Below the pieces are notes generated by a model that saw nothing but the letters and a program-made list of their open reading frames with translations, was not told the origin of the DNA and made no database searches. A stretch of 64,000 nucleotides of DNA from Roseomonas sp. (GTDB lineage: Bacteria; Pseudomonadota; Alphaproteobacteria; Acetobacterales; Acetobacteraceae): the NCBI GenBank assembly GCA_020249925.1, contig JADCER010000016.1:1-64000 (forward strand). The letters run 5' to 3'. Shown here piece after piece: positions 1 to 64,000 of this stretch. The position numbers were made by a program, and so were the translations under genes. The stretch's first letter is position 1. Every line of letters begins with the position of its first letter.

Positions 1-110
1 GTCGACCTGACCGCCATCGCTCCCTTGTTTCGACGCAAGTTTTTTGGCACAAATATTCGAACCCGCGCGAGCGTTAGCGTGAGCGTTACAAAGCAAGCGA
101 ATAGCGACCC

Positions 111-3100
111 CTACCCTGAACTTGCACCCCCCGGCGCATGCGGATCAAGCACCGCATCCGGCAATGCCATGAAGCGCGCACTATAAGTCCAGACCAGCGC
201 GCATTCCACAACACGCCCCGGAAAGGCCGCACGCAGCAGCGCGCGATAGGCGGCCATTTGCCGCAGATATAGCGGCGCCACATCCGCCACCTGTTCCGGC
301 GGTGGGCGATTGGTCTTGTAATCCAGCACCAACACGCGATCCGCTTCTACCTTCAACCGGTCCACCTGGCCCGCGATCAGCCGGCCATTTACCTCACCCG
401 CCAAGGGCGCTTCGGCAAGGCTGCCCGCGCCAAGGGCTTCGCGCATCCAGCCTTGCCGCAGCAGGTCCAGAACCTCCTGCAAGGTGGCTTCCTGTTCTGC
501 CGCCGTTAGCCCCGGCGCGCGGCGTGCGAGGAAGCGGCGCGAGAGTTCTTCCCAGCCTGCCTCAGGATGCTCGGGCAGGCTTTGCAGCAGCGCATGCACC
601 AATCGCCCACGCCGGAAACGGAGACCCAACGGGTCCTGCGCCGGGCGCGGCGCGGCAGCGGGCGTTTCCTGTTCACCGGGCAGGGCAGAGGGCGCAAGGC
701 TGCCCGCTAGCGCTTCCTCGGCCAGTTTCTGCCAGGCCCAGGCGGGTGGGCGCGCCTCCGCGGCACTTGCCGCGATGGGGTCTTCCAGGCGGGGCGGCGC
801 GGTTTGTGGGGCGCTGAGGCCGAGCAATTTTGGATCGTCGCCAAAACCATCGGCGGCAGCACCAAAACCGGCGGGGTCGAAGCTGGATGCCTGATGCCCG
901 GCAAGCCGAGCAAATCCTTGCGCCACCAGATCATACCAGCAGCCCGGGGGCAAATTCTTTGCGCTATTCCAGCCGCAAACAATGAGCCGATCTTCTGCCC
1001 GCGTCAGCGCCACATAGAGCAGCCGGTGTTCTTCTTCCGCTTCGCGCGCCTGATCCGCCTGGCGCTGCGCGGTCAGCGCGGGTGCTTCAAAGCCCTTGGT
1101 CTGCGGCGCCCAAACAGGCAGCGGCGCATCGCCATCTTCAAACCAGCGGAGCGTCTTGCGGTCCTGCCCCTTGCCTGTCGTGTCAGGCAAAATGACGATC
1201 GGCGCCTGCAAGCCCTTGGCGCCATGCACGGTCATGATGCGCACCACATCGCCGGCGGCTTCCGCTTCGCGCTTGATCTCGGCGCCCCCTTGCCTGAGCC
1301 AATGCACAAAGCCCTGCAAGGATGGCGGGTTGAGCTTTTCATGTTCCAGCGCGGCATTGAGCAATTCATCCAGCGGATCGCCCGCATCCGGCCCAAGCCG
1401 CGCCAGCATGCGCGCGCGCCCCGCGCGGGGATCGAGCGGGCCAGGCGCGCCAAGCACATCGGCGAACAGGCCATAGGGTGTGATGAAATCAAGCTGCGCC
1501 GCTTGCACTGCCAACCAAGCCGCGACGCGCCCGAAATCTGTCGCACTGCCACGATGCGCCATCAGCGCCGCATTCAGACTCGCTTGGCGCGGCTGCGCGA
1601 GTTCGAATAGCTGTTTCTCATCCAGCCCGATCAGCGGGGATTTCAAAAGTGCCGCCAGATTCAAGTCATCATCCGGCAGCAGCAACCAGGCCGCCAGCGC
1701 CAGCATATCCTGCACCGGCAATTCATCCGCGAGCACCATGCGATCAATGCCGCCAACAGGAATGGCGCGGTTTTTCAATGCGCGCACAAGCGCGGGCGCG
1801 AAGCCGCCGCGCTTGCGCCCGCGAAGCAGCACAAGAATATCGCCGGGGCGAATGCGCCTGCCCTGGGGTTGCGCGTCTTCCCTGCCTTTTTCAACACGCG
1901 CCGGCAGGGTTTCATTCTTGATGAGATGTTCAATGCGCGCTGCAATCGCGGCGGCAAGCTGCGGCGCTGCACCTTCCGCCGCAACGGCCTGTTCCGGCGG
2001 TGCCCAATCGGGCGGCGCATCGGCCTTTGCAGTTTGCAGAACCGGCCAAAGCTCTACGCTGCCGGCATGGCCGGCGCGATCCGCGTAATGGCGCAAGGGT
2101 GCATCGGGCGCGACACCATCACGCGCCGGCGCATCGGCAAAGACTGCATCCACCAGGGCAAGCACGGGTTCGGTGGAACGGAAGGAAACATCCAAAGGAA
2201 CAGGGCGGAAATCCTGCCCGGCTGCTGTCACGATGCCTTCGTAATGGTGTTTCGCTTCCTTGAAGCGTTCAACCTCCGCGCCCTGGAAGGCATAGATGGA
2301 TTGCTTCTGATCACCCACCGCGAAGATGCTGCGCGGTTCATCCCGCGCGCCGAGGCCCGCGAAGAATTCCGCTGAAAGCGCACGCACAATGCCCCATTGT
2401 TCCGGGTTGGAATCCTGCGCCTCATCCAACAGGATGTGATCCAACCCATCATCCAGCTTGTACAAAACCCAGGCACTGCCAGGGTTATCGAGCAATTTGC
2501 GTGCGCCCGCGATCAGATCATCGTAATCGAGCAGACCGGCATTTTCCTTCGCCGCTTGATAGCGGCGCAACACTGGTGCACCAACGGCGAAAAGCGCCAT
2601 GCTGGCGGAAAGCACGCGGGCGGCGGCGTGATCCTGATCCAGCACTTGCAGCCGCGCGGCTTCATCTTCCATCAATTGCTGGATTTCCGCCTGCCGAGAC
2701 GTAGGAATGGATTTTGTTGCGAAGCTTTGGCGAATACTGCCCTTATCGGTGAAGAAAATACGACGCCAATTTGCATAGCCTTCCGCGCGTCCGGAGCGAT
2801 CCAGTACCAGCCATTCCGTTATGGCACTGGCGAGTTTCTTGTCGTTGGTGCTGCCGCCCTTCAAAGTCTCGGCTGCCTGCCGTAGCGCGGGTTCCTGATC
2901 CGGCGCCGCAATTTCGGCGAGGATTTTGGCTTCTTCCATGCGGCCCGAGGAAAGCCCAAGCTTGCGCGCCAGCGCTGCCCGCAGCCCCGCCATGCCTTGG
3001 CGCTTCTGCACGGCATCCAACAACTTACTGCTGGCGCCCGCCATGGTGCCAATCACCTCGGCAAAGCGTGTTGGCGCCTGATGCTTTGCCAAAACCGCGA

Positions 3101-3620
3101 GCGCATCCCGCGCCGCCCCACCCGCCAGCAGCGCATCGCGTTCACGCGCCAGCAGTGCCCGGCCATCCTGTGCCTGCATCACCGCGAATTGCGGCGCCAA
3201 CCCTGCTTCCAAAGGAAAGCCACGCAAAAGCGATTGCGCGAAACCATGGAGCGTTGAAATCCGCATCCCGCCAGGCTGTTCCAAGACCTCCACAAACAGC
3301 CGCCGCGCCGATGCCAAACCCTCGCGCCCTGGCGTTGTGCCTGTCAAATTCTCTAAAGTCTTCGCCAAAATCGCATCATCCGCGATCGCCCATTCACCAA
3401 GCCTAAGCGCCAGGCGCGTTGCCATTTCCGCCGCCGCCGCCTTGGTGAAGGTCAGGCACAGGATGCGCCCTGGCGGCACACCGGCCAGCAATAACCTGAG
3501 TAACCTATCCGTCAGCAGCTTGGTTTTGCCAGAACCAGCGGAAGCCTCTACCCAGGCTGAGGCCGCGGGATCGGCGGCAAGGTTTTGCGCGGCTTCGGCG
3601 CGTTGGCGAGCCTCGCTCAT
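111..3620 (-). CDS. addA: AddA, helicase-nuclease subunit of AddAB
   Basis: ATP-dependent UvrD-type helicase and nuclease that processes double-strand breaks for RecA together with AddB. The 1169-aa protein has Walker A ASAGSGKT at residues 26-33, a motif II LLDEAQD near residue 400 and a C-terminal RecB-type nuclease motif VLDYKTN near residue 1100. The length fits alphaproteobacterial AddA. The ATG overlaps the addB stop by 4 bp (ATGA), so the two are translationally coupled. The stop lies about 110 bp from the window edge; that spacer holds no gene I can see. Identity is very secure. Confidence 0.96.
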   Translation of the reverse strand: MSEARQRAEAAQNLAADPAASAWVEASAGSGKTKLLTDRLLRLLLAGVPPGRILCLTFTKAAAAEMATRLALRLGEWAIADDAILAKTLENLTGTTPGREGLASARRLFVEVLEQPGGMRISTLHGFAQSLLRGFPLEAGLAPQFAVMQAQDGRALLARERDALLAGGAARDALAVLAKHQAPTRFAEVIGTMAGASSKLLDAVQKRQGMAGLRAALARKLGLSSGRMEEAKILAEIAAPDQEPALRQAAETLKGGSTNDKKLASAITEWLVLDRSGRAEGYANWRRIFFTDKGSIRQSFATKSIPTSRQAEIQQLMEDEAARLQVLDQDHAAARVLSASMALFAVGAPVLRRYQAAKENAGLLDYDDLIAGARKLLDNPGSAWVLYKLDDGLDHILLDEAQDSNPEQWGIVRALSAEFFAGLGARDEPRSIFAVGDQKQSIYAFQGAEVERFKEAKHHYEGIVTAAGQDFRPVPLDVSFRSTEPVLALVDAVFADAPARDGVAPDAPLRHYADRAGHAGSVELWPVLQTAKADAPPDWAPPEQAVAAEGAAPQLAAAIAARIEHLIKNETLPARVEKGREDAQPQGRRIRPGDILVLLRGRKRGGFAPALVRALKNRAIPVGGIDRMVLADELPVQDMLALAAWLLLPDDDLNLAALLKSPLIGLDEKQLFELAQPRQASLNAALMAHRGSATDFGRVAAWLAVQAAQLDFITPYGLFADVLGAPGPLDPRAGRARMLARLGPDAGDPLDELLNAALEHEKLNPPSLQGFVHWLRQGGAEIKREAEAAGDVVRIMTVHGAKGLQAPIVILPDTTGKGQDRKTLRWFEDGDAPLPVWAPQTKGFEAPALTAQRQADQAREAEEEHRLLYVALTRAEDRLIVCGWNSAKNLPPGCWYDLVAQGFARLAGHQASSFDPAGFGAAADGFGDDPKLLGLSAPQTAPPRLEDPIAASAAEARPPAWAWQKLAEEALAGSLAPSALPGEQETPAAAPRPAQDPLGLRFRRGRLVHALLQSLPEHPEAGWEELSRRFLARRAPGLTAAEQEATLQEVLDLLRQGWMREALGAGSLAEAPLAGEVNGRLIAGQVDRLKVEADRVLVLDYKTNRPPPEQVADVAPLYLRQMAAYRALLRAAFPGRVVECALVWTYSARFMALPDAVLDPHAPGGASSG

Positions 3621-6600
3621 GCCTCATCCCCGTCACCGGAGGCCCATTCAGCCACGCGCGCCAGATGATCATAATCATCGCCGGGTGTGCCGCGCGCCGG
3701 GTGCGGCCGGCTTTCGAAGGGCGCGTCACTCAGCAACATGCGCTCCGCCAGCGCCGTAATGCGTATGCGCGCGAGTTCGGCCCACAGCCTGCCATCTTTC
3801 GTGGTCGCGCCAAGATCCACCGCGTCCCCCGGCTTCTCGCCGCCGCTCAATTTCCAATAGACCAGGGCAGCGGCCTTGGCGTCGGCGTTGATGGTCGGAT
3901 AGCCGCCGGCTTCCAGAATCATGGCCTCCAAAGCCAATTGCGGCGCAGCGCCTGCAATAACCTGGGAGGCACCCGGCACCTGGCCGGTCTTGTAATCCAG
4001 AATGCGCCAGCCGCCGCCGGCCAATTCATCCAGCCGATCCGCCTTGGCCAGGATTTCAACATCCCCGCCCGCCAGTGCCAGCGCCACACGGCCTTCATGT
4101 TCCGTGAGGCACCGCAGCAGCCCGTTTTGCGCGCGCAGCTTTTCTTCCTCGGCAATCACGAAATCGCCCATGCGCGCCATGCGCGGCCCCCAAAAGGCGA
4201 GCACACCGGGATGCACGGATTCCTTTTTTAATGCCTCCGCACAGGCCCGCGCCCATAACGCACGCGCATCGGCAATGCCGGGCCAGCCTGTGCCAAGCCC
4301 TGTCAGGAAAAACCGCATGGCGTGATGCACCAGCGTGCCATATTCCCGGGTGCCGATATCCGCATCCAGATCATCAAGCGCCTGCAACCGCAGGATGCGC
4401 TTGGCGTAGAAGGCGTAGGGATCGGCGATCAATTGCGTCGCGTCCGAAACACTCAAGCGGCGCGGGCGCACTTCTACGGGCGGGCTATAGGCAGCACGCT
4501 TGCACGGCATCGCCTCGCCTTCCGGTTCATCCAAGGCAGCGGCCCAGCCTGCCGCGTCACTCGCCGTGATCTTGATCTCGCCCTGGCCTTTCAGGAAGGT
4601 TTCCAGCCGCGTCAGCCAACGTGTCGGCACGCTGGGCGCGCCGCCGCGTTTGCGCGCGCTGGACAGCACCAATTCGCCCGCCTGCGCTGCGGCATGGAAG
4701 AAATCCGCCGCCACACGGCCAATGCGCGCTTCCGGTGCCGGCAGGCCGAAACGCGCGCGCATTGGGCGGCTCATCCAGGGGCCGGGTTCGGTTGCTTGCG
4801 GCCAGATGTTTTCTTCAAGCGCGCCCAGGATAACGCGATCAAAATGCTGCAAGCGCGCTTCCAAAAGGCCGAGTATCGCAATGCGCGGATGCGCCGCCGC
4901 ATCACGCCGCGCACGGAAGGGTGGCGCTATCGGCCCGGCCAGCATGGCATCAAAAGCGCCGGGCCATTCAGCGGGTGCGATGGGTGGCACTTCAACCAGC
5001 GCCTCGGCAAGTGCGGCCAAATGCCGCGCCAAAGCCTCCCCTTCTTCGCCCGCGTAAAGCCTCAGGCCGCCGGGCAGTTCCGGTGTTGCGGCAAGCGCTT
5101 CCGCCGCCGCCAAATGGAGTGCCAGCAAATCAGCGGGCGGGCGCGCCGGGCTTGGCGGCAATGCAGCGAAATCCCCAAGCGCGGATTGCAGGGCATCCAC
5201 CAGCCCAAGCAAGGCGATGTCGCCGGCGGGCAGAGCTGCGCGCAAGCCTGCAAGCCCCACCGCCGGGCGCGGCCCGCGCAAGCATTTCCGCTCAAGGACG
5301 CGCACCGCATCAAGCCAGGCGCCGCGTTCCATGCCCGCGCTGCATAGCGGATGCTTCAAAACCGCGAGCAGTGCAGCAGGCGCGAAGCCATCCGCCACCA
5401 TGCGCGCAATCAGCCGCAGAAATGCCGCGGCCGGCGCATCTGCCAAGGGCGCGCCCGCGCTGTCATCGGCGGTGATGCCATGGCGCGCGAGTTCTGCCGC
5501 CACACGCCGTGCCAAATCGCGGTCCGGTGTGATCAGTGCCGCGCGCTTACCGGGGATTTCCATCGCTTCGCGCAACAACAACGCAATGGCAGCGGCTTCC
5601 TGCTGCGCATCGGCGGCCTGCAAACGGCTTATGCCAGCAAGGGCCGCCTGCCAGCGCGGTGCATCGCGTTCGGTCCAAATATCCAAACCTTCTGCCGGGC
5701 GAAGGCTGCGCGCCAGCATCACCGCGCGATCTGCCGGCGCGCCGTGATGATCGGTGCTTGTCCAAGGGCGCGGCGCATTTGGCTCCACGCCAAGATCGGC
5801 AAGCAGCTTCAATTGCCCGGCAAAGGGATGGCTCGGCGCGCGGCGAATGGCTTCAGCCAGGCTTGGCGTGATGGGTTCTGCCATGCCTTGCAGCACCAGC
5901 GCGCCATTGGGGAGATTCGCGATGCAGCGAAGCAAAGCGGTCGCGGCAGGAATGGTGCCGCCCGCGCCAATGCCGGCGGCGATCAGCTTTTCGCGCGGTG
6001 GTGCGGCTTCCAGCGCGCGGCGCTGCGCAATTAGCGCGCGCACACGCGCAAGGCCCAAATCCATCAGGCGCTGGTTTTGCAGCCAGCCATTCCAATCGCG
6101 CACCACCGCTTGCAACAGCGTCGTGGTGATTTGCCAATGCACGGCAAGCTTATCCGGCACCAGCCCATCCAACCGCGCGAGCCAGCTTGCCGCGAAATCC
6201 AGCGGGTCCGCGGTTTCGATCAGATCAAGATCGGCTTCTTCAAAGGCGATTTCATCAAAAAGTGTCGCAAGCTCCCCAGCCAATAGCCATGCCTGCTCAG
6301 CGCCAAGCGGCCCACCAAAGCGGCGCGGAATGCCAAGCACAATGCGCGACAGTACGGCCTGGCGCGTCAGCGGTGCGACTGCGGGTGGCAGATCAAGCAA
6401 GGCGGGCAGCGCCAATTCATCTGCCTCTTCCACCGAAAGCCCAGGCAGCGCGCGCATGCGCGGCAGCAATAGCGCGCGGCCACCGGCTGCGGTCAGGAAG
6501 GCTTCACGCAAGGCACGCGCGGCGCGGCGTGTTGGCAGCAGCAGCGTATAGGTCGCGAGTGCGGCTGGATCATCGCGCGGTGTTTGTGCAAGCAACCCTT

Positions 6601-6652
6601 CGGCCAGGGCGGGCAGGAAGCGCTGATCGGCGGGGATCGTGAAAACGCGCAA
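3617..6652 (-). CDS. addB: AddB, nuclease subunit of AddAB
   Basis: Partner of AddA in double-strand break resection. The protein is 1011 aa. The N-terminal stretch TLLLPTRRAARALREAF is typical of alphaproteobacterial AddB, and the C-terminal PD-(D/E)XK nuclease motif ILDYKTG lies near residue 885. The start is a TTG at 6652; no better ATG or GTG preserves the conserved N-terminus FTIPADQRFLPAL. It sits 10 bp after the murU stop and overlaps addA by 4 bp, in the common alphaproteobacterial order tsaE-amgK-murU-addB-addA. The start codon is the only uncertain point. Confidence 0.94.
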   Translation of the reverse strand: MRVFTIPADQRFLPALAEGLLAQTPRDDPAALATYTLLLPTRRAARALREAFLTAAGGRALLLPRMRALPGLSVEEADELALPALLDLPPAVAPLTRQAVLSRIVLGIPRRFGGPLGAEQAWLLAGELATLFDEIAFEEADLDLIETADPLDFAASWLARLDGLVPDKLAVHWQITTTLLQAVVRDWNGWLQNQRLMDLGLARVRALIAQRRALEAAPPREKLIAAGIGAGGTIPAATALLRCIANLPNGALVLQGMAEPITPSLAEAIRRAPSHPFAGQLKLLADLGVEPNAPRPWTSTDHHGAPADRAVMLARSLRPAEGLDIWTERDAPRWQAALAGISRLQAADAQQEAAAIALLLREAMEIPGKRAALITPDRDLARRVAAELARHGITADDSAGAPLADAPAAAFLRLIARMVADGFAPAALLAVLKHPLCSAGMERGAWLDAVRVLERKCLRGPRPAVGLAGLRAALPAGDIALLGLVDALQSALGDFAALPPSPARPPADLLALHLAAAEALAATPELPGGLRLYAGEEGEALARHLAALAEALVEVPPIAPAEWPGAFDAMLAGPIAPPFRARRDAAAHPRIAILGLLEARLQHFDRVILGALEENIWPQATEPGPWMSRPMRARFGLPAPEARIGRVAADFFHAAAQAGELVLSSARKRGGAPSVPTRWLTRLETFLKGQGEIKITASDAAGWAAALDEPEGEAMPCKRAAYSPPVEVRPRRLSVSDATQLIADPYAFYAKRILRLQALDDLDADIGTREYGTLVHHAMRFFLTGLGTGWPGIADARALWARACAEALKKESVHPGVLAFWGPRMARMGDFVIAEEEKLRAQNGLLRCLTEHEGRVALALAGGDVEILAKADRLDELAGGGWRILDYKTGQVPGASQVIAGAAPQLALEAMILEAGGYPTINADAKAAALVYWKLSGGEKPGDAVDLGATTKDGRLWAELARIRITALAERMLLSDAPFESRPHPARGTPGDDYDHLARVAEWASGDGDEA

Positions 6653-6662
6653 GGCGGGCGCT

Positions 6663-7391
6663 TCAGAACAGCGCGCGGATCACGCCGCTGCGCAAGACAT
6701 CTTCGGCATGTTCCAGATCAGCAGGGGTGGAGAGATGAAACCACACGCCATCATGCACCAACCCGTAAAGCCGCCCGGCTTCAATCGCGCGTTTCCAAAG
6801 CCTCATCAGGCTGAAGGCGCCGCTTGGTGCATCGGCAAACAACGCAGGCGAGAGGATTTGCACGCCGCCGAAAAGATAGGGCGAAACCTCGCCTTCTTCC
6901 GGCCGGCGCAGCAGGCCAAGCGGATCGAGCATGAAATCGCCGCGCCCCACCTCACCCGCGATTTGTGCCGTGCGGATCAGCAACAAAAGCCCATCCATGC
7001 GTTCGGGATCGAAGGCAGCGGCCAGGCGCTTCAAGGCAGGGTGTGGGCCATCCAGCCAAAAGGCATCACCATTCACCACCGCGAAAGGCGCATCACCAAG
7101 CGCGGGCAAGGCGCGCGCCACACCGCCGCCGGTCTCAAGCAGAGTTTCCTCGCGTTGCAGCGTGATGCGCGGTGTGCTGCGTGCCGCGACACAGGCCGCG
7201 ACCTGATCCGCCAGCCAATGCGCATTCACCACCGCATCAGTGACACCCGCATCGGTCAGGCGATCCAGCGCGTGATCAAGCAGGCTCCGCCCGGCCAAGG
7301 GCAAAAGCGGTTTGGGCATGGCTTCCGATAAGGGGCGCATGCGCGTGCCAAGGCCGGCCGCCAGAACCATGGCGCGGGAGAGGGTGATCAT
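6663..7391 (-). CDS. murU: MurU-like sugar-1-phosphate nucleotidyltransferase
   Basis: 242-aa nucleotidyltransferase that probably uridylylates MurNAc-1-phosphate in the anabolic cell-wall recycling bypass. The N-terminal signature VLAAGLGTRMRPLSEAMPKP is the nucleotide-binding loop of the family, and VVNGDAFW is the metal-binding region. The open frame extends 71 codons further upstream, but that part is antisense-like; the ATG at 7391 overlaps the upstream kinase stop (ATGA) and places the signature at residue 7. Pairing with an AmgK-type kinase supports MurU over GlmU- or RmlA-type roles. Substrate specificity is inferred from context. Confidence 0.85.
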   Translation of the reverse strand: MITLSRAMVLAAGLGTRMRPLSEAMPKPLLPLAGRSLLDHALDRLTDAGVTDAVVNAHWLADQVAACVAARSTPRITLQREETLLETGGGVARALPALGDAPFAVVNGDAFWLDGPHPALKRLAAAFDPERMDGLLLLIRTAQIAGEVGRGDFMLDPLGLLRRPEEGEVSPYLFGGVQILSPALFADAPSGAFSLMRLWKRAIEAGRLYGLVHDGVWFHLSTPADLEHAEDVLRSGVIRALF

Positions 7392-8371
7392 GCGGGCTCC
7401 TTCGCCGGATCGGGATTGCGGCGCAAGTGGCGCGGCAGGGCAGCATCCAACCACAGGCTGAGCGGCACGGTGGCAGGGTGTTCGAGCGCTTCGGCCAAAA
7501 GCCGCCAGCAGCGCGGCCCATGGACAAGATAGTGATGCTTGTTGTCGCGTCGTGACAGCCGCACCCAAAGTGCCGCCACGCGCAAATGGCGCTGCGCGGC
7601 ACAAGCCGCCATGGCGGCGGTGAAATCCTCGCGCGCCACGCCGGGCCGGCCAGCGAAGTAGCGTTCAATCGCCGCATCGCGCGCTGCCGGCGCCACATCG
7701 CGCCGCGCATCCTGCACGAGTGAAACCAGATCATAGGCCGGGTGCCCCAGCCCCGCATCCTGGAAATCGAGCAAGCCAGTGCGCCGCGCGCCTGTGCGTG
7801 CGTCAAGCCGCATCAGATTGGCCGGGAAGTAATCGCGATGCACAAAACCTTTTGTGGCCGCGAAGGGTGCCAGCATGGCGCGGATCGCGCCATCAAGCCC
7901 GGCGCGCAGATCATCACCAGGCGCGCGGCCCATCATCGCAGGCCACCACCAATCAAGAAACGTCGCCGCCGTCGCCCGTGCCATGGCCGCCGCATCCCAG
8001 GCAGGCAGGCCAGGCGGTGGCGGTGCTTCGTGAAGGGCGGCAAGGGTTTCTGCCGCTTCGGCATAAAGCGCAGGGGCAGGCGCACCGGCATCCAACAATG
8101 CGGCATGGGTGGCATCGCCGAAATCCTCCTGCAGCACTAGGCCCGCTTCGGGATCGGCCGCGATGATCTCGGGCGCGGAAAGCCCCAGCCCCAGAATATG
8201 GCCAGCAATGGCGATGAAGGGGCGGGTATTTTCCGGCGGTGGCGCTTCCATCAGCAAAGCCGGGCGCGGCCCGCCCAGCAGGCGCGTATAGCGCCGGGCG
8301 GAGGCGTCAGAGGGCAGCGGGTCCAACCGCGCCGCGCCAAACCCGGCATGCTTCAGGAAAGCGGTACTCAT
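7388..8371 (-). CDS. amgK: AmgK-like aminosugar kinase (APH fold)
   Basis: 327-aa aminoglycoside-phosphotransferase-fold kinase, probably the anomeric MurNAc/GlcNAc kinase that feeds MurU in peptidoglycan recycling. The catalytic loop HRDYFPANL (the family HxDxxxxN) and the metal-binding LLDFQDA are both visible near residues 195-220. It overlaps tsaE upstream and murU downstream by 4 bp each, a fully coupled operon. The family assignment is firm; the AmgK name rests on the murU neighbour and the conserved alphaproteobacterial order. Confidence 0.85.
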   Translation of the reverse strand: MSTAFLKHAGFGAARLDPLPSDASARRYTRLLGGPRPALLMEAPPPENTRPFIAIAGHILGLGLSAPEIIAADPEAGLVLQEDFGDATHAALLDAGAPAPALYAEAAETLAALHEAPPPPGLPAWDAAAMARATAATFLDWWWPAMMGRAPGDDLRAGLDGAIRAMLAPFAATKGFVHRDYFPANLMRLDARTGARRTGLLDFQDAGLGHPAYDLVSLVQDARRDVAPAARDAAIERYFAGRPGVAREDFTAAMAACAAQRHLRVAALWVRLSRRDNKHHYLVHGPRCWRLLAEALEHPATVPLSLWLDAALPRHLRRNPDPAKEPA

Positions 8372-8862
8372 GGGCGCAGCCCCTCAAGCCTGGTATCCCA
8401 GCCGCGCAGCACCGCATGGCGCGCTTCTTCTGCCGCGCCGGGGGTCAGATGGATGCGGAGCGCATCAGGTAGCGCGAGCGGCCCTAGCCGTTCCGGCCAT
8501 TCCACCAGCACAATCCCCTCCCGCGCTTCATCCCAGCCGAGTTCCGCCAGGCCCTCAGGGCCGGAAAGCCGATAAAGGTCGAAATGATGCGCGGGGCCGG
8601 CGGGCAAATCATAGCTCTGCACCAAGGTGAAGGTGGGGCTCGGCACTTCAAGCGCGGGGTCACCGGTCGCGGCGCGCAGCAGGGCGCGGGCGAAGGCGCT
8701 TTTGCCGGCGCCAAGGGGCCCATTGAGCAGCACCGCGTCACCGGGGCGCAGCATTGGCGCAAGCCGCGCGGCTAGTGCTTCCGTCGCCGCCAGATCGGGC
8801 AGATCCAAGGCAATTTCCACCGGCCCTTGATCCCCCCATTCCGTCAAAGCTTTGACCAACAC
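8368..8862 (-). CDS. tsaE: TsaE, tRNA t6A biosynthesis ATPase
   Basis: ATPase required for threonylcarbamoyladenosine formation at A37 of ANN-decoding tRNAs, acting with TsaB and TsaD. Walker A GPLGAGKSAFARALL and the following VPSPTFTLVQSY are diagnostic. An open frame runs on to 9042 but that part is antisense to the divergent reductase gene. I chose the GTG at 8862, giving 164 aa, a normal TsaE length, and leaving 43 bp to the divergent gene. A TTG one codon later is possible. First gene of the tsaE-amgK-murU-addBA operon. Confidence 0.92.
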   Translation of the reverse strand: MLVKALTEWGDQGPVEIALDLPDLAATEALAARLAPMLRPGDAVLLNGPLGAGKSAFARALLRAATGDPALEVPSPTFTLVQSYDLPAGPAHHFDLYRLSGPEGLAELGWDEAREGIVLVEWPERLGPLALPDALRIHLTPGAAEEARHAVLRGWDTRLEGLRP

Positions 8863-8905
8863 GAAGTTCCGTTTATCACGCCCTTCTGGATTCGGGGGAG
8901 AGCCC

Positions 8906-9925
8906 ATGCCGGCCGAGATTGAAACCGATGTCGCGATTATTGGCGCGGGCCCTGTCGGGCTTTTCGCGGTGTTTGAATGCGGCATGCTGCGCATGAAATC
9001 CGTGGTGATTGATGCGCTGGAAGCCATCGGCGGACAATGCACGGCGCTTTATCCCGAAAAGCCGATTTTCGATATTCCCGCCCATCCGCAAATCGCCGCC
9101 GCTGATCTGATCAGCCAGCTCGAGCAACAGGCCGCCCCCTTCGCGCCGCAGTATCTTTTCGGCCGCCGTGTTGAGACCTTGCGCCAGGAAGGCAATACGC
9201 TGGTGCTCGGCACTTCCGCCGGAGATACCATTCGCGCCAAGGCCGTGATCCTGGCCGCCGGTGCCGGCGCCTTCGGCCCCAATCGTCCTCCCCTGGCCGG
9301 ACTTGCCGGCTACGAAGCCTCCGGCGCGGTGCGCTACATGGTCGCGAAGCGCGAAGAATTTCGCGGCAAGCGCGTGGTGATTGCGGGCGGCGGTGATTCA
9401 GCGGTGGATTGGGCGCTCTCCCTCAAGGATGTCGCGGCCAAGGTTGTGGTGGTGCATCGCCGCCCGAAATTCCGCGCCGCACCCGAGACCGCCGCGCAAT
9501 TGGAAGCCGCCGCCGCGCGGGGAGAGGTGGAAATGGCCATCCCCTATCAGTTGCACGGCCTGAAGGGCGACGGCGCCAAGCTGGAAGCAGTCGAATTGGC
9601 AACCCTGCAAGGCGAAACGCGCGATGTGCCGGCGGATCATCTGCTGGCGTTTTTCGGCCTTTCCATGGATTTGGGCCCAATCGCCGATTGGGGGCTTGGG
9701 CTTGAACGCAGCCATGTCAGCGTGACACCTGCAACCTGTGAGACCAATATCCCCGGCGTCTATGCCATTGGTGATATCGCCACATATCCCGGCAAGCTTA
9801 AGCTGATCCTGCAAGGTTTCTCTGAGGCCGCCATGGCAGCCCATGCCATCCATCCGCGGGTCTTCCCCGATACCGCGCTGCATTTCGAATATTCCACGAG
9901 CAAGGGCGTGCCCGCAGCGGCCTGA
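8906..9925 (+). CDS. Ferredoxin/flavodoxin-NADP reductase, TrxR-like type
   Basis: 339-aa flavoprotein of the thioredoxin-reductase-like FNR class. It has the FAD-binding VAIIGAGPVGLFAVFE at residues 9-24, GGQCTALYPEKPIFDIP, an NADP-binding VVIAGGGDSAVDWALSL in the middle and the C-terminal VYAIGDIATYPGK. The CxxC redox pair of thioredoxin reductase is absent, as expected for this class. Start: ATG at 8906 with GGGGAG five bases upstream; a TTG 18 codons earlier is less likely. It is transcribed divergently from tsaE. It likely supplies electrons to ferredoxin. Confidence 0.93.
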   Translation: MPAEIETDVAIIGAGPVGLFAVFECGMLRMKSVVIDALEAIGGQCTALYPEKPIFDIPAHPQIAAADLISQLEQQAAPFAPQYLFGRRVETLRQEGNTLVLGTSAGDTIRAKAVILAAGAGAFGPNRPPLAGLAGYEASGAVRYMVAKREEFRGKRVVIAGGGDSAVDWALSLKDVAAKVVVVHRRPKFRAAPETAAQLEAAAARGEVEMAIPYQLHGLKGDGAKLEAVELATLQGETRDVPADHLLAFFGLSMDLGPIADWGLGLERSHVSVTPATCETNIPGVYAIGDIATYPGKLKLILQGFSEAAMAAHAIHPRVFPDTALHFEYSTSKGVPAAA

Positions 9926-9982
9926 GCGGATCACAGGGCGCCCCTTGCAGGCGCCCCGCCGCAATCCCCACTTGGAAGCATC

Positions 9983-10657
9983 ATGCTGAAAATGATCCGC
10001 ATTTTCGCCTTTCTGCTGCTTGCCATTCTTGGCGGGCTTTGGGGGCTCGCCTGGTATCTGCGCGCCCCGAATGAGGCGATGGGCGATGCCTTCCTCCGGC
10101 AATTGGCGCAATTTGGTGGGGCGGATATGCCGGCCCCTTCGGCAGGCGGCGTGCAATTGCCGCAAGGCATCGCGCTTGGTGGCGCCTTCAGCCTGCAGGA
10201 CCATACCGGCCAGCGCGTGACGGAACGCGCATTCGTCGGAAAGCTCGGCCTGATCTATTTCGGCTTCACCTATTGCCCCGATGTCTGCCCGACCGAGCTT
10301 GGCATCATGGCCTCGGCGCTTGACCTATTGGGGCCCGATGCGGCGCGCGTGCTGCCGGCGCTGATCACCATTGACCCGGGCCGCGATACGCCAGCCGCGC
10401 TTGCCGATTACGTTTCCCGCTTCCACCCTTCCATGATCGGTTTGACCGGTACGGATGAGGAAATCGCCACCGCCGCCCGGGCCTTTCGCGTCTATTACCG
10501 GAAGGTCAATCCGCCCACGGCCAGCGAATACCTGATGGATCATTCATCCTTCATCTATCTGGTGGGTCCCGATGGCCGTGTGCGCCAGCTTTTCCGCCCG
10601 AATACGCCGCCCGAGACCATCGCCGCCGCCATCAAGGGGCAATTGCGCCAGCTTTGA
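9983..10657 (+). CDS. SCO1/SenC-family copper chaperone
   Basis: 224-aa thioredoxin-fold protein anchored by one N-terminal membrane segment (residues about 4-22). It carries the copper-binding CPDVCPTE (CxxxC) in the middle and the conserved His in DHSSFIYLV near the end. SCO proteins deliver copper to the CuA site of cytochrome oxidase or act as thiol-disulfide reductases in the periplasm. No oxidase genes lie next to it here, so the target is not shown. Catalytic residues are complete. Confidence 0.93.
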   Translation: MLKMIRIFAFLLLAILGGLWGLAWYLRAPNEAMGDAFLRQLAQFGGADMPAPSAGGVQLPQGIALGGAFSLQDHTGQRVTERAFVGKLGLIYFGFTYCPDVCPTELGIMASALDLLGPDAARVLPALITIDPGRDTPAALADYVSRFHPSMIGLTGTDEEIATAARAFRVYYRKVNPPTASEYLMDHSSFIYLVGPDGRVRQLFRPNTPPETIAAAIKGQLRQL

Positions 10658-10670
10658 GCCGCTACCTGCT

Positions 10671-10698
10671 TTCACGTCGAATAACATTCTGCTATAAA
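10671..10698 (+). promoter_or_regulatory. Candidate promoter of the small unknown gene
   Basis: TTCACG (10671-10676) and TATAAA (10693-10698) are 16 bp apart. They match the sigma-70 consensus at 4 of 6 and 5 of 6 positions. The stretch is AT-rich compared with its surroundings and lies 52 bp before the ATG at 10750. Assigned by eye only. Confidence 0.4.
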
Positions 10699-10749
10699 AA
10701 TCGGCACCGTCAGACCGAAAAAAATTCGGAGCAAAAAAAGGGATGCTTG

Positions 10750-11031
10750 ATGGAAAACGACCTCTACGACAGGGAGGGCGGCGCCGAACGTGGCGCAGCC
10801 AGTGGCCCAAGGCATACCAGAAGATTATCCGACAAGATCCTGATTGCCTTTCATCACGCCTGTGACCAATCCGATTTCGAAGTGGCGAATGATCTGCTGG
10901 TCATTCTGGAAAAGATGCTGAAACGGCCGAGTTCCGGTTCGGACAGCAATCGCCGCAAGAGTATCGAAAGCCTGGTCGCCGCGCATGAAAGGCTTTGGCT
11001 GTTGCGCCACCCGGAAGCACGCGAAAGCTAA
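10750..11031 (+). CDS. Small hypothetical protein, 93 aa
   Basis: Unrecognised soluble protein. ATG at 10750 is preceded by an A-rich run ending in GGGA about six bases upstream. The N-terminal 30 residues are polar and low in complexity. The rest (from LSDKILIAFHHACDQSDFE) looks like two amphipathic helices and ends with an ERLWLLRHP helix; no membrane segment, no Cys pair. Its own promoter candidate lies upstream. The stop overlaps the convergent methyltransferase stop by four bases. Composition and RBS make it look real; function unknown. Confidence 0.7.
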   Translation: MENDLYDREGGAERGAASGPRHTRRLSDKILIAFHHACDQSDFEVANDLLVILEKMLKRPSSGSDSNRRKSIESLVAAHERLWLLRHPEARES

Positions 11032-11759
11032 TCTGGGTTCAGGGCAGTTGCATCACGCAGGATCGCTTCGGCGGCCGCGGTGAAACGGCCATCGGCTTCG
11101 TGCAATACCAGCCCAGGCAGGACCCTTGCCGGGCTGCGCGCCCCCTTGCCGGCACGAAGCAAAACCCGTTTGGCCTGAACCCCGGCGCGCGGCCAAAGCG
11201 GCAGCAATTCCACGGCGCCGAAGCCGGACCCACGAATCGCCGCCACCGCAGCATCAAAACGCGCGGCCGGCAGGATCAGGCTCAGGCTGCCGCGCGGCGC
11301 AATGACGGCGGCCAGAAACCGCACCCAATCCGCGAGACCTGGCCCCGCCTCATGCGTCGCAGCGCGGCGAATGGCGCCTGGTGGCGGCGTGCCGCCCGGC
11401 CAATAGGGCGGATTGGCGAAGCCATGGGCCACGGGGCCAAGTCTGCGCGCCAAAGCCAGATCGGCGACATCCCCTTCTTCGATCCGGGCGACAAGCCCGG
11501 CCCGCGCGGCATTCTCGCGCGCCAGCGCCGCCATGGCGGCTTCGCGTTCCACCGCGCGGATCTGAAGCCCCGGCACACGGGCGGCAAGGCACAGAAAGGC
11601 GGCTCCGCTACCGGGGCCGGCTTCCAGCACGGTCTCTCCCGGCTTGGCCGGGACAAAGGCGGCCAGCAGCACCGCATCAAGGCCGGCACGGAATCCTGTT
11701 TGCGGCTGGCGCAGCGCCACACGGCCATTCAGCAAGCGATCCTCGGTGAAATCGGTCAC
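11028..11759 (-). CDS. tRNA1(Val) A37 N6-methyltransferase family
   Basis: 243-aa class I SAM-dependent methyltransferase of the TrmN6/YfiC group. Motif I is VLEAGPGSGAAFLCLAAR near residues 44-61, and the substrate-base motif NPPYW marks N6-adenine or related amino methylation. It starts with ATG overlapping the DUF2007 gene stop by 4 bp. TrmN6 modifies A37 of tRNA-Val; members of this group also methylate other RNA targets, so the exact substrate is inferred. Confidence 0.82.
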   Translation of the reverse strand: MTDFTEDRLLNGRVALRQPQTGFRAGLDAVLLAAFVPAKPGETVLEAGPGSGAAFLCLAARVPGLQIRAVEREAAMAALARENAARAGLVARIEEGDVADLALARRLGPVAHGFANPPYWPGGTPPPGAIRRAATHEAGPGLADWVRFLAAVIAPRGSLSLILPAARFDAAVAAIRGSGFGAVELLPLWPRAGVQAKRVLLRAGKGARSPARVLPGLVLHEADGRFTAAAEAILRDATALNPD

Positions 11760-11971
11760 AGCCCATCATCCTCACCCGCATCGCGGAGGATGCGTTCTGC
11801 TGCCGCCGCATCCTCATCACGCACGGCAAGCCGGCGCGGGAAGGCGCCAATACCGCCTTCAACTGCGCTGATATGCTGATCAAGCAACACGGATTCGATG
11901 CCGGCATCCCTGAGCAAGGCTTGCAGGAAGCCAAGCCTGATCGGGTTATTGCTGCGAACAAGAACGCGCAT
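11756..11971 (-). CDS. DUF2007 small protein
   Basis: 71-aa protein starting MRVLVRSNNPIRLGFLQALL and continuing with a short alpha/beta unit (IESVLLDQHISAVEG) and a C-terminal RLAVRDEDAAAAERIL. This is the DUF2007 'putative signal transducing protein' pattern, resembling a small ferredoxin-like sensor domain. ATG at 11971 with GGAGAG upstream; the longer frame to 12052 lacks support. It is coupled (ATGA) to the downstream tRNA methyltransferase, a pairing that hints at a shared role but does not define one. Confidence 0.75.
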   Translation of the reverse strand: MRVLVRSNNPIRLGFLQALLRDAGIESVLLDQHISAVEGGIGAFPRRLAVRDEDAAAAERILRDAGEDDGL

Positions 11972-12054
11972 TGGGAAGCTCTCCACCGGGCTCTTCGCTT
12001 GCCGGTCCGGCATGTGGCGCCTATGGTGCGCCGCGCATTCAAAGGTGAGCAAGA

Positions 12055-13080
12055 GTGGATTTGGCGCCGCAGCATATGCCTGGCGAGGATCGGGGTCGGG
12101 GGGAAGATGCCCTGGCCGCGCTTACAACGCTTGTCCAGGCGGATCTGGAAGCCAGCAACCGTCTGATCGTGGAGCGGATGCAAAGCCCGGTTGCGCTGAT
12201 TCCGCAATTGGCGGCGCATCTGGTGGCCGCTGGCGGGAAGCGGCTCCGGCCCTTGCTGACTTTGGCGGCGGCGAAGCTTTGCGGCTATCAGGGCGAGAGG
12301 CATATCTCCCTCGCGGCCTGTGTGGAATTCATCCATACCGCAACACTGCTGCATGATGATGTGGTGGATGAAAGCGCGCTCCGCCGCGGCCAGGCCAGCG
12401 CCAATGCGCTATTTGGCAATAAGGCGTCCGTGCTGGTTGGCGATTTCCTGTTTGCCCGCGCCTTTCAATTGATGGTGGCGGATGGCTCGCTTGAAGTGCT
12501 GCGCATCCTCTCGACCGCCGCGGCGACGATTGCCGAAGGCGAAGTGCTGCAATTGATGACGCAGAATGATACCGCGACCACGGAAGACCAATATCTGGCG
12601 GTGATTGAAGGCAAGACCGCCGCCCTTTTCGCCGCCGCCACCGAAGTGGGTGCGGTGATCGCGGATCGGCCCCGCGCAGAACAGGCCGCACTTTGCGATT
12701 ACGGCGGCGCGCTTGGGATCGCTTTTCAATTGGTGGATGACGCGCTGGATTACGCTGCCGATCAGCAAGCGCTTGGCAAGACGGTGGGCGATGATTTCCG
12801 CGAGGGGAAAATCACCCTGCCTGTATTGTTGGCCTTCGCGCGCGGGAGCGAGGAAGAACGCGGCTTTTGGCGCCGTGTGCTGGAAGCGGGCGAACAGCAG
12901 GAAGCTGATCTTGCCACCGCCATGGCGCTGATGACGAAGTACGACACGATTGGTGAGACAATTGCCCGCGCGCGCCGCTATGGCGAAAAGGCGATTGCGG
13001 CCCTGGATGTTTTCCCGGACAGCACCGAACGCCGCGCCATGGTGGAAGTGGTCCGCTTCTGTATTGACCGCGCGCGGTAG
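12055..13080 (+). CDS. Polyprenyl diphosphate synthase (octa/decaprenyl)
   Basis: 341-aa trans-isoprenyl diphosphate synthase that makes the ubiquinone side chain. The first aspartate-rich motif is DDVVDE and the second DDALDYAAD; GGKRLRPLL is the diphosphate-binding segment. Start GTG at 12055; an ATG seven codons on is an alternative. The gene stands alone on the plus strand, divergent from the DUF2007 gene by 83 bp and convergent with the O-antigen ligase gene with a 4-bp gap. Chain length cannot be read with confidence from the sequence. Confidence 0.92.
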   Translation: MDLAPQHMPGEDRGRGEDALAALTTLVQADLEASNRLIVERMQSPVALIPQLAAHLVAAGGKRLRPLLTLAAAKLCGYQGERHISLAACVEFIHTATLLHDDVVDESALRRGQASANALFGNKASVLVGDFLFARAFQLMVADGSLEVLRILSTAAATIAEGEVLQLMTQNDTATTEDQYLAVIEGKTAALFAAATEVGAVIADRPRAEQAALCDYGGALGIAFQLVDDALDYAADQQALGKTVGDDFREGKITLPVLLAFARGSEEERGFWRRVLEAGEQQEADLATAMALMTKYDTIGETIARARRYGEKAIAALDVFPDSTERRAMVEVVRFCIDRAR

Positions 13081-13084
13081 GCCG

Positions 13085-14278
13085 TCACGCCCGTCGCGGC
13101 ACCAGCGCCAGCGCGACCATCGCGAGCAATAGGCTCGCGACCCACCAGGCCTGCCAAAGGCCGAAGGAGAGCATCCCCGTCACGGCGGCTGAGGCGAGCA
13201 TCCCCGCCCCCACCGCCGGTGCGGCGCTGCGCGATGCCGCAAAGCCAAGTGCGAGCATCAGCGCCGCACCGATCAGGGCGCCAATGCCGCCCAATTCCAG
13301 CCAAAGCTGCAAGGCGCCGTTATGCGGGTGCAGCGGCATCACCCCCGCATGCGGCTGGGTCACAAAATCGCGCAGTGCCGGGGCAGTGATATTCAGCCGA
13401 TCCAGCGTGGCCGCATCCGGCTGCGCGGACCCGCCCGGCATGGCGCGGCTGGCTTCCAGCCCCCAGCCCAGGATCGGCTTTTCGGCAATGCGCGTGGCGG
13501 CGAAATCCCAGATGACCAGCCGATGCACCGCCGATGGCGGCAAGCTGGCCGAGGGGATTTGCGGCACAAAGGCAACCAGGAAGGGCATCAGCAGGATCAC
13601 GCATGCCACCCCTGCCCCAACCAGCCTTGGCCCGACCCGCGGCGCCACCAGGCCAAGCACCGCCGCGCCCAGCCCAGCAAGCGTCGCAAGCCGCGCGGTT
13701 TCCCCCGGCAGGCTGATCAGCACCCCCGCACCCAGCACCAAAAGCGCCGCCCGCGCCACCCAAGGCCAGGGCAGCGCAAATGCCAAGGGCAGCAAAAGCG
13801 CCATCAGTGAGGCCGCCGGCTTCAGCCCGAACATCAGCGCAGCCGGCACTTCCTTGAGCCCGCGCACGGCAGCACGCAGCGCATTACCGCTTTGCCAATC
13901 GCCCAAGGCCGCCGCCAAACCAATTACCAGCCCAAAACCAATCCAGGGCATCAGGCGCGCCCCTTGCGCCGCCCATGCCGCAGCATGCGCCAGCAGCATC
14001 ATCGCGGCCAAAGTCACCGCCAGTAGCGCCGCCCGCCCGGGATCAGGCGCCCAAAGTGACGTTACTGCCCCCCAGCCCGCCAGCAGCAGCCCAAGCAGCA
14101 GCACCGCGCCTTGCGGCAGGCCGGGCCGCCAGCCGGCGCGCCAGCCAAGGCCAAGCGTGATCGCCATGGGAATCAGCGCCAGCGGCGCCATGGCCTTGGA
14201 TTGCAGCACGGCCACAAAGGGTGCGGCAACGAATGCGATGGCGAGTGGCAAGCCGGGATGCGTCATGACCAAGCGCAT
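13085..14278 (-). CDS. O-antigen ligase/polymerase-like membrane protein
   Basis: About 397-aa integral membrane protein with roughly ten hydrophobic segments and one large periplasmic loop holding GWGLEASRAMPGG and HPHNGALQLWLELGG. The latter matches the conserved His-containing H-x-H-N motif of the Wzy_C/WaaL family. These enzymes join or polymerise lipid-linked glycans in the periplasm. The start is uncertain: ATG at 14278 or 14266 gives a clean first membrane segment, and no strong RBS is seen. No other LPS genes adjoin it, so ligase versus polymerase is open. Confidence 0.75.
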   Translation of the reverse strand: MRLVMTHPGLPLAIAFVAAPFVAVLQSKAMAPLALIPMAITLGLGWRAGWRPGLPQGAVLLLGLLLAGWGAVTSLWAPDPGRAALLAVTLAAMMLLAHAAAWAAQGARLMPWIGFGLVIGLAAALGDWQSGNALRAAVRGLKEVPAALMFGLKPAASLMALLLPLAFALPWPWVARAALLVLGAGVLISLPGETARLATLAGLGAAVLGLVAPRVGPRLVGAGVACVILLMPFLVAFVPQIPSASLPPSAVHRLVIWDFAATRIAEKPILGWGLEASRAMPGGSAQPDAATLDRLNITAPALRDFVTQPHAGVMPLHPHNGALQLWLELGGIGALIGAALMLALGFAASRSAAPAVGAGMLASAAVTGMLSFGLWQAWWVASLLLAMVALALVPRRA

Positions 14279-14399
14279 TAGGCCAGAACCGCGCCGGTTG
14301 AAACCGCAGCGCTGCGCCCCTTTGCAACGCGCGCATATTTTCTGGAATCTGGACACAGACAAAAGGGGCGTCATCCACTACATAACGCGGCAGGAGATC

Positions 14400-15422
14400 A
14401 TGCCCTTGCTGCCCGCCATTCCCGTTTTTGATCTGCGTAGTGAAGCCCAACCCGCGCTTGCCGCCATGCGCGCGGCGCCGGTGCGCGCGCAAGCGCTTTG
14501 GCTTTGGGCGCGCGGTCACTATACCCCGGCGGGCTTGGCGATAGCTGACAGGCTTTCGCGCCATTGGCTGCGCCGCAATGACAACCCGTTAAGGGATGAG
14601 CTCGATTCCATCGCGGCAGCCCTGCCGGGACCAGGCGCCTATGCGCTCAATCTTTCCTTCGAATGGGGCTGCACGGTGGGGATTGGCGCGGCAGAGGCGC
14701 CCTTCATGCTCCGCGTGCTCGATTGGCCATTGGAAGGTCTCGGCGAAAGGCTTTGCGTGTTTCGTCAGACGGGGCCGGCAGGGGATTGGCTCAATCTCGG
14801 CTGGCCGGGCTTTGTTGGGGTGATCACGGCACTGGCGCCGGGGCGTTTTTGCCTTTCCATCAATCAGCCACCCTTGCCGCAACGCGCCATCGCACGCATG
14901 GCGCGCCAAGCCGGGGCAGATTTCCTGGGCCGTGCCGTGGATTGGCTGGCGGCGCGGCCAGCACGCTGGCGCCATCGCGGTCTGCCGCCGGCGCATCTGA
15001 TGCGCCTTGTTTGCGATAACGCGCCGGATTACGCGGCAGCCCTCGCCATGCTGCGCGATACGCCCTTGGCAGCGGGTGCGATTTTTTCGCTTGCCGGCAC
15101 GCAGCCTGGCGAGGCTGCGGTGATCGAAAGGGCCGAGGAATCGCATGCCGTGATTGAAGCCAAGCCAAATGCGGTTGCCGCGAATGGCTGGCAATGCATC
15201 GCCAATCCTGGCGCGCCGCGCTGGCGCTACAGCGCCGAACGCCACGCCGCCATGACAGCGCTGCTGGCCGGGCCGGTGCCGCGTGACTTCGGCTGGCTCA
15301 AGCCACCCATCGCGAATGAGGGTTCACGCTTGGCCGCCATGATGTGCCCGGCAACGGGCAGGCTGGAATTGCTTGGGATGGAGGGCGTTACCGCGGTGAC
15401 GCGGCCGCTTTATTTGGAGTGA
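14400..15422 (+). CDS. C45/NAAA-like N-terminal nucleophile amidohydrolase
   Basis: 340-aa protein resembling the acid ceramidase/choloylglycine hydrolase/C45 acyltransferase fold. A cysteine in EWGCTVGIG (near residue 90) is the likely nucleophile exposed by self-cleavage. It is followed by MLRVLDWPLEGLG, the counterpart of the family's RNLDW strand. The frame is open for 372 codons upstream, but AGGAG before the ATG at 14400 and the start of similarity-like sequence fix the start. No signal peptide. Substrate unknown; an N-acyl amide is the family expectation. Confidence 0.68.
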   Translation: MPLLPAIPVFDLRSEAQPALAAMRAAPVRAQALWLWARGHYTPAGLAIADRLSRHWLRRNDNPLRDELDSIAAALPGPGAYALNLSFEWGCTVGIGAAEAPFMLRVLDWPLEGLGERLCVFRQTGPAGDWLNLGWPGFVGVITALAPGRFCLSINQPPLPQRAIARMARQAGADFLGRAVDWLAARPARWRHRGLPPAHLMRLVCDNAPDYAAALAMLRDTPLAAGAIFSLAGTQPGEAAVIERAEESHAVIEAKPNAVAANGWQCIANPGAPRWRYSAERHAAMTALLAGPVPRDFGWLKPPIANEGSRLAAMMCPATGRLELLGMEGVTAVTRPLYLE

Positions 15423-15443
15423 GGTGAAACACCCCGGCATTTA

Positions 15444-15543
15444 GATTGTTTTCCATTCACATTCGTTCAAGGAAAACAATCCAAACTTTTCGTTTGGTCG
15501 CATTTTCCGAGTCGCCAAGTGTTTCCACTTGGCTTGAAAATGC
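15444..15543. repeat. Cluster of three perfect hairpins between convergent genes
   Basis: Stem 1: GATTGTTTTCC (15444-15454) with its complement at 15471-15481. Stem 2: CCAAAC (15481-15486) with 15492-15497. Stem 3: GCATTTTC (15500-15507) with 15536-15543, enclosing a second perfect 8-bp stem GCCAAGTG/CACTTGGC (15514-15521, 15526-15533) with a TTTC loop. It is much more AT-rich than its surroundings and lies between the stops of two convergent genes, so a bidirectional terminator is the simplest reading. No clean U-tract follows any stem. Confidence 0.7.
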
Positions 15544-15583
15544 TCCGGCACCGGGGCTTCCCAAACAACGCAGCGCGTCGGCG

Positions 15584-16984
15584 TCACACCGCCGCAATAC
15601 TCTCCCGCCGCAGTTCCACCGAAAGCGCATCCAGCGACCGCTCAACACGATCGAGCATTTCCGTCACCTCATCCTTGGTGATCACCAGCGGTGGGGAGAA
15701 GCCGATGCTGTCATTCATCATGGCGCGCAGGATCACGCCCTGTTCTTCGCCATGCTTCACCAAACGCGGGCCGATCTTGCGGGCGGGGTCGAAGTTTTTC
15801 TTGGCAGCCTTGTCTTCCACCAATTCAATCGCACCCACCATGCCAACACCGCGCACTTCCCCCACCATCGGGTGGTTGGCGAAGCGGCGCTGCAATTCGC
15901 TTTGCAGATGCGGCCCCACAGATTTCACATGGCCGATCAGGTCAATCTCGTCATAGATTTTCAGCGTTTCAATCGCGACCGCCGCCGCCACCGGATGCCC
16001 GGAATAGGTAAAGCCATGGCCCCAGGTGCCAACGGCGGAAGACCCTTCCGCAATGCCCTGGAAGACCCGTTCATTCACCATCACGGCCGAGATCGGCAGA
16101 TAGGATGAAGACAGCGCCTTGGCGCACACCAGAATATCCGGCGTGATGCCGAAAGTCTGGCAGCCCCAGTAATTGCCGGTGCGGCCAAAACCGCAAATCA
16201 CCTCATCGGCTACAAACAGCACGTCATGCTTTTTCAGCACGGCCTGGATTTTCTCGAAATAAGTGCGCGGTGGCACAATCACGCCGCCCGCGCCCATGGT
16301 CGGTTCCGCCCAGAAGGCCGCCACCGTCTCCGGCCCTTCCTGGATGATATAGGCGTCCAATTCTTCCGCGAGGCGTGTCGCGAAATCTTCTTCCGATTCG
16401 CCGGGCTTGGCATTGTGGTAGTGATGCGGCGTGCCAACGTGATGGAAACGCCCGCCCGCGATTGGCGCATCAAACAGCTTGTGATTGGCGGGAAGCCCCG
16501 TGAGTGACGCCGCCGCCAGCGTAATGCCGTGATAGCCCTTCAAGCGCGCGATCAGCTTCTTCTTCTCAGGCCGGCCAATCGCGTTATTCATGTACCAGAT
16601 CATCTTGATCGCGCTGTCATTCGCCTCAGATCCTGAATTGGCGAAGAACACCTTGCTCATCGGCACCGGCGCGCGCTCAATCAGCATCTCCGCCAGATCG
16701 ATCATCGGCTCATGCGATTTGGCCGTGAAGGAATGATAAAAAGGGAGCTTCCGCATCTGGTTGGCCGCGGCCTGCACCAGGCGTTCATTGTCAAAGCCGA
16801 GGGATGTGCACCACAGCCCCGCCATGGCTTCGATATATTCCTTGCCCTGATCGTCAAAAATCCGCACGCCCTTGCCGCGGCTGATCACCAGCGGGCCATT
16901 CACCTGATGCGCCTTGGCATCGGTATAGGGGTGCAGCACATTGGCAATGTCGCGGACGGCATTGGAATTGCGGGGCGGGGTCAT
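15584..16984 (-). CDS. Class III pyridoxal-phosphate aminotransferase
   Basis: 466-aa fold-type I aminotransferase. It has the cofactor-contact motifs ANSGSEANDSAIKM and LFVADEVICGFGRTG, and CAKALSSSYLPISAV with the Schiff-base lysine. The N-terminal LHPYTDAKAH and the WGHGFTYSGHPVAAA segment resemble the putrescine/GABA/beta-alanine:pyruvate group. GAGGAAG lies eight bases before the ATG. It is transcribed alone, away from the molybdoenzyme gene. Amino donor specificity is not decidable here; an omega-amino acid or polyamine with pyruvate is likely. Confidence 0.88.
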   Translation of the reverse strand: MTPPRNSNAVRDIANVLHPYTDAKAHQVNGPLVISRGKGVRIFDDQGKEYIEAMAGLWCTSLGFDNERLVQAAANQMRKLPFYHSFTAKSHEPMIDLAEMLIERAPVPMSKVFFANSGSEANDSAIKMIWYMNNAIGRPEKKKLIARLKGYHGITLAAASLTGLPANHKLFDAPIAGGRFHHVGTPHHYHNAKPGESEEDFATRLAEELDAYIIQEGPETVAAFWAEPTMGAGGVIVPPRTYFEKIQAVLKKHDVLFVADEVICGFGRTGNYWGCQTFGITPDILVCAKALSSSYLPISAVMVNERVFQGIAEGSSAVGTWGHGFTYSGHPVAAAVAIETLKIYDEIDLIGHVKSVGPHLQSELQRRFANHPMVGEVRGVGMVGAIELVEDKAAKKNFDPARKIGPRLVKHGEEQGVILRAMMNDSIGFSPPLVITKDEVTEMLDRVERSLDALSVELRRESIAAV

Positions 16985-17104
16985 GTTTTGGCTTCCTCGA
17001 ACTTGGGTAGAGCCCCGATTAAGACACGCCTTGGCCCAATCCCCAAGAGGAAAGCGTTGCCCTAAGCCCCGCTGCGCGCCACATTACCCCCACGGAGGCA
17101 TCAC

Positions 17105-19417
17105 ATGACCGAAATCAAACCCCATGCCGCCCATTGGGGCAGCTTCGACGCGGTGGTGGAAAATGGCCGGCTGGTGGGGGTGAAGCCCTTCCATCGGGAC
17201 CCTTTCCCCGGTTCGCTGATCGAAGCCATGCCCGATGCGGTGCATAGCGCGGCGCGGATAGACCGCCCCTATGTGCGCAAGGGCTGGCTGGAAGGCCGCC
17301 GGCGCGGGGCTTTGCGCGGGGGTGATCCCTTTGTGCCGGTATCCTGGGACAAGGCGGTGCTGCTGGTCGCGGAAGAAACCCGCCGCGTGCGCGCCGAAGC
17401 CGGGCCGAAATCCATCATGGGCGGGTCCTATGGCTGGTCCTCGGCCGGGCGGTTCCACCATGCGCGCAGCCAATTGCAGCGATTCCTGGGGCTGGGCGGC
17501 GGCTATACGGGGCAGGTGAATGCCTATTCCTATGCGGCGGCGCAGGCGCTGCTGCCGCATATTCTGGGCACCAATGAAGTACTGCTGGGCAAGGTCACGG
17601 ATTGGGCGGCGATCACGCGCTATTCCAAGGTGATGTTGTGCCTGGGCGGGCTGCCCATTCGCAATGGCTATGTCACCTCAGGCGGTGCGGGCCAGCACAG
17701 CAATGAAATGAATTTGCGCGCGGCTGCGGCAGCCGGGCTGCGCTTCCTGCAAATCTCCCCCGCGCGGGCGGATGTGCCGGATTGGGCCGGCGCGGAATGG
17801 ACACCGATCCGCCCCGGCACCGATACCGCGCTGCTGCTCGCGATGGGCCATGAAATCCTGGCGCGCGGGTGGGAGGATAAGAATTTCCTCGCGACCCATT
17901 GCGTCGGTTGGGACAGGCTGCGCGCCTATATCCTGGGCGAAAGCGATGGCGTGGCGAAAACGCCCGAATGGGCAGCACCCATCACCACCATCCCGGCGGA
18001 GACAATTCGCGCGCTGACGGCGGAAATCGCGACACAGCCGGCGATGCTGACTGCGACCTGGTCCTTGCAGCGCGCTGATTATGGTGAGCAACCCTATTGG
18101 ATGCTGACCGCGCTTGCCGCCATGCTGGGCTTGATCGGCAAGGCAGGCCAAGGTGTCGCTTTCGGTTATGGCAGCGTGAATGGCATGGGCCATCCCCGGC
18201 GCGAAGTGCCAAGCTTTGCCATGCCGGCAACGCCCAACCCCACCGGCTTCTTCATCCCCGTCGCGCGCATCACGGAAATGCTGGAAAATCCGGGCGGTGA
18301 GCATCATTTCAATGGCCGCGTGCTGCAATTTCCCGATACGCGCATCATCTGGTGGGCCGGCGGCAATCCCTTCCATCACCATCAGGATCTGAACCGCATG
18401 CTGCGCGCCTGGGCGCAGGCGGAAACCATCATCGTGCAGGAACCCTGGTGGACATCACTCGCGCGCCACGCCGATATCGTGCTGCCCGCCACCACCACGC
18501 TGGAACGCAATGATATCGCAAGCAGCGGGCGGGATCGGTTTTTGCGCGCCATGCACAAGGCCATCGAACCGGTCGGGCAGGCGCGCAATGACCACGACAT
18601 GCTCGCCGATATCGCGGAAGAATTGGGCTACCGCGAACGCTTCACCGAACAACGCAATGAAGAAGCCTGGCTGCGCCACCTGTTCGAAAGCTGGCGGCGG
18701 CATTGCGCGCGCATGGGCCAGGAAACACCTGACTTCGACACCTTCTGGGAAAAGGGTTTTTGGGAAGCCGATGCGCCCGCACGCGGCGAAGAATATACCC
18801 AATTCGCCGAATTCGCCGCCGATCCGGAAAACAACCCGCTTGATACACCTTCCGGCAAGGTGGAGTTGTTCAGCGAAACCATCGCAAGCTTCGGCTATGA
18901 TGACGCGCCGGGCCATCCGGTCTGGATCGCGCCACGCGAATGGCTCGGCGCGCCGGAAGCCAAGCGCCATCCCTTGCATCTGCTGTCCTTCCAACCCGCC
19001 ACGCGCCTGCATGGCCAATTGGATACCGGGCGCATCTCGGCCGCGAACAAGATCGCGGGGCGCGAGCCCATCATGCTCAATCCGGAAGACGCTGCCGCGC
19101 GCGGCTTGAAGGATGGCGATATTGTGCGCGTCTTCAATGATCGCGGCGCCTGCCTGGGTGGCTTGCGGCTTGATCCCGGCCTCATGCGCGGCGTTGCCAT
19201 GATGGCGACCGGCGCCTGGTATGATCCTTTGGAACCCGGCGTGCCGGGCAGCATGTGCGTGCATGGCAATCCGAATGTGCTGACGGCGGATGTGGGCACC
19301 TCCAAGCTTGGCCAGGGCCCATCAGCGCAATCCTGCCTGATCGAAGTTGAGAAATGGACCGCGGCCTTGCCGCCCGTGCGCGTGCATTTGCCGCCGGCGA
19401 TCGAGGAAGCGCCGTGA
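17105..19417 (+). CDS. BisC/DorA-type molybdopterin oxidoreductase, cytoplasmic
   Basis: 770-aa bis-MGD enzyme of the DMSO reductase family, closest in pattern to biotin sulfoxide/TMAO reductases. GGSYGWSSAGRFHH (residues 106-119) and AYSYAAAQ, whose Ser142 corresponds to the Mo-ligating serine of DorA, are visible. The N-terminus has no Cys motif for a [4Fe-4S] cluster and no Tat signal, as in BisC. GGAGG lies eight bases before the ATG. It overlaps the next gene (GTGA). It may repair oxidised sulfur compounds; the substrate is inferred. Confidence 0.88.
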   Translation: MTEIKPHAAHWGSFDAVVENGRLVGVKPFHRDPFPGSLIEAMPDAVHSAARIDRPYVRKGWLEGRRRGALRGGDPFVPVSWDKAVLLVAEETRRVRAEAGPKSIMGGSYGWSSAGRFHHARSQLQRFLGLGGGYTGQVNAYSYAAAQALLPHILGTNEVLLGKVTDWAAITRYSKVMLCLGGLPIRNGYVTSGGAGQHSNEMNLRAAAAAGLRFLQISPARADVPDWAGAEWTPIRPGTDTALLLAMGHEILARGWEDKNFLATHCVGWDRLRAYILGESDGVAKTPEWAAPITTIPAETIRALTAEIATQPAMLTATWSLQRADYGEQPYWMLTALAAMLGLIGKAGQGVAFGYGSVNGMGHPRREVPSFAMPATPNPTGFFIPVARITEMLENPGGEHHFNGRVLQFPDTRIIWWAGGNPFHHHQDLNRMLRAWAQAETIIVQEPWWTSLARHADIVLPATTTLERNDIASSGRDRFLRAMHKAIEPVGQARNDHDMLADIAEELGYRERFTEQRNEEAWLRHLFESWRRHCARMGQETPDFDTFWEKGFWEADAPARGEEYTQFAEFAADPENNPLDTPSGKVELFSETIASFGYDDAPGHPVWIAPREWLGAPEAKRHPLHLLSFQPATRLHGQLDTGRISAANKIAGREPIMLNPEDAAARGLKDGDIVRVFNDRGACLGGLRLDPGLMRGVAMMATGAWYDPLEPGVPGSMCVHGNPNVLTADVGTSKLGQGPSAQSCLIEVEKWTAALPPVRVHLPPAIEEAP

Positions 19418-20886
19418 TCCACCGCCGCGCCCTGCTGGCGGGTGCGGCGGCCTTCCCTGCCGCGCGCGCCTTGGCGCAAGGCGCGCCTGGCATCGCGCAG
19501 CGGCTGGATGATGCGCCAAGCCCCGGCATCAAGCGTGATTTGTTGATCCAATGGGGCGATCGCGTTGCCTATGATGCGCCGCCCTTCGCGCCGCTATCGC
19601 CAAGCCTTGCGGCGGCCGAGGGGCAATTCGGCTGGGATACGCGTGTGGTGGCGGCACTTGCTTCGCCGCGTGTCGAGGATGGCATTCCGCGCGCCGTACT
19701 CGCGGTGGGGCATCCAAGCCTCGATCCCGCCATGGCCTTCCCCGATGGGCGGGATCGGCCCGAGATTGCCGGCGCCATGCAGGGTGCCAGCCTGCTCAAT
19801 ATCCAGCGTCGCGGCGGTATTTGGCTGGTGACGGAAGGCGGCTTTCAGATGCGCCGCCTGCATGCGCGCACGCTCTGCCGCATGGGCGGCGCGGGTGGTC
19901 CGGCGCGGGGTGTATTTGGCGTGACCGGCGGCTGCGCGACGCCCTGGGGCAGCCTGCTGCTGACCGAAGGTGAGGGTGCCGCCTGGGCACGGCGCCTGCC
20001 CGGCGTGGAGGCAGCGCAGGCGGGCCATGTGGTGGAAATTGATCCGTTCGAGCCGCAATCCGTGCCGGTGAAGCGCACTGCGCTTGGCGGACTTGGCGCG
20101 CGCGATGTCGCGGCAGCCCAGGCGGCCGATGGCCGCGCCGTGGTGTTTCTGGCCGATGGGCGCGAAGGCGGTTTGCTGTGGCGCTTCATCTCCGACGGGC
20201 CGGCGGCGGAACCGCATGCGCTGGATCAGGGCGCGCTTTATGCGGCACGTTTCGAAGCGGGCATGCTGCGTTGGATTGCTTTGCCCGCCGATGCGGAACC
20301 CTATGCTGCGGCGGTAGCGCGCGGGGCCAATAGCCTCGGCAGGCCTGTCGCGCTGGCGCTGGACCCGAATGGTGCGCGCCTGTGCCTGGCACTTCGCGAA
20401 AGTGCCCGTAACCCGGCCGGCGCGGTGGTGGAGATACTGTTCGCGGCGCGCAACCCCGCCGCTGATACGGCGATTGTCGAAAGCCTCATCGAAGGCCGCT
20501 TGCCACCGCGCCCGCGCGCCGGGCGAGAGCCGGCCTTGGTCCCCGCCTGGCCGGTGGCGCCCACCAGCATCTGCCTTGATAGCCAGGGAAATCTCTTGCT
20601 CGGCACAGCGCAGCCCGCGCGCGACAGCCCTTTGCCCGATGCGCTTTATGTGCTGCCCGTGGAAGGCCCCGCACGCGGCCAGCCGAGCCTTGCCTATGCG
20701 GTGCCGATTGGCGCTGCCTTGGGCGGTGTGGCGACAGTGCCGGGGGCCGCCGCCTGGGTCGCCGGTGTGGCGCATCCCGGCGCCGGCATTGGTGCGCAAT
20801 TCGCCACACCGCGCAGCCGTTGGCCGCATTTCCGCGATGGTGAGCCGCCACGCGGCGGGGTGGTGGCGTTGAGCCAAGGCGGTTAG
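19414..20886 (+). CDS. PhoX/DUF839-like protein, probably without phosphatase site
   Basis: 490-aa exported protein whose GTG start at 19414 overlaps the molybdoenzyme stop by 4 bp. An N-terminal RRALLAGAAAFPAARALAQ works as a Tat or Sec signal. It parallels the next gene throughout (IQWGD against IRWGD, TPWGSLLLTEG against TPWGTVTTAEE, PVKRTALGGLG against PVKRTALGRFK). However, it lacks the counterparts of NHEYTNP, KHEGCHH and DDERFDF, the acidic/His clusters expected to bind metal. It is about 165 residues shorter. It looks like a diverged paralogue with a non-catalytic or altered role. Confidence 0.72.
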   Translation: MIHRRALLAGAAAFPAARALAQGAPGIAQRLDDAPSPGIKRDLLIQWGDRVAYDAPPFAPLSPSLAAAEGQFGWDTRVVAALASPRVEDGIPRAVLAVGHPSLDPAMAFPDGRDRPEIAGAMQGASLLNIQRRGGIWLVTEGGFQMRRLHARTLCRMGGAGGPARGVFGVTGGCATPWGSLLLTEGEGAAWARRLPGVEAAQAGHVVEIDPFEPQSVPVKRTALGGLGARDVAAAQAADGRAVVFLADGREGGLLWRFISDGPAAEPHALDQGALYAARFEAGMLRWIALPADAEPYAAAVARGANSLGRPVALALDPNGARLCLALRESARNPAGAVVEILFAARNPAADTAIVESLIEGRLPPRPRAGREPALVPAWPVAPTSICLDSQGNLLLGTAQPARDSPLPDALYVLPVEGPARGQPSLAYAVPIGAALGGVATVPGAAAWVAGVAHPGAGIGAQFATPRSRWPHFRDGEPPRGGVVALSQGG

Positions 20887-20988
20887 GGCACGATGTCGCG
20901 AAAGCTTCACAATTCGCTGCTTTTTGCCGCTGCGCCGCCCCCCTAAATCTTTGCTCAGCACAGACCCAGCCGAACCGGGAGAGAGAGA

Positions 20989-22959
20989 ATGGCGCAGATC
21001 ACCCCCCAAGCGAATGATTTCGAAGCCTTCGACGAAATCGAGAATATCGGCAGCAATCCCGACCCCAAAACCCCGATCACTGAGATCATTGAAGCCCGCT
21101 ATGGCCGGCGCGGCCTGTTGAGCTCGGCCGCTGCGCTGACCGCGCTTGCGGCGGGCCTCCCCAGTGAGGTGAAGGCGCAAACCGCGGTGCCGCTCGCGGG
21201 CGGCCCTTCCAGCCTCACCTTCAGCGAACCGCCGCGCGCCCTGGCGCAGCGCGATTCGGCGGCCGATGGTTATGAAGTGCAAAGCATCATCCGCTGGGGT
21301 GACCCCGTGCTGCCGGGCGCGCCTGCTTTCGAAGCGGGCAGAACCACGCCCGCCGCGCAGGCTTTGCAATTCGGCTATAACAATGACTACCTCGATTTCT
21401 TCTCGCTGCCGCAGGGCAGCAAGGGCAGCGATCACGGGCTTTTGGTGGTCAATCACGAATACACCAATCCCGGTCTGATGTGGGGCGGGCTTGGCAGCGG
21501 CAGCGCTTCCCGCCAGCGCGTCAATGCCGAACAGGCCGAAGCGGAAATCATGGCCCATGGGCTTTCCGTTGTCGAAATCCGCAAGGAAAATGGCCGTTGG
21601 GGCTATGCCAAGGAAAGCCGCTTCAATCGCCGCATCACGGCTGCGACGCCGGTGCGGATTTCCGGCCCCGCCGCCGGGCATGATCTGCTGAAGACCAAGG
21701 CCGATCCAACGGGGCGCCTGGTGCTCGGTACCCTCAATAACTGCGCCGGCGGCAATACGCCCTGGGGCACGGTGACGACCGCTGAGGAAAACTTCAACCT
21801 CTATTTCGGCGGCGATATCGCGAAAACGCCGCATGCCGAAAGCTTCCGCCGCTATGGCATCCGCAATGAGGCTTCCTATTCCTGGCCGCGGCACATTGAT
21901 CGTTTCAATGTGGAGAAGGAGCCGAATGAGGCCTTCCGCTTCGGCTGGATTGTCGAATTCGATCCCTATGATCCGAATGCGGTGCCGGTGAAGCGCACCG
22001 CCCTTGGCCGCTTCAAGCATGAAGGCTGCCATCACGCCATCAATGCCGATGGGCGCGTGGTGATCTATATGGGCGATGATGAGCGGTTTGATTTCGTCTA
22101 TCGCTTTGTCACCGCGCGGCCATGGAACCCGAATGATCGCGCCGCCAATCGGGACCTGTTGGATGAAGGCGTGCTTTCAGTCGCCAAATTCCATGATGAT
22201 GGCCGGGTGGAATGGCTTGATCTGGTGCAGGGCCAGGGACCGCTGACGCCGGCCAATGGCTTCCACGCCCAAGCGGATGTGCTGATACATACGCGCCAGG
22301 CCGCCAGCCTTTTGGGTGCCACGCCAATGGACCGGCCGGAGGATGTGGAGCCTAATCCGGCCACGGGCCGTGTTTATGTAATGCTCACGAATAACAGCAA
22401 TCGCCGTGCGGAACAGGTGAATGCCGCCAATCCGCGCGCCAATAACCAGCATGGTCATGTGGTGGAAATCATCCCACCCGGTGCTGGCACGCCGCGCGTT
22501 GATCACGCCGCGCGCGAAATGCGCTGGGGGCTTTTCCTGATGGCGGGCGCGCCGGGGATTGATCCCGGCGCGCGTTATCATCGTGCCACATCGGATCGCG
22601 GCTGGCTTTCCTGCCCGGATAACTGCGCCTTTGACAGCAAGGGCCGCATCTGGATTGCCACCGATGGCGCGCCGGCCGCTGCGGGTGTGGCGGATGGGCT
22701 GTATGGGGCGGATACCTCTGGCCATGGTCGCGCGCTGACGCGGCTTTTCTATCAGGCGCCAACCGGGGCGGAGGTTTGCGGCCCCCTGTTTACGCCGGAT
22801 AACAAGACCGTTTTCTTGGCGATCCAGCATCCGGGCGAAGATTCGGGTTCTACCTTTGAACGCCCCTCCACCCGTTGGCCAGATTTCGCCGATGGCGTTC
22901 CGCCGCGCCCCGCTGTGATTGCCATTGTGAAAAAGGATGGCGGGGAGATTGGCGGTTAG
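20989..22959 (+). CDS. phoX: PhoX-family (DUF839) alkaline phosphatase-like protein
   Basis: 656-aa secreted beta-propeller phosphatase candidate that would hydrolyse phosphomonoesters in the periplasm with Fe/Ca cofactors. The twin-arginine signal is RYGRRGLLSSAAALTALAAG at residues 38-57, followed by cleavage near VKAQ. Conserved blocks LLVVNHEYTNPG, NNCAGGNTPWGTVTTAEE, KHEGCHHAINADGR and YMGDDERFDFVYRF are intact. GGGAGAGAGAG precedes the ATG. The 102-bp spacer upstream shows no Pho box I can recognise. Confidence 0.85.
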   Translation: MAQITPQANDFEAFDEIENIGSNPDPKTPITEIIEARYGRRGLLSSAAALTALAAGLPSEVKAQTAVPLAGGPSSLTFSEPPRALAQRDSAADGYEVQSIIRWGDPVLPGAPAFEAGRTTPAAQALQFGYNNDYLDFFSLPQGSKGSDHGLLVVNHEYTNPGLMWGGLGSGSASRQRVNAEQAEAEIMAHGLSVVEIRKENGRWGYAKESRFNRRITAATPVRISGPAAGHDLLKTKADPTGRLVLGTLNNCAGGNTPWGTVTTAEENFNLYFGGDIAKTPHAESFRRYGIRNEASYSWPRHIDRFNVEKEPNEAFRFGWIVEFDPYDPNAVPVKRTALGRFKHEGCHHAINADGRVVIYMGDDERFDFVYRFVTARPWNPNDRAANRDLLDEGVLSVAKFHDDGRVEWLDLVQGQGPLTPANGFHAQADVLIHTRQAASLLGATPMDRPEDVEPNPATGRVYVMLTNNSNRRAEQVNAANPRANNQHGHVVEIIPPGAGTPRVDHAAREMRWGLFLMAGAPGIDPGARYHRATSDRGWLSCPDNCAFDSKGRIWIATDGAPAAAGVADGLYGADTSGHGRALTRLFYQAPTGAEVCGPLFTPDNKTVFLAIQHPGEDSGSTFERPSTRWPDFADGVPPRPAVIAIVKKDGGEIGG

Positions 22960-22965
22960 GTCCTG

Positions 22966-23006
22966 ATCTGCCGGTACGGGGTAACGCTAAATCGTATCCG
23001 GCAGAT
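22966..23006. terminator. Candidate bidirectional terminator hairpin
   Basis: Perfect 9-bp stem ATCTGCCGG (22966-22974) and CCGGCAGAT (22998-23006) with a 23-nt loop. It lies between the phoX stop and the convergent phzF-like stop; the right arm is inside the last codons of the latter. No T-run, so the terminator role is only suggested by position. Confidence 0.4.
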
Positions 23007-23781
23007 GGATTTCGCCCTTGGCGTAAAGCACGGCATCGCCTGCCATGCGCACGCGATCGCCGCGCCATTCGCACCAAAGCGTGCCGCCCCGCGCACTCGC
23101 CTGGCGGCACACCAGGGATTTGCGGCCAAGCCGCGCGGCCCAGAAGGGCACAAGCTGCACATGCGCCGTGCCCGTCACCGGGTCTTCCGGCACGCCAACC
23201 TTCACCGCGAAAAAGCGTGAGGTGATATCCACCCCCTCCCCGCCGGCGGCCGTCACAATCACGCGTTCCGGCCCCGGCAGGGCGGCGAGCGCCGCGTGAT
23301 CAGGCGCAAGTGCTGCCACCTGTGCAGGGCTTTCCATGACGCAAATCCAATCGCGCGCGCGATGCACTTCAAGCGGCGTGGCGCCCAATGCCGCGGCAAG
23401 CCCCACAGGTGGCGTCGCAGGTTCGGAAAGCCGTGCCGGGAAATCAAGAATAAAGCGAGGCCCATCCGCTTCCACCAGCAAGGGGCCAGACAGGGTGTGA
23501 AAGGTGAAGGGCGGCGCTTCGCCCAATTCGCGCGCCAGCACAAAGGCGGTCGCAAGGGTCGCATGGCCGCACATTTCAACCTCGGCCTTGGGCGTGAACC
23601 ATCGCAACCGCCATCCAGCGCCTTCACGCATGACAAAGGCGGTTTCGGAAAGATTATGCTCAGCCGCCATGGCCTGCATCACCGCATCCGGCAAGGGCGC
23701 TTCAAGCGGCACCACGGCGGCGGGATTGCCGGCAAAGGGGCGCTTGGCGAAGGCATCAACCAGGAAGAAGGAAAGTTTCAT
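22987..23781 (-). CDS. PhzF-family isomerase/epimerase
   Basis: 264-aa two-lobed PhzF protein starting MKLSFFLVDAFAKRPFAGNP, with the catalytic-type glutamate in NLSETAFV and the conserved MCGHATLATAFVL and DPVTGTAHVQL motifs. PhzF proteins catalyse isomerisations such as in phenazine synthesis; most genomic copies have unknown substrates and no phenazine genes are here. I chose the ATG at 23781 because the GTG ten codons earlier adds a non-family tail. It is convergent with phoX and downstream of the DUF1217 gene by 45 bp. Confidence 0.86.
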   Translation of the reverse strand: MKLSFFLVDAFAKRPFAGNPAAVVPLEAPLPDAVMQAMAAEHNLSETAFVMREGAGWRLRWFTPKAEVEMCGHATLATAFVLARELGEAPPFTFHTLSGPLLVEADGPRFILDFPARLSEPATPPVGLAAALGATPLEVHRARDWICVMESPAQVAALAPDHAALAALPGPERVIVTAAGGEGVDITSRFFAVKVGVPEDPVTGTAHVQLVPFWAARLGRKSLVCRQASARGGTLWCEWRGDRVRMAGDAVLYAKGEIHLPDTI

Positions 23782-23826
23782 GCGGCCGGCAGATAGAATG
23801 ACAGGCGCCACCCCGCAATTGGCCGA

Positions 23827-26139
23827 TCAGACCTTGATGGAAAGGCTTGATATCGTCGCAAAAGGATCATTCGACGCATTGCTGGCTTTTGCCGCTGCCT
23901 TGTCCGCTTCCGCCATCAGATAGCGCTCGGCAATGGCGCGGACTTTTGTCGGGTCCTGCAAATCCACGAGCTTGAGGCGTGACGTGATGGCCCGCGCCTG
24001 GGTTTCAACAGGCTGGATGGCAATCTGATCGGGCAGGCCAAGCGCGCCAAGCACCACGCGGCGCAGCACACCATTGCCCAGAATGTCATAGACCGATTTC
24101 ACGGTTTTCGCGTTTTCACTGAAATAGATGGCATTCGCCATGCCGGGGTTGGTCTCACTCAGCCCGGTCCGATACTCGTATTTCGTGAAACCGTTCGACA
24201 GAATTTCCAACATTTTCGGATCGGAAAGGCTGCCAAGGCGAAGCCCGGACTTCATCGCGGTTATGATCTTATCCGCATCGGACGGGATGATGCGCGATTG
24301 CTGCACCCCGGCGGCCGTTGAAAGCGGCCGGCCATCGCGACCATTCAATACCTGGCGCGACCGGCTCAGCAATGATTGCGCCTGCAAGGTTTCATCCAGC
24401 GTCGTCGCCTGGGATTGCATGCGATCCGCCATGGCGACAGAGATCTCAAGGGCGAAATTCACATTGCCGTTGATGCCGTCCTTGTGGAAATTTTCAAGCC
24501 GCGTCTGGAAATCACGGGACCTGACAGCACCGGTCGGTGCCTCCAGCGCAGCCAGTTTTTCCAGCCGTTCCGCCACACCCGGCGCATTGCGGCGCACCTG
24601 TTCAATCAAGGCGCTGGTTTCAAGCAATGCAGCGCTGCCGAGGCGCTTGGTGGCGGCCGGCATGGCCGTTTCATTGGCGATGGCGGCCAAAGCCTCATCC
24701 GCACGCTGAATGGCAGAACCGTAAGTCCCCGCGCGAACCATCCGCGCCATGTCACGCAAGGCCTGGCTTGCCAGTGTTGGCATGCCGAAGACCGGTGTTT
24801 CCGCAAGCTTGATGGCGCCAAGCGCCGCACCGGCCGCGTAATTCACCTCAATCTGCGCGCGCGGGATATTGGGGGGCGCGGCATTCTTCATGCTGTCCAA
24901 TAGCTTCGTTGCTTCCGCCTGAGAGATGCGCCCGGCCGGTACCCCTTCAACCGGTGCCCTGGTTGGCTTGCCATCCCGCGTAATCAGGACATTGTTTGAT
25001 TTATCGAAATAGGACTTCGCCAAGCTGATCTCATCGGCGTTCAGGGCGGTGTCTTGCATGCGCCGCGCCATCGCCGTGGCCACTTCAAGCGAGAAATTCA
25101 AATTCTTATCCACACCTTCCTTGTGGAAGGCATCAAGCCTGGTCTTGTAGGCGGGTGCCCAGGCAGCACCTGTCGACCAATCAACGGCCATCAACTGCTC
25201 AATGCGCCGCGCCACGCCAAAGGCGTCACGGCGCATCTGGTCAATGCTGATGCCGCCTTCCAACACCGCAAGGCGGCTCTGGCGCAATTGGTCTGGCGTC
25301 AGCCCAGTCGCACTATTGAGCGCGAGCAAGGTATCATCAACAATGCCAACCGCGGCATCAAGATTGCCAGCGCGCAGAAAGTCCGCCATTTGCCTGAGCG
25401 CATTTTGGGCAATGGCAGGCAGGTTAGCCGCCGGTACATCCATCTGGCGTATTGTTGCCGCGGTTAGAACCGCCATGTGTTCAACTTCGCGCCGCGCACG
25501 CTCAGGCACCAATTCCTCACCGGCACGGAGCCGCCCAATCAGCGCGCTGGTGACCCTGTCTTCCAGCCCATCAAAGCCCCTTGATCTTGTGGCCGCCGCG
25601 CGGCTTGCGGGCGGCGTCAGCACCGCCTCACCGATGCGCAATTGTCTGGCAACGGCGGCGGTTTCCTGATCAGTCAGCCCTTCGAAGGCCGCGGTCTTTG
25701 GCGTGGTGGTGGCCTTCAGATTGAGCGTCGTGGCCGCATTCTTCCAGGTGGTGCCAAGCTGGGCTGCCACGCCCTTCGGGTCCTTTGGATCGGACAGCAA
25801 GGCCCGCCTCACCAGGCCCGGATTCCCCACCTGATCCGGCAAACCAAGGGCCGGCATCAGCACCTTCAATACCCTGGGGTCAGAGAGCGCGCGATCAATA
25901 TTCGGTGCCGCATCCAGCGCCTGGCGAAACTGTGCCAAAGCAGTCAGCGTGACGTTGTCTTTCCTTTCGCGCGCGAGGCCCTTTTCCTCCTCACCCGCTT
26001 TGGTCACGCGGCGGAAGGCGGCAACAGCTTCGCCGGCGCTGGCCGCAGGGGCAGCGTTACCGAAGGGAAGCAGCAGCGAGTTTTGACCTTGTTGGCCAAA
26101 CAACCCCGCTATGAGGGTGGCACTCATATTGATAGCCAT
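23827..26139 (-). CDS. Large DUF1217 protein with internal duplication
   Basis: 770-aa Ala-rich helical protein. Residues about 40-145 and 637-760 carry the two DUF1217-like ends (ALGLPDQVGNPGLVRRALL and ALGLPDQIAIQPVETQARAI). Between them lie two copies of a roughly 205-residue helical repeat at 218-420 and 428-632; for example TRLDAFHKEGVDKNLNFSLE at 333 matches TRLENFHKDGINGNVNFALE at 546. DUF1217 proteins are usually encoded with alphaproteobacterial flagellar genes, but none lie nearby. No signal peptide or membrane segment. A secreted structural role is possible, not shown. Confidence 0.72.
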   Translation of the reverse strand: MAINMSATLIAGLFGQQGQNSLLLPFGNAAPAASAGEAVAAFRRVTKAGEEEKGLARERKDNVTLTALAQFRQALDAAPNIDRALSDPRVLKVLMPALGLPDQVGNPGLVRRALLSDPKDPKGVAAQLGTTWKNAATTLNLKATTTPKTAAFEGLTDQETAAVARQLRIGEAVLTPPASRAAATRSRGFDGLEDRVTSALIGRLRAGEELVPERARREVEHMAVLTAATIRQMDVPAANLPAIAQNALRQMADFLRAGNLDAAVGIVDDTLLALNSATGLTPDQLRQSRLAVLEGGISIDQMRRDAFGVARRIEQLMAVDWSTGAAWAPAYKTRLDAFHKEGVDKNLNFSLEVATAMARRMQDTALNADEISLAKSYFDKSNNVLITRDGKPTRAPVEGVPAGRISQAEATKLLDSMKNAAPPNIPRAQIEVNYAAGAALGAIKLAETPVFGMPTLASQALRDMARMVRAGTYGSAIQRADEALAAIANETAMPAATKRLGSAALLETSALIEQVRRNAPGVAERLEKLAALEAPTGAVRSRDFQTRLENFHKDGINGNVNFALEISVAMADRMQSQATTLDETLQAQSLLSRSRQVLNGRDGRPLSTAAGVQQSRIIPSDADKIITAMKSGLRLGSLSDPKMLEILSNGFTKYEYRTGLSETNPGMANAIYFSENAKTVKSVYDILGNGVLRRVVLGALGLPDQIAIQPVETQARAITSRLKLVDLQDPTKVRAIAERYLMAEADKAAAKASNASNDPFATISSLSIKV

Positions 26140-26201
26140 GATCGCAAATTGCGCCGGAAAAAGTTAACAAATCCTGAAGAAAACCGGCGCGAAAGGTAAA
26201 T

Positions 26202-27008
26202 TCAGCGCAAAACCCCAGGATCACAGGTCACAGCGTGATTGAGCGGCCCATGCCCAGCGCCATAACCCGGCGCGGCCGCAATCGCCGCGCGCACATAGGC
26301 CCGGGCACGAATCACAGCATCCCGGAGGGCCAACCCCTGCGCGAGGCCGGCTGCCACCGCGCTTGCCAGGGTGCAGCCCGTGCCATGGGTATGGCGCGTG
26401 GCAATCCGCCGGTCACGGAAGATTTCCATCCGCGTGCCGGTCGCGAGCAGATCCACCACCTCATCGCCCGGCAAATGCCCGCCCTTCAGCAGCACGGATT
26501 TGGGGCCTAGCGCCAGCAGCGCCTTGGCCGCCTGATGCATGGCGCCGACATCGGGGATGGCAAAGCCACACAGCGCCTCAGCCTCCGGCAGATTGGGGGT
26601 CAGCACGGCGGCCATCGGCAAAAGGCGGCGCTTCAGTGTCTCGGCCGCCTCCGGCACCAGAAGCGGGTGGCCGCCCTTGGCCACCATCACCGGGTCCGCG
26701 ACCAAGGGCAGGCCGGGGGCGCGGGCGGCGATCTCGTCACATACCGCCTCAATCGTCGCACTATCGGCCAGCATGCCGGTTTTCAGCGCATCAGCACCCA
26801 GATCATCCAGCACCACCGCGATCTGCTGGCGGAGAAAATCGAGCGGCACGGGCAAGACCCCATGCACGCCAAGCGTATTCTGTGCCGTCAGCGCCGTGAT
26901 CGCTGTCATGCCAAAGGCGCCCAGCGCGGTCACGGCCTTGAGATCGGCCTGAATGCCGGCACCCCCGCCGGAATCGGACCCGGCAATGATCAGCACGCGC
27001 CCCTTCAT
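26202..27008 (-). CDS. thiD: ThiD, hydroxymethylpyrimidine (phosphate) kinase
   Basis: 268-aa ribokinase-fold enzyme making HMP-PP for thiamine synthesis. [16 protein letters not shown] near the N-terminus binds HMP, ALTAQNT is the family loop, and [11 protein letters not shown] near residue 215 holds the anion hole and catalytic Cys/Asp region. ATG overlaps the glmM stop by 4 bp, so expression is coupled to glmM. No TPP riboswitch is visible ahead of it. Complete gene. Confidence 0.94.
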
Positions 27009-28372
27009 GCCGCGCGCGCCTCGGCCCGGATCAACTCAGCCAGACGCCCGACAACGCCTTCCACCAGCGCCTCCTCCTCGGCTTCCGCCATGACGCGGAT
27101 CAAGGGTTCGGTGCCGCTCGCGCGGATCAGCACACGGCCACGCGCGCCAAGGGCGGCTTCCTCGGCGGCAATGGCCTGGGTCACGACAGGCTTGATAAGC
27201 GGCGATGCGCCGGCATAGCGCACATTCACCAAGCGCTGCGGCAGGGGGGTGAAGCAGCGCAGCACCTCACTCGCCGGGCGCTTTTCTTCCACCAGGACAG
27301 AGAGCACTTGCAGCGCGGCAACCAGCCCATCCCCGGTGGTGCCGAATTCGGGCATGATCATATGGCCGGACTGCTCGCCGCCCAGATTGCAGCCGGCTTC
27401 GCGCATTTTTTCGCCAACATAGCGGTCACCAACCGCGGTGCGCAGCAAGCCAAGGCCGCGCGCCGCCAGATAGCGTTCCAGCCCCATATTGGACATGACG
27501 GTCGCCACCACGGCGCCCCCGGCCAGGCGGCGCTGCGCATGCCAGGAATGGGCAATCAGCGCCAGGATCTGATCGCCATCAATCACCTGCCCGGCTTCAT
27601 CCACCAGCACCAGCCGATCGGCATCGCCATCCAGCGCAATACCCAGATGCGCCTGGCGTTCGCGCACCATATCGGCCAGGGCCTGGGGCGCGGTGGAGCC
27701 CACCCCCTTATTGATGTTGAAGCCATCGGGTGCCACGCCAAGGGACATCACCTCGGCCCCCAATTCCCAGAGCACGGTGGGCGCCACGCGATAAGCCGCG
27801 CCATGGGCGCAATCCACGACAATGCGCAGCCCATCCAGCGTCTGCCCGCGCGGGAAGGATGCCTTGGCGGCTTCGATATAACGCCCAGGCGCATCTTCCA
27901 GCCGGCTTGCGCGACCAAGTCGGGCAGGCGGCACCAGCGCGGCGCTGAGATCGCCCGCCATCAGCGCTTCGATGGCCGCTTCCTGATCATCGGTCAGCTT
28001 CAGCCCATCCGGGCCAAACAGCTTGATGCCGTTATCCTCATAAGGGTTGTGGGAGGCGCTGATCATCACGCCCAAATCGGCGCGAAGTGAGCGCGTGAGC
28101 AAGGCAATCGCCGGTGTGGGCAAGGGCCCAACCAGCACCACATCCATCCCCGCGCCGATAAAGCCCGCGGTCAGCGCCGGTTCCAGCATATAGCCGGAAA
28201 GCCGCGTATCCTTGCCGATCACAACGCGGTGGCGGTGATTGCCGCGATTGAAGAAGCTGCCCGCCGCCTGGCCAAGTCGGAGTGCGGTGGCGGCATCCAT
28301 CGGCGCGGCATTGGCCTTGCCGCGAATGCCATCAGTGCCAAAAAGCTTACGGGTCGGGGCTGCTTCGCTCAT
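27005..28372 (-). CDS. glmM: GlmM, phosphoglucosamine mutase
   Basis: 455-aa alpha-D-phosphohexomutase converting GlcN-6-P to GlcN-1-P for UDP-GlcNAc. [13 protein letters not shown] at the N-terminus, the phosphoserine loop [13 protein letters not shown] near residue 100, the metal loop DGDADR and the C-terminal [12 protein letters not shown] are all present. ATG at 28372 gives the usual length; a longer frame to 28426 is unsupported. In many bacteria glmM directly follows folP; here two extra genes intervene. Confidence 0.95.
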
Positions 28373-28451
28373 GCGCGGCTTATAGCCCCTTGCCGGCTTC
28401 GGATGGAACCCGGCCGCGCCCGGCAAGCCCAGGCGCGGCGCGGGGTTCGGT

Positions 28452-30056
28452 TCAGGCGCGCCGGATATTCCAGAACAGCGGCGGCTGGCCCTTCAGCATG
28501 CCGGTCAGGTTCCGGCGATAGGCGGTGGGCTGGTAATACATGCCTGTCGGCACATAGGGCACTTCTTCAAAGGCGATGCGCTGCATTTCCCGGCCCGCAG
28601 CCGCTTCCGCCGCCGCATCCGGCGCATTGAACCAGGCATCGCGCTGGGCTTCCAGGGCCGGAATGGTCGGCCAGCCCGGCCAGGCATTTTCGCCATGGCC
28701 GCGGATGGAGGCGTGGCTTGCCGGATTCCAATGGTCAATCCCGGACCAGAAGGTGAAGAAGCCGGACCAGCCACCCTGTTCCAGCGGATTGCGGCTGGCG
28801 CGGCGGGCCACCAGCGTGCCCCAATCCGTGCTGACCAGATCCACATTGAAGCCCATGCGGCGGAACAGATCCGCGCCGACAAGAGTGGCAGCATTGATGG
28901 AAGCAAGATCGGTCGCGTTCAGCAGCACCAGTCGCTGGCCCATGGCACCGGCGGCCTGCACTTCGGCGCGCGCGGCATCAATATTCTTGCGCAAGCGATC
29001 CATGCCGATAGTGCTCGCCATCGGGCTTTCCGGGGCGAAATAGCCAATGCCTTCGCGGCGCAAATCCGCGCGGCCTTCAACGCCCGATGTGCCGATCACG
29101 GCCGTCATGAAATCAATCTGATTGATGGCAGTCAGCACGGCGCGGCGCACGGCGGGGTTGTTGAAGGGGGCGGCGGTGTGGTTCGGGCGGAAAATACCGA
29201 TCAGCCCTGTATCATTGATGATATCCACACGGATATTGCGGGCAGCGTTACCGCGCATGAAAAGCGGGAATAAATCGGCCGTCGGCTGTTCCCACCAATC
29301 AATCTCGCCCGATTGCAGCGCGGCCGAGGCCGTGCTGGCATCCGGAATGATCCGCCATTCCACGCGATCAAAATGCGTGACCTTGCCGCCGGCGGTCATG
29401 GAAGGCGCTTCCTGGCGCGGCACGTAATCCGCATTGCGCGCATAGGCCAGCATGGAGCCCGGCACCCATTCATTCTGAATGAAGCGATAAGGCCCGCTGC
29501 CCACTGCTTCCGTGATATTCGTGAAGGGGTCCACATTGGCCAGCCGTTCCGGCATGATGAACAGGCAGCTTGTGGTGACCTTCGCCAGGCAATCGAGCAT
29601 TTTCGGGAAGGGCGCATTCAGGCGAATTTCGAACACGCGGTCGCTGACTTCGACCATATCCGCAACGCGCGACATCAGCACCTGGCCGAAGGCATCGCGC
29701 CGCCCCCAGCGGCGGATGGAGGCGATGCAATCCCGCCCACGCACCGGCGTATTGTCGTGGAACTTCAGCCCTTCGCGCAAAGTGAAACGCCAGGTCTTGC
29801 CGTCATTTTCCACAACATGGCCTTCAACCATTTGCGGGCGCGGTTGGAACTTGTCGTCCATGCCATAAAGCTGGTCATAGACCAGGAAGGCGTGGTCGCG
29901 CGCGACAAAGGCCGTATTGGTGAAGGGGTCAATATTCGGCAGATTGGCGTGCGGCACGTATTTCAGCACGCGCGGTGCCTGGGCGATGGCCGGCGCGCCG
30001 ATGGAGGCGAAGGGGAGCGCTGCCGCGCCGCCGAGCAGGTGTCGTCTTTGAAGCAT
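28452..30056 (-). CDS. Peptide/nickel-type ABC solute-binding protein (SBP_5)
   Basis: 534-aa periplasmic binding protein of the dipeptide/oligopeptide type. The twin-Arg signal [18 protein letters not shown] precedes an AIAQA cleavage site. [36 protein letters not shown] and [11 protein letters not shown] are family blocks. GGGAG lies seven bases before the ATG. No permease or ATPase genes adjoin it, so it must work with a transporter elsewhere. It follows the flavin monooxygenase gene at a 103-bp gap and lies upstream of glmM. Confidence 0.9.
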
Positions 30057-30159
30057 GTCATTCTCCCGTTTGCGTGAGGCGAAGCCTTCGCCCTGTTTTG
30101 CTGGACTGAGTTTAGGGTGAAAGCCTTGGTCTGTTCAATGATTTGCCAAAGTCTTGGTC

Positions 30160-31473
30160 TCAAAAAAACTGGTTTGGCGGCTTGGGCAGCCCCAAATGCT
30201 CCCGCAGCGTGGTCCCGGCATATTCCTTGCGGAAAATCCCCCGGCTTTGCAGTTCCGGGACCACGAGGCGCACGAAATCCTCAACCCCGCCTGGGATGGT
30301 TGGGAACATGATATTGAAGCCGTCACAGGCTTCGGCCTCCAGCCAGTGCTGCATCTCATCGGCAACGCTTTTGGCGCTACCGGTGAAGGACAGCCCGCCA
30401 TAGCCACCAAGGGCCACGGCCAATTGCCGCACCGTCAGCTTGTCACGCCGCGCGCGTTCCAGCACGCGTTGGCGGCCGCTTTGGCTTTGGTTGGTCTCGG
30501 GGATATCGGGCAAGGGCGCATCCAAATCGAAGGTCCGCGCATCCGTGCCAAGCGCGATGGAAAGCGCGGCCATGCCGCTATCGGGATGCACCAGGCTATC
30601 CAATAGCGCGCGTTTTTCGCGTGCGGCTTCATCGGTTTCTGCCACCGTCACGAGCGCGCCGGGCAGAATTTTGATGAGCGCCGGGTCGCGCCCGGCCTGC
30701 GCGGCGCGTGATTTGATATCGGCGTAATAGGCGCGCGCATCGGCAATTGGCCCACCGGCGGCGAAGATCATCTCAGCCACCTCGGCGGCCAATTGCCGGC
30801 CGGAATCAGAAGCACCCGCCTGCACAATCACCGGCCAGCCCTGCACCGGGCGCGCAATGTTCAAAGGCCCGGCAATGGAAAGATACTTGCCTTCGTGATC
30901 AAGCTTATGCATCCGCGAGGGGTCCCAGAAGATGCCGCTCTCCTTGTCTCGGATAAAAGCATCTTCGGCGAAACTGTCCCAAAGCCCGGTCACCACATCA
31001 TGGAATTCCCGCGCGCGGGCATAGCGTTCCGCGTGATCCATATGTTCGGTCATGCCGAAATTGCGCGCCGCATCGGGGTTGGAGGTGGTGACGATATTCC
31101 ACCCTGCCCGCCCGCCGCTGATGTGATCAAGGGAGGCAAAGCGCCGCGCGATATGATAGGGCGCGTCATAGGTGGTGGAGGCCGTGGCGATCAGCCCGAT
31201 CCGTTCCGTTACCATCGCGAGTGCGGATAACAGCGTGAAGGGCTCAAAGGAGGTGACGGTGCCGCTCCGCTTCAGCGCATCAATCGGCATATTCAGCACG
31301 GCCAGATGATCGGCCATGAAGAAGGCATCGAATTTGCCGCGTTCCAGGGTTTGGATGCAGTGAACCAGATGCTTGAGACTGAAATTCGCCTCGGGCGCTG
31401 AATCAGGATGCCGCCACCAGGCAGTGTGGATGCTGACGGGGCGCATGAAGGCGCCAAGATGCATTTGCTTCAT
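30160..31473 (-). CDS. LLM-class flavin monooxygenase, NtaA/DszA type
   Basis: 437-aa luciferase-like FMNH2-dependent monooxygenase of the nitrilotriacetate/dibenzothiophene-sulfone/pristinamycin group. Typical stretches are AFMRPVSIHTAWWRHPDS, the flavin-contact TASTTYDAPYHIARRFASLD, GRAGWNIVTTSNPDAARNFG and PVIVQAGASDSGRQLAA. These enzymes need a separate flavin reductase, which is not adjacent. Start ATG at 31473; the longer frame overlaps folP. It and the following solute-binding protein form an insertion between folP and glmM, perhaps a scavenging pair. Confidence 0.88.
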   Translation of the reverse strand: MKQMHLGAFMRPVSIHTAWWRHPDSAPEANFSLKHLVHCIQTLERGKFDAFFMADHLAVLNMPIDALKRSGTVTSFEPFTLLSALAMVTERIGLIATASTTYDAPYHIARRFASLDHISGGRAGWNIVTTSNPDAARNFGMTEHMDHAERYARAREFHDVVTGLWDSFAEDAFIRDKESGIFWDPSRMHKLDHEGKYLSIAGPLNIARPVQGWPVIVQAGASDSGRQLAAEVAEMIFAAGGPIADARAYYADIKSRAAQAGRDPALIKILPGALVTVAETDEAAREKRALLDSLVHPDSGMAALSIALGTDARTFDLDAPLPDIPETNQSQSGRQRVLERARRDKLTVRQLAVALGGYGGLSFTGSAKSVADEMQHWLEAEACDGFNIMFPTIPGGVEDFVRLVVPELQSRGIFRKEYAGTTLREHLGLPKPPNQFF

Positions 31474-31484
31474 GGGGGTATTCG

Positions 31485-32528
31485 TCAACCAGCCCGACCA
31501 TTCGCGCAAGCCTGCCAAACAGCCAGCGCCTGAATGGTTTCCGCCACATCATGCACGCGCAAAATCGCCGCACCACGCGCCGCACCCGCGAGCGCTACCG
31601 CCAAGCTACCAGCAAGCCGCGCTTCGGCCTGCTCCACCCCCGATAGCGTGCCGATGAAGCGCTTGCGCGATGCGCCCAGCATGATCGGGCAACCAATCCC
31701 CGCCAGAATGGGCAAGGCTTCAATCAAGGCAAGGTTGTGCGACATGGTCTTGCCAAAGCCGATGCCGGGATCAATCGCAATCCGCCCGCGCGCAATGCCA
31801 AGCGCTTCCAGCGTTGCTACGCGGTCGCGCAGAAAGCGCGCCACATCCAACACCACATCGGCGTAATCGGCCTGCGCCTGCATGCTGCGCGGGTCAGTGC
31901 CCGGCATATGCATCAGCACCACCGGGGTCTGCGTGCGCGCCAGCACATCCCCCGCTGCCGGATCATGGCGGAGCGCCGTTACGTCATTGATGATCTCGGC
32001 ACCAGCTTCCAAGGCGGCCTGCATGGTCGCGGCATGGCGCGTATCAATGCTGACCGGCGCGGCCTTGGCCAATTCTCGCACCACCGGAATGACGCGGGCG
32101 ATCTCCGCATCCGGCGCAACCGGTTCCGCGCCGGGGCGCGTCGATTCCCCGCCAATATCCAGGATATCCGCGCCCGCTTGCAGCATGGCATGGCCGGCGG
32201 CAATCGCGGCCTCGGCATCGAAATGCCGCCCGCCATCGGAAAAACTATCGGGGGTGATGTTCAGGATGCCCATCACCAGCGGGCGGGCGGAAGCCAACCC
32301 GGCAAAGGGCAAGGGCCGCGCCGTAATGGCCTCGATCTCATCGCCCCATTCTTCCGGCAGCGCTGCCACCGGCAGGGTCGCAACTTCACGCCCATCCTCG
32401 ATCAGCCGTGCCAAGGAAAAGGCCAGATCGCCCCCCTGCAAGGGGAGCGCCTGGCCTTCACCAATGGCCCGAAATGCGGCTGGGCCTGACAACAGGCCCA
32501 GCGGATGCAACCAACGCTCGCGCGCCAC
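31485..32528 (-). CDS. folP: FolP, dihydropteroate synthase
   Basis: 347-aa TIM-barrel enzyme joining pABA and dihydropterin pyrophosphate. The core starts at VMGILNITPDSFSDGG near residue 85, with DIGGESTRPGAEPV, SIDTRHAATM, NDVTALRHD, DPGIGFGKTMSHNLALIE and GASRKRFIG following. An additional 80 residues precede the core, a common extension in this group of unclear function. GTG start directly after the ftsH stop (3-bp gap). The sulfonamide target enzyme; complete. Confidence 0.94.
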   Translation of the reverse strand: MARERWLHPLGLLSGPAAFRAIGEGQALPLQGGDLAFSLARLIEDGREVATLPVAALPEEWGDEIEAITARPLPFAGLASARPLVMGILNITPDSFSDGGRHFDAEAAIAAGHAMLQAGADILDIGGESTRPGAEPVAPDAEIARVIPVVRELAKAAPVSIDTRHAATMQAALEAGAEIINDVTALRHDPAAGDVLARTQTPVVLMHMPGTDPRSMQAQADYADVVLDVARFLRDRVATLEALGIARGRIAIDPGIGFGKTMSHNLALIEALPILAGIGCPIMLGASRKRFIGTLSGVEQAEARLAGSLAVALAGAARGAAILRVHDVAETIQALAVWQACANGRAG

Positions 32529-32531
32529 GGT

Positions 32532-34454
32532 TCAGGTGGCAGGCGCGGCGCCTGGGGAAAGCCCGCCGGGGCGAATGCTGGGCCGCCCTGCCGTCGGCAC
32601 GCTGCCGCGGCCCTGGTTCACCGGCTCATCCGGGCGATTGCGCACCACGGGTTCACCCTTGATCACCTGACGGATTTCATCGCCGCTCAGCGTTTCATAT
32701 TCCAGCAGACCCTTCGCGAGCAAATGGAGTTCATCCATGTTCTCGGTCAGGATCGAGGTAGCGCGCGCATAGGCGCCATCAATGATGGACCGGATTTCGC
32801 CATCAATCTGGCGCGCGGTTTCTTCCGAGACATTTTTCGTTTGCGTCACGGAATGGCCGAGGAATACTTCCTGGCTATTGTCGCCATAGGCGATCATGCC
32901 GAGCTTCTCACTCATACCCCATTCGGTCACCATCATGCGCGCCTGATTGGTCGCCATTTTGATGTCGCCCGAAGCGCCATTGCTGACCTTATCCGCACCG
33001 AAAATCAGCTCTTCCGCCACACGCCCACCCATCGCCATGGCGAGTTCCGCCTTGAGCTTGGATTTGTGCTTGGAATAGCGGTCACCTTCCGGCAGCGACA
33101 TCACCAGGCCAAGTGCGCGCCCGCGCGGAATGATGGTGGCCTTATGCACCGGGTCACATTCCGGTTCATGCAGCGCCACCAGCGCATGGCCCGCTTCGTG
33201 ATAGGCGGTCATGCGCTTTTCGGCTTCAGACATGACAAGGCTGCGCCGTTCCGCACCCATCAACACCTTATCCTTGGCGGCTTCGAATTCCGCCATGCCA
33301 ACCGTGCGCCGGCCGGTGCGCGCCGCCAGAAGTGCGGCTTCGTTCACCAGATTCGCGAGGTCAGCACCCGAAAAACCCGGCGTGCCGCGCGCGATCACCT
33401 TGGGGTCCACATCGGAAGCAAGCGGCACCTTGCGCATATGCACGCGTAGGATTTTCTCGCGCCCATTCACATCCGGATTGGGCACCACAACCTGCCGGTC
33501 GAAGCGGCCGGGGCGCAGCAGCGCAGGGTCCAGCACATCCGGGCGGTTGGTCGCGGCAATCAGGATCACGCCCTCATTGCTTTCAAAGCCGTCCATTTCG
33601 ACGAGCATCTGATTGAGCGTCTGTTCGCGTTCATCATTGCCGCCGCCAAGCCCGGCGCCGCGATGCCGCCCGACCGCGTCAATTTCGTCAATGAAGATGA
33701 TGCAAGGCGCGTTCTTCTTGCCCTGTTCGAACATGTCGCGCACGCGCGATGCGCCAACACCCACGAACATTTCGACGAAATCCGAACCGGAAATCGTGAA
33801 GAAGGGCACATTCGCTTCGCCCGCGATGGACCGCGCGAGCAAGGTCTTGCCGGTACCAGGCGGGCCCACCAGCAGCACACCCTTTGGGATCTTGCCGCCC
33901 AGGCGCTGGAATTTCTGCGGATCGCGCAGGAATTCGACAATTTCCTCAAGCTCCGCCTTGGCTTCGTCAATGCCGGCAACATCGTCAAAGGTCACGCGGC
34001 CCTGCTTTTCGGTCAGCAGCTTGGCGCGGGACTTGCCGAAACCCATGGCGCGACCACCGCCGCCCTGCATCTGGCGCATGAAGAAAATCCACACGCCAAT
34101 CAGCAACAGCATCGGGAACCAGGAAGCCAGGTAATGCAGCAGCGGATTCACCTCCGCTTCTTCAGGGCGGGCCACCACGCGAACGCCCTTTTCGGTCAGG
34201 CGCGAGATCAGCGCCGGGTCTTCCGGGGTATAGGTGGTGAATTGCCGCCCATCATTGAGCTGCCCGGTCAGGGTGCGGCCCTGAATCGTGACATCGCGGA
34301 CATGGCCGGCCTGCACCTCATTCAAGAAGTCGGAATAAGCGACTTGAGAGGTGCCAGGGCGGCTGGAGCCGCTTGGTTGAAACAGGTTGAACAGCGCCAC
34401 CAACAGCAGCGCAACGATCACCCATAAAGCCATATTCCGGCTGAAATTATTCAC
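32532..34454 (-). CDS. ftsH: FtsH, membrane AAA+ zinc metalloprotease
   Basis: 640-aa hexameric inner-membrane protease for quality control and LpxC/heat-shock factor turnover. Two membrane segments (about 9-27 and 108-128) flank a periplasmic domain. Walker [27 protein letters not shown], the SRH region [20 protein letters not shown] and the zinc motif HEAGHAL are intact. The start is GTG, preceded by GGAAGG. The 120-bp spacer to tilS is the longest gap in this stretch and probably holds its promoter (TATGTATAGC motif about 75 bp upstream). Confidence 0.97.
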
Positions 34455-34574
34455 CGCGACCCTTCCATCTTCAGGAGCCGAACGGCGTCATCCGCCGCCC
34501 TCTTCCGCTATACATAGTGAGGCTTCACGCATCTTGAATGACCCGCGCGAAATCTTCCAGCCGCAAAAGCGTAT

Positions 34575-35780
34575 TCAGCCGGGCGGCAGGCCGCCGCCCC
34601 TCGGGGCAAAGACCAGGCGCCAAGCTGCAGCTTCCACGCCTTCAGCATAGAACAGCCCGGGCAGGAGTGCCAGCTTTCCCTTTTCATCCCAAAGCGCTGG
34701 CAGGGCGCGGAGCGCGGCTAGTGGCGTTTTGGTCTGGTGCCGGAAGGCGGCCGCCGCCGCGCCCAGGGCCGCGCAATGCCAGCCTTGCCGCCCCGGGCCG
34801 CTTACCGAAAACCGCCCATCCCAGAGAAAAGGGGGCGCCAAGGGCAGCGCCGGCGCAATCAGTCCAGGATCGCGCACCACCAGAAGCCGCCCGCCCGCGC
34901 CGGGGCGCACCCAGGCACCGGCCAAGCTGCCGCCGCCCCGCGCCAGCAGCGCTGCCGTAGCCTCAAGCGGGACAGGCCAGGCGGCGCCGCCAATCAGGCC
35001 AATCAGCCGCGCCAGCGCCGCTACACCAAGCGTATCGGCGCCGAGTGCCTTGGGGTCCAGCAAGGCATAGGCTTCCGGGTGGATTTCGGCTGCTGTCGCC
35101 AGCCGGGCCAGCAGCGCGGCTTCGTTTCGGGCGCGGCGGCGCGCGAAAGCCTCCGCCACCTCGGCAAGTGCCTGCACCCCTGCACCTTCCCCGCCAGGAT
35201 CGGCCAGAGCCTTGCGGATACGGATGCGGGCAAAGCGCGGATTATCGTTTGACGGATCACGCACTGGCTCAAGCCCGGCGGCAGCCACCACCGCTTCCAG
35301 CCGGGCGGGGGCAAACCCAAGCAAGGGCCGCAGGATAAGGCAATCGGGCGCCACACGCAGCGCCGCCATGGCCGCCAAGCCCGCCGCGCCACTGCCGCGC
35401 AAGACCCGGAAAGCGAGCGTTTCCGCCTGATCACCGCGATGATGGCCCAGCAGCAGCCAGGGGCAGCCATGGTGCGCTGCGGCCCTGGTCAGCGCCGCGA
35501 GCCGGGCAGCGCGCGCGCGTTCCTGCAGCCTTGCGCCGGCAGGCAATCCAAGCCGCAGGCATTTGGCCGTGATGCCCGCCTTGGCCAAAAGCGCCATGAC
35601 ATGATCCGCCTCGGCCCCGCTTTCCGGCCTCAGCCCATGATCCGCGACCAAAGCGAGCACCCGCCCACCCCGCGCCGCGACCCAATCGCGCGCGAGCAAG
35701 GCCGCCGCCAGACTATGCGGCCCGCCTGAGACCGCCACGGCAAGGCGGGGCTCTGCGCCAAATGGCCCAAGCGGCGCCAT
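34575..35780 (-). CDS. tilS: TilS, tRNA(Ile)-lysidine synthetase, variant P-loop
   Basis: 401-aa N-type PPase that converts C34 of the AUA-reading tRNA-Ile to lysidine. The PP-loop reads AVSGGPHSLAAALL (residues 16-29): the usual SGGxDS aspartate is His. Other blocks are normal (VADHGLRPESGAEADHV, LLLGHHRGDQAETLAFRVLRGSG, RDPSNDNPRFARIRIR). The ATG at 35780 is the first standard start, but family-like residues (LPVSRAEFAAA) continue upstream in frame without ATG, GTG or TTG, so a non-standard start is possible. Lies between cpoB and ftsH as in relatives. Confidence 0.88.
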   Translation of the reverse strand: MAPLGPFGAEPRLAVAVSGGPHSLAAALLARDWVAARGGRVLALVADHGLRPESGAEADHVMALLAKAGITAKCLRLGLPAGARLQERARAARLAALTRAAAHHGCPWLLLGHHRGDQAETLAFRVLRGSGAAGLAAMAALRVAPDCLILRPLLGFAPARLEAVVAAAGLEPVRDPSNDNPRFARIRIRKALADPGGEGAGVQALAEVAEAFARRRARNEAALLARLATAAEIHPEAYALLDPKALGADTLGVAALARLIGLIGGAAWPVPLEATAALLARGGGSLAGAWVRPGAGGRLLVVRDPGLIAPALPLAPPFLWDGRFSVSGPGRQGWHCAALGAAAAAFRHQTKTPLAALRALPALWDEKGKLALLPGLFYAEGVEAAAWRLVFAPRGGGLPPG

Positions 35781-35849
35781 TGCGGCAGCGAATTCGGCGC
35801 GGCTGACCGGAAGGCTCAGCGCAGGAAGCGGGCTATCCCCATGGCGTGG

Positions 35850-36698
35850 TCACCGACATTGCGCGCGCCGCCGGCTATCGGCCGCGCGTTGCGCCTGCGG
35901 GCCGGATAGGTTGGGGAAGTTGGAACGCAGATTATCCAAGGTCTCGCAAGCTTCGCGCTTGGCGCCAAAACCCTGGAAGGCATTGGCCAGGCCGATCATC
36001 GCCTCTGGCGCGCGCGCCCCCTGGCGGTTGCGGCTGAAGGCTTCGTCATAGGCAAGGGCGGCATTCTGGAAATCCCGCTTGCCCATCAGCGAATCAGCCA
36101 ACAGCAAATGCGCATCCTGGGCGCGGGCACCGGGGCGGGCGCGGATCGCCTCCCGCGCGGCGGCCTCGGCCACGGCAAATTCGCGCCGGGCGAGTGCGGC
36201 CTGCCCATCGGCGATGGCGCGCTCCGGCGTCCTAGGGGCGCTGGAGGGTGCCGGGCTGGCCGGGGCTGGCTGGGCTTGCGCCGCCGGCCCCGGCTGAGGA
36301 GGGCGCGGGGCGGCCGGCCGGCCAGCCCCTCTTTCCAGGGCTTGCAGGCGGAAATCCAAATCACCGCGCAGCTTTTCGATCTCGGCGCGCAATTGCCGTT
36401 CATTATTGTCGGCCACATCGGCGCGGCCGCGCAGGCGGCGGTTTTCTTCCTCAAGCTCCTGCACGCGCACCAGCAATTGCTGCACCAAATCACCTGAAGC
36501 GGCGGGGCCGCGTGAAGGCGCGCTTGGCGCGGCCACGGCACCGCCGCGGCGCAGCGCGTCAAGTTCCCGCCGCAAATCCAGAATCTGGTTTTGCAGCGCA
36601 ATGCCCTCCCGCGTTTCCACCTGGGCATGCGCAGGGGCGGCAAGCGCCAGCCCAAGACCTAAAACGGCCAAGCGGAAAACAGAGGTTGTGTGCGACAT
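35850..36698 (-). CDS. cpoB: CpoB/YbgF, Tol-Pal coordinator of peptidoglycan synthesis
   Basis: About 282-aa periplasmic protein that links Tol-Pal constriction to PBP1B. A signal peptide (residues 5-25, ending APAHAQ) is followed by a coiled coil (QNQILDLRRELDALRR and ELEEENRRLRGRAD), a Pro/Ala-rich linker and C-terminal TPR units (DSLMGKRDFQNAALAYDEAF, IGLANAFQGFGAKREACETL). ATG at 36698; a TTG three codons earlier is possible. Last gene of the tol-pal group, 39 bp after pal. Confidence 0.9.
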   Translation of the reverse strand: MSHTTSVFRLAVLGLGLALAAPAHAQVETREGIALQNQILDLRRELDALRRGGAVAAPSAPSRGPAASGDLVQQLLVRVQELEEENRRLRGRADVADNNERQLRAEIEKLRGDLDFRLQALERGAGRPAAPRPPQPGPAAQAQPAPASPAPSSAPRTPERAIADGQAALARREFAVAEAAAREAIRARPGARAQDAHLLLADSLMGKRDFQNAALAYDEAFSRNRQGARAPEAMIGLANAFQGFGAKREACETLDNLRSNFPNLSGPQAQRAADSRRRAQCR

Positions 36699-36737
36699 GC
36701 TGATCAAGCGGCGCCACCGAGGCAGCGCCCCTTTCCC

Positions 36738-37205
36738 TTACCGCACTACAGTGACGGCGCGGCGGTTCTGCGCCCAGGCGCTTTCATCCGAACCCAACGC
36801 CGCCGGCTGATCCTTGCCGTAGGAGATGGTGGAAATCCGCGTCGGGTTCACGCCACCCGCCACCAGGACATCGCGCGCCGCATTGGCGCGGCGCTGACCA
36901 AGGGCCAGGTTGTATTCGCGCGTGCCACGTTCATCGGTATGGCCTTCCACCTGGACCCGCACTTCCGGGAAGCGGCCCATCCATTCCGCCTGGCGCTGCA
37001 AGACCGGGCGCTGATCGGCGCGGATATTGCTGCGATCAAAATCGAAAAAGACGCGATCGCCCACATTGGCGACCAAATCTTCCTGGCTGCCCGGGCGGAT
37101 ATTGCCCGCGCCGCCCATGCCGGCCCCCGTGCTGCTGCTATTGTCGGAACTCGAGCAGGCGGCGAGCAGTGCAAGCCCTGCAATACCTAGGAATTTCAAC
37201 TTCAT
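36738..37205 (-). CDS. pal: Pal, peptidoglycan-associated lipoprotein
   Basis: 155-aa outer-membrane lipoprotein with lipobox LLAAC at residues 13-17, then a Ser/Gly linker and an OmpA-like domain: VFFDFDRSNIRAD, VEGHTDERGTREYN and LGQRRANAARD with the Asp and Arg that bind diaminopimelate. The longer frame is an artefact; ATG at 37205 has AGGAAA upstream. Works with TolB and TolA in outer-membrane invagination. Confidence 0.96.
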   Translation of the reverse strand: MKLKFLGIAGLALLAACSSSDNSSSTGAGMGGAGNIRPGSQEDLVANVGDRVFFDFDRSNIRADQRPVLQRQAEWMGRFPEVRVQVEGHTDERGTREYNLALGQRRANAARDVLVAGGVNPTRISTISYGKDQPAALGSDESAWAQNRRAVTVVR

Positions 37206-37293
37206 GACTGGTTTCCTTTCAGGAAAATCGTAGCTTTGTGCGGTGCGGTAAAGGCTCGATCCTCTGCGGTCAAGCCAAAACCTGCGAAAACCT

Positions 37294-38640
37294 TCAGGAG
37301 AGCAAGGGCGACCATGTCGGGTCCGTGGCATCGGTTGGTGTCGGCAAGGGCCGTTCATTGAAGCCCGCTATGTCTATGGTGTGGATGCGCGCCGAAAATC
37401 CGCTGCCGCGCGCATCGGTAGCACGGGTTTCCCGGCCAAAGACCAGCATGCGGCCATTGGGCGCGAAGCTTGGCGCTTCCATCTTCCAACCTTCGGACAG
37501 GATGCGTTCGCCCGAACCATCGGGGCGCATCACGCCAATGGCGAAGCTGCCGCTGCCAAAGCGGGTGAAGGCAATCAAATCACCGCGCGGTGACCAGACC
37601 GGCGTGGCGTAGCGCCCACGGCCGAAGGAAATGCGGCGAATGCCACCGCCATTCGCATCCATCACATAAAGCTGCTGATCACCGCCGCGATCGGAATTGA
37701 ACACAATCTGCGTGCCATCGGGCGAATAGCAGGGGCTGACATCAAGCGCGCTGCCGCTGGTAAGCTGCCTTTCGCGCCGGCTTGCCAAATCCACCGCATA
37801 GATATTCGCATCGCCGCCGCGCATGGCGGAAAGCACCACGGAACGGCCATCCGGCGCAAAGCGTGGCGAAAGCGTCATGCCCGGGAAATTGCCAAGCACC
37901 TGTTGCGCGCGCGTATTGAGATCAAACAGCACAACGCGCGGCTGTTCGCGGTTCTGATAGGACATGAAGGCCACGCGATCCGCCGCCGGATGAAAGCGCG
38001 GTGTCAGGGCGGCTTCGCGCCCATCCGTCAGGAAGGCGTTGTTTTCGCCATCCTGATCCATGATCGCAAGCCTGCGCAGCCGGCGATCGCGCGGGCCGGA
38101 TTCAGCGATATAGACGATGCGCGTGTCGAAATAGCCTTTCTCGCCCAGCAATCTTTCATAAATGGCGTCAGAGATCAGATGCGCGATGCGCCGCCAATTG
38201 CCACTTGGCGCAGAAAAGGCGGTTCCTACCAACTGGCTTTCCGGCAGCACATCCCAAAGGCGGAATTCCACGCGCAAATTGCCGCCCTGCACATCCGCGC
38301 GCCCCGTGGTCAGCGCCTGCGCGCCAATCACGCGCCAATCCTGAAAGCGCGGGGTTTGCGCGGCGGCTTCCGGCGTTTGGATGAAGGCCTGGCGCGCCAC
38401 CGGGCGAAACAATCCGGAATTGCGCAGATTATCCTGCACCACGCGGGCAATATCGCGCCCGAAACGCTGGCCATCACCAGTGCCCGCGAAATCTGGAATG
38501 GCGATGGGAATCGGGTTGGTGCGCGCACGCGTGATGTCAATCACCGCCCCTTGCGCAAAGGCCGCATCCGGCGCGCCCGCAAGGCCCGAGGCCGTCACCG
38601 CGCCCGCGGCACCAAGCAGAAGTGAGCGTCTTGTTGTCAT
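37294..38640 (-). CDS. tolB: TolB, periplasmic beta-propeller
   Basis: 448-aa secreted protein with signal MTTRRSLLLGAAGAVTASGL, an N-terminal domain (ITRARTNPIPIAIPDFAG) and a six-bladed propeller of WSPRGDLIAFT- and FAPDGRSVVLS-type blades. Two candidate ATGs lie in frame; I prefer 38640 because AGGAT sits about 9 bases before it, whereas for the ATG at 38649 the same motif is too close. It binds Pal and TolA. Follows tolA by 16 bp. Confidence 0.95.
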   Translation of the reverse strand: MTTRRSLLLGAAGAVTASGLAGAPDAAFAQGAVIDITRARTNPIPIAIPDFAGTGDGQRFGRDIARVVQDNLRNSGLFRPVARQAFIQTPEAAAQTPRFQDWRVIGAQALTTGRADVQGGNLRVEFRLWDVLPESQLVGTAFSAPSGNWRRIAHLISDAIYERLLGEKGYFDTRIVYIAESGPRDRRLRRLAIMDQDGENNAFLTDGREAALTPRFHPAADRVAFMSYQNREQPRVVLFDLNTRAQQVLGNFPGMTLSPRFAPDGRSVVLSAMRGGDANIYAVDLASRRERQLTSGSALDVSPCYSPDGTQIVFNSDRGGDQQLYVMDANGGGIRRISFGRGRYATPVWSPRGDLIAFTRFGSGSFAIGVMRPDGSGERILSEGWKMEAPSFAPNGRMLVFGRETRATDARGSGFSARIHTIDIAGFNERPLPTPTDATDPTWSPLLS

Positions 38641-38656
38641 ACCCATCATCCTGAAT

Positions 38657-39679
38657 TCAGCGCACCAGCCCGCGCGGATTGAAGCGAAAGGTGGAAGCCA
38701 TCACGGTTTGCAACTTGTCCGGCGGCACCTTCAGCGGATTACACGCAGGAGCCAATAGAGCACGCCGCGCCGATTCGAATACAGACCGCACGCGTGGATC
38801 GGAAGGCATATTCCCCGCCGGCACCACATTGCGGACATTGCCCTGGCCATCAAGCTGCACGCGCAATTCAACCGTGATCTCCTGAAGCCCCAGCATACCG
38901 GCATCCACATTCCAACATTCCGCGACCTGATCCGCGAGGCCACGGATCTCCCCCTGCGTCAGTGCTGCGTTTCCACTGGGCGAACCGCCGCCCTGGCGCG
39001 GCGCACCAGAAGGATTGGGCCGCGCGGTCGGCGCGCGGTCCTGCTGCTGCTGGGCGCGCAGCCGCTCCAGCGTATTCTGTACCGAAGTGCTATTTTCCTG
39101 CGGCCGCGCCACGGGCGGCGTCTGCCCCGTGCCGGCCTGGCGCGAAGGCTCAGGCGGTGGCGGCACCGGGGGCGGCGGCAGCGGCAAGGGCGGTTCCGGG
39201 CGTGGCGGCTGCGCTGCCGGTTGCTGTGGCGGTGTCGGCTGGGGCGTTGGCGTTTGCGGCTGCACGCGCGGCGCGGGTGAAGGCTCCGGGCTTGGGGCGG
39301 GTGCTGGCGCGGGCGGCGTCGGCCGCGCCGGGCTTGGCGGCGCAGGCGTGGGTGCCGCTGCAGGCGCCGGCGGCGGGGGTGGTGGCGGCGGCGTTGGCTC
39401 AGGCGGCGCATTGCGCGGCGGCTCTGGCGCGGGTGGCTCGGGCGTTGGCGGGGTTGGCGCGGGGGTCGAGGTCTGCGCCGGGTTCGGTGAGGGCGTATCC
39501 GCGCGCGCCATTTGCGCCGGGCCGGGCGCCACCAGCTCCACCGCGATGCCCTGTTCCTGCGGTTCCGGAATACTGCGGGCAAGCGTGAACAGGGCCCCGA
39601 TGATCAGCAGCGCAGCATGCAGCCCCGCCGAGAGCATCAGCCATTTATTCAGCCGGTTATCGGGCAGGGCCCGGGGCAA
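38657..39679 (-). CDS. tolA: TolA-like envelope protein with Pro-rich domain II
   Basis: 340-aa energy transducer of the Tol system. A membrane anchor LMLSAGLHAALLIIGALFTLA (residues 14-34) is followed by about 180 residues very rich in Pro and Ala instead of the Ala/Lys/Glu helix of enterobacterial TolA. The C-terminal TonB/TolA-like domain (VAECWNVDAGMLG, VELRVQLDGQGNV) follows. Start TTG at 39679 is supported by AAGGAGAG seven bases upstream. Position between tolR and tolB secures the name. Confidence 0.9.
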   Translation of the reverse strand: MPRALPDNRLNKWLMLSAGLHAALLIIGALFTLARSIPEPQEQGIAVELVAPGPAQMARADTPSPNPAQTSTPAPTPPTPEPPAPEPPRNAPPEPTPPPPPPPPAPAAAPTPAPPSPARPTPPAPAPAPSPEPSPAPRVQPQTPTPQPTPPQQPAAQPPRPEPPLPLPPPPVPPPPEPSRQAGTGQTPPVARPQENSTSVQNTLERLRAQQQQDRAPTARPNPSGAPRQGGGSPSGNAALTQGEIRGLADQVAECWNVDAGMLGLQEITVELRVQLDGQGNVRNVVPAGNMPSDPRVRSVFESARRALLAPACNPLKVPPDKLQTVMASTFRFNPRGLVR

Positions 39680-39700
39680 GGCTCTCTCCTTCCCCGGCCT

Positions 39701-40240
39701 TCAGCGGGGCGGCTGGGCCGGGCGATTGGGCGCGGGTGCGGCCGGGCGCGCCGGCTGGGTCCCGGGCCTTCCCGCCGGTGCTGCGGCGCCTGGCTGCGGC
39801 CCCGCCGGCTGTTCCGCCAATAAGGCCACGCGGGTGAAGCCAGCACCGGCGATGGTGCCCATCACCTCCATCACGCGGCCATAGGAAATCGCCCTGTCAC
39901 CACGGACAAATATCCGACGCTCCGGCGCGCCTTGCGGCTGTTCACGCATGATCGCCTGCAACCGCGGAACCAACCCTTCCAAAGGCACTTCCGTTTCCTG
40001 CAAGAAAATCTTGCCTTCCGGGTTCACCGTAATCGTCAGCGGCTCGGTTTCCTGATTGAGCGGCTGGGCGGTGGTTTTCGGCAAATCCACCGGTACGCCG
40101 ACCGTCATCAGAGGTGCCGCGACCATGAAAATGATCAGCAGCACCAGCATCACATCCACAAAGGGCGTGACATTGATTTCCGACATCGGCCGGTAGCGAG
40201 ACCGCCCGGAAGACCGCCCGCCTGAAAGAGAAGCCCCCAT
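39701..40240 (-). CDS. tolR: TolR, ExbD-type proton-channel subunit
   Basis: 179-aa inner-membrane protein. The single membrane helix FVDVMLVLLIIFMVAAPLM (about residues 27-45) contains the conserved Asp needed for proton coupling, preceded by MSEINVTPF. A periplasmic ExbD domain follows, and then an unusual Pro/Ala/Arg-rich tail of about 35 residues. Three bases separate it from tolQ. Forms the TolQR motor that energises TolA. Confidence 0.94.
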   Translation of the reverse strand: MGASLSGGRSSGRSRYRPMSEINVTPFVDVMLVLLIIFMVAAPLMTVGVPVDLPKTTAQPLNQETEPLTITVNPEGKIFLQETEVPLEGLVPRLQAIMREQPQGAPERRIFVRGDRAISYGRVMEVMGTIAGAGFTRVALLAEQPAGPQPGAAAPAGRPGTQPARPAAPAPNRPAQPPR

Positions 40241-40243
40241 GGC

Positions 40244-40990
40244 CTATTCTGCCGCCTGATTCGGGCTGCGCGGCCCGCCATCATTCGCCGCCGCTTCCGT
40301 CTGCCGCGACAGGATGGCGCCAAATTCAGTGGCGAAACCTTCAAGCCGCGCGGCAAAGCGCGCCAGGTCCGTATTGATCTTGTTGTAGGCCAGCACCGCC
40401 GGAATGGCGGCCACGAGACCAATCGCGGTGGCAAACAGCGCTTCCGCAATGCCTGGCGCCACCACGGCCAGATTGGTGTTCTGCATCCCCGCAATGGCCG
40501 AGAAGGAATTCATGATCCCCCAGACCGTGCCGAAAAGCCCAACAAACGGCCCGACCGAACCGACCGAGGCCAGAAACACCATCCAGCGTTCCAGCCTTTC
40601 CATTTCCCGCCCAATCGTCACCCCCATGGCGCGTTCCACGCGTTCCTTGGCACCGCCCAGCACACTGGCCCCGCCCAGGCTGCGGCGCCATTCGCGCATG
40701 GCCGCGCCAAAAACCGCCGCCATGGGATGCGTCGGCTGCTCCCCTTCGCGGGCATAAAGCTCATCCAGGCTGCCGCCGGACCAGAAGCGATCCTCAAACC
40801 CATCCGCCGCCTTGTTGATGCGCCGCATGGCAACGACTTTTTCGAACACCACCGCCCAGACCCAGATGCTGGCCAGCAGCAGCCCGATCATCACCGATTT
40901 CACGACCCAATCGGCCTGCAAGAACAGGCCCCAAAGCGACATGTCATGGGCTACCTGCCCAAGCGCCTGAGTGGTCACGCTACGATCCAC
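40244..40990 (-). CDS. tolQ: TolQ, ExbB-type proton-channel subunit
   Basis: 248-aa inner-membrane protein with three membrane helices: near residues 20-40, VFLASVGSVGPFVGLFGTVW (mid) and VAPGIAEALFATAIGLVAAI. The GTG at 40990 gives the family N-terminus (DRSVTTQALGQVAHDMSLWG) and has AGGAG seven bases upstream; a longer frame to 41011 does not. Forms the proton-driven TolQR motor. Confidence 0.95.
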   Translation of the reverse strand: MDRSVTTQALGQVAHDMSLWGLFLQADWVVKSVMIGLLLASIWVWAVVFEKVVAMRRINKAADGFEDRFWSGGSLDELYAREGEQPTHPMAAVFGAAMREWRRSLGGASVLGGAKERVERAMGVTIGREMERLERWMVFLASVGSVGPFVGLFGTVWGIMNSFSAIAGMQNTNLAVVAPGIAEALFATAIGLVAAIPAVLAYNKINTDLARFAARLEGFATEFGAILSRQTEAAANDGGPRSPNQAAE

Positions 40991-41054
40991 GCCACATCTC
41001 CTTCGCCCCAAACAGGACGATTGCCGGCGGCCAAGGCCACCCGAAACAGAAAGC

Positions 41055-41078
41055 CCGGGAAAAGCGGCCTTTTCCCGG
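41055..41078 (-). terminator. GC hairpin between ybgC and tolQ
   Basis: Perfect 10-bp stem CCGGGAAAAG (41055-41064) with CTTTTCCCGG (41069-41078), 4-nt loop. On the minus transcript it is followed by a weakly T-rich stretch (GGGCTTTCTGTTTC). It lies 65 bp before the tolQ start and may attenuate read-through from ruv/ybgC into tol. Terminator function is inferred. Confidence 0.5.
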
Positions 41079-41089
41079 CAGAAACTTGT

Positions 41090-41515
41090 TCACCCCGGCG
41101 CCGCTTCCGCCACCGCACGCAGCGCCGAACGCCACGGCTCCGGCAAGGGCACGGGCCTTGCTCCCCCCTGCCCCACGGAAGCCAGCCGCACATCCAGCAC
41201 CGCCAGCACCTCACCGGCGTCACGCCGCACCACCTGGCGCAGCACCACCTGCACGCCCGTCACACGGCGAATATGCGTTTCCACCACCACCGATTCGTCG
41301 AGTCGCGCCGGTTTGAAATACTCCACTTCAAGCCGCCGCACCACGAGGAAGACACCATGGCGCGCGATCATTTCCTGATGCGGCAAACCCATGGCGCGCA
41401 AGGCTTCCGTCCGCGCCCGCTCCGCCCAATGCAAATAGCGCGCGTGATAGGCAACGCCACCCGCATCCGTATCCTCAAAATAGACGCGGATCGGCCAGAG
41501 ATGCGGGCCGCTCAC
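41090..41515 (-). CDS. ybgC: YbgC, Tol-Pal-associated acyl-CoA thioesterase
   Basis: 141-aa hotdog-fold thioesterase. The catalytic region is [20 protein letters not shown] (residues 10-29) with the Asp17-type nucleophile. GTG start at 41515 overlaps the ruvB stop (GTGA), and an AGGAGG inside the ruvB tail serves as RBS. YbgC acts on acyl-CoA or acyl-ACP and associates with phospholipid-synthesis proteins; it is regularly the first gene of the tol-pal cluster. Confidence 0.94.
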
Positions 41516-42552
41516 CCCTCCTGATCCCCAAGCAAATCAAGCAAGGGCTGCACCCCAGCCGGCGGGCTGAGCCCCAAATGCCGCCAGCCGCGATCCCCCA
41601 ACACCCGCCCGCGCGGGGTGCGCAACACCAAGCCTTCCTGAATAAGGAAAGGCTCCACCACTTCTTCGAGCGTATCCCGGCTTTCCGCCAGCGCCGCCGC
41701 CAGCGTCTCAATCCCGACCGGCCCGCCATTATGGTGTTCCGCAATACGCGCCAAATACCGCCGATCCATCGCATCAAGGCCGAGTGCATCAACCTCCAGC
41801 CGTCTCAGCGCCGCATCGGCCATGGCGCGATCCGCAACCTTTTCTTCCATCAGCGCAAAATCCCGCACGCGCCGCAAGAGCCGCCCCGCAATGCGCGGCG
41901 TGCCGCGCGAACGGCTCGCAATTTCCCGCGCGCCATCCTCGGACAAGTCAAACCCCAATTTCCGCGCGCCACGCGTCACAATGCCCAGCAACTCCTCAGG
42001 CGTATAAAGCACCAAACGCAAGGGAATGCCGAAGCGATCCCGCAAAGGCGTCGCCAATAACCCCGCCCTCGTCGTCGCCCCAATCAGCGTGAAAGGCGGC
42101 AAATCAATCCGCACCGTGCGCGCGGCCGGCCCCTCACCAATAATCAGATCAAGCTGGAAATCTTCCATCGCCGGATAAAGCGTTTCCTCAATCGCCGGCT
42201 GCAAGCGATGAATCTCATCCACAAACAAAACATCACGCGGCTGCAAATTGGTCAGGATCGCGGCCAAATCACCGGCACGCTGCAAAACCGGGCCCGATGT
42301 CGCGCGAAACCCAACCCCCAATTCACGCGCCACAATCTGCGCCAAAGTCGTCTTCCCAAGACCAGGCGGGCCATGAAACAAGACATGATCCATCGCCTCA
42401 GCCCGCGCCCGCGCCGCGCCAATAAAAACGCGTAAATTCTCCCGCAACCCACGCTGACCCGTAAAATCATCCAAAGTCTGCGGCCGAAGCGAAACCTCAG
42501 CCCCATCCTCCTCAAGCCGGGCGGGACTGGAAAGACGATCGGTGTCGGTCAT
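41512..42552 (-). CDS. ruvB: RuvB, Holliday-junction branch-migration motor
   Basis: 346-aa AAA+ ATPase. It has Walker [21 protein letters not shown] near residues 59-78, Walker [12 protein letters not shown], sensor-1 [17 protein letters not shown] and a C-terminal winged helix. ATG at 42552 matches the family N-terminus. The start codon lies within the outer repeat of the palindromic element separating it from ruvA, so its only RBS-like sequence (GGAG, 11 bases upstream) belongs to that element. Confidence 0.97.
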
Positions 42553-42785
42553 GGGGGGGGTGGCTCCGCGGGGGGCTCTGCCCCCCGCCCCCCCGCCAGG
42601 AGGAATGCATCCTCCTGGACCTCCATCATGGGGCCGGGTGGGGAGAGGGGCACGCGGGAAGCGCCGGGTAAGCGGACGCGCTGAGCCCCTCTCCCCACCC
42701 GGCCCCGTATTGGCGGGGTCCGGGGAGACACTGTCTCCCCGGCGGGGGCACGGGGGCAGCGCCCCCGCAGACCGACCCCCCCCAT
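42551..42785. repeat. 235-bp palindromic element between ruvA and ruvB
   Basis: The ends are a perfect 10-bp inverted repeat ATGGGGGGGG (42551-42560) and CCCCCCCCAT (42776-42785). Inside are five more perfect stems: 9 bp 42568-42576/42580-42588 (loop TCT); 9 bp 42596-42604/42610-42618; 22 bp 42630-42651/42685-42706; 10 bp 42720-42729/42733-42742 (loop ACT); 8 bp 42742-42749/42761-42768. It fits exactly from the ruvA stop to the ruvB start, positions that are usually close together. It resembles a non-autonomous dispersed palindromic repeat; other genomic copies cannot be seen here. Confidence 0.85.
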
Positions 42786-43402
42786 CACCGCGCCATCTCC
42801 TTCAGCCCGTCTCGGATGAGGTCGTTGAGGCTGGCGTCTGGGCCGAGGCGTTTGGCGGCGCGTGTGATGGCGATGGCGGCTTCCGGGCGTTTCAGGCCGA
42901 GGTTCACGAGGGCGGAGATGGCGTCTGCTTCCATGCTATTGGCATCGGGTGGGGTGATGATGGCGCCTTCGCCGTCTTCGCTCGGCGTGATGCGCCCGAC
43001 CGCCCATTTTTGCATGGCGGGTTCATCCACGATGCGGTTGGCGGTGGCGGCACCCAGGCCCTTCACGGCGCCGAGCCGCTTGCGTTCCTTGGCCGCGATG
43101 GCGCGAGCGAGTTCCGCGGGGGTGAGGCCAGAGAGGACGAGCAGGGCTTTTTGCGGGCCGACGGTTTTGACTTCGATCAGGGCGAGGAAGGCTTCGCGTT
43201 CCTGGGCGTCGGCGAAGCCGAATAGGGTGATGGCGTCTTGCCGAAGGTGGGTTTCGACCAGCACGCGCTGTGGGCCTTCTCGGGCTGAGAGGGCATCGAG
43301 GGTCTTGCGGGAGCAGGAGAGCAGGTAGCCGACGCCGTTGACGTCCAGGATGCAGCCGCCTTCATGGGTGCTGTCCAGCCGGCCGGTGAGTTTCCCGATC
43401 AT
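42785..43402 (-). CDS. ruvA: RuvA, Holliday-junction recognition subunit
   Basis: 205-aa tetrameric DNA-binding protein. The N-terminal OB fold starts [20 protein letters not shown]. Two helix-hairpin-helix regions ([19 protein letters not shown] and [20 protein letters not shown]) and the C-terminal domain III that contacts RuvB are present. ATG overlaps the ruvC stop (ATGA). Normal length, complete. Confidence 0.96.
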
Positions 43403-43917
43403 GCGGTTGCATAGCCTTTCGCCAGCATCTTCTTGGTCTGGCGGTGATGCGCATGGCAGATGGCAATGGCGAGAGCATCCGCCGCATCCGCTCGGCGGAA
43501 GGCAACACCGGGGAGCAAGTGGCGCACCATGGCTTGCACCTGTTCCTTGGCGGCGTGGCCATTGCCGACCACGGCGCGTTTGACTTCCATGGCGCCGTAT
43601 TCCGCGACAGGTAGGCCGGCCAGGCGCGGCGCCAGCATGACAATGCCGCGCGCCTGGCCAAGCTTGAGGGCGCTTTCCGGATTGCGCGCGACATAGGTGT
43701 TTTCCACCGCTGCCTCATCGGGCTGGAAATTGGCGAAGGTTTCGGCCAGCCCCTGATGCAGGATCAAAAGGCGGTCGCCCAAGGCATCGCGGGCGGAGGT
43801 GGAGACAACGCCTTCAGCGATGAAGCGCAGCCGATAGCCATCGGTTTCGATCAGCCCCCAGCCGGTATGCTGAAGGCCGGGATCAAGCCCGAGGATGCGA
43901 ATCGCGCGTGAAGCCAT
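43399..43917 (-). CDS. ruvC: RuvC, Holliday-junction resolvase
   Basis: 172-aa RNase H-fold endonuclease. The catalytic acids are visible: Asp in ILGLDPGLQHTGWG (residue about 11), Glu in AAVENTYVARNPES, and the Asp pair in RADAADALAIAICHAHH. First gene of the ruvCAB run; 54 bp separate it from the upstream racemase-like gene on the same strand. Confidence 0.96.
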   Translation of the reverse strand: MASRAIRILGLDPGLQHTGWGLIETDGYRLRFIAEGVVSTSARDALGDRLLILHQGLAETFANFQPDEAAVENTYVARNPESALKLGQARGIVMLAPRLAGLPVAEYGAMEVKRAVVGNGHAAKEQVQAMVRHLLPGVAFRRADAADALAIAICHAHHRQTKKMLAKGYATA

Positions 43918-43971
43918 GGGTCAAGACTAGCAGATCGGCCCCGCCAAGGCTTCATGGGCGCTTGCGGAGCG

Positions 43972-44631
43972 TCAGCCCATGCCCCGCGCCGCCACCACCG
44001 CCAGAATGGCCTGCGCCGCCGCCGCCTGGCTTGGTTCAATCACCGGCACGCCGCAAGCATCCTCAGCCGCCGCGCGATGATGTGCCATGCCGGCGCAGCC
44101 CAGGATCACCGCCTCTGCCCCCAAAGCCACCAATTCCCGCGCGACTTCTTGGATGCGCGCGCGCGGTGCCACCGGGTCTGTCAGCACTTCCATATCGAGA
44201 TTGAGTGCGATGGAGGCGACCATGCGCGCTTCCACCCCCATGCTTTGCAAAACGCGGCGCTGGCGCGGCTTGGATTTGTCGGTGAAGGCGATCATGCCGA
44301 AATTCTCGGCGCGGTTCAGCGCGGCGGCGATGGAACAGCGCAAGGGGCCGAAAACGGGCTTGTCGGTCACCATGCGCACGGCCTCGATCCCGGGGTCGGA
44401 AACGCAGCCGATGATATAGGCATCAGCGGGTTCGGCGGCGACGCGGCGGCAAAGCGGCTCGGCCACGCCATACCAATCCCGCCAGGTGACGATGGCGGGC
44501 GGGCCTTCTTCCAGGCGGGTCACATCAATCCGCGGCAGGCCGGGGGCGGCGAAGGGGGCGATGGCGGCGGCAATGCCATCCGTGCAGCTTACGCTGCAAT
44601 TCGGGTTGATCAGCAGGATGCGTTCATTCAT
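43972..44631 (-). CDS. Asp/Glu/hydantoin racemase-family protein
   Basis: 219-aa cofactor-independent racemase fold. It starts MNERILLINPNCSVSCTDGI, typical of the hydantoin racemase branch, with the two catalytic-type cysteines in IIGCVSDPG (near residue 76) and ILGCAGMAHH (near residue 178). Both are present, so it should be active on an amino acid or hydantoin. No hydantoinase genes adjoin it. It lies upstream of ruvC on the same strand and diverges from the DUF983 gene by 116 bp. Confidence 0.85.
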   Translation of the reverse strand: MNERILLINPNCSVSCTDGIAAAIAPFAAPGLPRIDVTRLEEGPPAIVTWRDWYGVAEPLCRRVAAEPADAYIIGCVSDPGIEAVRMVTDKPVFGPLRCSIAAALNRAENFGMIAFTDKSKPRQRRVLQSMGVEARMVASIALNLDMEVLTDPVAPRARIQEVARELVALGAEAVILGCAGMAHHRAAAEDACGVPVIEPSQAAAAQAILAVVAARGMG

Positions 44632-44747
44632 GAATATTATGCTGCATCCTTGGGCAGGAAAGGTGCAAGCCGTGCTTGATCAGGCGGCACTTCAGGCCTA
44701 TTGCTGCGCTGCACAACGCTGGGTTTGCCCGGCGAGGATTGGAAAAC

Positions 44748-45182
44748 ATGCGTTGGGAACCGGATCGCACGGCGCCTGCCTTGCCCTATCAGCCGCCGAG
44801 TGCGCGCGATGGGCTATTGCGGGGCTTGAAGGGGCTTTGCCCGGTCTGCGGGAAGGGGCGGCTTTTTGCGGGGTTTCTGCGCGTGGCGGATAAGTGCGAA
44901 AGCTGCGGCGCGCCCATCGGGCGGCTGCGCGCTGATGATGCGCCGCCCTATTTCACCATCATGATCACGGGGCATGTGTTGGTGCCGCCCGTTCTATGGA
45001 TCGAAAGGGCCTATATGCCGCCGATCTGGCTGCATATGGTGATCTGGCTGCCGCTATTCGCCATTATCTGCACGCTGCTGCTGCGGCCCATCAAGGGTGC
45101 GGTGCTTGGCTGGATGATGCGCCTTGGCATGACGGGGGATGAAGGCGGCGTGGTGCTGCGGGGCGGCAAGCCGGATGCCTGA
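44748..45182 (+). CDS. DUF983 membrane protein with zinc ribbon
   Basis: 144-aa inner-membrane protein. A cytoplasmic zinc-ribbon-like pair CPVCGKG...CESCG (about residues 34 and 53) is followed by two hydrophobic helices (TIMITGHVLVPPVLWIE and WLHMVIWLPLFAIICTLLL). This is the DUF983 pattern, function unknown but often near cytochrome oxidase genes; not so here. ATG at 44748 with GAGGA upstream; the longer frame is unsupported. Overlaps the UPF0262 gene by 8 bp. Confidence 0.82.
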   Translation: MRWEPDRTAPALPYQPPSARDGLLRGLKGLCPVCGKGRLFAGFLRVADKCESCGAPIGRLRADDAPPYFTIMITGHVLVPPVLWIERAYMPPIWLHMVIWLPLFAIICTLLLRPIKGAVLGWMMRLGMTGDEGGVVLRGGKPDA

Positions 45183-45645
45183 ACAGCGCCTGATCCGCGT
45201 TGAATTGCCCGAAGAAGCGCCGGCCCCTTCGGCCTATGCTGAGGCGGATCGGCGCCAGGCGATTACGGATTTGCTGCATCACAACCGCTTCGACCCTGCG
45301 GGCCTGCCGCGCGGGCCTTATGTGCTGGGGCTTGCCGTGCGTGAAGGCCGGCTGGTGTTTGATATCCGCAATGAGGTGGGCGAGACATTGCATGTGCTGG
45401 CCCTGGCGCTTGGCCCTTTCCGCCGCCTGATCAAGGACTACCACATGGTGGTGGAAGCGCATGAACAGGCGGTTGCGGAAAGCGGGCCGGAGAGCCGCGT
45501 GCAGGCGATAGATATGGGCAGGCGCGGGCTGCATAATGAAGGTGCGGAATTGCTGCGCGCGCGGCTTGAAGGGCGCGTCGCGCTGGATTTCGACACGGCG
45601 CGGCAATTATTCACGCTGGTCTGCGCGTTGCATCAGCGTATTTGA
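45175..45645 (+). CDS. UPF0262 family protein
   Basis: 156-aa soluble protein of the alphaproteobacterial UPF0262 family, recognised by RRQAITDLLHHNRFDP, GPYVLGLAVREGRLVFDIRN, PFRRLIKDYHMVVEAHEQAV and the C-terminal DFDTARQLFTLVCALHQRI. Function is unknown. The ATG at 45175 overlaps the DUF983 stop by 8 bp, so the two are coupled. Its 3' end overlaps the convergent epimerase gene by 13 bp. Confidence 0.88.
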   Translation: MPEQRLIRVELPEEAPAPSAYAEADRRQAITDLLHHNRFDPAGLPRGPYVLGLAVREGRLVFDIRNEVGETLHVLALALGPFRRLIKDYHMVVEAHEQAVAESGPESRVQAIDMGRRGLHNEGAELLRARLEGRVALDFDTARQLFTLVCALHQRI

Positions 45646-46532
45646 AGTTTTGTCAATTCAGCTGAGAGAGAAACCGGCGCGGTGAAGCCGACTTCGCGCC
45701 TGAGCCGCCCGGTATGCGCCACCATATAGGCTGGTTCATTGGGCCGATCCGGCAAAGCCCCAAGCCGCAGCAGATAGGGTCGGCCAGCAATTTGCGCGAT
45801 CAGCCGCGCCATGGCGGCAATGCTGATCGGCGCGCCAGAGGCGATATTGACCGGCCCGGTAACATCGCTGATCGCGAGTGCGCTAATGGCCGCGGCAGCA
45901 ATTTGGGTGCTGATAAAATCACGCACCGGTCGGCCGGAAGAACATTGCGCTTCGCGGCCTGCACGGAGAGCGATCATGATGGAAGGCACCAGCCGTGCGG
46001 GGTTTTCGCCCTCACCGAACAAATGAAACAGCCGCGCCCAAGTCACGCTGAAACGCGCGCGGGCTTCAGCCATTTCCGTGAGGCGCCGCGCCAGCGCTGC
46101 CTTGGCTTCGCCATAAGGTGTGGCGGGGGCGATGGGCCGTGTTTCCGGCCAGGGAAAGGCATCTTCGCCCGCTTCAGTTGCGTATTCGGCGCAGGTGCCA
46201 ATTCCCACGAAGCGCCGCGTGCCGGCCTCTGCGGCATAGGCGGCAAGTACGGTGGAAGCTTCCAGCCAATCGGTATTTTCCGGTGCGGTCCAGAAGCGCC
46301 CATGCGCGACATACCAGGCGGTGTGGATGATGATGTCGGGCCGGATATCCCTGATCAGGCGCTGTGCGTCATTGCCGCGCAGCAGATCAACGCCATGCGC
46401 GGTGATGCCAGGGGGCGCGGGCAAAACATTGCGCGCCGTGATGTGTGTTTCAAATCCGCGCGCTTGCAGCAGCGCCGGGATATGCCGCCCAATAAAACCT
46501 GTCGCCCCGGTGACCAGAACGCGTTCAGCCAT
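45633..46532 (-). CDS. NAD-dependent sugar epimerase/dehydratase
   Basis: 299-aa extended short-chain dehydrogenase. The Rossmann GATGFIG is at residues 8-14, and the catalytic region is GIGTCAEY with the YxxxK pair in TPYGEAKAALAR. GARDFIS-type substrate loop is VRDFISTQIAAAAI. It probably epimerises, dehydrates or reduces a nucleotide sugar. It overlaps the upstream RmlC-like gene by 8 bp and forms a three-gene unit with it and a GT41-like transferase. Confidence 0.87.
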   Translation of the reverse strand: MAERVLVTGATGFIGRHIPALLQARGFETHITARNVLPAPPGITAHGVDLLRGNDAQRLIRDIRPDIIIHTAWYVAHGRFWTAPENTDWLEASTVLAAYAAEAGTRRFVGIGTCAEYATEAGEDAFPWPETRPIAPATPYGEAKAALARRLTEMAEARARFSVTWARLFHLFGEGENPARLVPSIMIALRAGREAQCSSGRPVRDFISTQIAAAAISALAISDVTGPVNIASGAPISIAAMARLIAQIAGRPYLLRLGALPDRPNEPAYMVAHTGRLRREVGFTAPVSLSAELTKLQIR

Positions 46533-47055
46533 GGATCAAGGGCCAGGCATTGTCGCGCGCGGAAATCACCTTGGGCTCAGCCGGCCAGGCAATGCCGAAA
46601 GCGGGATCATTCCAGCGTACCCCGCGCGCAAGGGCGGGCGCATAGGGCGTGTCAATCAGATATTCCACCACCACATCATCCGTCAGGCTCAGGAAGCCAT
46701 GCGCAATGCCGCGCGGCACAAAGACTGCGTTGTTCCTGCGGCTATCGAGCGTGATGGCGATATGGCGCAGATAGCTTGGCTGATCGGCGCGCAAATCCAC
46801 CAGCACATCAAACACCGCACCACGCACACAGCGGATCAGCTTCTGTTCTTCCGCAGGTGCCACTTGAAAATGCATGCCGCGCAAAGTGTGCTTCAGGGTG
46901 TTTTCCGAAAGGCTCGCCTGGATCGGCGTGAAGTCAATGCCGGCGGCGGTAAAACTTTCCCGGCACCAGCTGCGCAGAAAGGCGCCGCGTTCATCGCGCG
47001 CGGGGCTCGCTTCAATGCTGATAATGCCAGGGATGGCGGTTTCGGTGAAAATCAC
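46525..47055 (-). CDS. RmlC-like dTDP-sugar 3,5-epimerase
   Basis: 176-aa cupin epimerase. TLRGMHFQ holds the catalytic His, RGIAHGFLSL the active-site loop, and DTPYAPALARGVRWNDP the conserved Tyr and C-terminal signature. It inverts C3 and/or C5 of a 4-keto-deoxysugar nucleotide. It overlaps the GT gene stop by 4 bp and the epimerase gene by 8 bp. RmlA, RmlB and RmlD are not in the window, so rhamnose is not implied. Confidence 0.88.
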   Translation of the reverse strand: MIFTETAIPGIISIEASPARDERGAFLRSWCRESFTAAGIDFTPIQASLSENTLKHTLRGMHFQVAPAEEQKLIRCVRGAVFDVLVDLRADQPSYLRHIAITLDSRRNNAVFVPRGIAHGFLSLTDDVVVEYLIDTPYAPALARGVRWNDPAFGIAWPAEPKVISARDNAWPLIHG

Positions 47056-49430
47056 AAGGCGCAGACCTCGGCCGCCTTGTCGTAAAAGGCCTTGCCAAAG
47101 CGCGCGGGCTGGCCGAGTGGCATGGCGCGGATCATATCGCGCAGCCCATGGCGCAGCACGCGCCGGCGCGGCACATCGGCGGCCAATTCGGCAGCCTTTT
47201 CGATATAGTCTTCAATACTGAAGGTGGCCATGTCGCCAATGCCGGCATTGGACAGGTTGGAATAGGAAAGCCGCTCGGCAAAGCCAGGCCCCACGAGGGA
47301 AACGCAGGGCACGCCCATCCAAATGCTTTCGCAGGTGGTGGTGCCGCCCACATGCGGCAGCGTATCAAGCGAGATATCCATCTTGTTGTAATGCGGCAAA
47401 TGCTTGCCACGCACGCCAACAAACTCGATCCGGTCCGGGTCCACATCTCGTGCGGCGAAGGCAGCGCGGGTGTTTTCCAGGAAGGACGGACCACCCGCTT
47501 CGGGGCGAATGAAGATAAAGCGCGAATTGGGCACGCGGCGCAAAACGGCGGCCCAGGTATCAATGCAAAGTTTTGTGTATTTATAGGGATTATTGGCGGT
47601 GCCGAAAGTGACATAGCCGCGCCGATCTTGCGGGATTTCAAGATCAATCGGCACTTCATAAAAGCCAAGCCGCCCACCCACCGTCACCCAGGTTTCCGGC
47701 AATTCAAACGGCTTTTCGATCAGCAGGCGCGGGTCTTCCGGCTTGATATAGGGATCCACCAGAATGTAATCGATTGTCTCAAGCCCCGCCGAATGCGGAT
47801 AGCCAAGCCAACTGCCGCCCAGCCGCGCGGGGCGATAGGCCATGACTTCCAGCTTGTTCATGGCCGTGCTGCCGCCCAATTCGAACAGCAGATCAAGATT
47901 ATCCTTGGCGATATCGGCTGCCACCTGATCATCCGGGCGATAGGGCCACCAGCGGAAATTCGTGGATTTTTCAAGCTCTGCCTGAATGACATCGCGTTCC
48001 CCTTCGTAGAAGGAATAGCAAAACACCTCAAAGCGGTCGCGGTCATAGGCTTCAAGCAGCGGCATGCAGAAATAGGTGACGGGGTGGTTGCGCAAATCAC
48101 TGGAAAGAAAACCGATGCGCCATTTGCGCGGCATATGCAGCGCGGGGGCGGGCGGCAAAGGCTTGATGCGCTTTTGTACGCCACGGCCCCAATTGCGGTG
48201 CCATTCCACAATGCCGATGCGTTCTTCCAGGCTATGCACCTGGCCCAATTCGTAATGGACGGAAGAATGCCGCCCTTCCGCCTGCCAATACGGCAGCAAT
48301 GAGGGGATGGAACCGGTCGCCTCCAATTGCTCCAGATCCATCACGCGCTGGAATACGGTGCGCAAGGAACGCGAATTGCGCGCGACCTGATCTGGGTGGC
48401 GCTTCATGAAATCCAGCGAAAGCCGATAGGATTCCTCCAAATGCGCAGCTTCGCTGTCATAACGGCTGCGTGAGAGGCTTTCGATATAGGCGGATTGCAC
48501 ATCGGCCGCATCGGGATTGGCCTCATGCGCGCGTTTCAGCGCTTCATTCGCCAGGCGCCGATCGCCATCCCCCACCATGCGGGACAGGAAAAGATTGGCC
48601 TGCCTGTCGCCCGGGTCTTCGGCCAGAATGCCATCAATCACGGCGCGGGATTCCTCGCGCCGGCCAAGGCGCAGCAGCATGCGCGCATGCATGACATCAA
48701 GGGTGCGGTCGCCCTGGCGGAATTGCCGCGCGCGCGCCACCACGGGGATGGCGGCTTCGATATCGCCGGCATCAATCAACAGCCCCATCAGATCCTGCAG
48801 CGTATTCTGATCCTTGGGCTGGAATTCAAAGGCTTTCAGGAAGCTTGCGCGCGCGGCTTCGGCATTGTTCAGGACACGCTGCATACGCCCAAGCAGGCGC
48901 CATAATTCGCCATTGCGCGGGTCAAGCCGGACAGCGCCCTGAAAGGCCTCGGCGGCGGCGGCGTAATTGCCGCGCGCTTCTTCCGCATTGCCCAGATTCT
49001 GCCAGGGGGATGGGTTTTTCGGTTCAAGCTTCTGCGCGGCCTTCAGCGTGGCAATGGCTTCATCATGGCGCCCGGCGCGCTTCAGCATCACGCCCAGCAG
49101 ATTGGTCAGCGCGAAATCCTTGGGCTTGCGCGCCTGTACCGGCGCGACAAGTTCCGCCGCTTCGGCATGGCGCCCGGCAGCGGACAGCGCCAGCGCATAG
49201 GGGGTGCAAATCGCCGCCACCGGCACGCCATGGGCCAAGGCCTTTGCAAAGGCGTCCGCAGCCTCCCCATGGCGGCCTGTGCCGGCCAGCAGGGCCGCCA
49301 ATTGCTGCCAGGCCGCGCCATTGGCGGGCTGTTCCGCAAGCCGCGCGCGGAGGGTTTCTTCCAGCCGCGCCTGATCGGCCGGGGCAAGCGAAGTCTGGGC
49401 CGGTTTGGCCGGGCGAGGCTTTTGCCGCAT
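47052..49430 (-). CDS. TPR-containing GT41/SPINDLY-like glycosyltransferase
   Basis: About 792-aa cytoplasmic transferase related to O-GlcNAc transferase. Residues about 20-330 form TPR repeats (AIATLKAAQKLEPKNPSPWQ, AAEAFQGAVRLDPRNGELWR). The catalytic half starts near IGFLSSDLRNHPVTYF, carrying the family His, and continues to YVTFGTANNPYKYT, IEFVGVRGKHLPHYNKMDIS and HVGGTTTCESIWMGVP. It likely glycosylates proteins. ATG at 49430 preferred over TTG at 49451, which lacks an RBS. Upstream of the epimerases on one transcript. Confidence 0.88.
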   Translation of the reverse strand: MRQKPRPAKPAQTSLAPADQARLEETLRARLAEQPANGAAWQQLAALLAGTGRHGEAADAFAKALAHGVPVAAICTPYALALSAAGRHAEAAELVAPVQARKPKDFALTNLLGVMLKRAGRHDEAIATLKAAQKLEPKNPSPWQNLGNAEEARGNYAAAAEAFQGAVRLDPRNGELWRLLGRMQRVLNNAEAARASFLKAFEFQPKDQNTLQDLMGLLIDAGDIEAAIPVVARARQFRQGDRTLDVMHARMLLRLGRREESRAVIDGILAEDPGDRQANLFLSRMVGDGDRRLANEALKRAHEANPDAADVQSAYIESLSRSRYDSEAAHLEESYRLSLDFMKRHPDQVARNSRSLRTVFQRVMDLEQLEATGSIPSLLPYWQAEGRHSSVHYELGQVHSLEERIGIVEWHRNWGRGVQKRIKPLPPAPALHMPRKWRIGFLSSDLRNHPVTYFCMPLLEAYDRDRFEVFCYSFYEGERDVIQAELEKSTNFRWWPYRPDDQVAADIAKDNLDLLFELGGSTAMNKLEVMAYRPARLGGSWLGYPHSAGLETIDYILVDPYIKPEDPRLLIEKPFELPETWVTVGGRLGFYEVPIDLEIPQDRRGYVTFGTANNPYKYTKLCIDTWAAVLRRVPNSRFIFIRPEAGGPSFLENTRAAFAARDVDPDRIEFVGVRGKHLPHYNKMDISLDTLPHVGGTTTCESIWMGVPCVSLVGPGFAERLSYSNLSNAGIGDMATFSIEDYIEKAAELAADVPRRRVLRHGLRDMIRAMPLGQPARFGKAFYDKAAEVCAL

Positions 49431-49586
49431 GCGGCGGATCGAATCCCTCAATGGCGTGACGATGGGATTACTGGTCTATCACCCGTCCCTGCCCTTGGCC
49501 AAACCGAAAGCCCTTTGGCGACTCGGCAGGCGCGTTGTTTCCCGCCGCGTGCCCCGGTATGGTCGCGGCGAATCAGGGAACAAGAC

Positions 49587-51569
49587 ATGAACGATCTTTT
49601 CGGTCGCGGAGGTCCTCGGAAGGGGGGGGCCGGGCAGCAGGATGGCTATTCCGCCAAGGATATCGAAGTGCTGGAGGGGCTGGAGCCCGTCCGCCGCCGC
49701 CCCGGCATGTATGTTGGCGGCACGGATGAAAACGCGCTGCATCATCTGGCGTCTGAGATCATTGATAACGCGATGGATGAGGCCGTGGCCGGCCATGCCG
49801 ACCGCATTGAGGTAACGCTGGAAGCCGATAACTGGCTGACCGTGCGCGATAATGGCCGCGGCATTCCGGTGGACCCGCATCCGCGCTTCCCGAAGCTCAG
49901 CGCGCTGGAAGTGATCCTGACCACGCTGCATTCGGGGGGCAAATTCTCCGGCAAGGCCTATGACACTTCGGGCGGCTTGCACGGCGTTGGTTCATCGGTG
50001 GTGAATGCGCTGTCCGAGCGGCTGGAGGTTGAGGTCGCGCGTGACCGGACGCTCTTCACCCAGGCCTATTCGCGCGGCAATGCGATCACGAAGCTGAAGG
50101 ATGCCGGCGCGGTACAAAATCGTCGTGGCACCACCATTCGCTTCAAACCCGATCCGGAGATTTTCGCCAAACACAGCTTCCGCCCGGAACGGCTGTATCG
50201 CTTCTGCCGATCCAAGGCGTATTTGTATCGCGGCGTTGAAATCCGCTGGGCCTGTGATCCCGCGCTGATCAAGGATGAAACGCCCGCGCAGGCCGTGCTG
50301 CATTTTCCGGGTGGGCTTTCTGACTTTCTCACCGCCGCGCTGGAAGGCCGGCCCACTGTGGTGCCTGCCGCCTGGGCGGGCGATGCCGAATTTCCCGAAG
50401 GCGCGGGGCGGGTTGAATGGGCGGCAAGCTGGGTGGAACGGGGCGATGGGTTCTTGAACACCTATGCCAATACCATCCCAACCCCGCAGGGCGGCACGCA
50501 TGAAGCGGGCTTCCGTACCGCGCTGGTCAAGGGCCTGCGCGCCTATGGCGAACTCAAGAAGGAAAAGCGCGCGGCCAATGTGACCGCGGAAGATTTGCTC
50601 GGCCCCATTGCGGGCATGCTTTCGGTTTTCATCCGCGAACCGCAATTCCAGGGCCAGACGAAGGATAAGCTCACCAGCCCGGAAGCGGCGCGGTTGGTGG
50701 AAGCGGCCTTGCGCGATCATTTCGATCATTGGCTGGCGGGTGATCCGGCCAACGCCGATAATCTCCTCGCCTTCGCGATTGAACGGGCGGAGGAAAGGCT
50801 GCGCCGCCGCGCGGAGAAAGACACGCCGCGCAAGACTGCAACGCGCAAGTTGCGTCTGCCCGGCAAGCTTTCCGATTGCGCGCGCGAAAGCGCCGATGGG
50901 ACAGAGCTTTTCCTGGTGGAGGGTGATTCCGCCGGCGGTTCGGCCAAACAGGCGCGTGACCGTGAAACCCAGGCCGTATTGCCGCTACGCGGCAAGATCC
51001 TGAATGTCGCCAGCGCCAGCGTGGAAAAGCTGCGCCAGAATCAGGAATTGAAGGATCTGATCGAAGCGCTGGGGTGTGGTGTTGGTGATCGGTTCGATAT
51101 CGCCAAGCTGCGCTATGGGCGCGTTGTGATCATGACCGATGCGGATGTGGATGGCGCGCATATCGCGGCGCTGTTGCTGACCTTCTTCTATCGCGAATTG
51201 CCGGAATTGGTGCGCCAGGGCCGCGTGTTTTTGGCGCAACCGCCGCTTTACCGCCTGCAAGCAAGCGGTGTTTCGGTTTATGCGATGGATGATGCGGATC
51301 GCGAACGTGTGCTCAAGGCGCGTTTCAAATCCAACCAAAAGGTCGAAGTCAGCCGCTTCAAGGGGCTTGGCGAAATGCCGCCGGCGGCACTCAAGGAAAC
51401 CACCATGGACCCGAAGAAGCGCACGCTGCTCCGCGTGATGCTGGCGCCGGAAGATCGGTCCTTTACCAGTGAAAGGGTGGAAGAATTGATGGGCCGCCGC
51501 CCGGAATTGCGCTTCCGTTTCATTCAGGAAAATGCCGGGCGCATCGCTGCCGAAGCTTTGGATGCTTGA
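49587..51569 (+). CDS. parE: ParE, DNA topoisomerase IV subunit B
   Basis: 660-aa type IIA topoisomerase ATPase subunit that decatenates chromosomes with ParC. GHKL motifs are EIIDNAMDEA, DNGRGIPV and GGLHGVGSSVVNALS; the Toprim motif is EGDSAGGSAKQARDRETQ and the acidic DADVDGAHIAALL. The short length and lack of the GyrB insertion favour ParE over GyrB. ATG at 49587 has AGGGA upstream; the large open frame before it is antisense to the GT gene. Confidence 0.94.
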   Translation: MNDLFGRGGPRKGGAGQQDGYSAKDIEVLEGLEPVRRRPGMYVGGTDENALHHLASEIIDNAMDEAVAGHADRIEVTLEADNWLTVRDNGRGIPVDPHPRFPKLSALEVILTTLHSGGKFSGKAYDTSGGLHGVGSSVVNALSERLEVEVARDRTLFTQAYSRGNAITKLKDAGAVQNRRGTTIRFKPDPEIFAKHSFRPERLYRFCRSKAYLYRGVEIRWACDPALIKDETPAQAVLHFPGGLSDFLTAALEGRPTVVPAAWAGDAEFPEGAGRVEWAASWVERGDGFLNTYANTIPTPQGGTHEAGFRTALVKGLRAYGELKKEKRAANVTAEDLLGPIAGMLSVFIREPQFQGQTKDKLTSPEAARLVEAALRDHFDHWLAGDPANADNLLAFAIERAEERLRRRAEKDTPRKTATRKLRLPGKLSDCARESADGTELFLVEGDSAGGSAKQARDRETQAVLPLRGKILNVASASVEKLRQNQELKDLIEALGCGVGDRFDIAKLRYGRVVIMTDADVDGAHIAALLLTFFYRELPELVRQGRVFLAQPPLYRLQASGVSVYAMDDADRERVLKARFKSNQKVEVSRFKGLGEMPPAALKETTMDPKKRTLLRVMLAPEDRSFTSERVEELMGRRPELRFRFIQENAGRIAAEALDA

Positions 51570-51575
51570 AGCACG

Positions 51576-53318
51576 TTACGCAGCAAAAGCCTGGGTACGC
51601 ACCAGCCGCGCATAAAGCCCATCGGCTTCCATCAATTCCTGATGATTGCCCTGTTCCACCGCGCGCCCGCCATCCATCACCACAATCCGGTCCGCATCGC
51701 GCACAGTTGCGAGCCGATGCGCGATCACCAGCGTGGTGCGGCCCTGGCGCAGCCGCGCCAGCGCTTCCTGCACCAGGGCTTCGTTTTCCGCATCAAGCGC
51801 GCTGGTCGCTTCATCCAGCAGCAGCACGCGCGGATCACGCAGCAGCGCGCGCGCAAGCGCCAGGCGCTGACGCTGCCCACCCGATAGCCGATTGCCGCCG
51901 GGGCCGAGTTCGGTTTGATAGCCCGCCGGCAAGGCGCTGATGAAATCATGCGCGGCGGCAGCGCGGGCGGCGGCCTCAACCTGCTCTGCGGTCGCCCCCG
52001 GTCGGCCACAGGCGATATTGGCGAAAGCCGTGTCTTCGAAAATCACCGCATCCTGCCCGACATAGGCGAGTGAATCGCGCAAGGCTTCAAGCGTGATGGC
52101 GCGGATATCCACGCCATCCAGCAAGACGCGCCCTTCCGTCACATCATAAAGCCGCGGCACCAGAGCAAGGGCGGTGGATTTACCCGCGCCGGATGGGCCG
52201 ACAAGTGCCACTGTCTGGCCCGGTTCGGCGGTGAAACTCAGGCCCGCAAGCGCTGCATCCGGTACGCCTTCATAGCGAAAGCCCACCGCATCAAAGGCAA
52301 TGCGCCCACCGCCCGCCGGAAGTGCTGCGGGGCTTGCGGGGCTCGTGATCCGGCGTGGTGTGTCAACCACGCCGAAAACCCGCGCGAGGCCAGCCAAACC
52401 TTCCTGCAATGCCGCATTCAAGGACCCGAGCGCACGCACCGGCCGGGCGGCAATCAGCACCGCGGCGACAAAGCCGGTGAATTCGCCAATGGTGCCCTGC
52501 CCGCTCGCGACCCGATAGCCAACCGCGAAAAGCACCGCCGCCACCGCCAAGCCGCCCAGCACTTCCAGCATGGGATCAAGCGAAGCGCGCGTGCGTTGGA
52601 TGGCGAAAACACTCTCCCGCAGGCGGGTGAACAGCGTATTGGCGCGCGCTTCCTCGGCCGCTTCCAGCCGATAACTGCGCACCACCCGCGCCGCGCCAAA
52701 GCTTTCCGTAAGCCGCGTGGCCGCATCCCCCACGCGATCCTGCATGCCGCCCGAGGCACGGCGGATGCGCTTGCCAAGCTTCAGGATCGGCACCACGGCA
52801 ATCGGGTAAAGCAGCGCCGCGATCAAGGACATTTGCCAATCAAGCCAGAGCATGGACCCGATCAGGCCAATCAGAGTCAGCACATCGGCGATGGCATTGA
52901 TGGATCTTTGCAGCGCTTCGCGGATCAGCCCGGCATCGGTGGTAAAGCGCGCGGCATGGCGCGCCGGCGCATCCCGCGCCACATCGGCAAGATCCGCCCA
53001 GGTGAGCGCCTTGAACAAATCGCGCTGCAGGTTTTCCACCACGCGCAGCACCACGGATTGAATGGCCACCGCCTGGCCGAATTGCGCCAAGGCTTTCAGC
53101 GATGTCACCAGAATGATGACGCCCGGGATCAGCCAGAGCACGCGCTGATCGCCCGCCGTGAACAGGTCAAAGGCCTGCTGGATGACGATGGGGTAAAGCG
53201 CGGTGGCGCCGGAGACGCCCAGCGTGCAGAGCAGCGCCAGCAGGATGCCCCTGCCATGCTGACGGACATAATCGCGCCAAAGCCGAAGCGTCAGCCCGCG
53301 GGTGGAGGTATCATTCAT
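51576..53318 (-). CDS. MsbA/LmrA-type ABC exporter, fused
   Basis: 580-aa half-transporter: six membrane helices in residues about 20-300, then an ATPase domain with Walker A GPSGAGKSTAL, Q-loop, signature LSGGQRQRLALARAL, Walker B VLLLDEATSALD and H-loop IAHRLATV. The type suggests flipping of lipid A, other lipids or hydrophobic drugs; the sequence alone does not separate these. It is a single gene, convergent with parE at a 6-bp gap. Confidence 0.88.
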   Translation of the reverse strand: MNDTSTRGLTLRLWRDYVRQHGRGILLALLCTLGVSGATALYPIVIQQAFDLFTAGDQRVLWLIPGVIILVTSLKALAQFGQAVAIQSVVLRVVENLQRDLFKALTWADLADVARDAPARHAARFTTDAGLIREALQRSINAIADVLTLIGLIGSMLWLDWQMSLIAALLYPIAVVPILKLGKRIRRASGGMQDRVGDAATRLTESFGAARVVRSYRLEAAEEARANTLFTRLRESVFAIQRTRASLDPMLEVLGGLAVAAVLFAVGYRVASGQGTIGEFTGFVAAVLIAARPVRALGSLNAALQEGLAGLARVFGVVDTPRRITSPASPAALPAGGGRIAFDAVGFRYEGVPDAALAGLSFTAEPGQTVALVGPSGAGKSTALALVPRLYDVTEGRVLLDGVDIRAITLEALRDSLAYVGQDAVIFEDTAFANIACGRPGATAEQVEAAARAAAAHDFISALPAGYQTELGPGGNRLSGGQRQRLALARALLRDPRVLLLDEATSALDAENEALVQEALARLRQGRTTLVIAHRLATVRDADRIVVMDGGRAVEQGNHQELMEADGLYARLVRTQAFAA

Positions 53319-53452
53319 GTTGCGCCGCTTATAGCGCCGGATGGGCCGATGGCGATAAGGGCTTGCAAAACGGCGTGCCCGGTGATAGTTCTTGTTATGT
53401 TCCTGTTTGGCGCGGTCGGATCCCCATTTTGCCGCGCCAGCCCAGTGAGTTC

Positions 53453-53475
53453 GGGGGAAGGGCTGCCCTTCCCCC
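53453..53475. repeat. Perfect 11-bp hairpin in leader of the split permease
   Basis: GGGGGAAGGGC (53453-53463) and GCCCTTCCCCC (53465-53475) separated by one base. It lies 44 bp before the permease GTG start in a 200-bp spacer. Its G/C-run style recalls the hairpins of the 42.55-kb element. Could be a leader attenuator or a small dispersed repeat. Confidence 0.5.
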
Positions 53476-53518
53476 GCCCTCTCTTGCGCGCCTTGCTCCT
53501 GTCTTGCAGGTTGCCCGC

Positions 53519-54046
53519 GTGTTGAATGCGCTCCGCCGCCACGCCTCGCTCGTGGTCATTTCCCTGATCGCCGTGACCGCTGGGTTTGCGACCTTGCAGC
53601 TAAGGGGTGCGGATGCCTTCATGGCAGCGCTTTGGCATGCCTGGGACTTGTTCCTGTTCATCGTGCCGTCCTTGGTGGCGGGCTTGCTCCTGGCGTCCGC
53701 GCTTCGGCAATTGCTTTCCCCGGATGCGCTGGCGCGCTGGATGGGGGCAGAAAGCGGGATTTTTGGCCTGTTTATCGCAACGCTGGTCGGCACGCTTTCA
53801 CCGGGCGGTCCCATGGCCGCCTTTCCGCTGGTGCTGGTGCTGGCGGGTGCCGGGGCGGATCGGGGCGCGCTGGTCGCCTTCATCCTGGCCTGGTCGCTCA
53901 ATGGCTTTCAAAAACTGCTGGTCTATGAGGCGCCGCTGCTCGGCCTTGATTTCGCAATGCTGCGCACGTTGATCACCTTCCCCATGCCGATGATCGCGGG
54001 CTGGATCGCGCGGCGTGTGCCGATTGCGTGGGAGCCGCCGAAATGA
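53519..54046 (+). CDS. Half-size permease, N-terminal half (COG0701-like)
   Basis: 175-aa protein with about five membrane helices, ending in VPIAWEPPK. The motif GTLSPGGPMAAFPLVLVLAG followed by FILAWSLNGFQKLLVYE is the repeated core of DUF318/COG0701 permeases. Those are normally about 320-350 aa with two such cores. The start is likely GTG at 53519, 9 bases after CAGG; TTG at 53522 also possible. The stop overlaps the next gene (ATGA), which encodes the second core. Substrate unknown; relatives include metalloid exporters. Confidence 0.72.
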   Translation: MLNALRRHASLVVISLIAVTAGFATLQLRGADAFMAALWHAWDLFLFIVPSLVAGLLLASALRQLLSPDALARWMGAESGIFGLFIATLVGTLSPGGPMAAFPLVLVLAGAGADRGALVAFILAWSLNGFQKLLVYEAPLLGLDFAMLRTLITFPMPMIAGWIARRVPIAWEPPK

Positions 54047-54558
54047 GCGGGCCGCAAATCATCCTTTGGGTCATTGCGCTGGCAGTGCTGGCGGTTTGCA
54101 TGCGTCGCGGCATGCCCCAGGCGCGGCGTGCGGTGGCCGAGACCAATCGCGGCTTTTGGCGCATCCTGCCCATGTTCTGCGTGGCGCTGCCCATGGCAGC
54201 GTTCTTGTCGGAGCTTGTGCCGGCCGATATCGCCACCGCCTGGCTTGGCGATGATTCTGGGCTTTCAGGGATTATGATCGCGTCCTTGGCGGGCGGCATC
54301 ATGCCGGGTGGGCCTTTCGTGACCTTTCCGCTGGTGATTACCTTCAGCAAGGCCGGCGCTGGGGTGGCGCAAATGACCGCGCTGCTCACGGCCTGGTCGG
54401 TCTATGCGCTGCACCGCATTCTGACCTGGGAATACCCGGTGCTGGGCTGGCGCTTTGTGGCGCTGCGCTTGGCGTCGTCCTTTTTCCTGCCGGTGCTGGC
54501 GGGCTTGATCATGCAGGCGCTGCTGCCGTTTTTTGCGATCAATCTGGCGGCGCCTTGA
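54043..54558 (+). CDS. Half-size permease, C-terminal half (COG0701-like)
   Basis: 171-aa protein with about five membrane helices. GGIMPGGPFVTFPLVITFS and LTAWSVYALHRILTWEYPVLG match the core of the preceding gene at equal spacing, so the two products are paralogous halves. ATG overlaps the previous stop by 4 bp, guaranteeing coupled synthesis and suggesting a heterodimer. Not a frameshift by appearance: each half has a clean start and stop and a complete helix set. Confidence 0.72.
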   Translation: MSGPQIILWVIALAVLAVCMRRGMPQARRAVAETNRGFWRILPMFCVALPMAAFLSELVPADIATAWLGDDSGLSGIMIASLAGGIMPGGPFVTFPLVITFSKAGAGVAQMTALLTAWSVYALHRILTWEYPVLGWRFVALRLASSFFLPVLAGLIMQALLPFFAINLAAP

Positions 54559-54597
54559 GCCTGTTCTTCGCGCCGAGCTGCGGCGGCGACGCGGAAG

Positions 54598-54804
54598 CTA
54601 GCCCTGGTCTTTAAGTTTCCTGAAAGTCTTTATGGCGACATTCAAAAACAGGACTGTGGCAAGCCCGATGACTACACTGATCAAACCTTTGATGAGGATG
54701 GTTTGCTCGTGAAAAAACATTTGCGTCACTGTCATTCCAATAATAACTGAAACTCCGGCTACCATGCCATTCCCGATGTTAAACTGAGGTGTTTCTTCAG
54801 TCAT
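54598..54804 (-). CDS. Small two-helix membrane protein, unknown
   Basis: 68-aa unrecognised protein with two hydrophobic segments (MVAGVSVIIGMTVTQMFF and GLISVVIGLATVLFLNVAI) and a basic C-terminus KTFRKLKDQG. ATG at 54804 with GGAGA about ten bases upstream. The DNA is clearly AT-richer than all neighbouring genes and uses AT-ending codons freely, which suggests foreign origin. Paired with the next small gene on the same strand, 60 bp apart. Confidence 0.55.
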   Translation of the reverse strand: MTEETPQFNIGNGMVAGVSVIIGMTVTQMFFHEQTILIKGLISVVIGLATVLFLNVAIKTFRKLKDQG

Positions 54805-54864
54805 GGCTTGTGGTCTCCATCGAAAAGCCTCCACGCTCAAAACCGCGAAGAGGCAGCGCTGCGA

Positions 54865-55092
54865 TCATTTGGCGACATCAGGCGGGCAGGATTGGCTTTT
54901 TGCGCGCCGCATGATTCGTAGAACGTGTTGAATGATTAGCGTCAAGGTAACCACGCAGTATGACAGCAGAAGCCACCTAACCAGGAAATGCTCATCCTTG
55001 AAAAGCCGGAAGACCAAGCCAAAGGGAACACCAAAGGCAAAACTACTCGCAAGAATATTGGCGTTCTTTTCATCGCTCAACCAACGTCGCAT
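54865..55092 (-). CDS. Small two-helix membrane protein, unknown
   Basis: 75-aa unrecognised protein: a charged N-terminus MRRWLSDEKNAN, a hydrophobic segment SSFAFGVPFGLVFRLF and a second one WLLLSYCVVTLTLIIQHVL, then a basic tail. ATG at 55092 with an AGG-containing stretch upstream. Same AT-rich composition as its neighbour; no recognised domain. Possibly a two-gene unit of envelope or immunity type, but nothing in the sequence proves it. Confidence 0.55.
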   Translation of the reverse strand: MRRWLSDEKNANILASSFAFGVPFGLVFRLFKDEHFLVRWLLLSYCVVTLTLIIQHVLRIMRRAKSQSCPPDVAK

Positions 55093-55241
55093 GCTGCCCT
55101 GGTCCTACCAGATGCGCGAAACATTTCGCTGCCGCATCCTACGCTTGCGGCCAAGCCGCCTTCAAGTTTTTCGGTGACTGGCGCCCCAACCAAGGAAATC
55201 AACTCTGGCGCAGCCCACCGCGCTCAGGCATTTAGGCGCCG

Positions 55242-56027
55242 ATGGAACCCGCCACCACCGCCGCCGATTGGTCAGCCCTGCTCGCTTTGCGCGATGGCGC
55301 CGGCGCGGCCTTGCCGGATGGCCCGCTCGCCGCGCTGTTCGGCCCGGTGCTGGCGCCGCCCGCCGCACCGGATGGCTGCCGGGTGATCGGGCGGCTCGCG
55401 CAAACGCTGGATGGCCGTATCGCCACTGCCGCCGGGTCAAGCCAATGGATCGGCGGCCCGGGCGATATCCTGCACACGCATCGGCTGCGCGCCCTTTGCC
55501 ATGCCGTGGTGGTCGGTGCGGGTACGGTGCGCCATGACAATCCGCGCCTCACCACCCGCGAAGTGCCGGGGCCGGACCCGCTCCGCGTGGTGCTGGATAC
55601 GGACCGCAAACTCTCCACCGATTACGGCATTTTCCAGGGCAGGCCGCCAACCTTGTTGGTCTGCGCCGCCGATGCCGGTGGGGCTGAGCATCATGGCCAG
55701 GCCCAGGTGCTGCGCCTGCCGCGCGTTGCTGGCGGGGGTCTCGCCATCCCACCCTTGCTCGCCGCACTCAAGGCGCGCGGGGCAACGCGCATTTTTGTTG
55801 AAGGCGGTGGGCTCACCGTCTCGCGCTTTCTGGCGGCTGGGTGTCTTGATCGGCTGCATGTCACGGTGGCGCCCGTGCTGCTCGGTTCCGGCATCCCGGC
55901 TTTCACTCTGCCGGAAGTGGCACGCATCGCCGATGGGCTGCGCTTTACTTGGCGCGTGCATGATATCGCGCCCGATATCCTGATTGATGCCGCGCTGGAT
56001 CGCGCCAAGCCCGGGGGGCAAGCATGA
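55242..56027 (+). CDS. RibD C-terminal-domain reductase, standalone
   Basis: 261-aa dihydrofolate-reductase-fold enzyme of the RibD_C type without the deaminase domain. IGRLAQTLDGRIATAAG and AVVVGAGTVRHDNPRLTTR are the NADPH and substrate regions, with ATRIFVEGGGLTVSRFL and the C-terminal HVTVAPVLLGSG. RibD_C enzymes reduce the ribose of a ribosylaminopyrimidine; here the gene leads a pterin-type cluster, so its substrate may be a pyrimidine or pterin other than the riboflavin intermediate. Overlaps the dehydrogenase gene (ATGA). Confidence 0.85.
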   Translation: MEPATTAADWSALLALRDGAGAALPDGPLAALFGPVLAPPAAPDGCRVIGRLAQTLDGRIATAAGSSQWIGGPGDILHTHRLRALCHAVVVGAGTVRHDNPRLTTREVPGPDPLRVVLDTDRKLSTDYGIFQGRPPTLLVCAADAGGAEHHGQAQVLRLPRVAGGGLAIPPLLAALKARGATRIFVEGGGLTVSRFLAAGCLDRLHVTVAPVLLGSGIPAFTLPEVARIADGLRFTWRVHDIAPDILIDAALDRAKPGGQA

Positions 56028-57007
56028 CCAAAGCGCGCGCCTTATGGACCATTGCACCCGGTGTCGCCGAAATCTGCCCTGAGACCCTGCCCGCCCGCGC
56101 CCCGGATCAGGTGCTGGCGCGCATGCTGGCATCGGGCATTTCACGTGGAACAGAAAGGCTGGTGCTGGCAGGCAAGGTGCCGGAGAACCAATGGGGCGTG
56201 ATGCGCTGCCCCTTGCAGGCCGGCGATTTCCCCTTCCCGGTGAAGTATGGCTACAGCGGCGTGGCCCGTGTGATTGAGGGCCCCGCCGATCTGCAGGCGC
56301 GGCGCGTGTTTTGCCTGCACCCGCATCAGGATATCTTCCTTGCCCCTGCGTCCATGTGCATCCCCATCCCGGATGCGGTGCCCGATACCCGTGCCGTGCT
56401 CGGCGCCAATATGGAAACCGCGCTCAATATCCTTTGGGATGCGCGACCCCTGCCCGGAGAGCGCGCGCTCGTGATCGGCGCGGGCGTGGTTGGGCTGCTG
56501 GTCGCCTATTTGCTCGCGCGTATTCCGGCCATGGCGGTGACGATCATTGACCCCGATGCATCACGCCGCGCCACTGCGGAACAGCTCGGCGTCACTTTCG
56601 CCGCCCCGGAAGCCGCACCGGCGGAGCAGGAACTGATCATCCATGCCAGCGCCAATCCCGCCGGGCTGCGCCAAGCCTTGCGATGCGCGGCGTTTGAAGC
56701 GCGGATCATCGAAGCCTCCTGGTTTGGCGCGCAGGAAGTGGCGCTGCCATTGGGCGAGGCATTCCATTCCCGCCGCCTGCGCCTGATTTCAAGCCAGGTC
56801 GGAGCTGTGGCCCCGGCCATGCGCGCCCGGCGCAGCTTTGGTGAGCGCATGGCGTTGGCGCTTGGCCTGCTGGCGGACCCGGCCCTGGAAGCACTGATCG
56901 GTCCCGCGACCCCGTTTGAGAACTTGCCGCAAGCCATGCCCGGCTTGCTCAATCCCGCCCCCGGCACGCCCCCGCCGCTTTGCCCCCTTGTCACCTATGG
57001 TGCATGA
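56024..57007 (+). CDS. Medium-chain dehydrogenase, ADH-like without zinc ligands
   Basis: 327-aa MDR-superfamily protein. The N-terminal segment SGISRGTERLVLAGK stands where catalytic-zinc ADHs have their first Cys, and YGYSGVARV follows; GTE-L is reminiscent of BchC-like dehydrogenases. The Rossmann motif VIGAGVVGLLVAYLLA is clear. No structural-zinc four-Cys lobe is present. It is expected to oxidise or reduce a side-chain hydroxyl of a small heterocycle. Coupled to the RibD_C gene and 30 bp before the PTPS homologue. Confidence 0.8.
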   Translation: MTKARALWTIAPGVAEICPETLPARAPDQVLARMLASGISRGTERLVLAGKVPENQWGVMRCPLQAGDFPFPVKYGYSGVARVIEGPADLQARRVFCLHPHQDIFLAPASMCIPIPDAVPDTRAVLGANMETALNILWDARPLPGERALVIGAGVVGLLVAYLLARIPAMAVTIIDPDASRRATAEQLGVTFAAPEAAPAEQELIIHASANPAGLRQALRCAAFEARIIEASWFGAQEVALPLGEAFHSRRLRLISSQVGAVAPAMRARRSFGERMALALGLLADPALEALIGPATPFENLPQAMPGLLNPAPGTPPPLCPLVTYGA

Positions 57008-57037
57008 AGCGCCGAACCGCACAGGATAGACCCCGCC

Positions 57038-57454
57038 ATGTTCAGCCTGACCGTTGTTGATCACGTCATGATCGCCCATTCCTTCCGCGGCGCGGAATTC
57101 GGCCCCGCGCAGCGCCTGCATGGCGCCACCTTCATTGTGGAAGCAGAGTTCCGCGCGCCGAAGCTCGATCCGCTGAACCTGCTGGTGGATATCGCCGCCG
57201 CGAAGGTAGAACTGCGCCACATTTTGGACGGGTTTGACTATCGCAACCTGGATGCGGAACCGATTTTCGCCGGACAAAACACCACGACAGAATATCTGTG
57301 CCTGCATATCCATGGCTGCCTCTCGGCCGCCTTGGCGGAGGGCAAGCTTGGCGCGGGCGGCAAGGCCGTGACGGGGCTTAAGGTGCTGCTGCGCGAAAGC
57401 CATATCGCCTGGGCCGCCTATGAAGCCGCTCCGGGTGAGGCGCCGCCGGCCTGA
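57038..57454 (+). CDS. 6-pyruvoyl/6-carboxy-tetrahydropterin synthase homologue, altered active site
   Basis: 138-aa T-fold protein of the PTPS/QueD family. IAHSFRG gives the first zinc His, and LHGATF stands for the usual CxxxHGH: the catalytic Cys position is Ala and the second His of HGH is Ala. The pterin-anchoring Glu (LLRESHIAWAAY) and NTTTEYLCLHIH segment are conserved. So the fold and pterin pocket are kept, but the chemistry should differ from QueD. No queuosine genes adjoin it. Sits in a cluster with reductase, dehydrogenase, glycosyltransferase and methyltransferase. Confidence 0.82.
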   Translation: MFSLTVVDHVMIAHSFRGAEFGPAQRLHGATFIVEAEFRAPKLDPLNLLVDIAAAKVELRHILDGFDYRNLDAEPIFAGQNTTTEYLCLHIHGCLSAALAEGKLGAGGKAVTGLKVLLRESHIAWAAYEAAPGEAPPA

Positions 57455-57477
57455 GTTGATCGACCACCAGGCCCCGC

Positions 57478-57514
57478 TTGATTGCACTGCATGCAATGAT
57501 TACAATGATTGCAT
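57478..57514 (+). promoter_or_regulatory. Promoter and operator of the FitAB-like module
   Basis: TTGATT (57478-57483) and TACAAT (57501-57506) are 17 bp apart, a good sigma-70 promoter. Overlapping it are half-sites ATTGCA (57481-57486), TGCAAT (57492-57497) and ATTGCA (57508-57513), so ATGCAAT/ATTGCAT forms a 7-bp inverted repeat across the -10 box. This is what an autorepressing ribbon-helix-helix antitoxin would bind. Inferred from layout. Confidence 0.6.
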
Positions 57515-57530
57515 AAGGAAGGGCGCCACC

Positions 57531-57773
57531 ATGGCCAGCATCACCCTCCGCAATCTTGATGAGGAGCTGAAGCGGCGGCTGCGTATCCGCGCCGCCGAAC
57601 ATGGCCGGTCCATGGAAGAAGAAGCACGCGATATCCTCCGCCAGGCCATGAGCCGCCCTGCCCCCGCACATAACCTGGGCGAGGCGATCCATCGCCGCTT
57701 CGCCGCACTCGGCGGCGTTGAACTGGAATTGCCGGAGCGAGAGGCCATGCCGGCACCGCCGCGCCTCGATTGA
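57531..57773 (+). CDS. FitA-type Arc/ribbon-helix-helix antitoxin
   Basis: 80-aa DNA-binding antitoxin. MASITLRNLDEELKRRLRIR is the beta strand and first helix of the Arc fold, and AAEHGRSMEEEARDILRQAM the second helix, as in FitA and plasmid-stability StbC proteins. The C-terminal ELELPEREAMPAPPR would wrap the toxin. ATG at 57531 has AGGAAGG upstream; the longer frame is an artefact. Seven bases precede the PIN toxin gene. Module lies inside the pterin-type cluster. Confidence 0.88.
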   Translation: MASITLRNLDEELKRRLRIRAAEHGRSMEEEARDILRQAMSRPAPAHNLGEAIHRRFAALGGVELELPEREAMPAPPRLD

Positions 57774-57780
57774 AGCGGGC

Positions 57781-58224
57781 ATGATCCTGCTGGATACGAA
57801 TGTGGTTTCCGAACTCATGCGCCCCGCCCCGGCCGAAGCGGTGCTGGCCTGGTTCGCCGCGCAGGACGCTGCCGATTTGTATCTGAGTGCGATTGGGGAG
57901 GCGGAATTGCGCCGTAGTGCCGCCATGCTTCCCGCCGGCAAGCGGCGTGCCCAATTGATGGCCGCGATAGATGCCATGATCACTGAGGATTTCGCCGGCC
58001 GCATCCTGCCTTTTGATGGCGCCGCCGCCCAAGCCTTCGTGCTGGTGTTTCTGGAACGTCGCGCTGCGGGCCGCCCGATCAGCTTCGCCGATGGCCAAAT
58101 TGCCGCCACCGCACGAGCCCAAGGTGCCGCCATCGCGACACGCAATACCGTCGATTTTGCCGGTTGCGGCCTTGCGGTGATAGACCCATGGGCACATCAG
58201 CAAGGTTCACGCAACACCCCATGA
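57781..58224 (+). CDS. FitB/VapC-type PIN-domain toxin
   Basis: 147-aa PIN ribonuclease. The metal-binding acids are visible: Asp5 in LLDTNVVSEL, Glu in IGEAELRRSA, Asp in SFADGQIAATARAQG and the terminal RNTVDFAGCGLAVIDPW. It would cleave RNA when freed from its antitoxin. ATG at 57781. The last codons overlap the start of the glycosyltransferase gene by 4 bp (ATGA), so the toxin gene is coupled to the host cluster downstream, unusual for a simple insertion. Confidence 0.88.
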   Translation: MILLDTNVVSELMRPAPAEAVLAWFAAQDAADLYLSAIGEAELRRSAAMLPAGKRRAQLMAAIDAMITEDFAGRILPFDGAAAQAFVLVFLERRAAGRPISFADGQIAATARAQGAAIATRNTVDFAGCGLAVIDPWAHQQGSRNTP

Positions 58225-59267
58225 CCGGCGGCATCCACCTTATCGTCCCCGCGCCCTTCAGCGCGATTTCCGGCGGCTATATCTATGATCGCCGCATGGT
58301 CGAAGGGCTGCGCGCGCTGGGGCAGGAAGTGCACGTGGTGGAATTGGCCGGGCGCCATCCCTTCCCGGATGAAAGCGCGACTGAAGCGGCGCGCGCCGCA
58401 CTCGCCGCCATTCCCGCCGGCGCGCGGATTGTGATTGATGGGCTGGGTCTGCCCGCCTTTTTCCCCTTCGCCGATGAATTGACGCGCCGCGGCGCCACGG
58501 CGCTGATCCATCACCCAACCGCGCTTGAACCCGGTGCCGCGGAAGGTCAGCGCGAGGCCTTGAAGGCCGCCGAACGTGTGTTGTTCAGCGCTTGTGTGCG
58601 CGTCATCACCACCTCCACCCCCACCGCGCGGGATTTGCCGGAAGGTTTCGGCGTGGACCCCGCGCGCATCAGCGCAATTGAACCAGGCACTGATGCCGCG
58701 GCACGCGCGGTGGGTTCCGCCGGCCCTGGCTGCGCCATTCTGAGTGTTGGCATGCTCGTACCGCGCAAGGGGCATGATGTGCTGCTGCGCGCACTCGCGC
58801 GGCTCACGGATCTTGAATGGTCACTCGCCATCGCCGGTGATGCCACGCGTGATCCTGTGCATGCCGATGGGCTGCGCGCGCTGGCCGCCGAGCTTGGCAT
58901 TGCGCAACGCGTGCGCTTCTTGGGGGCGCTGCCCGATGCCGCCTTGGAAGCGGAATATGCGCGCGCTGATCTTTTCGCCCTCGCCACGCGTTATGAAGGC
59001 TATGGCATGGCGGCGGCTGAAGCGATGGCGCGCGGCCTGCCGATGGCGATCACAGCTGGCGGCGCGATTGCCGAAATTGTGCCGGAAGATGCCGCCGTGG
59101 TTGCGGCGGTGGATGACCACAACGCGCTGTCACGTGCCATGCGCCGACCGATTTTCGATACGGGCTTGCGTGCGGCGATGGCCGAAGCCTCCTGGCGCGC
59201 GGGCCAGGCCTTGCCGCGCTGGCCTGACCGCGCCGCCGCTTTCCTGAAAGCTCTTGATCATGGCTGA
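58221..59267 (+). CDS. GT4-type glycosyltransferase of the pterin-like cluster
   Basis: 348-aa GT-B transferase. The N-terminal domain binds the acceptor (PAPFSAISGGYIYDRRMVEG). The donor site shows ILSVGMLVPRKGHDVLLRAL and the E-x7-E region RYEGYGMAAAEAMARGLPM. ATG at 58221 overlaps the toxin stop; the gene overlaps the methyltransferase by 8 bp. In this setting it may attach a sugar to a pterin-like product, comparable in principle to cyanobacterial pterin glucosides. Confidence 0.83.
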   Translation: MTGGIHLIVPAPFSAISGGYIYDRRMVEGLRALGQEVHVVELAGRHPFPDESATEAARAALAAIPAGARIVIDGLGLPAFFPFADELTRRGATALIHHPTALEPGAAEGQREALKAAERVLFSACVRVITTSTPTARDLPEGFGVDPARISAIEPGTDAAARAVGSAGPGCAILSVGMLVPRKGHDVLLRALARLTDLEWSLAIAGDATRDPVHADGLRALAAELGIAQRVRFLGALPDAALEAEYARADLFALATRYEGYGMAAAEAMARGLPMAITAGGAIAEIVPEDAAVVAAVDDHNALSRAMRRPIFDTGLRAAMAEASWRAGQALPRWPDRAAAFLKALDHG

Positions 59268-60135
59268 AAGCTTTGATGGTGATTGGCTCGATCTGCGTGA
59301 GCCTTACGACGCCGCAGCACGCAATCCTGAATTGGCCGCGATGCTCGCGGCATGCCTGCCCGCAAGGCCGCGCCTGCTTGATCTTGGCGCGGGCACCGGC
59401 AGCCTGCTCCGCTGGCTTGGCCATTTCATTGACCGCGCGCAAAGCTGGACCTTGGTGGATAGCGATGCCGAATTGATCTCCCGCGCTTTTGACACCATCG
59501 CCGAACGGGCTGAGGCCGTGGATTGGGCCGTGACGCAACCAGGGCGTAGTGCGATGTTGGTCCATGCGCCGCATGGCGCCTGGCGCATTGAAGCGATCCT
59601 GGCTGATCTTGCCGCGGCGCCGGCCAATCTACCCTTGGAACGCGTGGATGCGGTGGTCAGCACGGCGTTGTGTGATCTGGTTTCGCGCGGTTGGGTGGAA
59701 GCCATGGCCGCCGCCTGCGCCGCACGACGCCTGCCCTTCTACGCCGCGCTGAACGTGACAGGGCGCGAACGCTTCAGCCCGCCCCATTCCGCCGATGCGC
59801 TGGTCGCGCGCGGCTTTCGCCGTGATCAGGCGCGCGACAAGGGTTTTGGCGGCGCATCGCTCGGGCCACAGGCACCGGCTGTGATGGCGGAAGCCTTTGC
59901 CGCACATGGCTATGCCATTCATCGCGCGCCGAGTGATTGGGTGGTGGATCGCCGCGCCCGCGCCTTTACCCGCGCCATTGCCGATGGCCATGGCATGGCC
60001 GCACTCGGCTGGGAAAGGCGCGGTGCGGAAGCCATTTTGGATTGGCTTGAAACGCGGCGCGATCAAGCCGATGCCGGGCAGCTTGCCGTGCGCATCGGCC
60101 ATCAGGATTTCCTCGCACTTCCTCCTGCAAGGTAG
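59260..60135 (+). CDS. Class I SAM-dependent methyltransferase-like protein
   Basis: 291-aa Rossmann methyltransferase: motif I LLDLGAGTGSLLRWLG near residues 46-61, and acidic SWTLVDSDAEL for SAM ribose. VDAVVSTALCDLVS is motif IV-like. Starts with ATG overlapping the glycosyltransferase stop by 8 bp and ends 6 bp before otnK. The tail (residues about 190-291) is family-specific. Substrate unknown; co-occurrence suggests the same heterocycle or its sugar. Confidence 0.8.
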   Translation: MAESFDGDWLDLREPYDAAARNPELAAMLAACLPARPRLLDLGAGTGSLLRWLGHFIDRAQSWTLVDSDAELISRAFDTIAERAEAVDWAVTQPGRSAMLVHAPHGAWRIEAILADLAAAPANLPLERVDAVVSTALCDLVSRGWVEAMAAACAARRLPFYAALNVTGRERFSPPHSADALVARGFRRDQARDKGFGGASLGPQAPAVMAEAFAAHGYAIHRAPSDWVVDRRARAFTRAIADGHGMAALGWERRGAEAILDWLETRRDQADAGQLAVRIGHQDFLALPPAR

Positions 60136-60141
60136 TTTCAC

Positions 60142-61401
60142 ATGCCCCTTTTGCTTGGCTGCATCGCGGATGATTTCACGGGGGCGACGGACCTCGCGAA
60201 TACGTTGGTCAAAGGCGGCATGAGCGCCGTGCAAGTGATTGGCGTGCCGACCGGGCCGCTGCCGGAAGCCGATGCCGTGATCATTGCGCTGAAATCACGC
60301 ACCGCGCCGGTTGGTGAAGCGGTGGCGCAATCACTCGCCGCCTGTGATGCGCTGCTGGCCGCAGGTGCCAAACAGATTTTCTGGAAATATTGCTCGACCT
60401 TTGACAGCACCGATCAGGGCAATATCGGCCCGGTCGCGGATGCGCTGCTGAAGCGCCTGGGTTCGGGCTTTGCGGTGGCTTGCCCGGCCTTTCCGACCAA
60501 TGGACGTACGATCTACCTCGGCCATCTTTTTGTTGGCAATGCGTTGCTGAATGAAAGCGGCATGGAAAACCATCCGCTGACGCCGATGACGGATGCCAAT
60601 CTGGTGCGCGTGCTGGGCCGGCAGACGGATGGCGCGGTGGGGTTGGTGCCCTTCACCACCGTCGAACAAGGCGCGGCTGCCACGCGGCAAGCCATGATGC
60701 GTCTGGCCGAACAGGGCCGGCGCTATGCGATTGTGGATGCCGTGACCGATCAGCATTTGCTCGCGATTGGTGAAGCCGCGGCGCAGCACGCGCTGATCAC
60801 GGGCGGTTCCGGCGTGGCGATGGGCCTGCCCGAGAATTTCCGCCGCGCCGGGCTGCTGCAAGCGCGCGGCGATGCCGCCAGCCTGCCGCCCATGCAGGGC
60901 ATGGCGGCAGTGGTGGCGGGGTCCTGTTCGCGGGCGACACTTGGGCAAATCGGCCTCGCGCGGGATCACGTGCCGGTGCTGGAATTGGATGCGCTGGCCA
61001 CACCTGATGCAGCGGCACTTGCTTCGCAGGCCTTGGAATGGGTGGCGGGCAAATTGGCCGCTGATCGCCCGGTGGTGATTGCCGCCAGCGCGCCGCCGGA
61101 AAAGGTTGCCGCATTGCAAGCAAAGCTTGGCCGCGATGCCGCCGGCGCCTTGATCGAAGCCGCCATGGCCGCGATTGCCGAAGGGCTGGTCGCGCGCGGT
61201 GTGGGGCGCTTGGTCGTGGCAGGTGGCGAGACCTCCGGGGCCGTGGTGCAGCGCCTGGGTGTCACGGCGCTCCGCATCGGTCCCGAGATTGATCCAGGCG
61301 TGCCCTGGACTTTCGCCGAGCCACGCGGGCTGCATCTGGCGCTCAAATCCGGCAATTTCGGTGCGCGTGATTTCTTCCTGAAGGCATTCGATCATGGATG
61401 A
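60142..61401 (+). CDS. otnK: OtnK, 3-oxo-tetronate (four-carbon acid sugar) kinase
   Basis: 419-aa DUF1537-family kinase. CIADDFTGATDLANTLVKGG at the N-terminus binds substrate, KYCSTFDSTDQGNIGPV is the conserved loop, and the C-terminal ATP-binding VVAGGETSGAVVQRLG is intact. It phosphorylates 3-oxo-tetronates during degradation of four-carbon acid sugars. Overlaps otnC by 8 bp, the standard partner. No dehydrogenase or OtnI isomerase is adjacent. Confidence 0.91.
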   Translation: MPLLLGCIADDFTGATDLANTLVKGGMSAVQVIGVPTGPLPEADAVIIALKSRTAPVGEAVAQSLAACDALLAAGAKQIFWKYCSTFDSTDQGNIGPVADALLKRLGSGFAVACPAFPTNGRTIYLGHLFVGNALLNESGMENHPLTPMTDANLVRVLGRQTDGAVGLVPFTTVEQGAAATRQAMMRLAEQGRRYAIVDAVTDQHLLAIGEAAAQHALITGGSGVAMGLPENFRRAGLLQARGDAASLPPMQGMAAVVAGSCSRATLGQIGLARDHVPVLELDALATPDAAALASQALEWVAGKLAADRPVVIAASAPPEKVAALQAKLGRDAAGALIEAAMAAIAEGLVARGVGRLVVAGGETSGAVVQRLGVTALRIGPEIDPGVPWTFAEPRGLHLALKSGNFGARDFFLKAFDHG

Positions 61402-62026
61402 GGCTGCGCTGCGCGCGCAGCTTGCCGCGCTCGGCGCCTCGCTTTTTGCGCGCGGCTATTCGGTGGGAACTGCGGGTAATATCAGCGTGCGCCTGCCCGA
61501 TGGGTTTCTGATGACGCCGACCAATTCCTGCCTTGGCCGGCTTGATCCCGCGCGGATATCGAAGCTCGCGCCGGATTTTTCGCATGTTGCGGGTGACAAG
61601 CCATCCAAGGAAGTCTTCATGCATCGCGCAGTGCTGCTGGCGCGGCCTGATGCGGGGGCGGTGGTGCATTTGCATTCGACCCACGCCACCGCCATCGCCT
61701 GCCTTGCCGAACCGGGTGAGGTCGCGCCCATCCCGCCGCTCACACCCTATTTCGTGATGCGTGTCGGGCGGCTTTTGCCGGTGATCCGCTATTATCGCCC
61801 CGGCGACGGCGCGATGGAAAACGACATCCACGAAGCGGCAAAGGGCGCGAAGGCCGTGCTGTTGGCCAATCACGGCCCCGTCGTTTCTGGCCGCACCCTG
61901 GAAGATACCGTGCATGCGGCAGAGGAATTGGAAGAAGCCGCGCGCCTTGCGCTGCTGCTACGCGGCGCTGGCGCGCGCAGCCTGACGCCCGCGCAGGTTG
62001 ATGACCTGCTGAACACCTTCGGCTGA
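61394..62026 (+). CDS. otnC: OtnC, 3-oxo-tetronate 4-phosphate decarboxylase
   Basis: 210-aa class II aldolase/adducin-fold enzyme. GTAGNISVRLPDGF is the phosphate loop, PSKEVFMHRAV contains the catalytic acid, VVHLHSTHATAIA and LLANHGPVVSG carry zinc-binding histidines. It decarboxylates the OtnK product, giving DHAP. ATG overlaps the otnK stop by 8 bp. The DUF4406 gene begins 3 bp after its stop. Confidence 0.91.
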   Translation: MDEAALRAQLAALGASLFARGYSVGTAGNISVRLPDGFLMTPTNSCLGRLDPARISKLAPDFSHVAGDKPSKEVFMHRAVLLARPDAGAVVHLHSTHATAIACLAEPGEVAPIPPLTPYFVMRVGRLLPVIRYYRPGDGAMENDIHEAAKGAKAVLLANHGPVVSGRTLEDTVHAAEELEEAARLALLLRGAGARSLTPAQVDDLLNTFG

Positions 62027-62029
62027 CCC

Positions 62030-62365
62030 ATGTGGATCATGATCGCAGCCCCCTATACCAGCGGCGGTGCCGATGCTGCGCTCCGCGCCGCGCGCCTTGC
62101 TGAGATGAACCAGGCCGCACTCGCGATCCTCAGGCTTGGTCATGTGCCGGTGATTGGCGTGAATATGGCGCTCCCCATCATCGCCGCGGCCGATGGCGAT
62201 GTGTTTGACGAAGTGATGATGCCGCTCTCACTCGCCTTGGCTGAACGCTGCGATGCCGTGCTGCGGCTGGGTGGCCCAAGCCAGGGCGCGGATCAGGAAG
62301 TGGCGCGCTTCAGGCAGGCGGGAAAGCCCGTATTCCACACCCTGGCGGAAATCCCGCGAGGGTAG
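62030..62365 (+). CDS. DUF4406-type protein
   Basis: 111-aa alpha/beta protein beginning MWIMIAAPYTSGGADAALRA, the DUF4406 pattern related to nucleoside 2-deoxyribosyltransferases. DEVMMPLSLALAERCDAVLRL and a final GADQEVARFRQAGKPVFHTL follow. Function unknown; the fold suggests a nucleoside or sugar-phosphate ligand. It is the last gene of the run starting at 55.24 kb. Its last codons form one copy of a 26-bp direct repeat. Confidence 0.75.
   Translation: MWIMIAAPYTSGGADAALRAARLAEMNQAALAILRLGHVPVIGVNMALPIIAAADGDVFDEVMMPLSLALAERCDAVLRLGGPSQGADQEVARFRQAGKPVFHTLAEIPRG
62339..62364. repeat. Direct repeat copy 1 flanking the Doc module
   Basis: 26 bp, core ACCCTGGCGGAAATCCCG, covering the last codons and stop of the DUF4406 gene. 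It differs from copy 2 (63186-63211) at a single base (G for C at 62358). The two copies are 847 bp apart and enclose the doc toxin, its antitoxin and the operator. Confidence 0.85.
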
Positions 62366-62371
62366 CGGACA

Positions 62372-62773
62372 TCACCGCCCCTTCTCTCCCGTCTGATTAT
62401 CCACACTCACCGCATGCTCACGCAACCATGCCGCAAGCCGGTCATGGCTGAAGGACCTCCCCTCCAGATTGTCGATGATAAAACGATAAAGCGTCATGGA
62501 ATCCGGCCCGATCGCGTAGCCATTGATCGCGAGAAAGGTGATCATGCAGGCCGCGGCGACACGCTTATTGCCGTCAACAAAGGGATGGTTCATGGCCAGG
62601 CTCTCCCACAGAGCCGTGGCTTCTTCGATCACATCCTCGTAATAGCCTGTCTGTGGGCGATAAAGCGCGGCCTCAAGCAGCCCAAAATCACGCACGCCAT
62701 CGGCGCCGCCATAGCGTTCGATCTGATCGTGATGGATGGCCAAGACCTCAATGATGGTCAGGTAATCCGTCAT
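62372..62773 (-). CDS. doc: Doc-type Fic-domain toxin
   Basis: 133-aa death-on-curing protein. The catalytic loop HPFVDGNKRVAAACMITFL (residues about 63-81) carries the His and the GNKR of Doc, which phosphorylates EF-Tu rather than AMPylating. EVLAIHHDQIERYGG at the N-terminus is also typical. ATG overlaps the antitoxin stop by 4 bp. It faces the DUF4406 gene tail to tail, with 6 bp between. Confidence 0.92.
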   Translation of the reverse strand: MTDYLTIIEVLAIHHDQIERYGGADGVRDFGLLEAALYRPQTGYYEDVIEEATALWESLAMNHPFVDGNKRVAAACMITFLAINGYAIGPDSMTLYRFIIDNLEGRSFSHDRLAAWLREHAVSVDNQTGEKGR

Positions 62774-63000
62774 TCAGCGAGCTTTGCATAGAGCTCGGCA
62801 TATTTCTCATGGGTCGCCTCATAGGCCGCCATGACATGGGCGCGCGGGCGGGCGCGCTGGCGCTTGTCAATCAGATCGGAAAGCGCCTCATCAACCAGCG
62901 CTTGCAATTGCCGCCCCTCGCTTTTGGCGAGGTTGCGCAATGCAACGAGGGTTTCGGACTTCACCTGGGTTGCAAATTTTTCGCGGGTTGGATTGGCCAT
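62770..63000 (-). CDS. Antitoxin of Doc, RHH-like rather than Phd-like
   Basis: 76-aa protein. EKFATQVKSETLVALRNLAK resembles the strand and first helix of a ribbon-helix-helix regulator, SEGRQLQALVDEALSDLID the second helix, and the basic linker KRQRARPRAHV plus helix YEATHEKYAELYAKLAE would contact the toxin. No Phd/YefM fold signature is seen. AAGGTG lies six bases before the ATG. It should repress its own promoter via the phased sites at 63029-63064. Confidence 0.75.
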   Translation of the reverse strand: MANPTREKFATQVKSETLVALRNLAKSEGRQLQALVDEALSDLIDKRQRARPRAHVMAAYEATHEKYAELYAKLAE

Positions 63001-63028
63001 GGTTCACCTTGATAACCGCTCGCAGATA

Positions 63029-63064
63029 TCATGATGCGTCATGATCCATCAAGTTTTGTCATGA
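63029..63064 (-). promoter_or_regulatory. Phased TCATGA operator of the Doc module
   Basis: TCATGA occurs at 63029-63034, 63039-63044 and 63059-63064, i.e. spaced by one and two helical turns, with a degenerate TCAAGT at 63049-63054 filling the fourth phase. The first pair forms the perfect inverted repeat ATCATGA-TGCG-TCATGAT. It sits 29-64 bp before the antitoxin start, overlapping the only promoter-like sequence. Binding by the antitoxin is inferred. Confidence 0.6.
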
Positions 63065-63182
63065 CGGCCGGCGCCTTTGCCTGGGCGGTTTCGTACACTT
63101 CAAAGATGGCGAAGGGGCGTCTCGAAACTTCCTTGCCGATCAGAACCGCGCGCGCTTTATGCGGGTGGGGAGGACACAACCC

Positions 63183-63213
63183 TTTACCCTGGCGGAAATC
63201 CCGCCAGGGTAAA
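63183..63213. terminator. 13-bp hairpin terminator after the ATP-grasp gene
   Basis: TTTACCCTGGCGG (63183-63195) pairs perfectly with CCGCCAGGGTAAA (63201-63213), 5-nt loop, 12 bp beyond the ATP-grasp stop (minus strand). The strong stem and position suggest a terminator, although only a short A/T flank follows. Confidence 0.55.
63186..63211. repeat. Direct repeat copy 2 flanking the Doc module
   Basis: Copy 2 of the 26-bp repeat ending the DUF4406 gene (copy 1 at 62339-62364; 25 of 26 bases equal). Here it is a perfect palindrome forming the hairpin at 63183-63213. Confidence 0.85.
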
Positions 63214-63225
63214 TCAAACATGCCC

Positions 63226-64000
63226 TCAGGCCGCCTTGGCTTGTTGCTGTTGCAATAACCCCGTCAGGAATTGCGCAATGGCGCCCATGCCTGATTGCCC
63301 GGCGCGGGCTTCGGCATCGCTGTTGTAATTCGTGTTCGTGTTCACATCATAAGCGAAGGTATTGCCGGCGCGATCCGTGATGAATTCAATCGCGCCCACG
63401 CCAACGCCATTGGCGCGCAAAAAGGCTTCCATGCGCGGCAACAACGGGTGGGTGAAGTTTTCAATGATACAGAACTTCTCCCCCGGTGCAACGGCGGGGC
63501 ATACCGCGCCGGGTTCAATGGCGCAGACATCCGCCGGGCAAAGCTCAAACCCCTCAGAGGTATCCACGCGCACGGCGTAAAGGAATTTGCCATTGATGAA
63601 TTCAGCCCGCGTGATGAAGGGCTCCGGCGCTTCGATGTAGCGCTGCACCAGCCACACGCCATCGCGCGGTGCGGCGAAGGGGTCCGGGTCTACCGTGATT
63701 TTCGCCACCGCTTCACGCAGCGCGGCAGCACTCAGAATCAATTGCACGCCCAAGCCCTTGCCGGCGCGGTTATGCTTCAAAACAACCGGAAAGCCGAGCT
63801 TTTCCGCCGCCGCTGCAAGATGCTGCGTGCCCACCACGGCAATGGTCGGCGGCGTGGGGATATCGAAACCGGCCAGCGCCGCATATTGCGCAACCTTGGA
63901 GACTTCCAACTGCAAAGCCCGCCGGCCATTCACCACAAGCCGCCCATGGCGTTCCAAATGCTCAATCACCGCCCCGGCATATTCCGGGGCATAAGTGTGG
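63226..64000 (-). CDS. ATP-grasp ligase (RimK/D-Ala-D-Ala-ligase-like), 5' end outside window
   Basis: Partial: at least 257 C-terminal residues; the frame stays open through the window edge with plausible sequence, so the start lies beyond 64000. FPVVLKHNRAGKGLGVQLI is the ATP-grasp lysine/glycine loop, WLVQRYIEAPEPFITRAEFI the nucleotide-contact strand and YDVNTNTNYNSDAEARAG the metal-binding Asn/Asp end. This resembles the alpha-L-glutamate ligase/RimK group. Substrate cannot be told. The C-terminal tail is Gln/Ala-rich. Confidence 0.85.
   Translation of the reverse strand, partial: HTYAPEYAGAVIEHLERHGRLVVNGRRALQLEVSKVAQYAALAGFDIPTPPTIAVVGTQHLAAAAEKLGFPVVLKHNRAGKGLGVQLILSAAALREAVAKITVDPDPFAAPRDGVWLVQRYIEAPEPFITRAEFINGKFLYAVRVDTSEGFELCPADVCAIEPGAVCPAVAPGEKFCIIENFTHPLLPRMEAFLRANGVGVGAIEFITDRAGNTFAYDVNTNTNYNSDAEARAGQSGMGAIAQFLTGLLQQQQAKAA

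What the first reader, a model, noticed from the sequence alone, without database searches (positions are those of the whole stretch)
55242..60135. Uncharacterised gene cluster for a glycosylated, methylated pterin-like molecule
Seen: five enzyme genes in one direction, coupled or nearly so: RibD_C reductase, zinc-ligand-less MDR dehydrogenase, PTPS homologue, GT4 glycosyltransferase, SAM methyltransferase. Known: RibD_C and PTPS act on GTP-derived pyrimidines and pterins; pterin glycosides exist in cyanobacteria. Inference: the set builds a modified pterin or deazapterin-like small molecule with a sugar and a methyl group. I recall similar groupings in other alphaproteobacteria without an assigned product.
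Basis: partly seen in the sequence, partly recalled or inferred. Interest (0 to 1): 0.75.

Follow-up and report, generated by a model that had tools for sequence, protein, structure and literature searches.

The report
Conserved unknown pterin-type pathway genes
Five neighbouring genes here belong to a widespread bacterial pathway, found together in several phyla, that probably turns a vitamin B2 precursor into a sugar-bearing, methylated pterin-like compound whose identity is unknown.

Summary
In 26 evenly drawn genomes of the phylum that carry the PTPS gene (the window's own left out), MDR is a neighbour in 26, GT4 in 25, methyltransferase in 24, RibD_C in 22. A profile of this MDR subfamily hits the same 27 of 398 genomes that carry the PTPS gene.

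The PTPS is the published PTPS-IV subfamily (motif FGPAQ), not QueD: 107 of 107 distinct rows lack the Cys and one Zn-binding His but keep pterin-holding Thr/Glu residues. RibD_C lacks the deaminase domain, so the substrate probably keeps its 2-amino group.

Elsewhere the cluster often adds GTP cyclohydrolase II, a creatininase-family protein, a CDP-alcohol phosphotransferase and a flippase-like protein; some copies lie on plasmids.

Best reading: an uncharacterised pathway diverting the GTP cyclohydrolase II product into a methylated, glycosylated pterin or ribityl-pyrimidine, in some lineages probably membrane-linked. The product is unproven; part of the neighbourhood was reported in 2017. 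Unexplained: this genome has queuosine genes including queC, but no other PTPS/QueD was found.

The parts
55242..56027 (+). RibD_C reductase without a deaminase domain; likely reduces the ribosyl chain of the GTP cyclohydrolase II product
   Evidence: PF01872 1.3e-39 and no deaminase domain at E 0.01; closest PDB sequence 6p8c, named a 2,5-diamino-6-ribosylamino-pyrimidinone 5'-phosphate reductase, 3.9e-23; motifs LDG, D-x-P-x-L-x-x-R, EGG conserved in 78 or 79 of 79 distinct rows
56024..57007 (+). Zinc-less MDR dehydrogenase (SRGTE subfamily); likely oxidises or reduces the polyol chain or ring
   Evidence: no zinc-ligand pattern; nearest solved sequences include polyol dehydrogenases; AlphaFold pLDDT 93.6, Foldseek TM 0.68-0.81 to MDR enzymes in the 50 rows listed; same 27 of 398 genomes as PTPS-IV
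57038..57454 (+). PTPS-IV subfamily protein (FGPAQ motif)
   Evidence: 56% identity to the SCO6650/PDB 3d7j stretch; Ala at the Cys and third Zn-His positions, and T82, T84, E85, E120 kept, in 107 of 107 distinct rows
57531..57773 (+). FitA-like antitoxin, inserted between PTPS and GT4; not taken as part of the pathway
   Evidence: PF22513 2.7e-20; the same insertion in L002, L005, L006 of the 80 loci
57781..58224 (+). PIN-domain toxin of the inserted pair; not taken as part of the pathway
   Evidence: PF01850 3e-11
58221..59267 (+). GT4 glycosyltransferase; adds a sugar (donor unknown)
   Evidence: PF00534 4.1e-28; family profile hits MshA, PimB, PimA and, more weakly, the tetrahydrobiopterin glucosyltransferase 5ze7
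59260..60135 (+). SAM-dependent methyltransferase; adds a methyl group (position unknown)
   Evidence: Conserved D-x-G-x-G motif; AlphaFold pLDDT 96.7; Foldseek neighbours are SAM methyltransferases; found in 25 of the 27 PTPS-IV genomes
60142..61401 (+). 3-oxo-tetronate kinase (OtnK), 6 bp downstream; often neighbours the cluster in Acetobacteraceae-type loci; role in the pathway doubtful
   Evidence: NF043035 610 bits, cut-off 350; in 27 of 36 Acetobacteraceae-type loci
61394..62026 (+). 3-oxo-tetronate 4-phosphate decarboxylase (OtnC), overlaps OtnK; role in the pathway doubtful
   Evidence: NF043034 279.6 bits, cut-off 250; 26 of 36 loci

Best explanation
The genes are the core of an uncharacterised biosynthetic pathway. 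GTP cyclohydrolase II (encoded in the cluster in many bacteria, elsewhere in this genome) supplies 2,5-diamino-6-ribosylamino-4(3H)-pyrimidinone 5'-phosphate. RibD_C, having no deaminase partner, reduces the ribosyl chain to ribityl while the 2-amino group stays. The zinc-less MDR then changes the redox state of the chain (one concrete option: oxidising the 2'-hydroxyl, so that the 5-amino group closes a dihydropterin ring). PTPS-IV, which has lost the zinc/cysteine chemistry but keeps the pterin pocket, binds the 2-amino-4-oxo ring and guides ring closure or side-chain change. The methyltransferase adds a methyl group and GT4 a sugar. In Actinomycetota and several proteobacterial groups a CDP-alcohol phosphotransferase and a flippase-like membrane protein probably tie the product to, or move it across, the membrane. 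Shown: gene identities, co-conservation, lost and kept residues, cluster make-up. Inferred: every substrate, the order of steps, the product.
For: Neighbourhood in 26 evenly drawn genomes other than the window's, within 9 kb of PTPS: MDR 26, GT4 25, MT 24, RibD_C 22, CDP-alcohol phosphotransferase 12, GCH II 11, LPG-TM protein 11, creatininase 6. In the 50 of 80 genome-contig loci with at least 6 kb on each side: MDR 49, GT4 48, RibD_C 44, MT 43. MDR profile at E<=1e-60 hits 27 of 398 genomes, the same 27 that have PTPS-IV at E<=1e-20; 11 of the 27 gave no row to the profile. MT: 25 of the 27 plus one weaker outside hit. Protein distance matrices of the five families correlate, rho 0.78-0.90, against at most 0.28 in 200 permutations per pair (61 loci). 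PTPS-IV residues; RibD_C motifs and no deaminase domain; polyol-dehydrogenase-type relatives of the MDR; pterin glucosyltransferase among GT4 profile hits; intact CDP-alcohol phosphotransferase motif in 11 rows (motif recalled). A creatininase-family enzyme of Sinorhizobium deformylates the GCH II intermediate (PMC9478397: outline with abstract, and passages, read). Clusters on plasmids.
Against: No product or enzyme assay for this pathway was found. The set is not always whole: in 36 Acetobacteraceae-type loci MT is missing in 7, RibD_C in 2, MDR in 1 and GT4 in 1; L044 keeps only RibD_C, MDR and PTPS, and L056 keeps PTPS and GT4 without MDR and RibD_C. Where GCH II is linked in Proteobacteria, Gemmatimonadota and one Micromonospora it has the ordinary Tyr, which should need no separate formamidase, so the creatininase role there is unclear. 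This genome has FolE, so a second route to an ordinary dihydropterin would be redundant. No LPG-TM relative was found in this genome (an empty answer without a positive control) and only a 29-bit CDP-alcohol hit, so the membrane part does not seem to apply here. PTPS-IV also occurs without the cluster on two Streptomyces plasmids. A 2016 review states, as unpublished, that PTPS-IV serves archaeal F420 synthesis (PMC5041015, passages read). A queC-bearing queuosine operon exists in this genome with no other PTPS/QueD found.
Confidence: 0.57

Rival explanations
1. PTPS-IV is this organism's queuosine enzyme (a QueD substitute) and the cluster is a side association.
For: The genome holds tgt, queF and queC with a transporter-like gene and genes read by eye as queA and queG, but PF01242 finds only one PTPS-family gene, the one in the window.
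Against: The QueD motif CxxxHGH is absent: Ala at both the Cys and the third Zn-His in 107 of 107 distinct PTPS-IV rows; QueD model 35.6 bits against a cut-off of 89; co-inherited with MDR, GT4, MT and RibD_C, while none of the recurrent neighbour families that I annotated was a que gene (que genes were not searched for separately in the neighbourhoods).
Confidence: 0.08
2. An accessory or alternative riboflavin/flavin route.
For: GCH II, RibD_C and a creatininase-family protein in the wider clusters; a creatininase-family formamidase serves riboflavin synthesis in Sinorhizobium (PMC9478397).
Against: Separate rib genes with a 367-aa RibD-like gene lie on contig 28; no deaminase domain in this RibD_C; no riboflavin or lumazine synthase among the recurrent neighbour families annotated.
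Confidence: 0.08
3. The compound is a deazaflavin/F420-type molecule, following the unpublished claim that PTPS-IV acts in F420 synthesis.
For: Statement in PMC5041015 (passage read); GCH II and RibD-type reduction are also upstream of F420 (recalled).
Against: No FO synthase among the recurrent neighbour families annotated; the F420 core route as I recall it uses the deaminated ribityl-uracil, for which a RibD_C without deaminase would be an odd choice. FO synthase was not searched for genome-wide.
Confidence: 0.08
4. A surface or envelope glycolipid locus in which the pterin-like genes make a minor head-group or signal.
For: CDP-alcohol phosphotransferase, LPG-TM protein, membrane GT2/MdoH-type glycosyltransferase, sulfatase and FkbM methyltransferase next to the core in several lineages.
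Against: Neither the CDP-alcohol nor the LPG-TM gene is near the core in the 36 Acetobacteraceae-type loci counted, and the make-up of these extra genes varies between lineages more than the core does.
Confidence: 0.18

Closest known systems
PTPS-IV subfamily of COG0720 (FGPAQ motif; SCO6650, PDB 3d7j)
   Same: FGPAQ motif; 56% identity to the SCO6650 stretch; neighbourhood with PF00925 and PF01872 as printed in PMC5445326 (section 19 read)
   Different: Section 19 of that paper names no MDR, GT4, MT, creatininase, CDP-alcohol phosphotransferase or LPG-TM protein for PTPS-IV; its supplement was not read
QueD / PTPS-I
   Same: PTPS family and the pterin-holding Glu/Thr residues (roles recalled)
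   Different: Lacks the Cys and third Zn-His; below the QueD cut-off
RibD reductase domain / archaeal-type reductase (TIGR01508)
   Same: Reductase motifs, best PDB relative 6p8c
   Different: No deaminase; 95 bits against a cut-off of 186 for the archaeal-type model
Tetrahydrobiopterin glucosyltransferase BGluT (PDB 5ze7)
   Same: GT4-type homologue in the profile hit list (47 bits); the short name is recalled
   Different: MshA, PimB and PimA score higher; donor and acceptor unknown
BrbF formamidase of Sinorhizobium (creatininase family)
   Same: The cluster-linked creatininase-family protein of other bacteria would fit this reaction
   Different: Not in the window; five creatininase homologues elsewhere in this genome; reaction untested and no direct comparison with BrbF was made

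Membership tests
PTPS-IV | FGPAQ signature | tested here: met
   F21-G22-P23-A24-Q25 in 107 of 107 distinct rows; motif from PMC5445326
QueD (PTPS-I) | CxxxHGH motif | tested here: not met
   Ala for Cys and HGA for HGH in 107 of 107; the 3 control rows L109-L111 have C and H
PTPS (all) | Pterin-holding Thr/Glu residues | tested here: met
   T82, T84, E85 and E120 in 107 of 107; the role of these residues is recalled
RibD (riboflavin) | N-terminal deaminase domain | tested here: not met
   Only RibD_C found in the 261-aa protein at E 0.01
RibD_C reductases | Conserved reductase motifs | tested here: met
   D57, G58, D99, L103, E187, G188, G189 in 79 of 79 distinct rows, P101 and R106 in 78; motif roles recalled
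BchC | NCBIfam equivalog cut-off | tested here: not met
   47.6 bits against 291.25
Zinc MDR alcohol dehydrogenases | Catalytic zinc ligands | tested here: not met
   Ser40 and Tyr77 in 101 of 102 distinct rows at the recalled ligand sites; only Cys320 is conserved above two thirds, 92 of 102; sites judged by motif, not by a structural superposition of ligands
Pterin glycosyltransferase | Activity on a pterin | not testable with these tools
   Only distant GT4 homology to 5ze7
FAPy-releasing GTP cyclohydrolase II (SCO6655 type), in related clusters | Met in place of the Tyr of ordinary RibA | tested here: inconclusive
   Of 22 aligned rows: Met 2 and His 8 (actinobacteria), Tyr 12, two of them the same gene of this genome; L072, L078, L081 (a Micromonospora) and L102, not in that alignment, show Tyr. 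Meaning of Met recalled from Spoonamore and co-workers, not read

The most novel reading that the evidence does not exclude
A phylum-crossing family of membrane-linked pterin glycoconjugates: a methylated, glycosylated 2-amino-4-oxopteridine made from the GTP cyclohydrolase II product by RibD_C plus a zinc-less polyol dehydrogenase, a way to a pterin that bypasses GTP cyclohydrolase I, with a metal-free PTPS as binding catalyst and with a CDP-alcohol phosphotransferase attaching it to lipid in many bacteria.
Probability: 0.15. Interest if true: 0.88.

Novelty: new variant of a known kind. Interest (0 to 1): 0.62.

Why it matters
In the ten annotated plasmid records read, all ten PTPS-IV genes are labelled 6-carboxytetrahydropterin synthase, eight of them with a queuosine GO term, although residues of that motif are gone. 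The gene sits in 27 of 398 sampled genomes of the phylum and 93 of 200 of the family, in four named phyla (Pseudomonadota, Actinomycetota, Gemmatimonadota, Acidobacteriota), and on plasmids. An unidentified pterin or modified pyrimidine made by this many bacteria could be a new cofactor, redox carrier, pigment or envelope component. The co-conserved set makes the question directly testable by deletion and metabolomics in culturable strains.

Tried and rejected
Considered and rejected: QueD function (motif lost); riboflavin duplication (separate rib genes); BchC (score far below cut-off). The FitAB pair was treated as an insertion because close relatives lack it. Led nowhere: papers on SCO6650 (0 hits); SCO6655 (1 hit, listing only); the gene-set term searches (0 hits); 'pyruvoyltetrahydropterin synthase homolog' with Streptomyces coelicolor (0); FAPy with GTP cyclohydrolase and Streptomyces coelicolor (0); SCO6648, 6649 and 6651-6654 (1 listing, not read). 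Structure models of MDR and MT gave only general folds. Recurrent ORF families include antisense shadow frames of known genes; these were not counted, and only part of those families was annotated.

Limits of the counts. The HMMs were built from the hits themselves, own-genome homologues included, so their bit scores rank but do not prove orthology; in particular the 399 bits of the unlinked creatininase at contig 4:211940 are inflated, its BLAST identity to the linked one of L078 being 40%. The neighbour counts use those HMMs, a score above 100 and 9 kb; 30 of the 80 genome-contig loci were left out of the stricter count for short flanks. The residue counts count 26 genomes twice (short and long loci of the same gene); one search recounts without these, and its numbers are used here.


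Full report
What is there. RibD_C (55242-56027) overlaps MDR (56024-57007); PTPS (57038-57454) follows after 30 bp; GT4 (58221-59267) overlaps MT (59260-60135). Downstream follow a 3-oxo-tetronate kinase and decarboxylase, both above NCBIfam cut-offs, and a DUF1937 gene.

What each protein is. The PTPS has only two PDB sequence relatives at E 0.01, the first being SCO6650 of Streptomyces coelicolor, 3.6e-42. Its FGPAQ motif places it in PTPS-IV, the subfamily that PMC5445326 (section 19 read) found as a 561-sequence cluster with PF00925 and PF01872 in its neighbourhood. In 107 distinct rows (window, 80 genome-contig loci, 26 phylum genomes) all have Ala at the Cys position and Ala at the third Zn-binding His position, while FGPAQ, His14, His28, Asp51, Thr82, Thr84, Glu85 and Glu120 are invariant; three weaker phylum hits used as QueD-like controls have Cys and His at the two lost positions. 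I recall, but did not read, that the SCO6650 structure paper reports no zinc, no catalytic triad and no PTPS activity. The RibD_C has no deaminase domain but keeps the reductase motifs in 78 or 79 of 79 distinct rows. The MDR shows SRGTE and GY motifs in at least 99 of 102 distinct rows where I recall zinc ligands in zinc MDR enzymes; its only Cys conserved above two thirds is Cys320, 92 of 102. Its profile finds RspB, L-iditol, sorbitol, xylitol and galactitol-1-phosphate dehydrogenases among 29 solved sequences, and its confident model resembles MDR enzymes at TM 0.68-0.81. The GT4 profile finds MshA, PimB and PimA among the best hits, and the tetrahydrobiopterin glucosyltransferase 5ze7 at 47 bits. 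The MT has weak sequence relatives and a confident model whose neighbours are SAM methyltransferases.

Co-conservation. Of these 80, MDR is near PTPS in 76, GT4 in 74, MT in 63 and RibD_C in 63; in the 50 with at least 6 kb on each side the numbers are 49, 48, 43 and 44. A less biased sample is the 398 genomes drawn evenly from the phylum: 27, the window's genome included, have PTPS-IV at E<=1e-20 (105 have any match at E<=0.001). Around the 26 others, MDR is present in 26, GT4 in 25, MT in 24, RibD_C in 22. The MDR profile at E<=1e-60 hits 27 of 398 genomes, the identical set. Rows from 16 of those 27 genomes built the profile, so the fair part is the 11 others plus the absence from the remaining 371; only up to five candidates per genome were scored. 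The MT profile, built from the same loci, hits 25 of the 27 and one further genome weakly. In the window's family 93 of 200 genomes carry PTPS-IV. Distances of the five protein families correlate at rho 0.78-0.90 over 61 loci, permutations reaching at most 0.28; shared ancestry of the organisms contributes to this. An MDR tree of 56 rows groups nine Actinomycetota together (100/99) and follows phyla broadly.

Incomplete sets. In 36 Acetobacteraceae-type loci with good flanks, MT is missing in 7, RibD_C in 2, MDR in 1 and GT4 in 1. L044 keeps only RibD_C, MDR and PTPS; L056 keeps PTPS and GT4 with the two tetronate genes. Among the 26 phylum genomes, RibD_C is not near in 4 (L124, L125, L144, L145), MT in 2 (L137, L138) and GT4 in 1 (L142). 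Whether the missing genes lie elsewhere was not searched, except that the MT profile found none in the genomes of L137 and L138.

The wider system. In Actinomycetota, in Acidobacteriota and Gemmatimonadota loci and in many genomes of another class of the phylum, the core is joined in varying combinations by a CDP-alcohol phosphotransferase with an intact catalytic motif, an LPG_synthase_TM protein, GTP cyclohydrolase II and a creatininase-family protein. In 11 Actinomycetota loci: LPG-TM 11, CDP-alcohol 10, GCH II 9, creatininase 8, RibD_C 7. Some alphaproteobacteria carry a membrane GT2 or MdoH-type gene, some with an FkbM methyltransferase, upstream of MDR. Of 20 plasmid records with a match, I read 11 regions: one has no annotation, 8 of the other 10 show the MDR-PTPS pair with further cluster genes and 2 Streptomyces plasmids show PTPS alone. 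One cluster, with the CDP-alcohol and LPG-TM genes, lies on a mobilizable 59-kb Microbacterium plasmid. One plasmid cluster has no annotated GT4.

This genome. It holds two RibD_C genes (the window's and a RibD-like gene on contig 28), two GCH II genes (one on contig 24 with the ordinary Tyr and zinc motif, and one on contig 28 in a RibBA-like protein whose second half lacks that motif by eye), FolE, five creatininase homologues, and no LPG-TM hit. So GCH II, and perhaps a creatininase, would act from elsewhere. It also holds tgt, queF and queC together with genes I read as queA and queG, yet PF01242 finds only the window's PTPS. The genome is in 28 contigs and 99.62% complete; QueE was not searched. 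This stays unexplained and is the best argument for the queuosine rival.

Mechanism. The substrate is most likely the GCH II product. The absence of a deaminase and the conserved Glu that holds the 2-amino group in PTPS proteins (recalled) point to an intermediate that keeps that group, unlike riboflavin. Reduction of ribosyl to ribityl by RibD_C, followed by oxidation at C2' by a polyol-type dehydrogenase, would leave a ketone positioned for attack by the 5-amino group, giving a dihydropterin; this is chemistry on paper, not data, and FolE already offers an ordinary route to dihydroneopterin, which speaks against that exact form. A ribityl-pyrimidine or 8-ribityl-pterin product is as likely. 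In some actinobacteria GCH II has Met (2 rows) or His (8 rows) for Tyr, while a Micromonospora has Tyr; I recall that the Met type stops at the formyl intermediate, which a creatininase-family formamidase like that of PMC9478397 (abstract and passages read) would then deformylate. In proteobacteria the Tyr is kept although the creatininase is sometimes linked, so that step is uncertain.

Novelty. PTPS-IV and part of its neighbourhood are in print (PMC5445326). Ten searches of the paper library turned up no description of the whole set or its product in what I saw, but subscription papers, among them those on SCO6650 and SCO6655 that I recall, are mostly not held, and supplements were not read.

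Noticed in passing
window 57531-58224: A FitAB-type toxin-antitoxin pair sits inside the biosynthetic operon, overlapping the GT4 start; of the six closest loci three have it and three lack it.
   Followed up: partly
L151 7322-12250 (own genome, contig 4): Queuosine genes including tgt, queF and queC with a transporter-like gene, but no QueD other than the window's PTPS-IV was found in the genome.
   Followed up: partly
window 60142-62365: 3-oxo-tetronate kinase and decarboxylase plus a DUF1937 gene are nearly coupled to the cluster; kinase and decarboxylase neighbour it in 27 and 26 of 36 Acetobacteraceae-type loci.
   Followed up: partly
window 62372-62773, - strand: ORF that looks like a Fic/Doc family protein (HPFxDGNKR motif, read by eye); a second possible toxin-type gene close by.
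   Followed up: no
L158 12001-12426 and L165 12001-12399: PTPS-IV genes standing alone on Streptomyces linear plasmids, with cupin and regulator genes in the region, without the rest of the cluster.
   Followed up: no
L156 15026-15565, L161 13011-13544, L157 14528-15085: A cytochrome b gene lies beside RibD_C in three plasmid clusters, hinting at a redox role.
   Followed up: no
L162 9834-10754 and L164 13997-14887: A ribokinase or PfkB-type sugar kinase neighbours the cluster in two Rhodobacterales plasmids.
   Followed up: no
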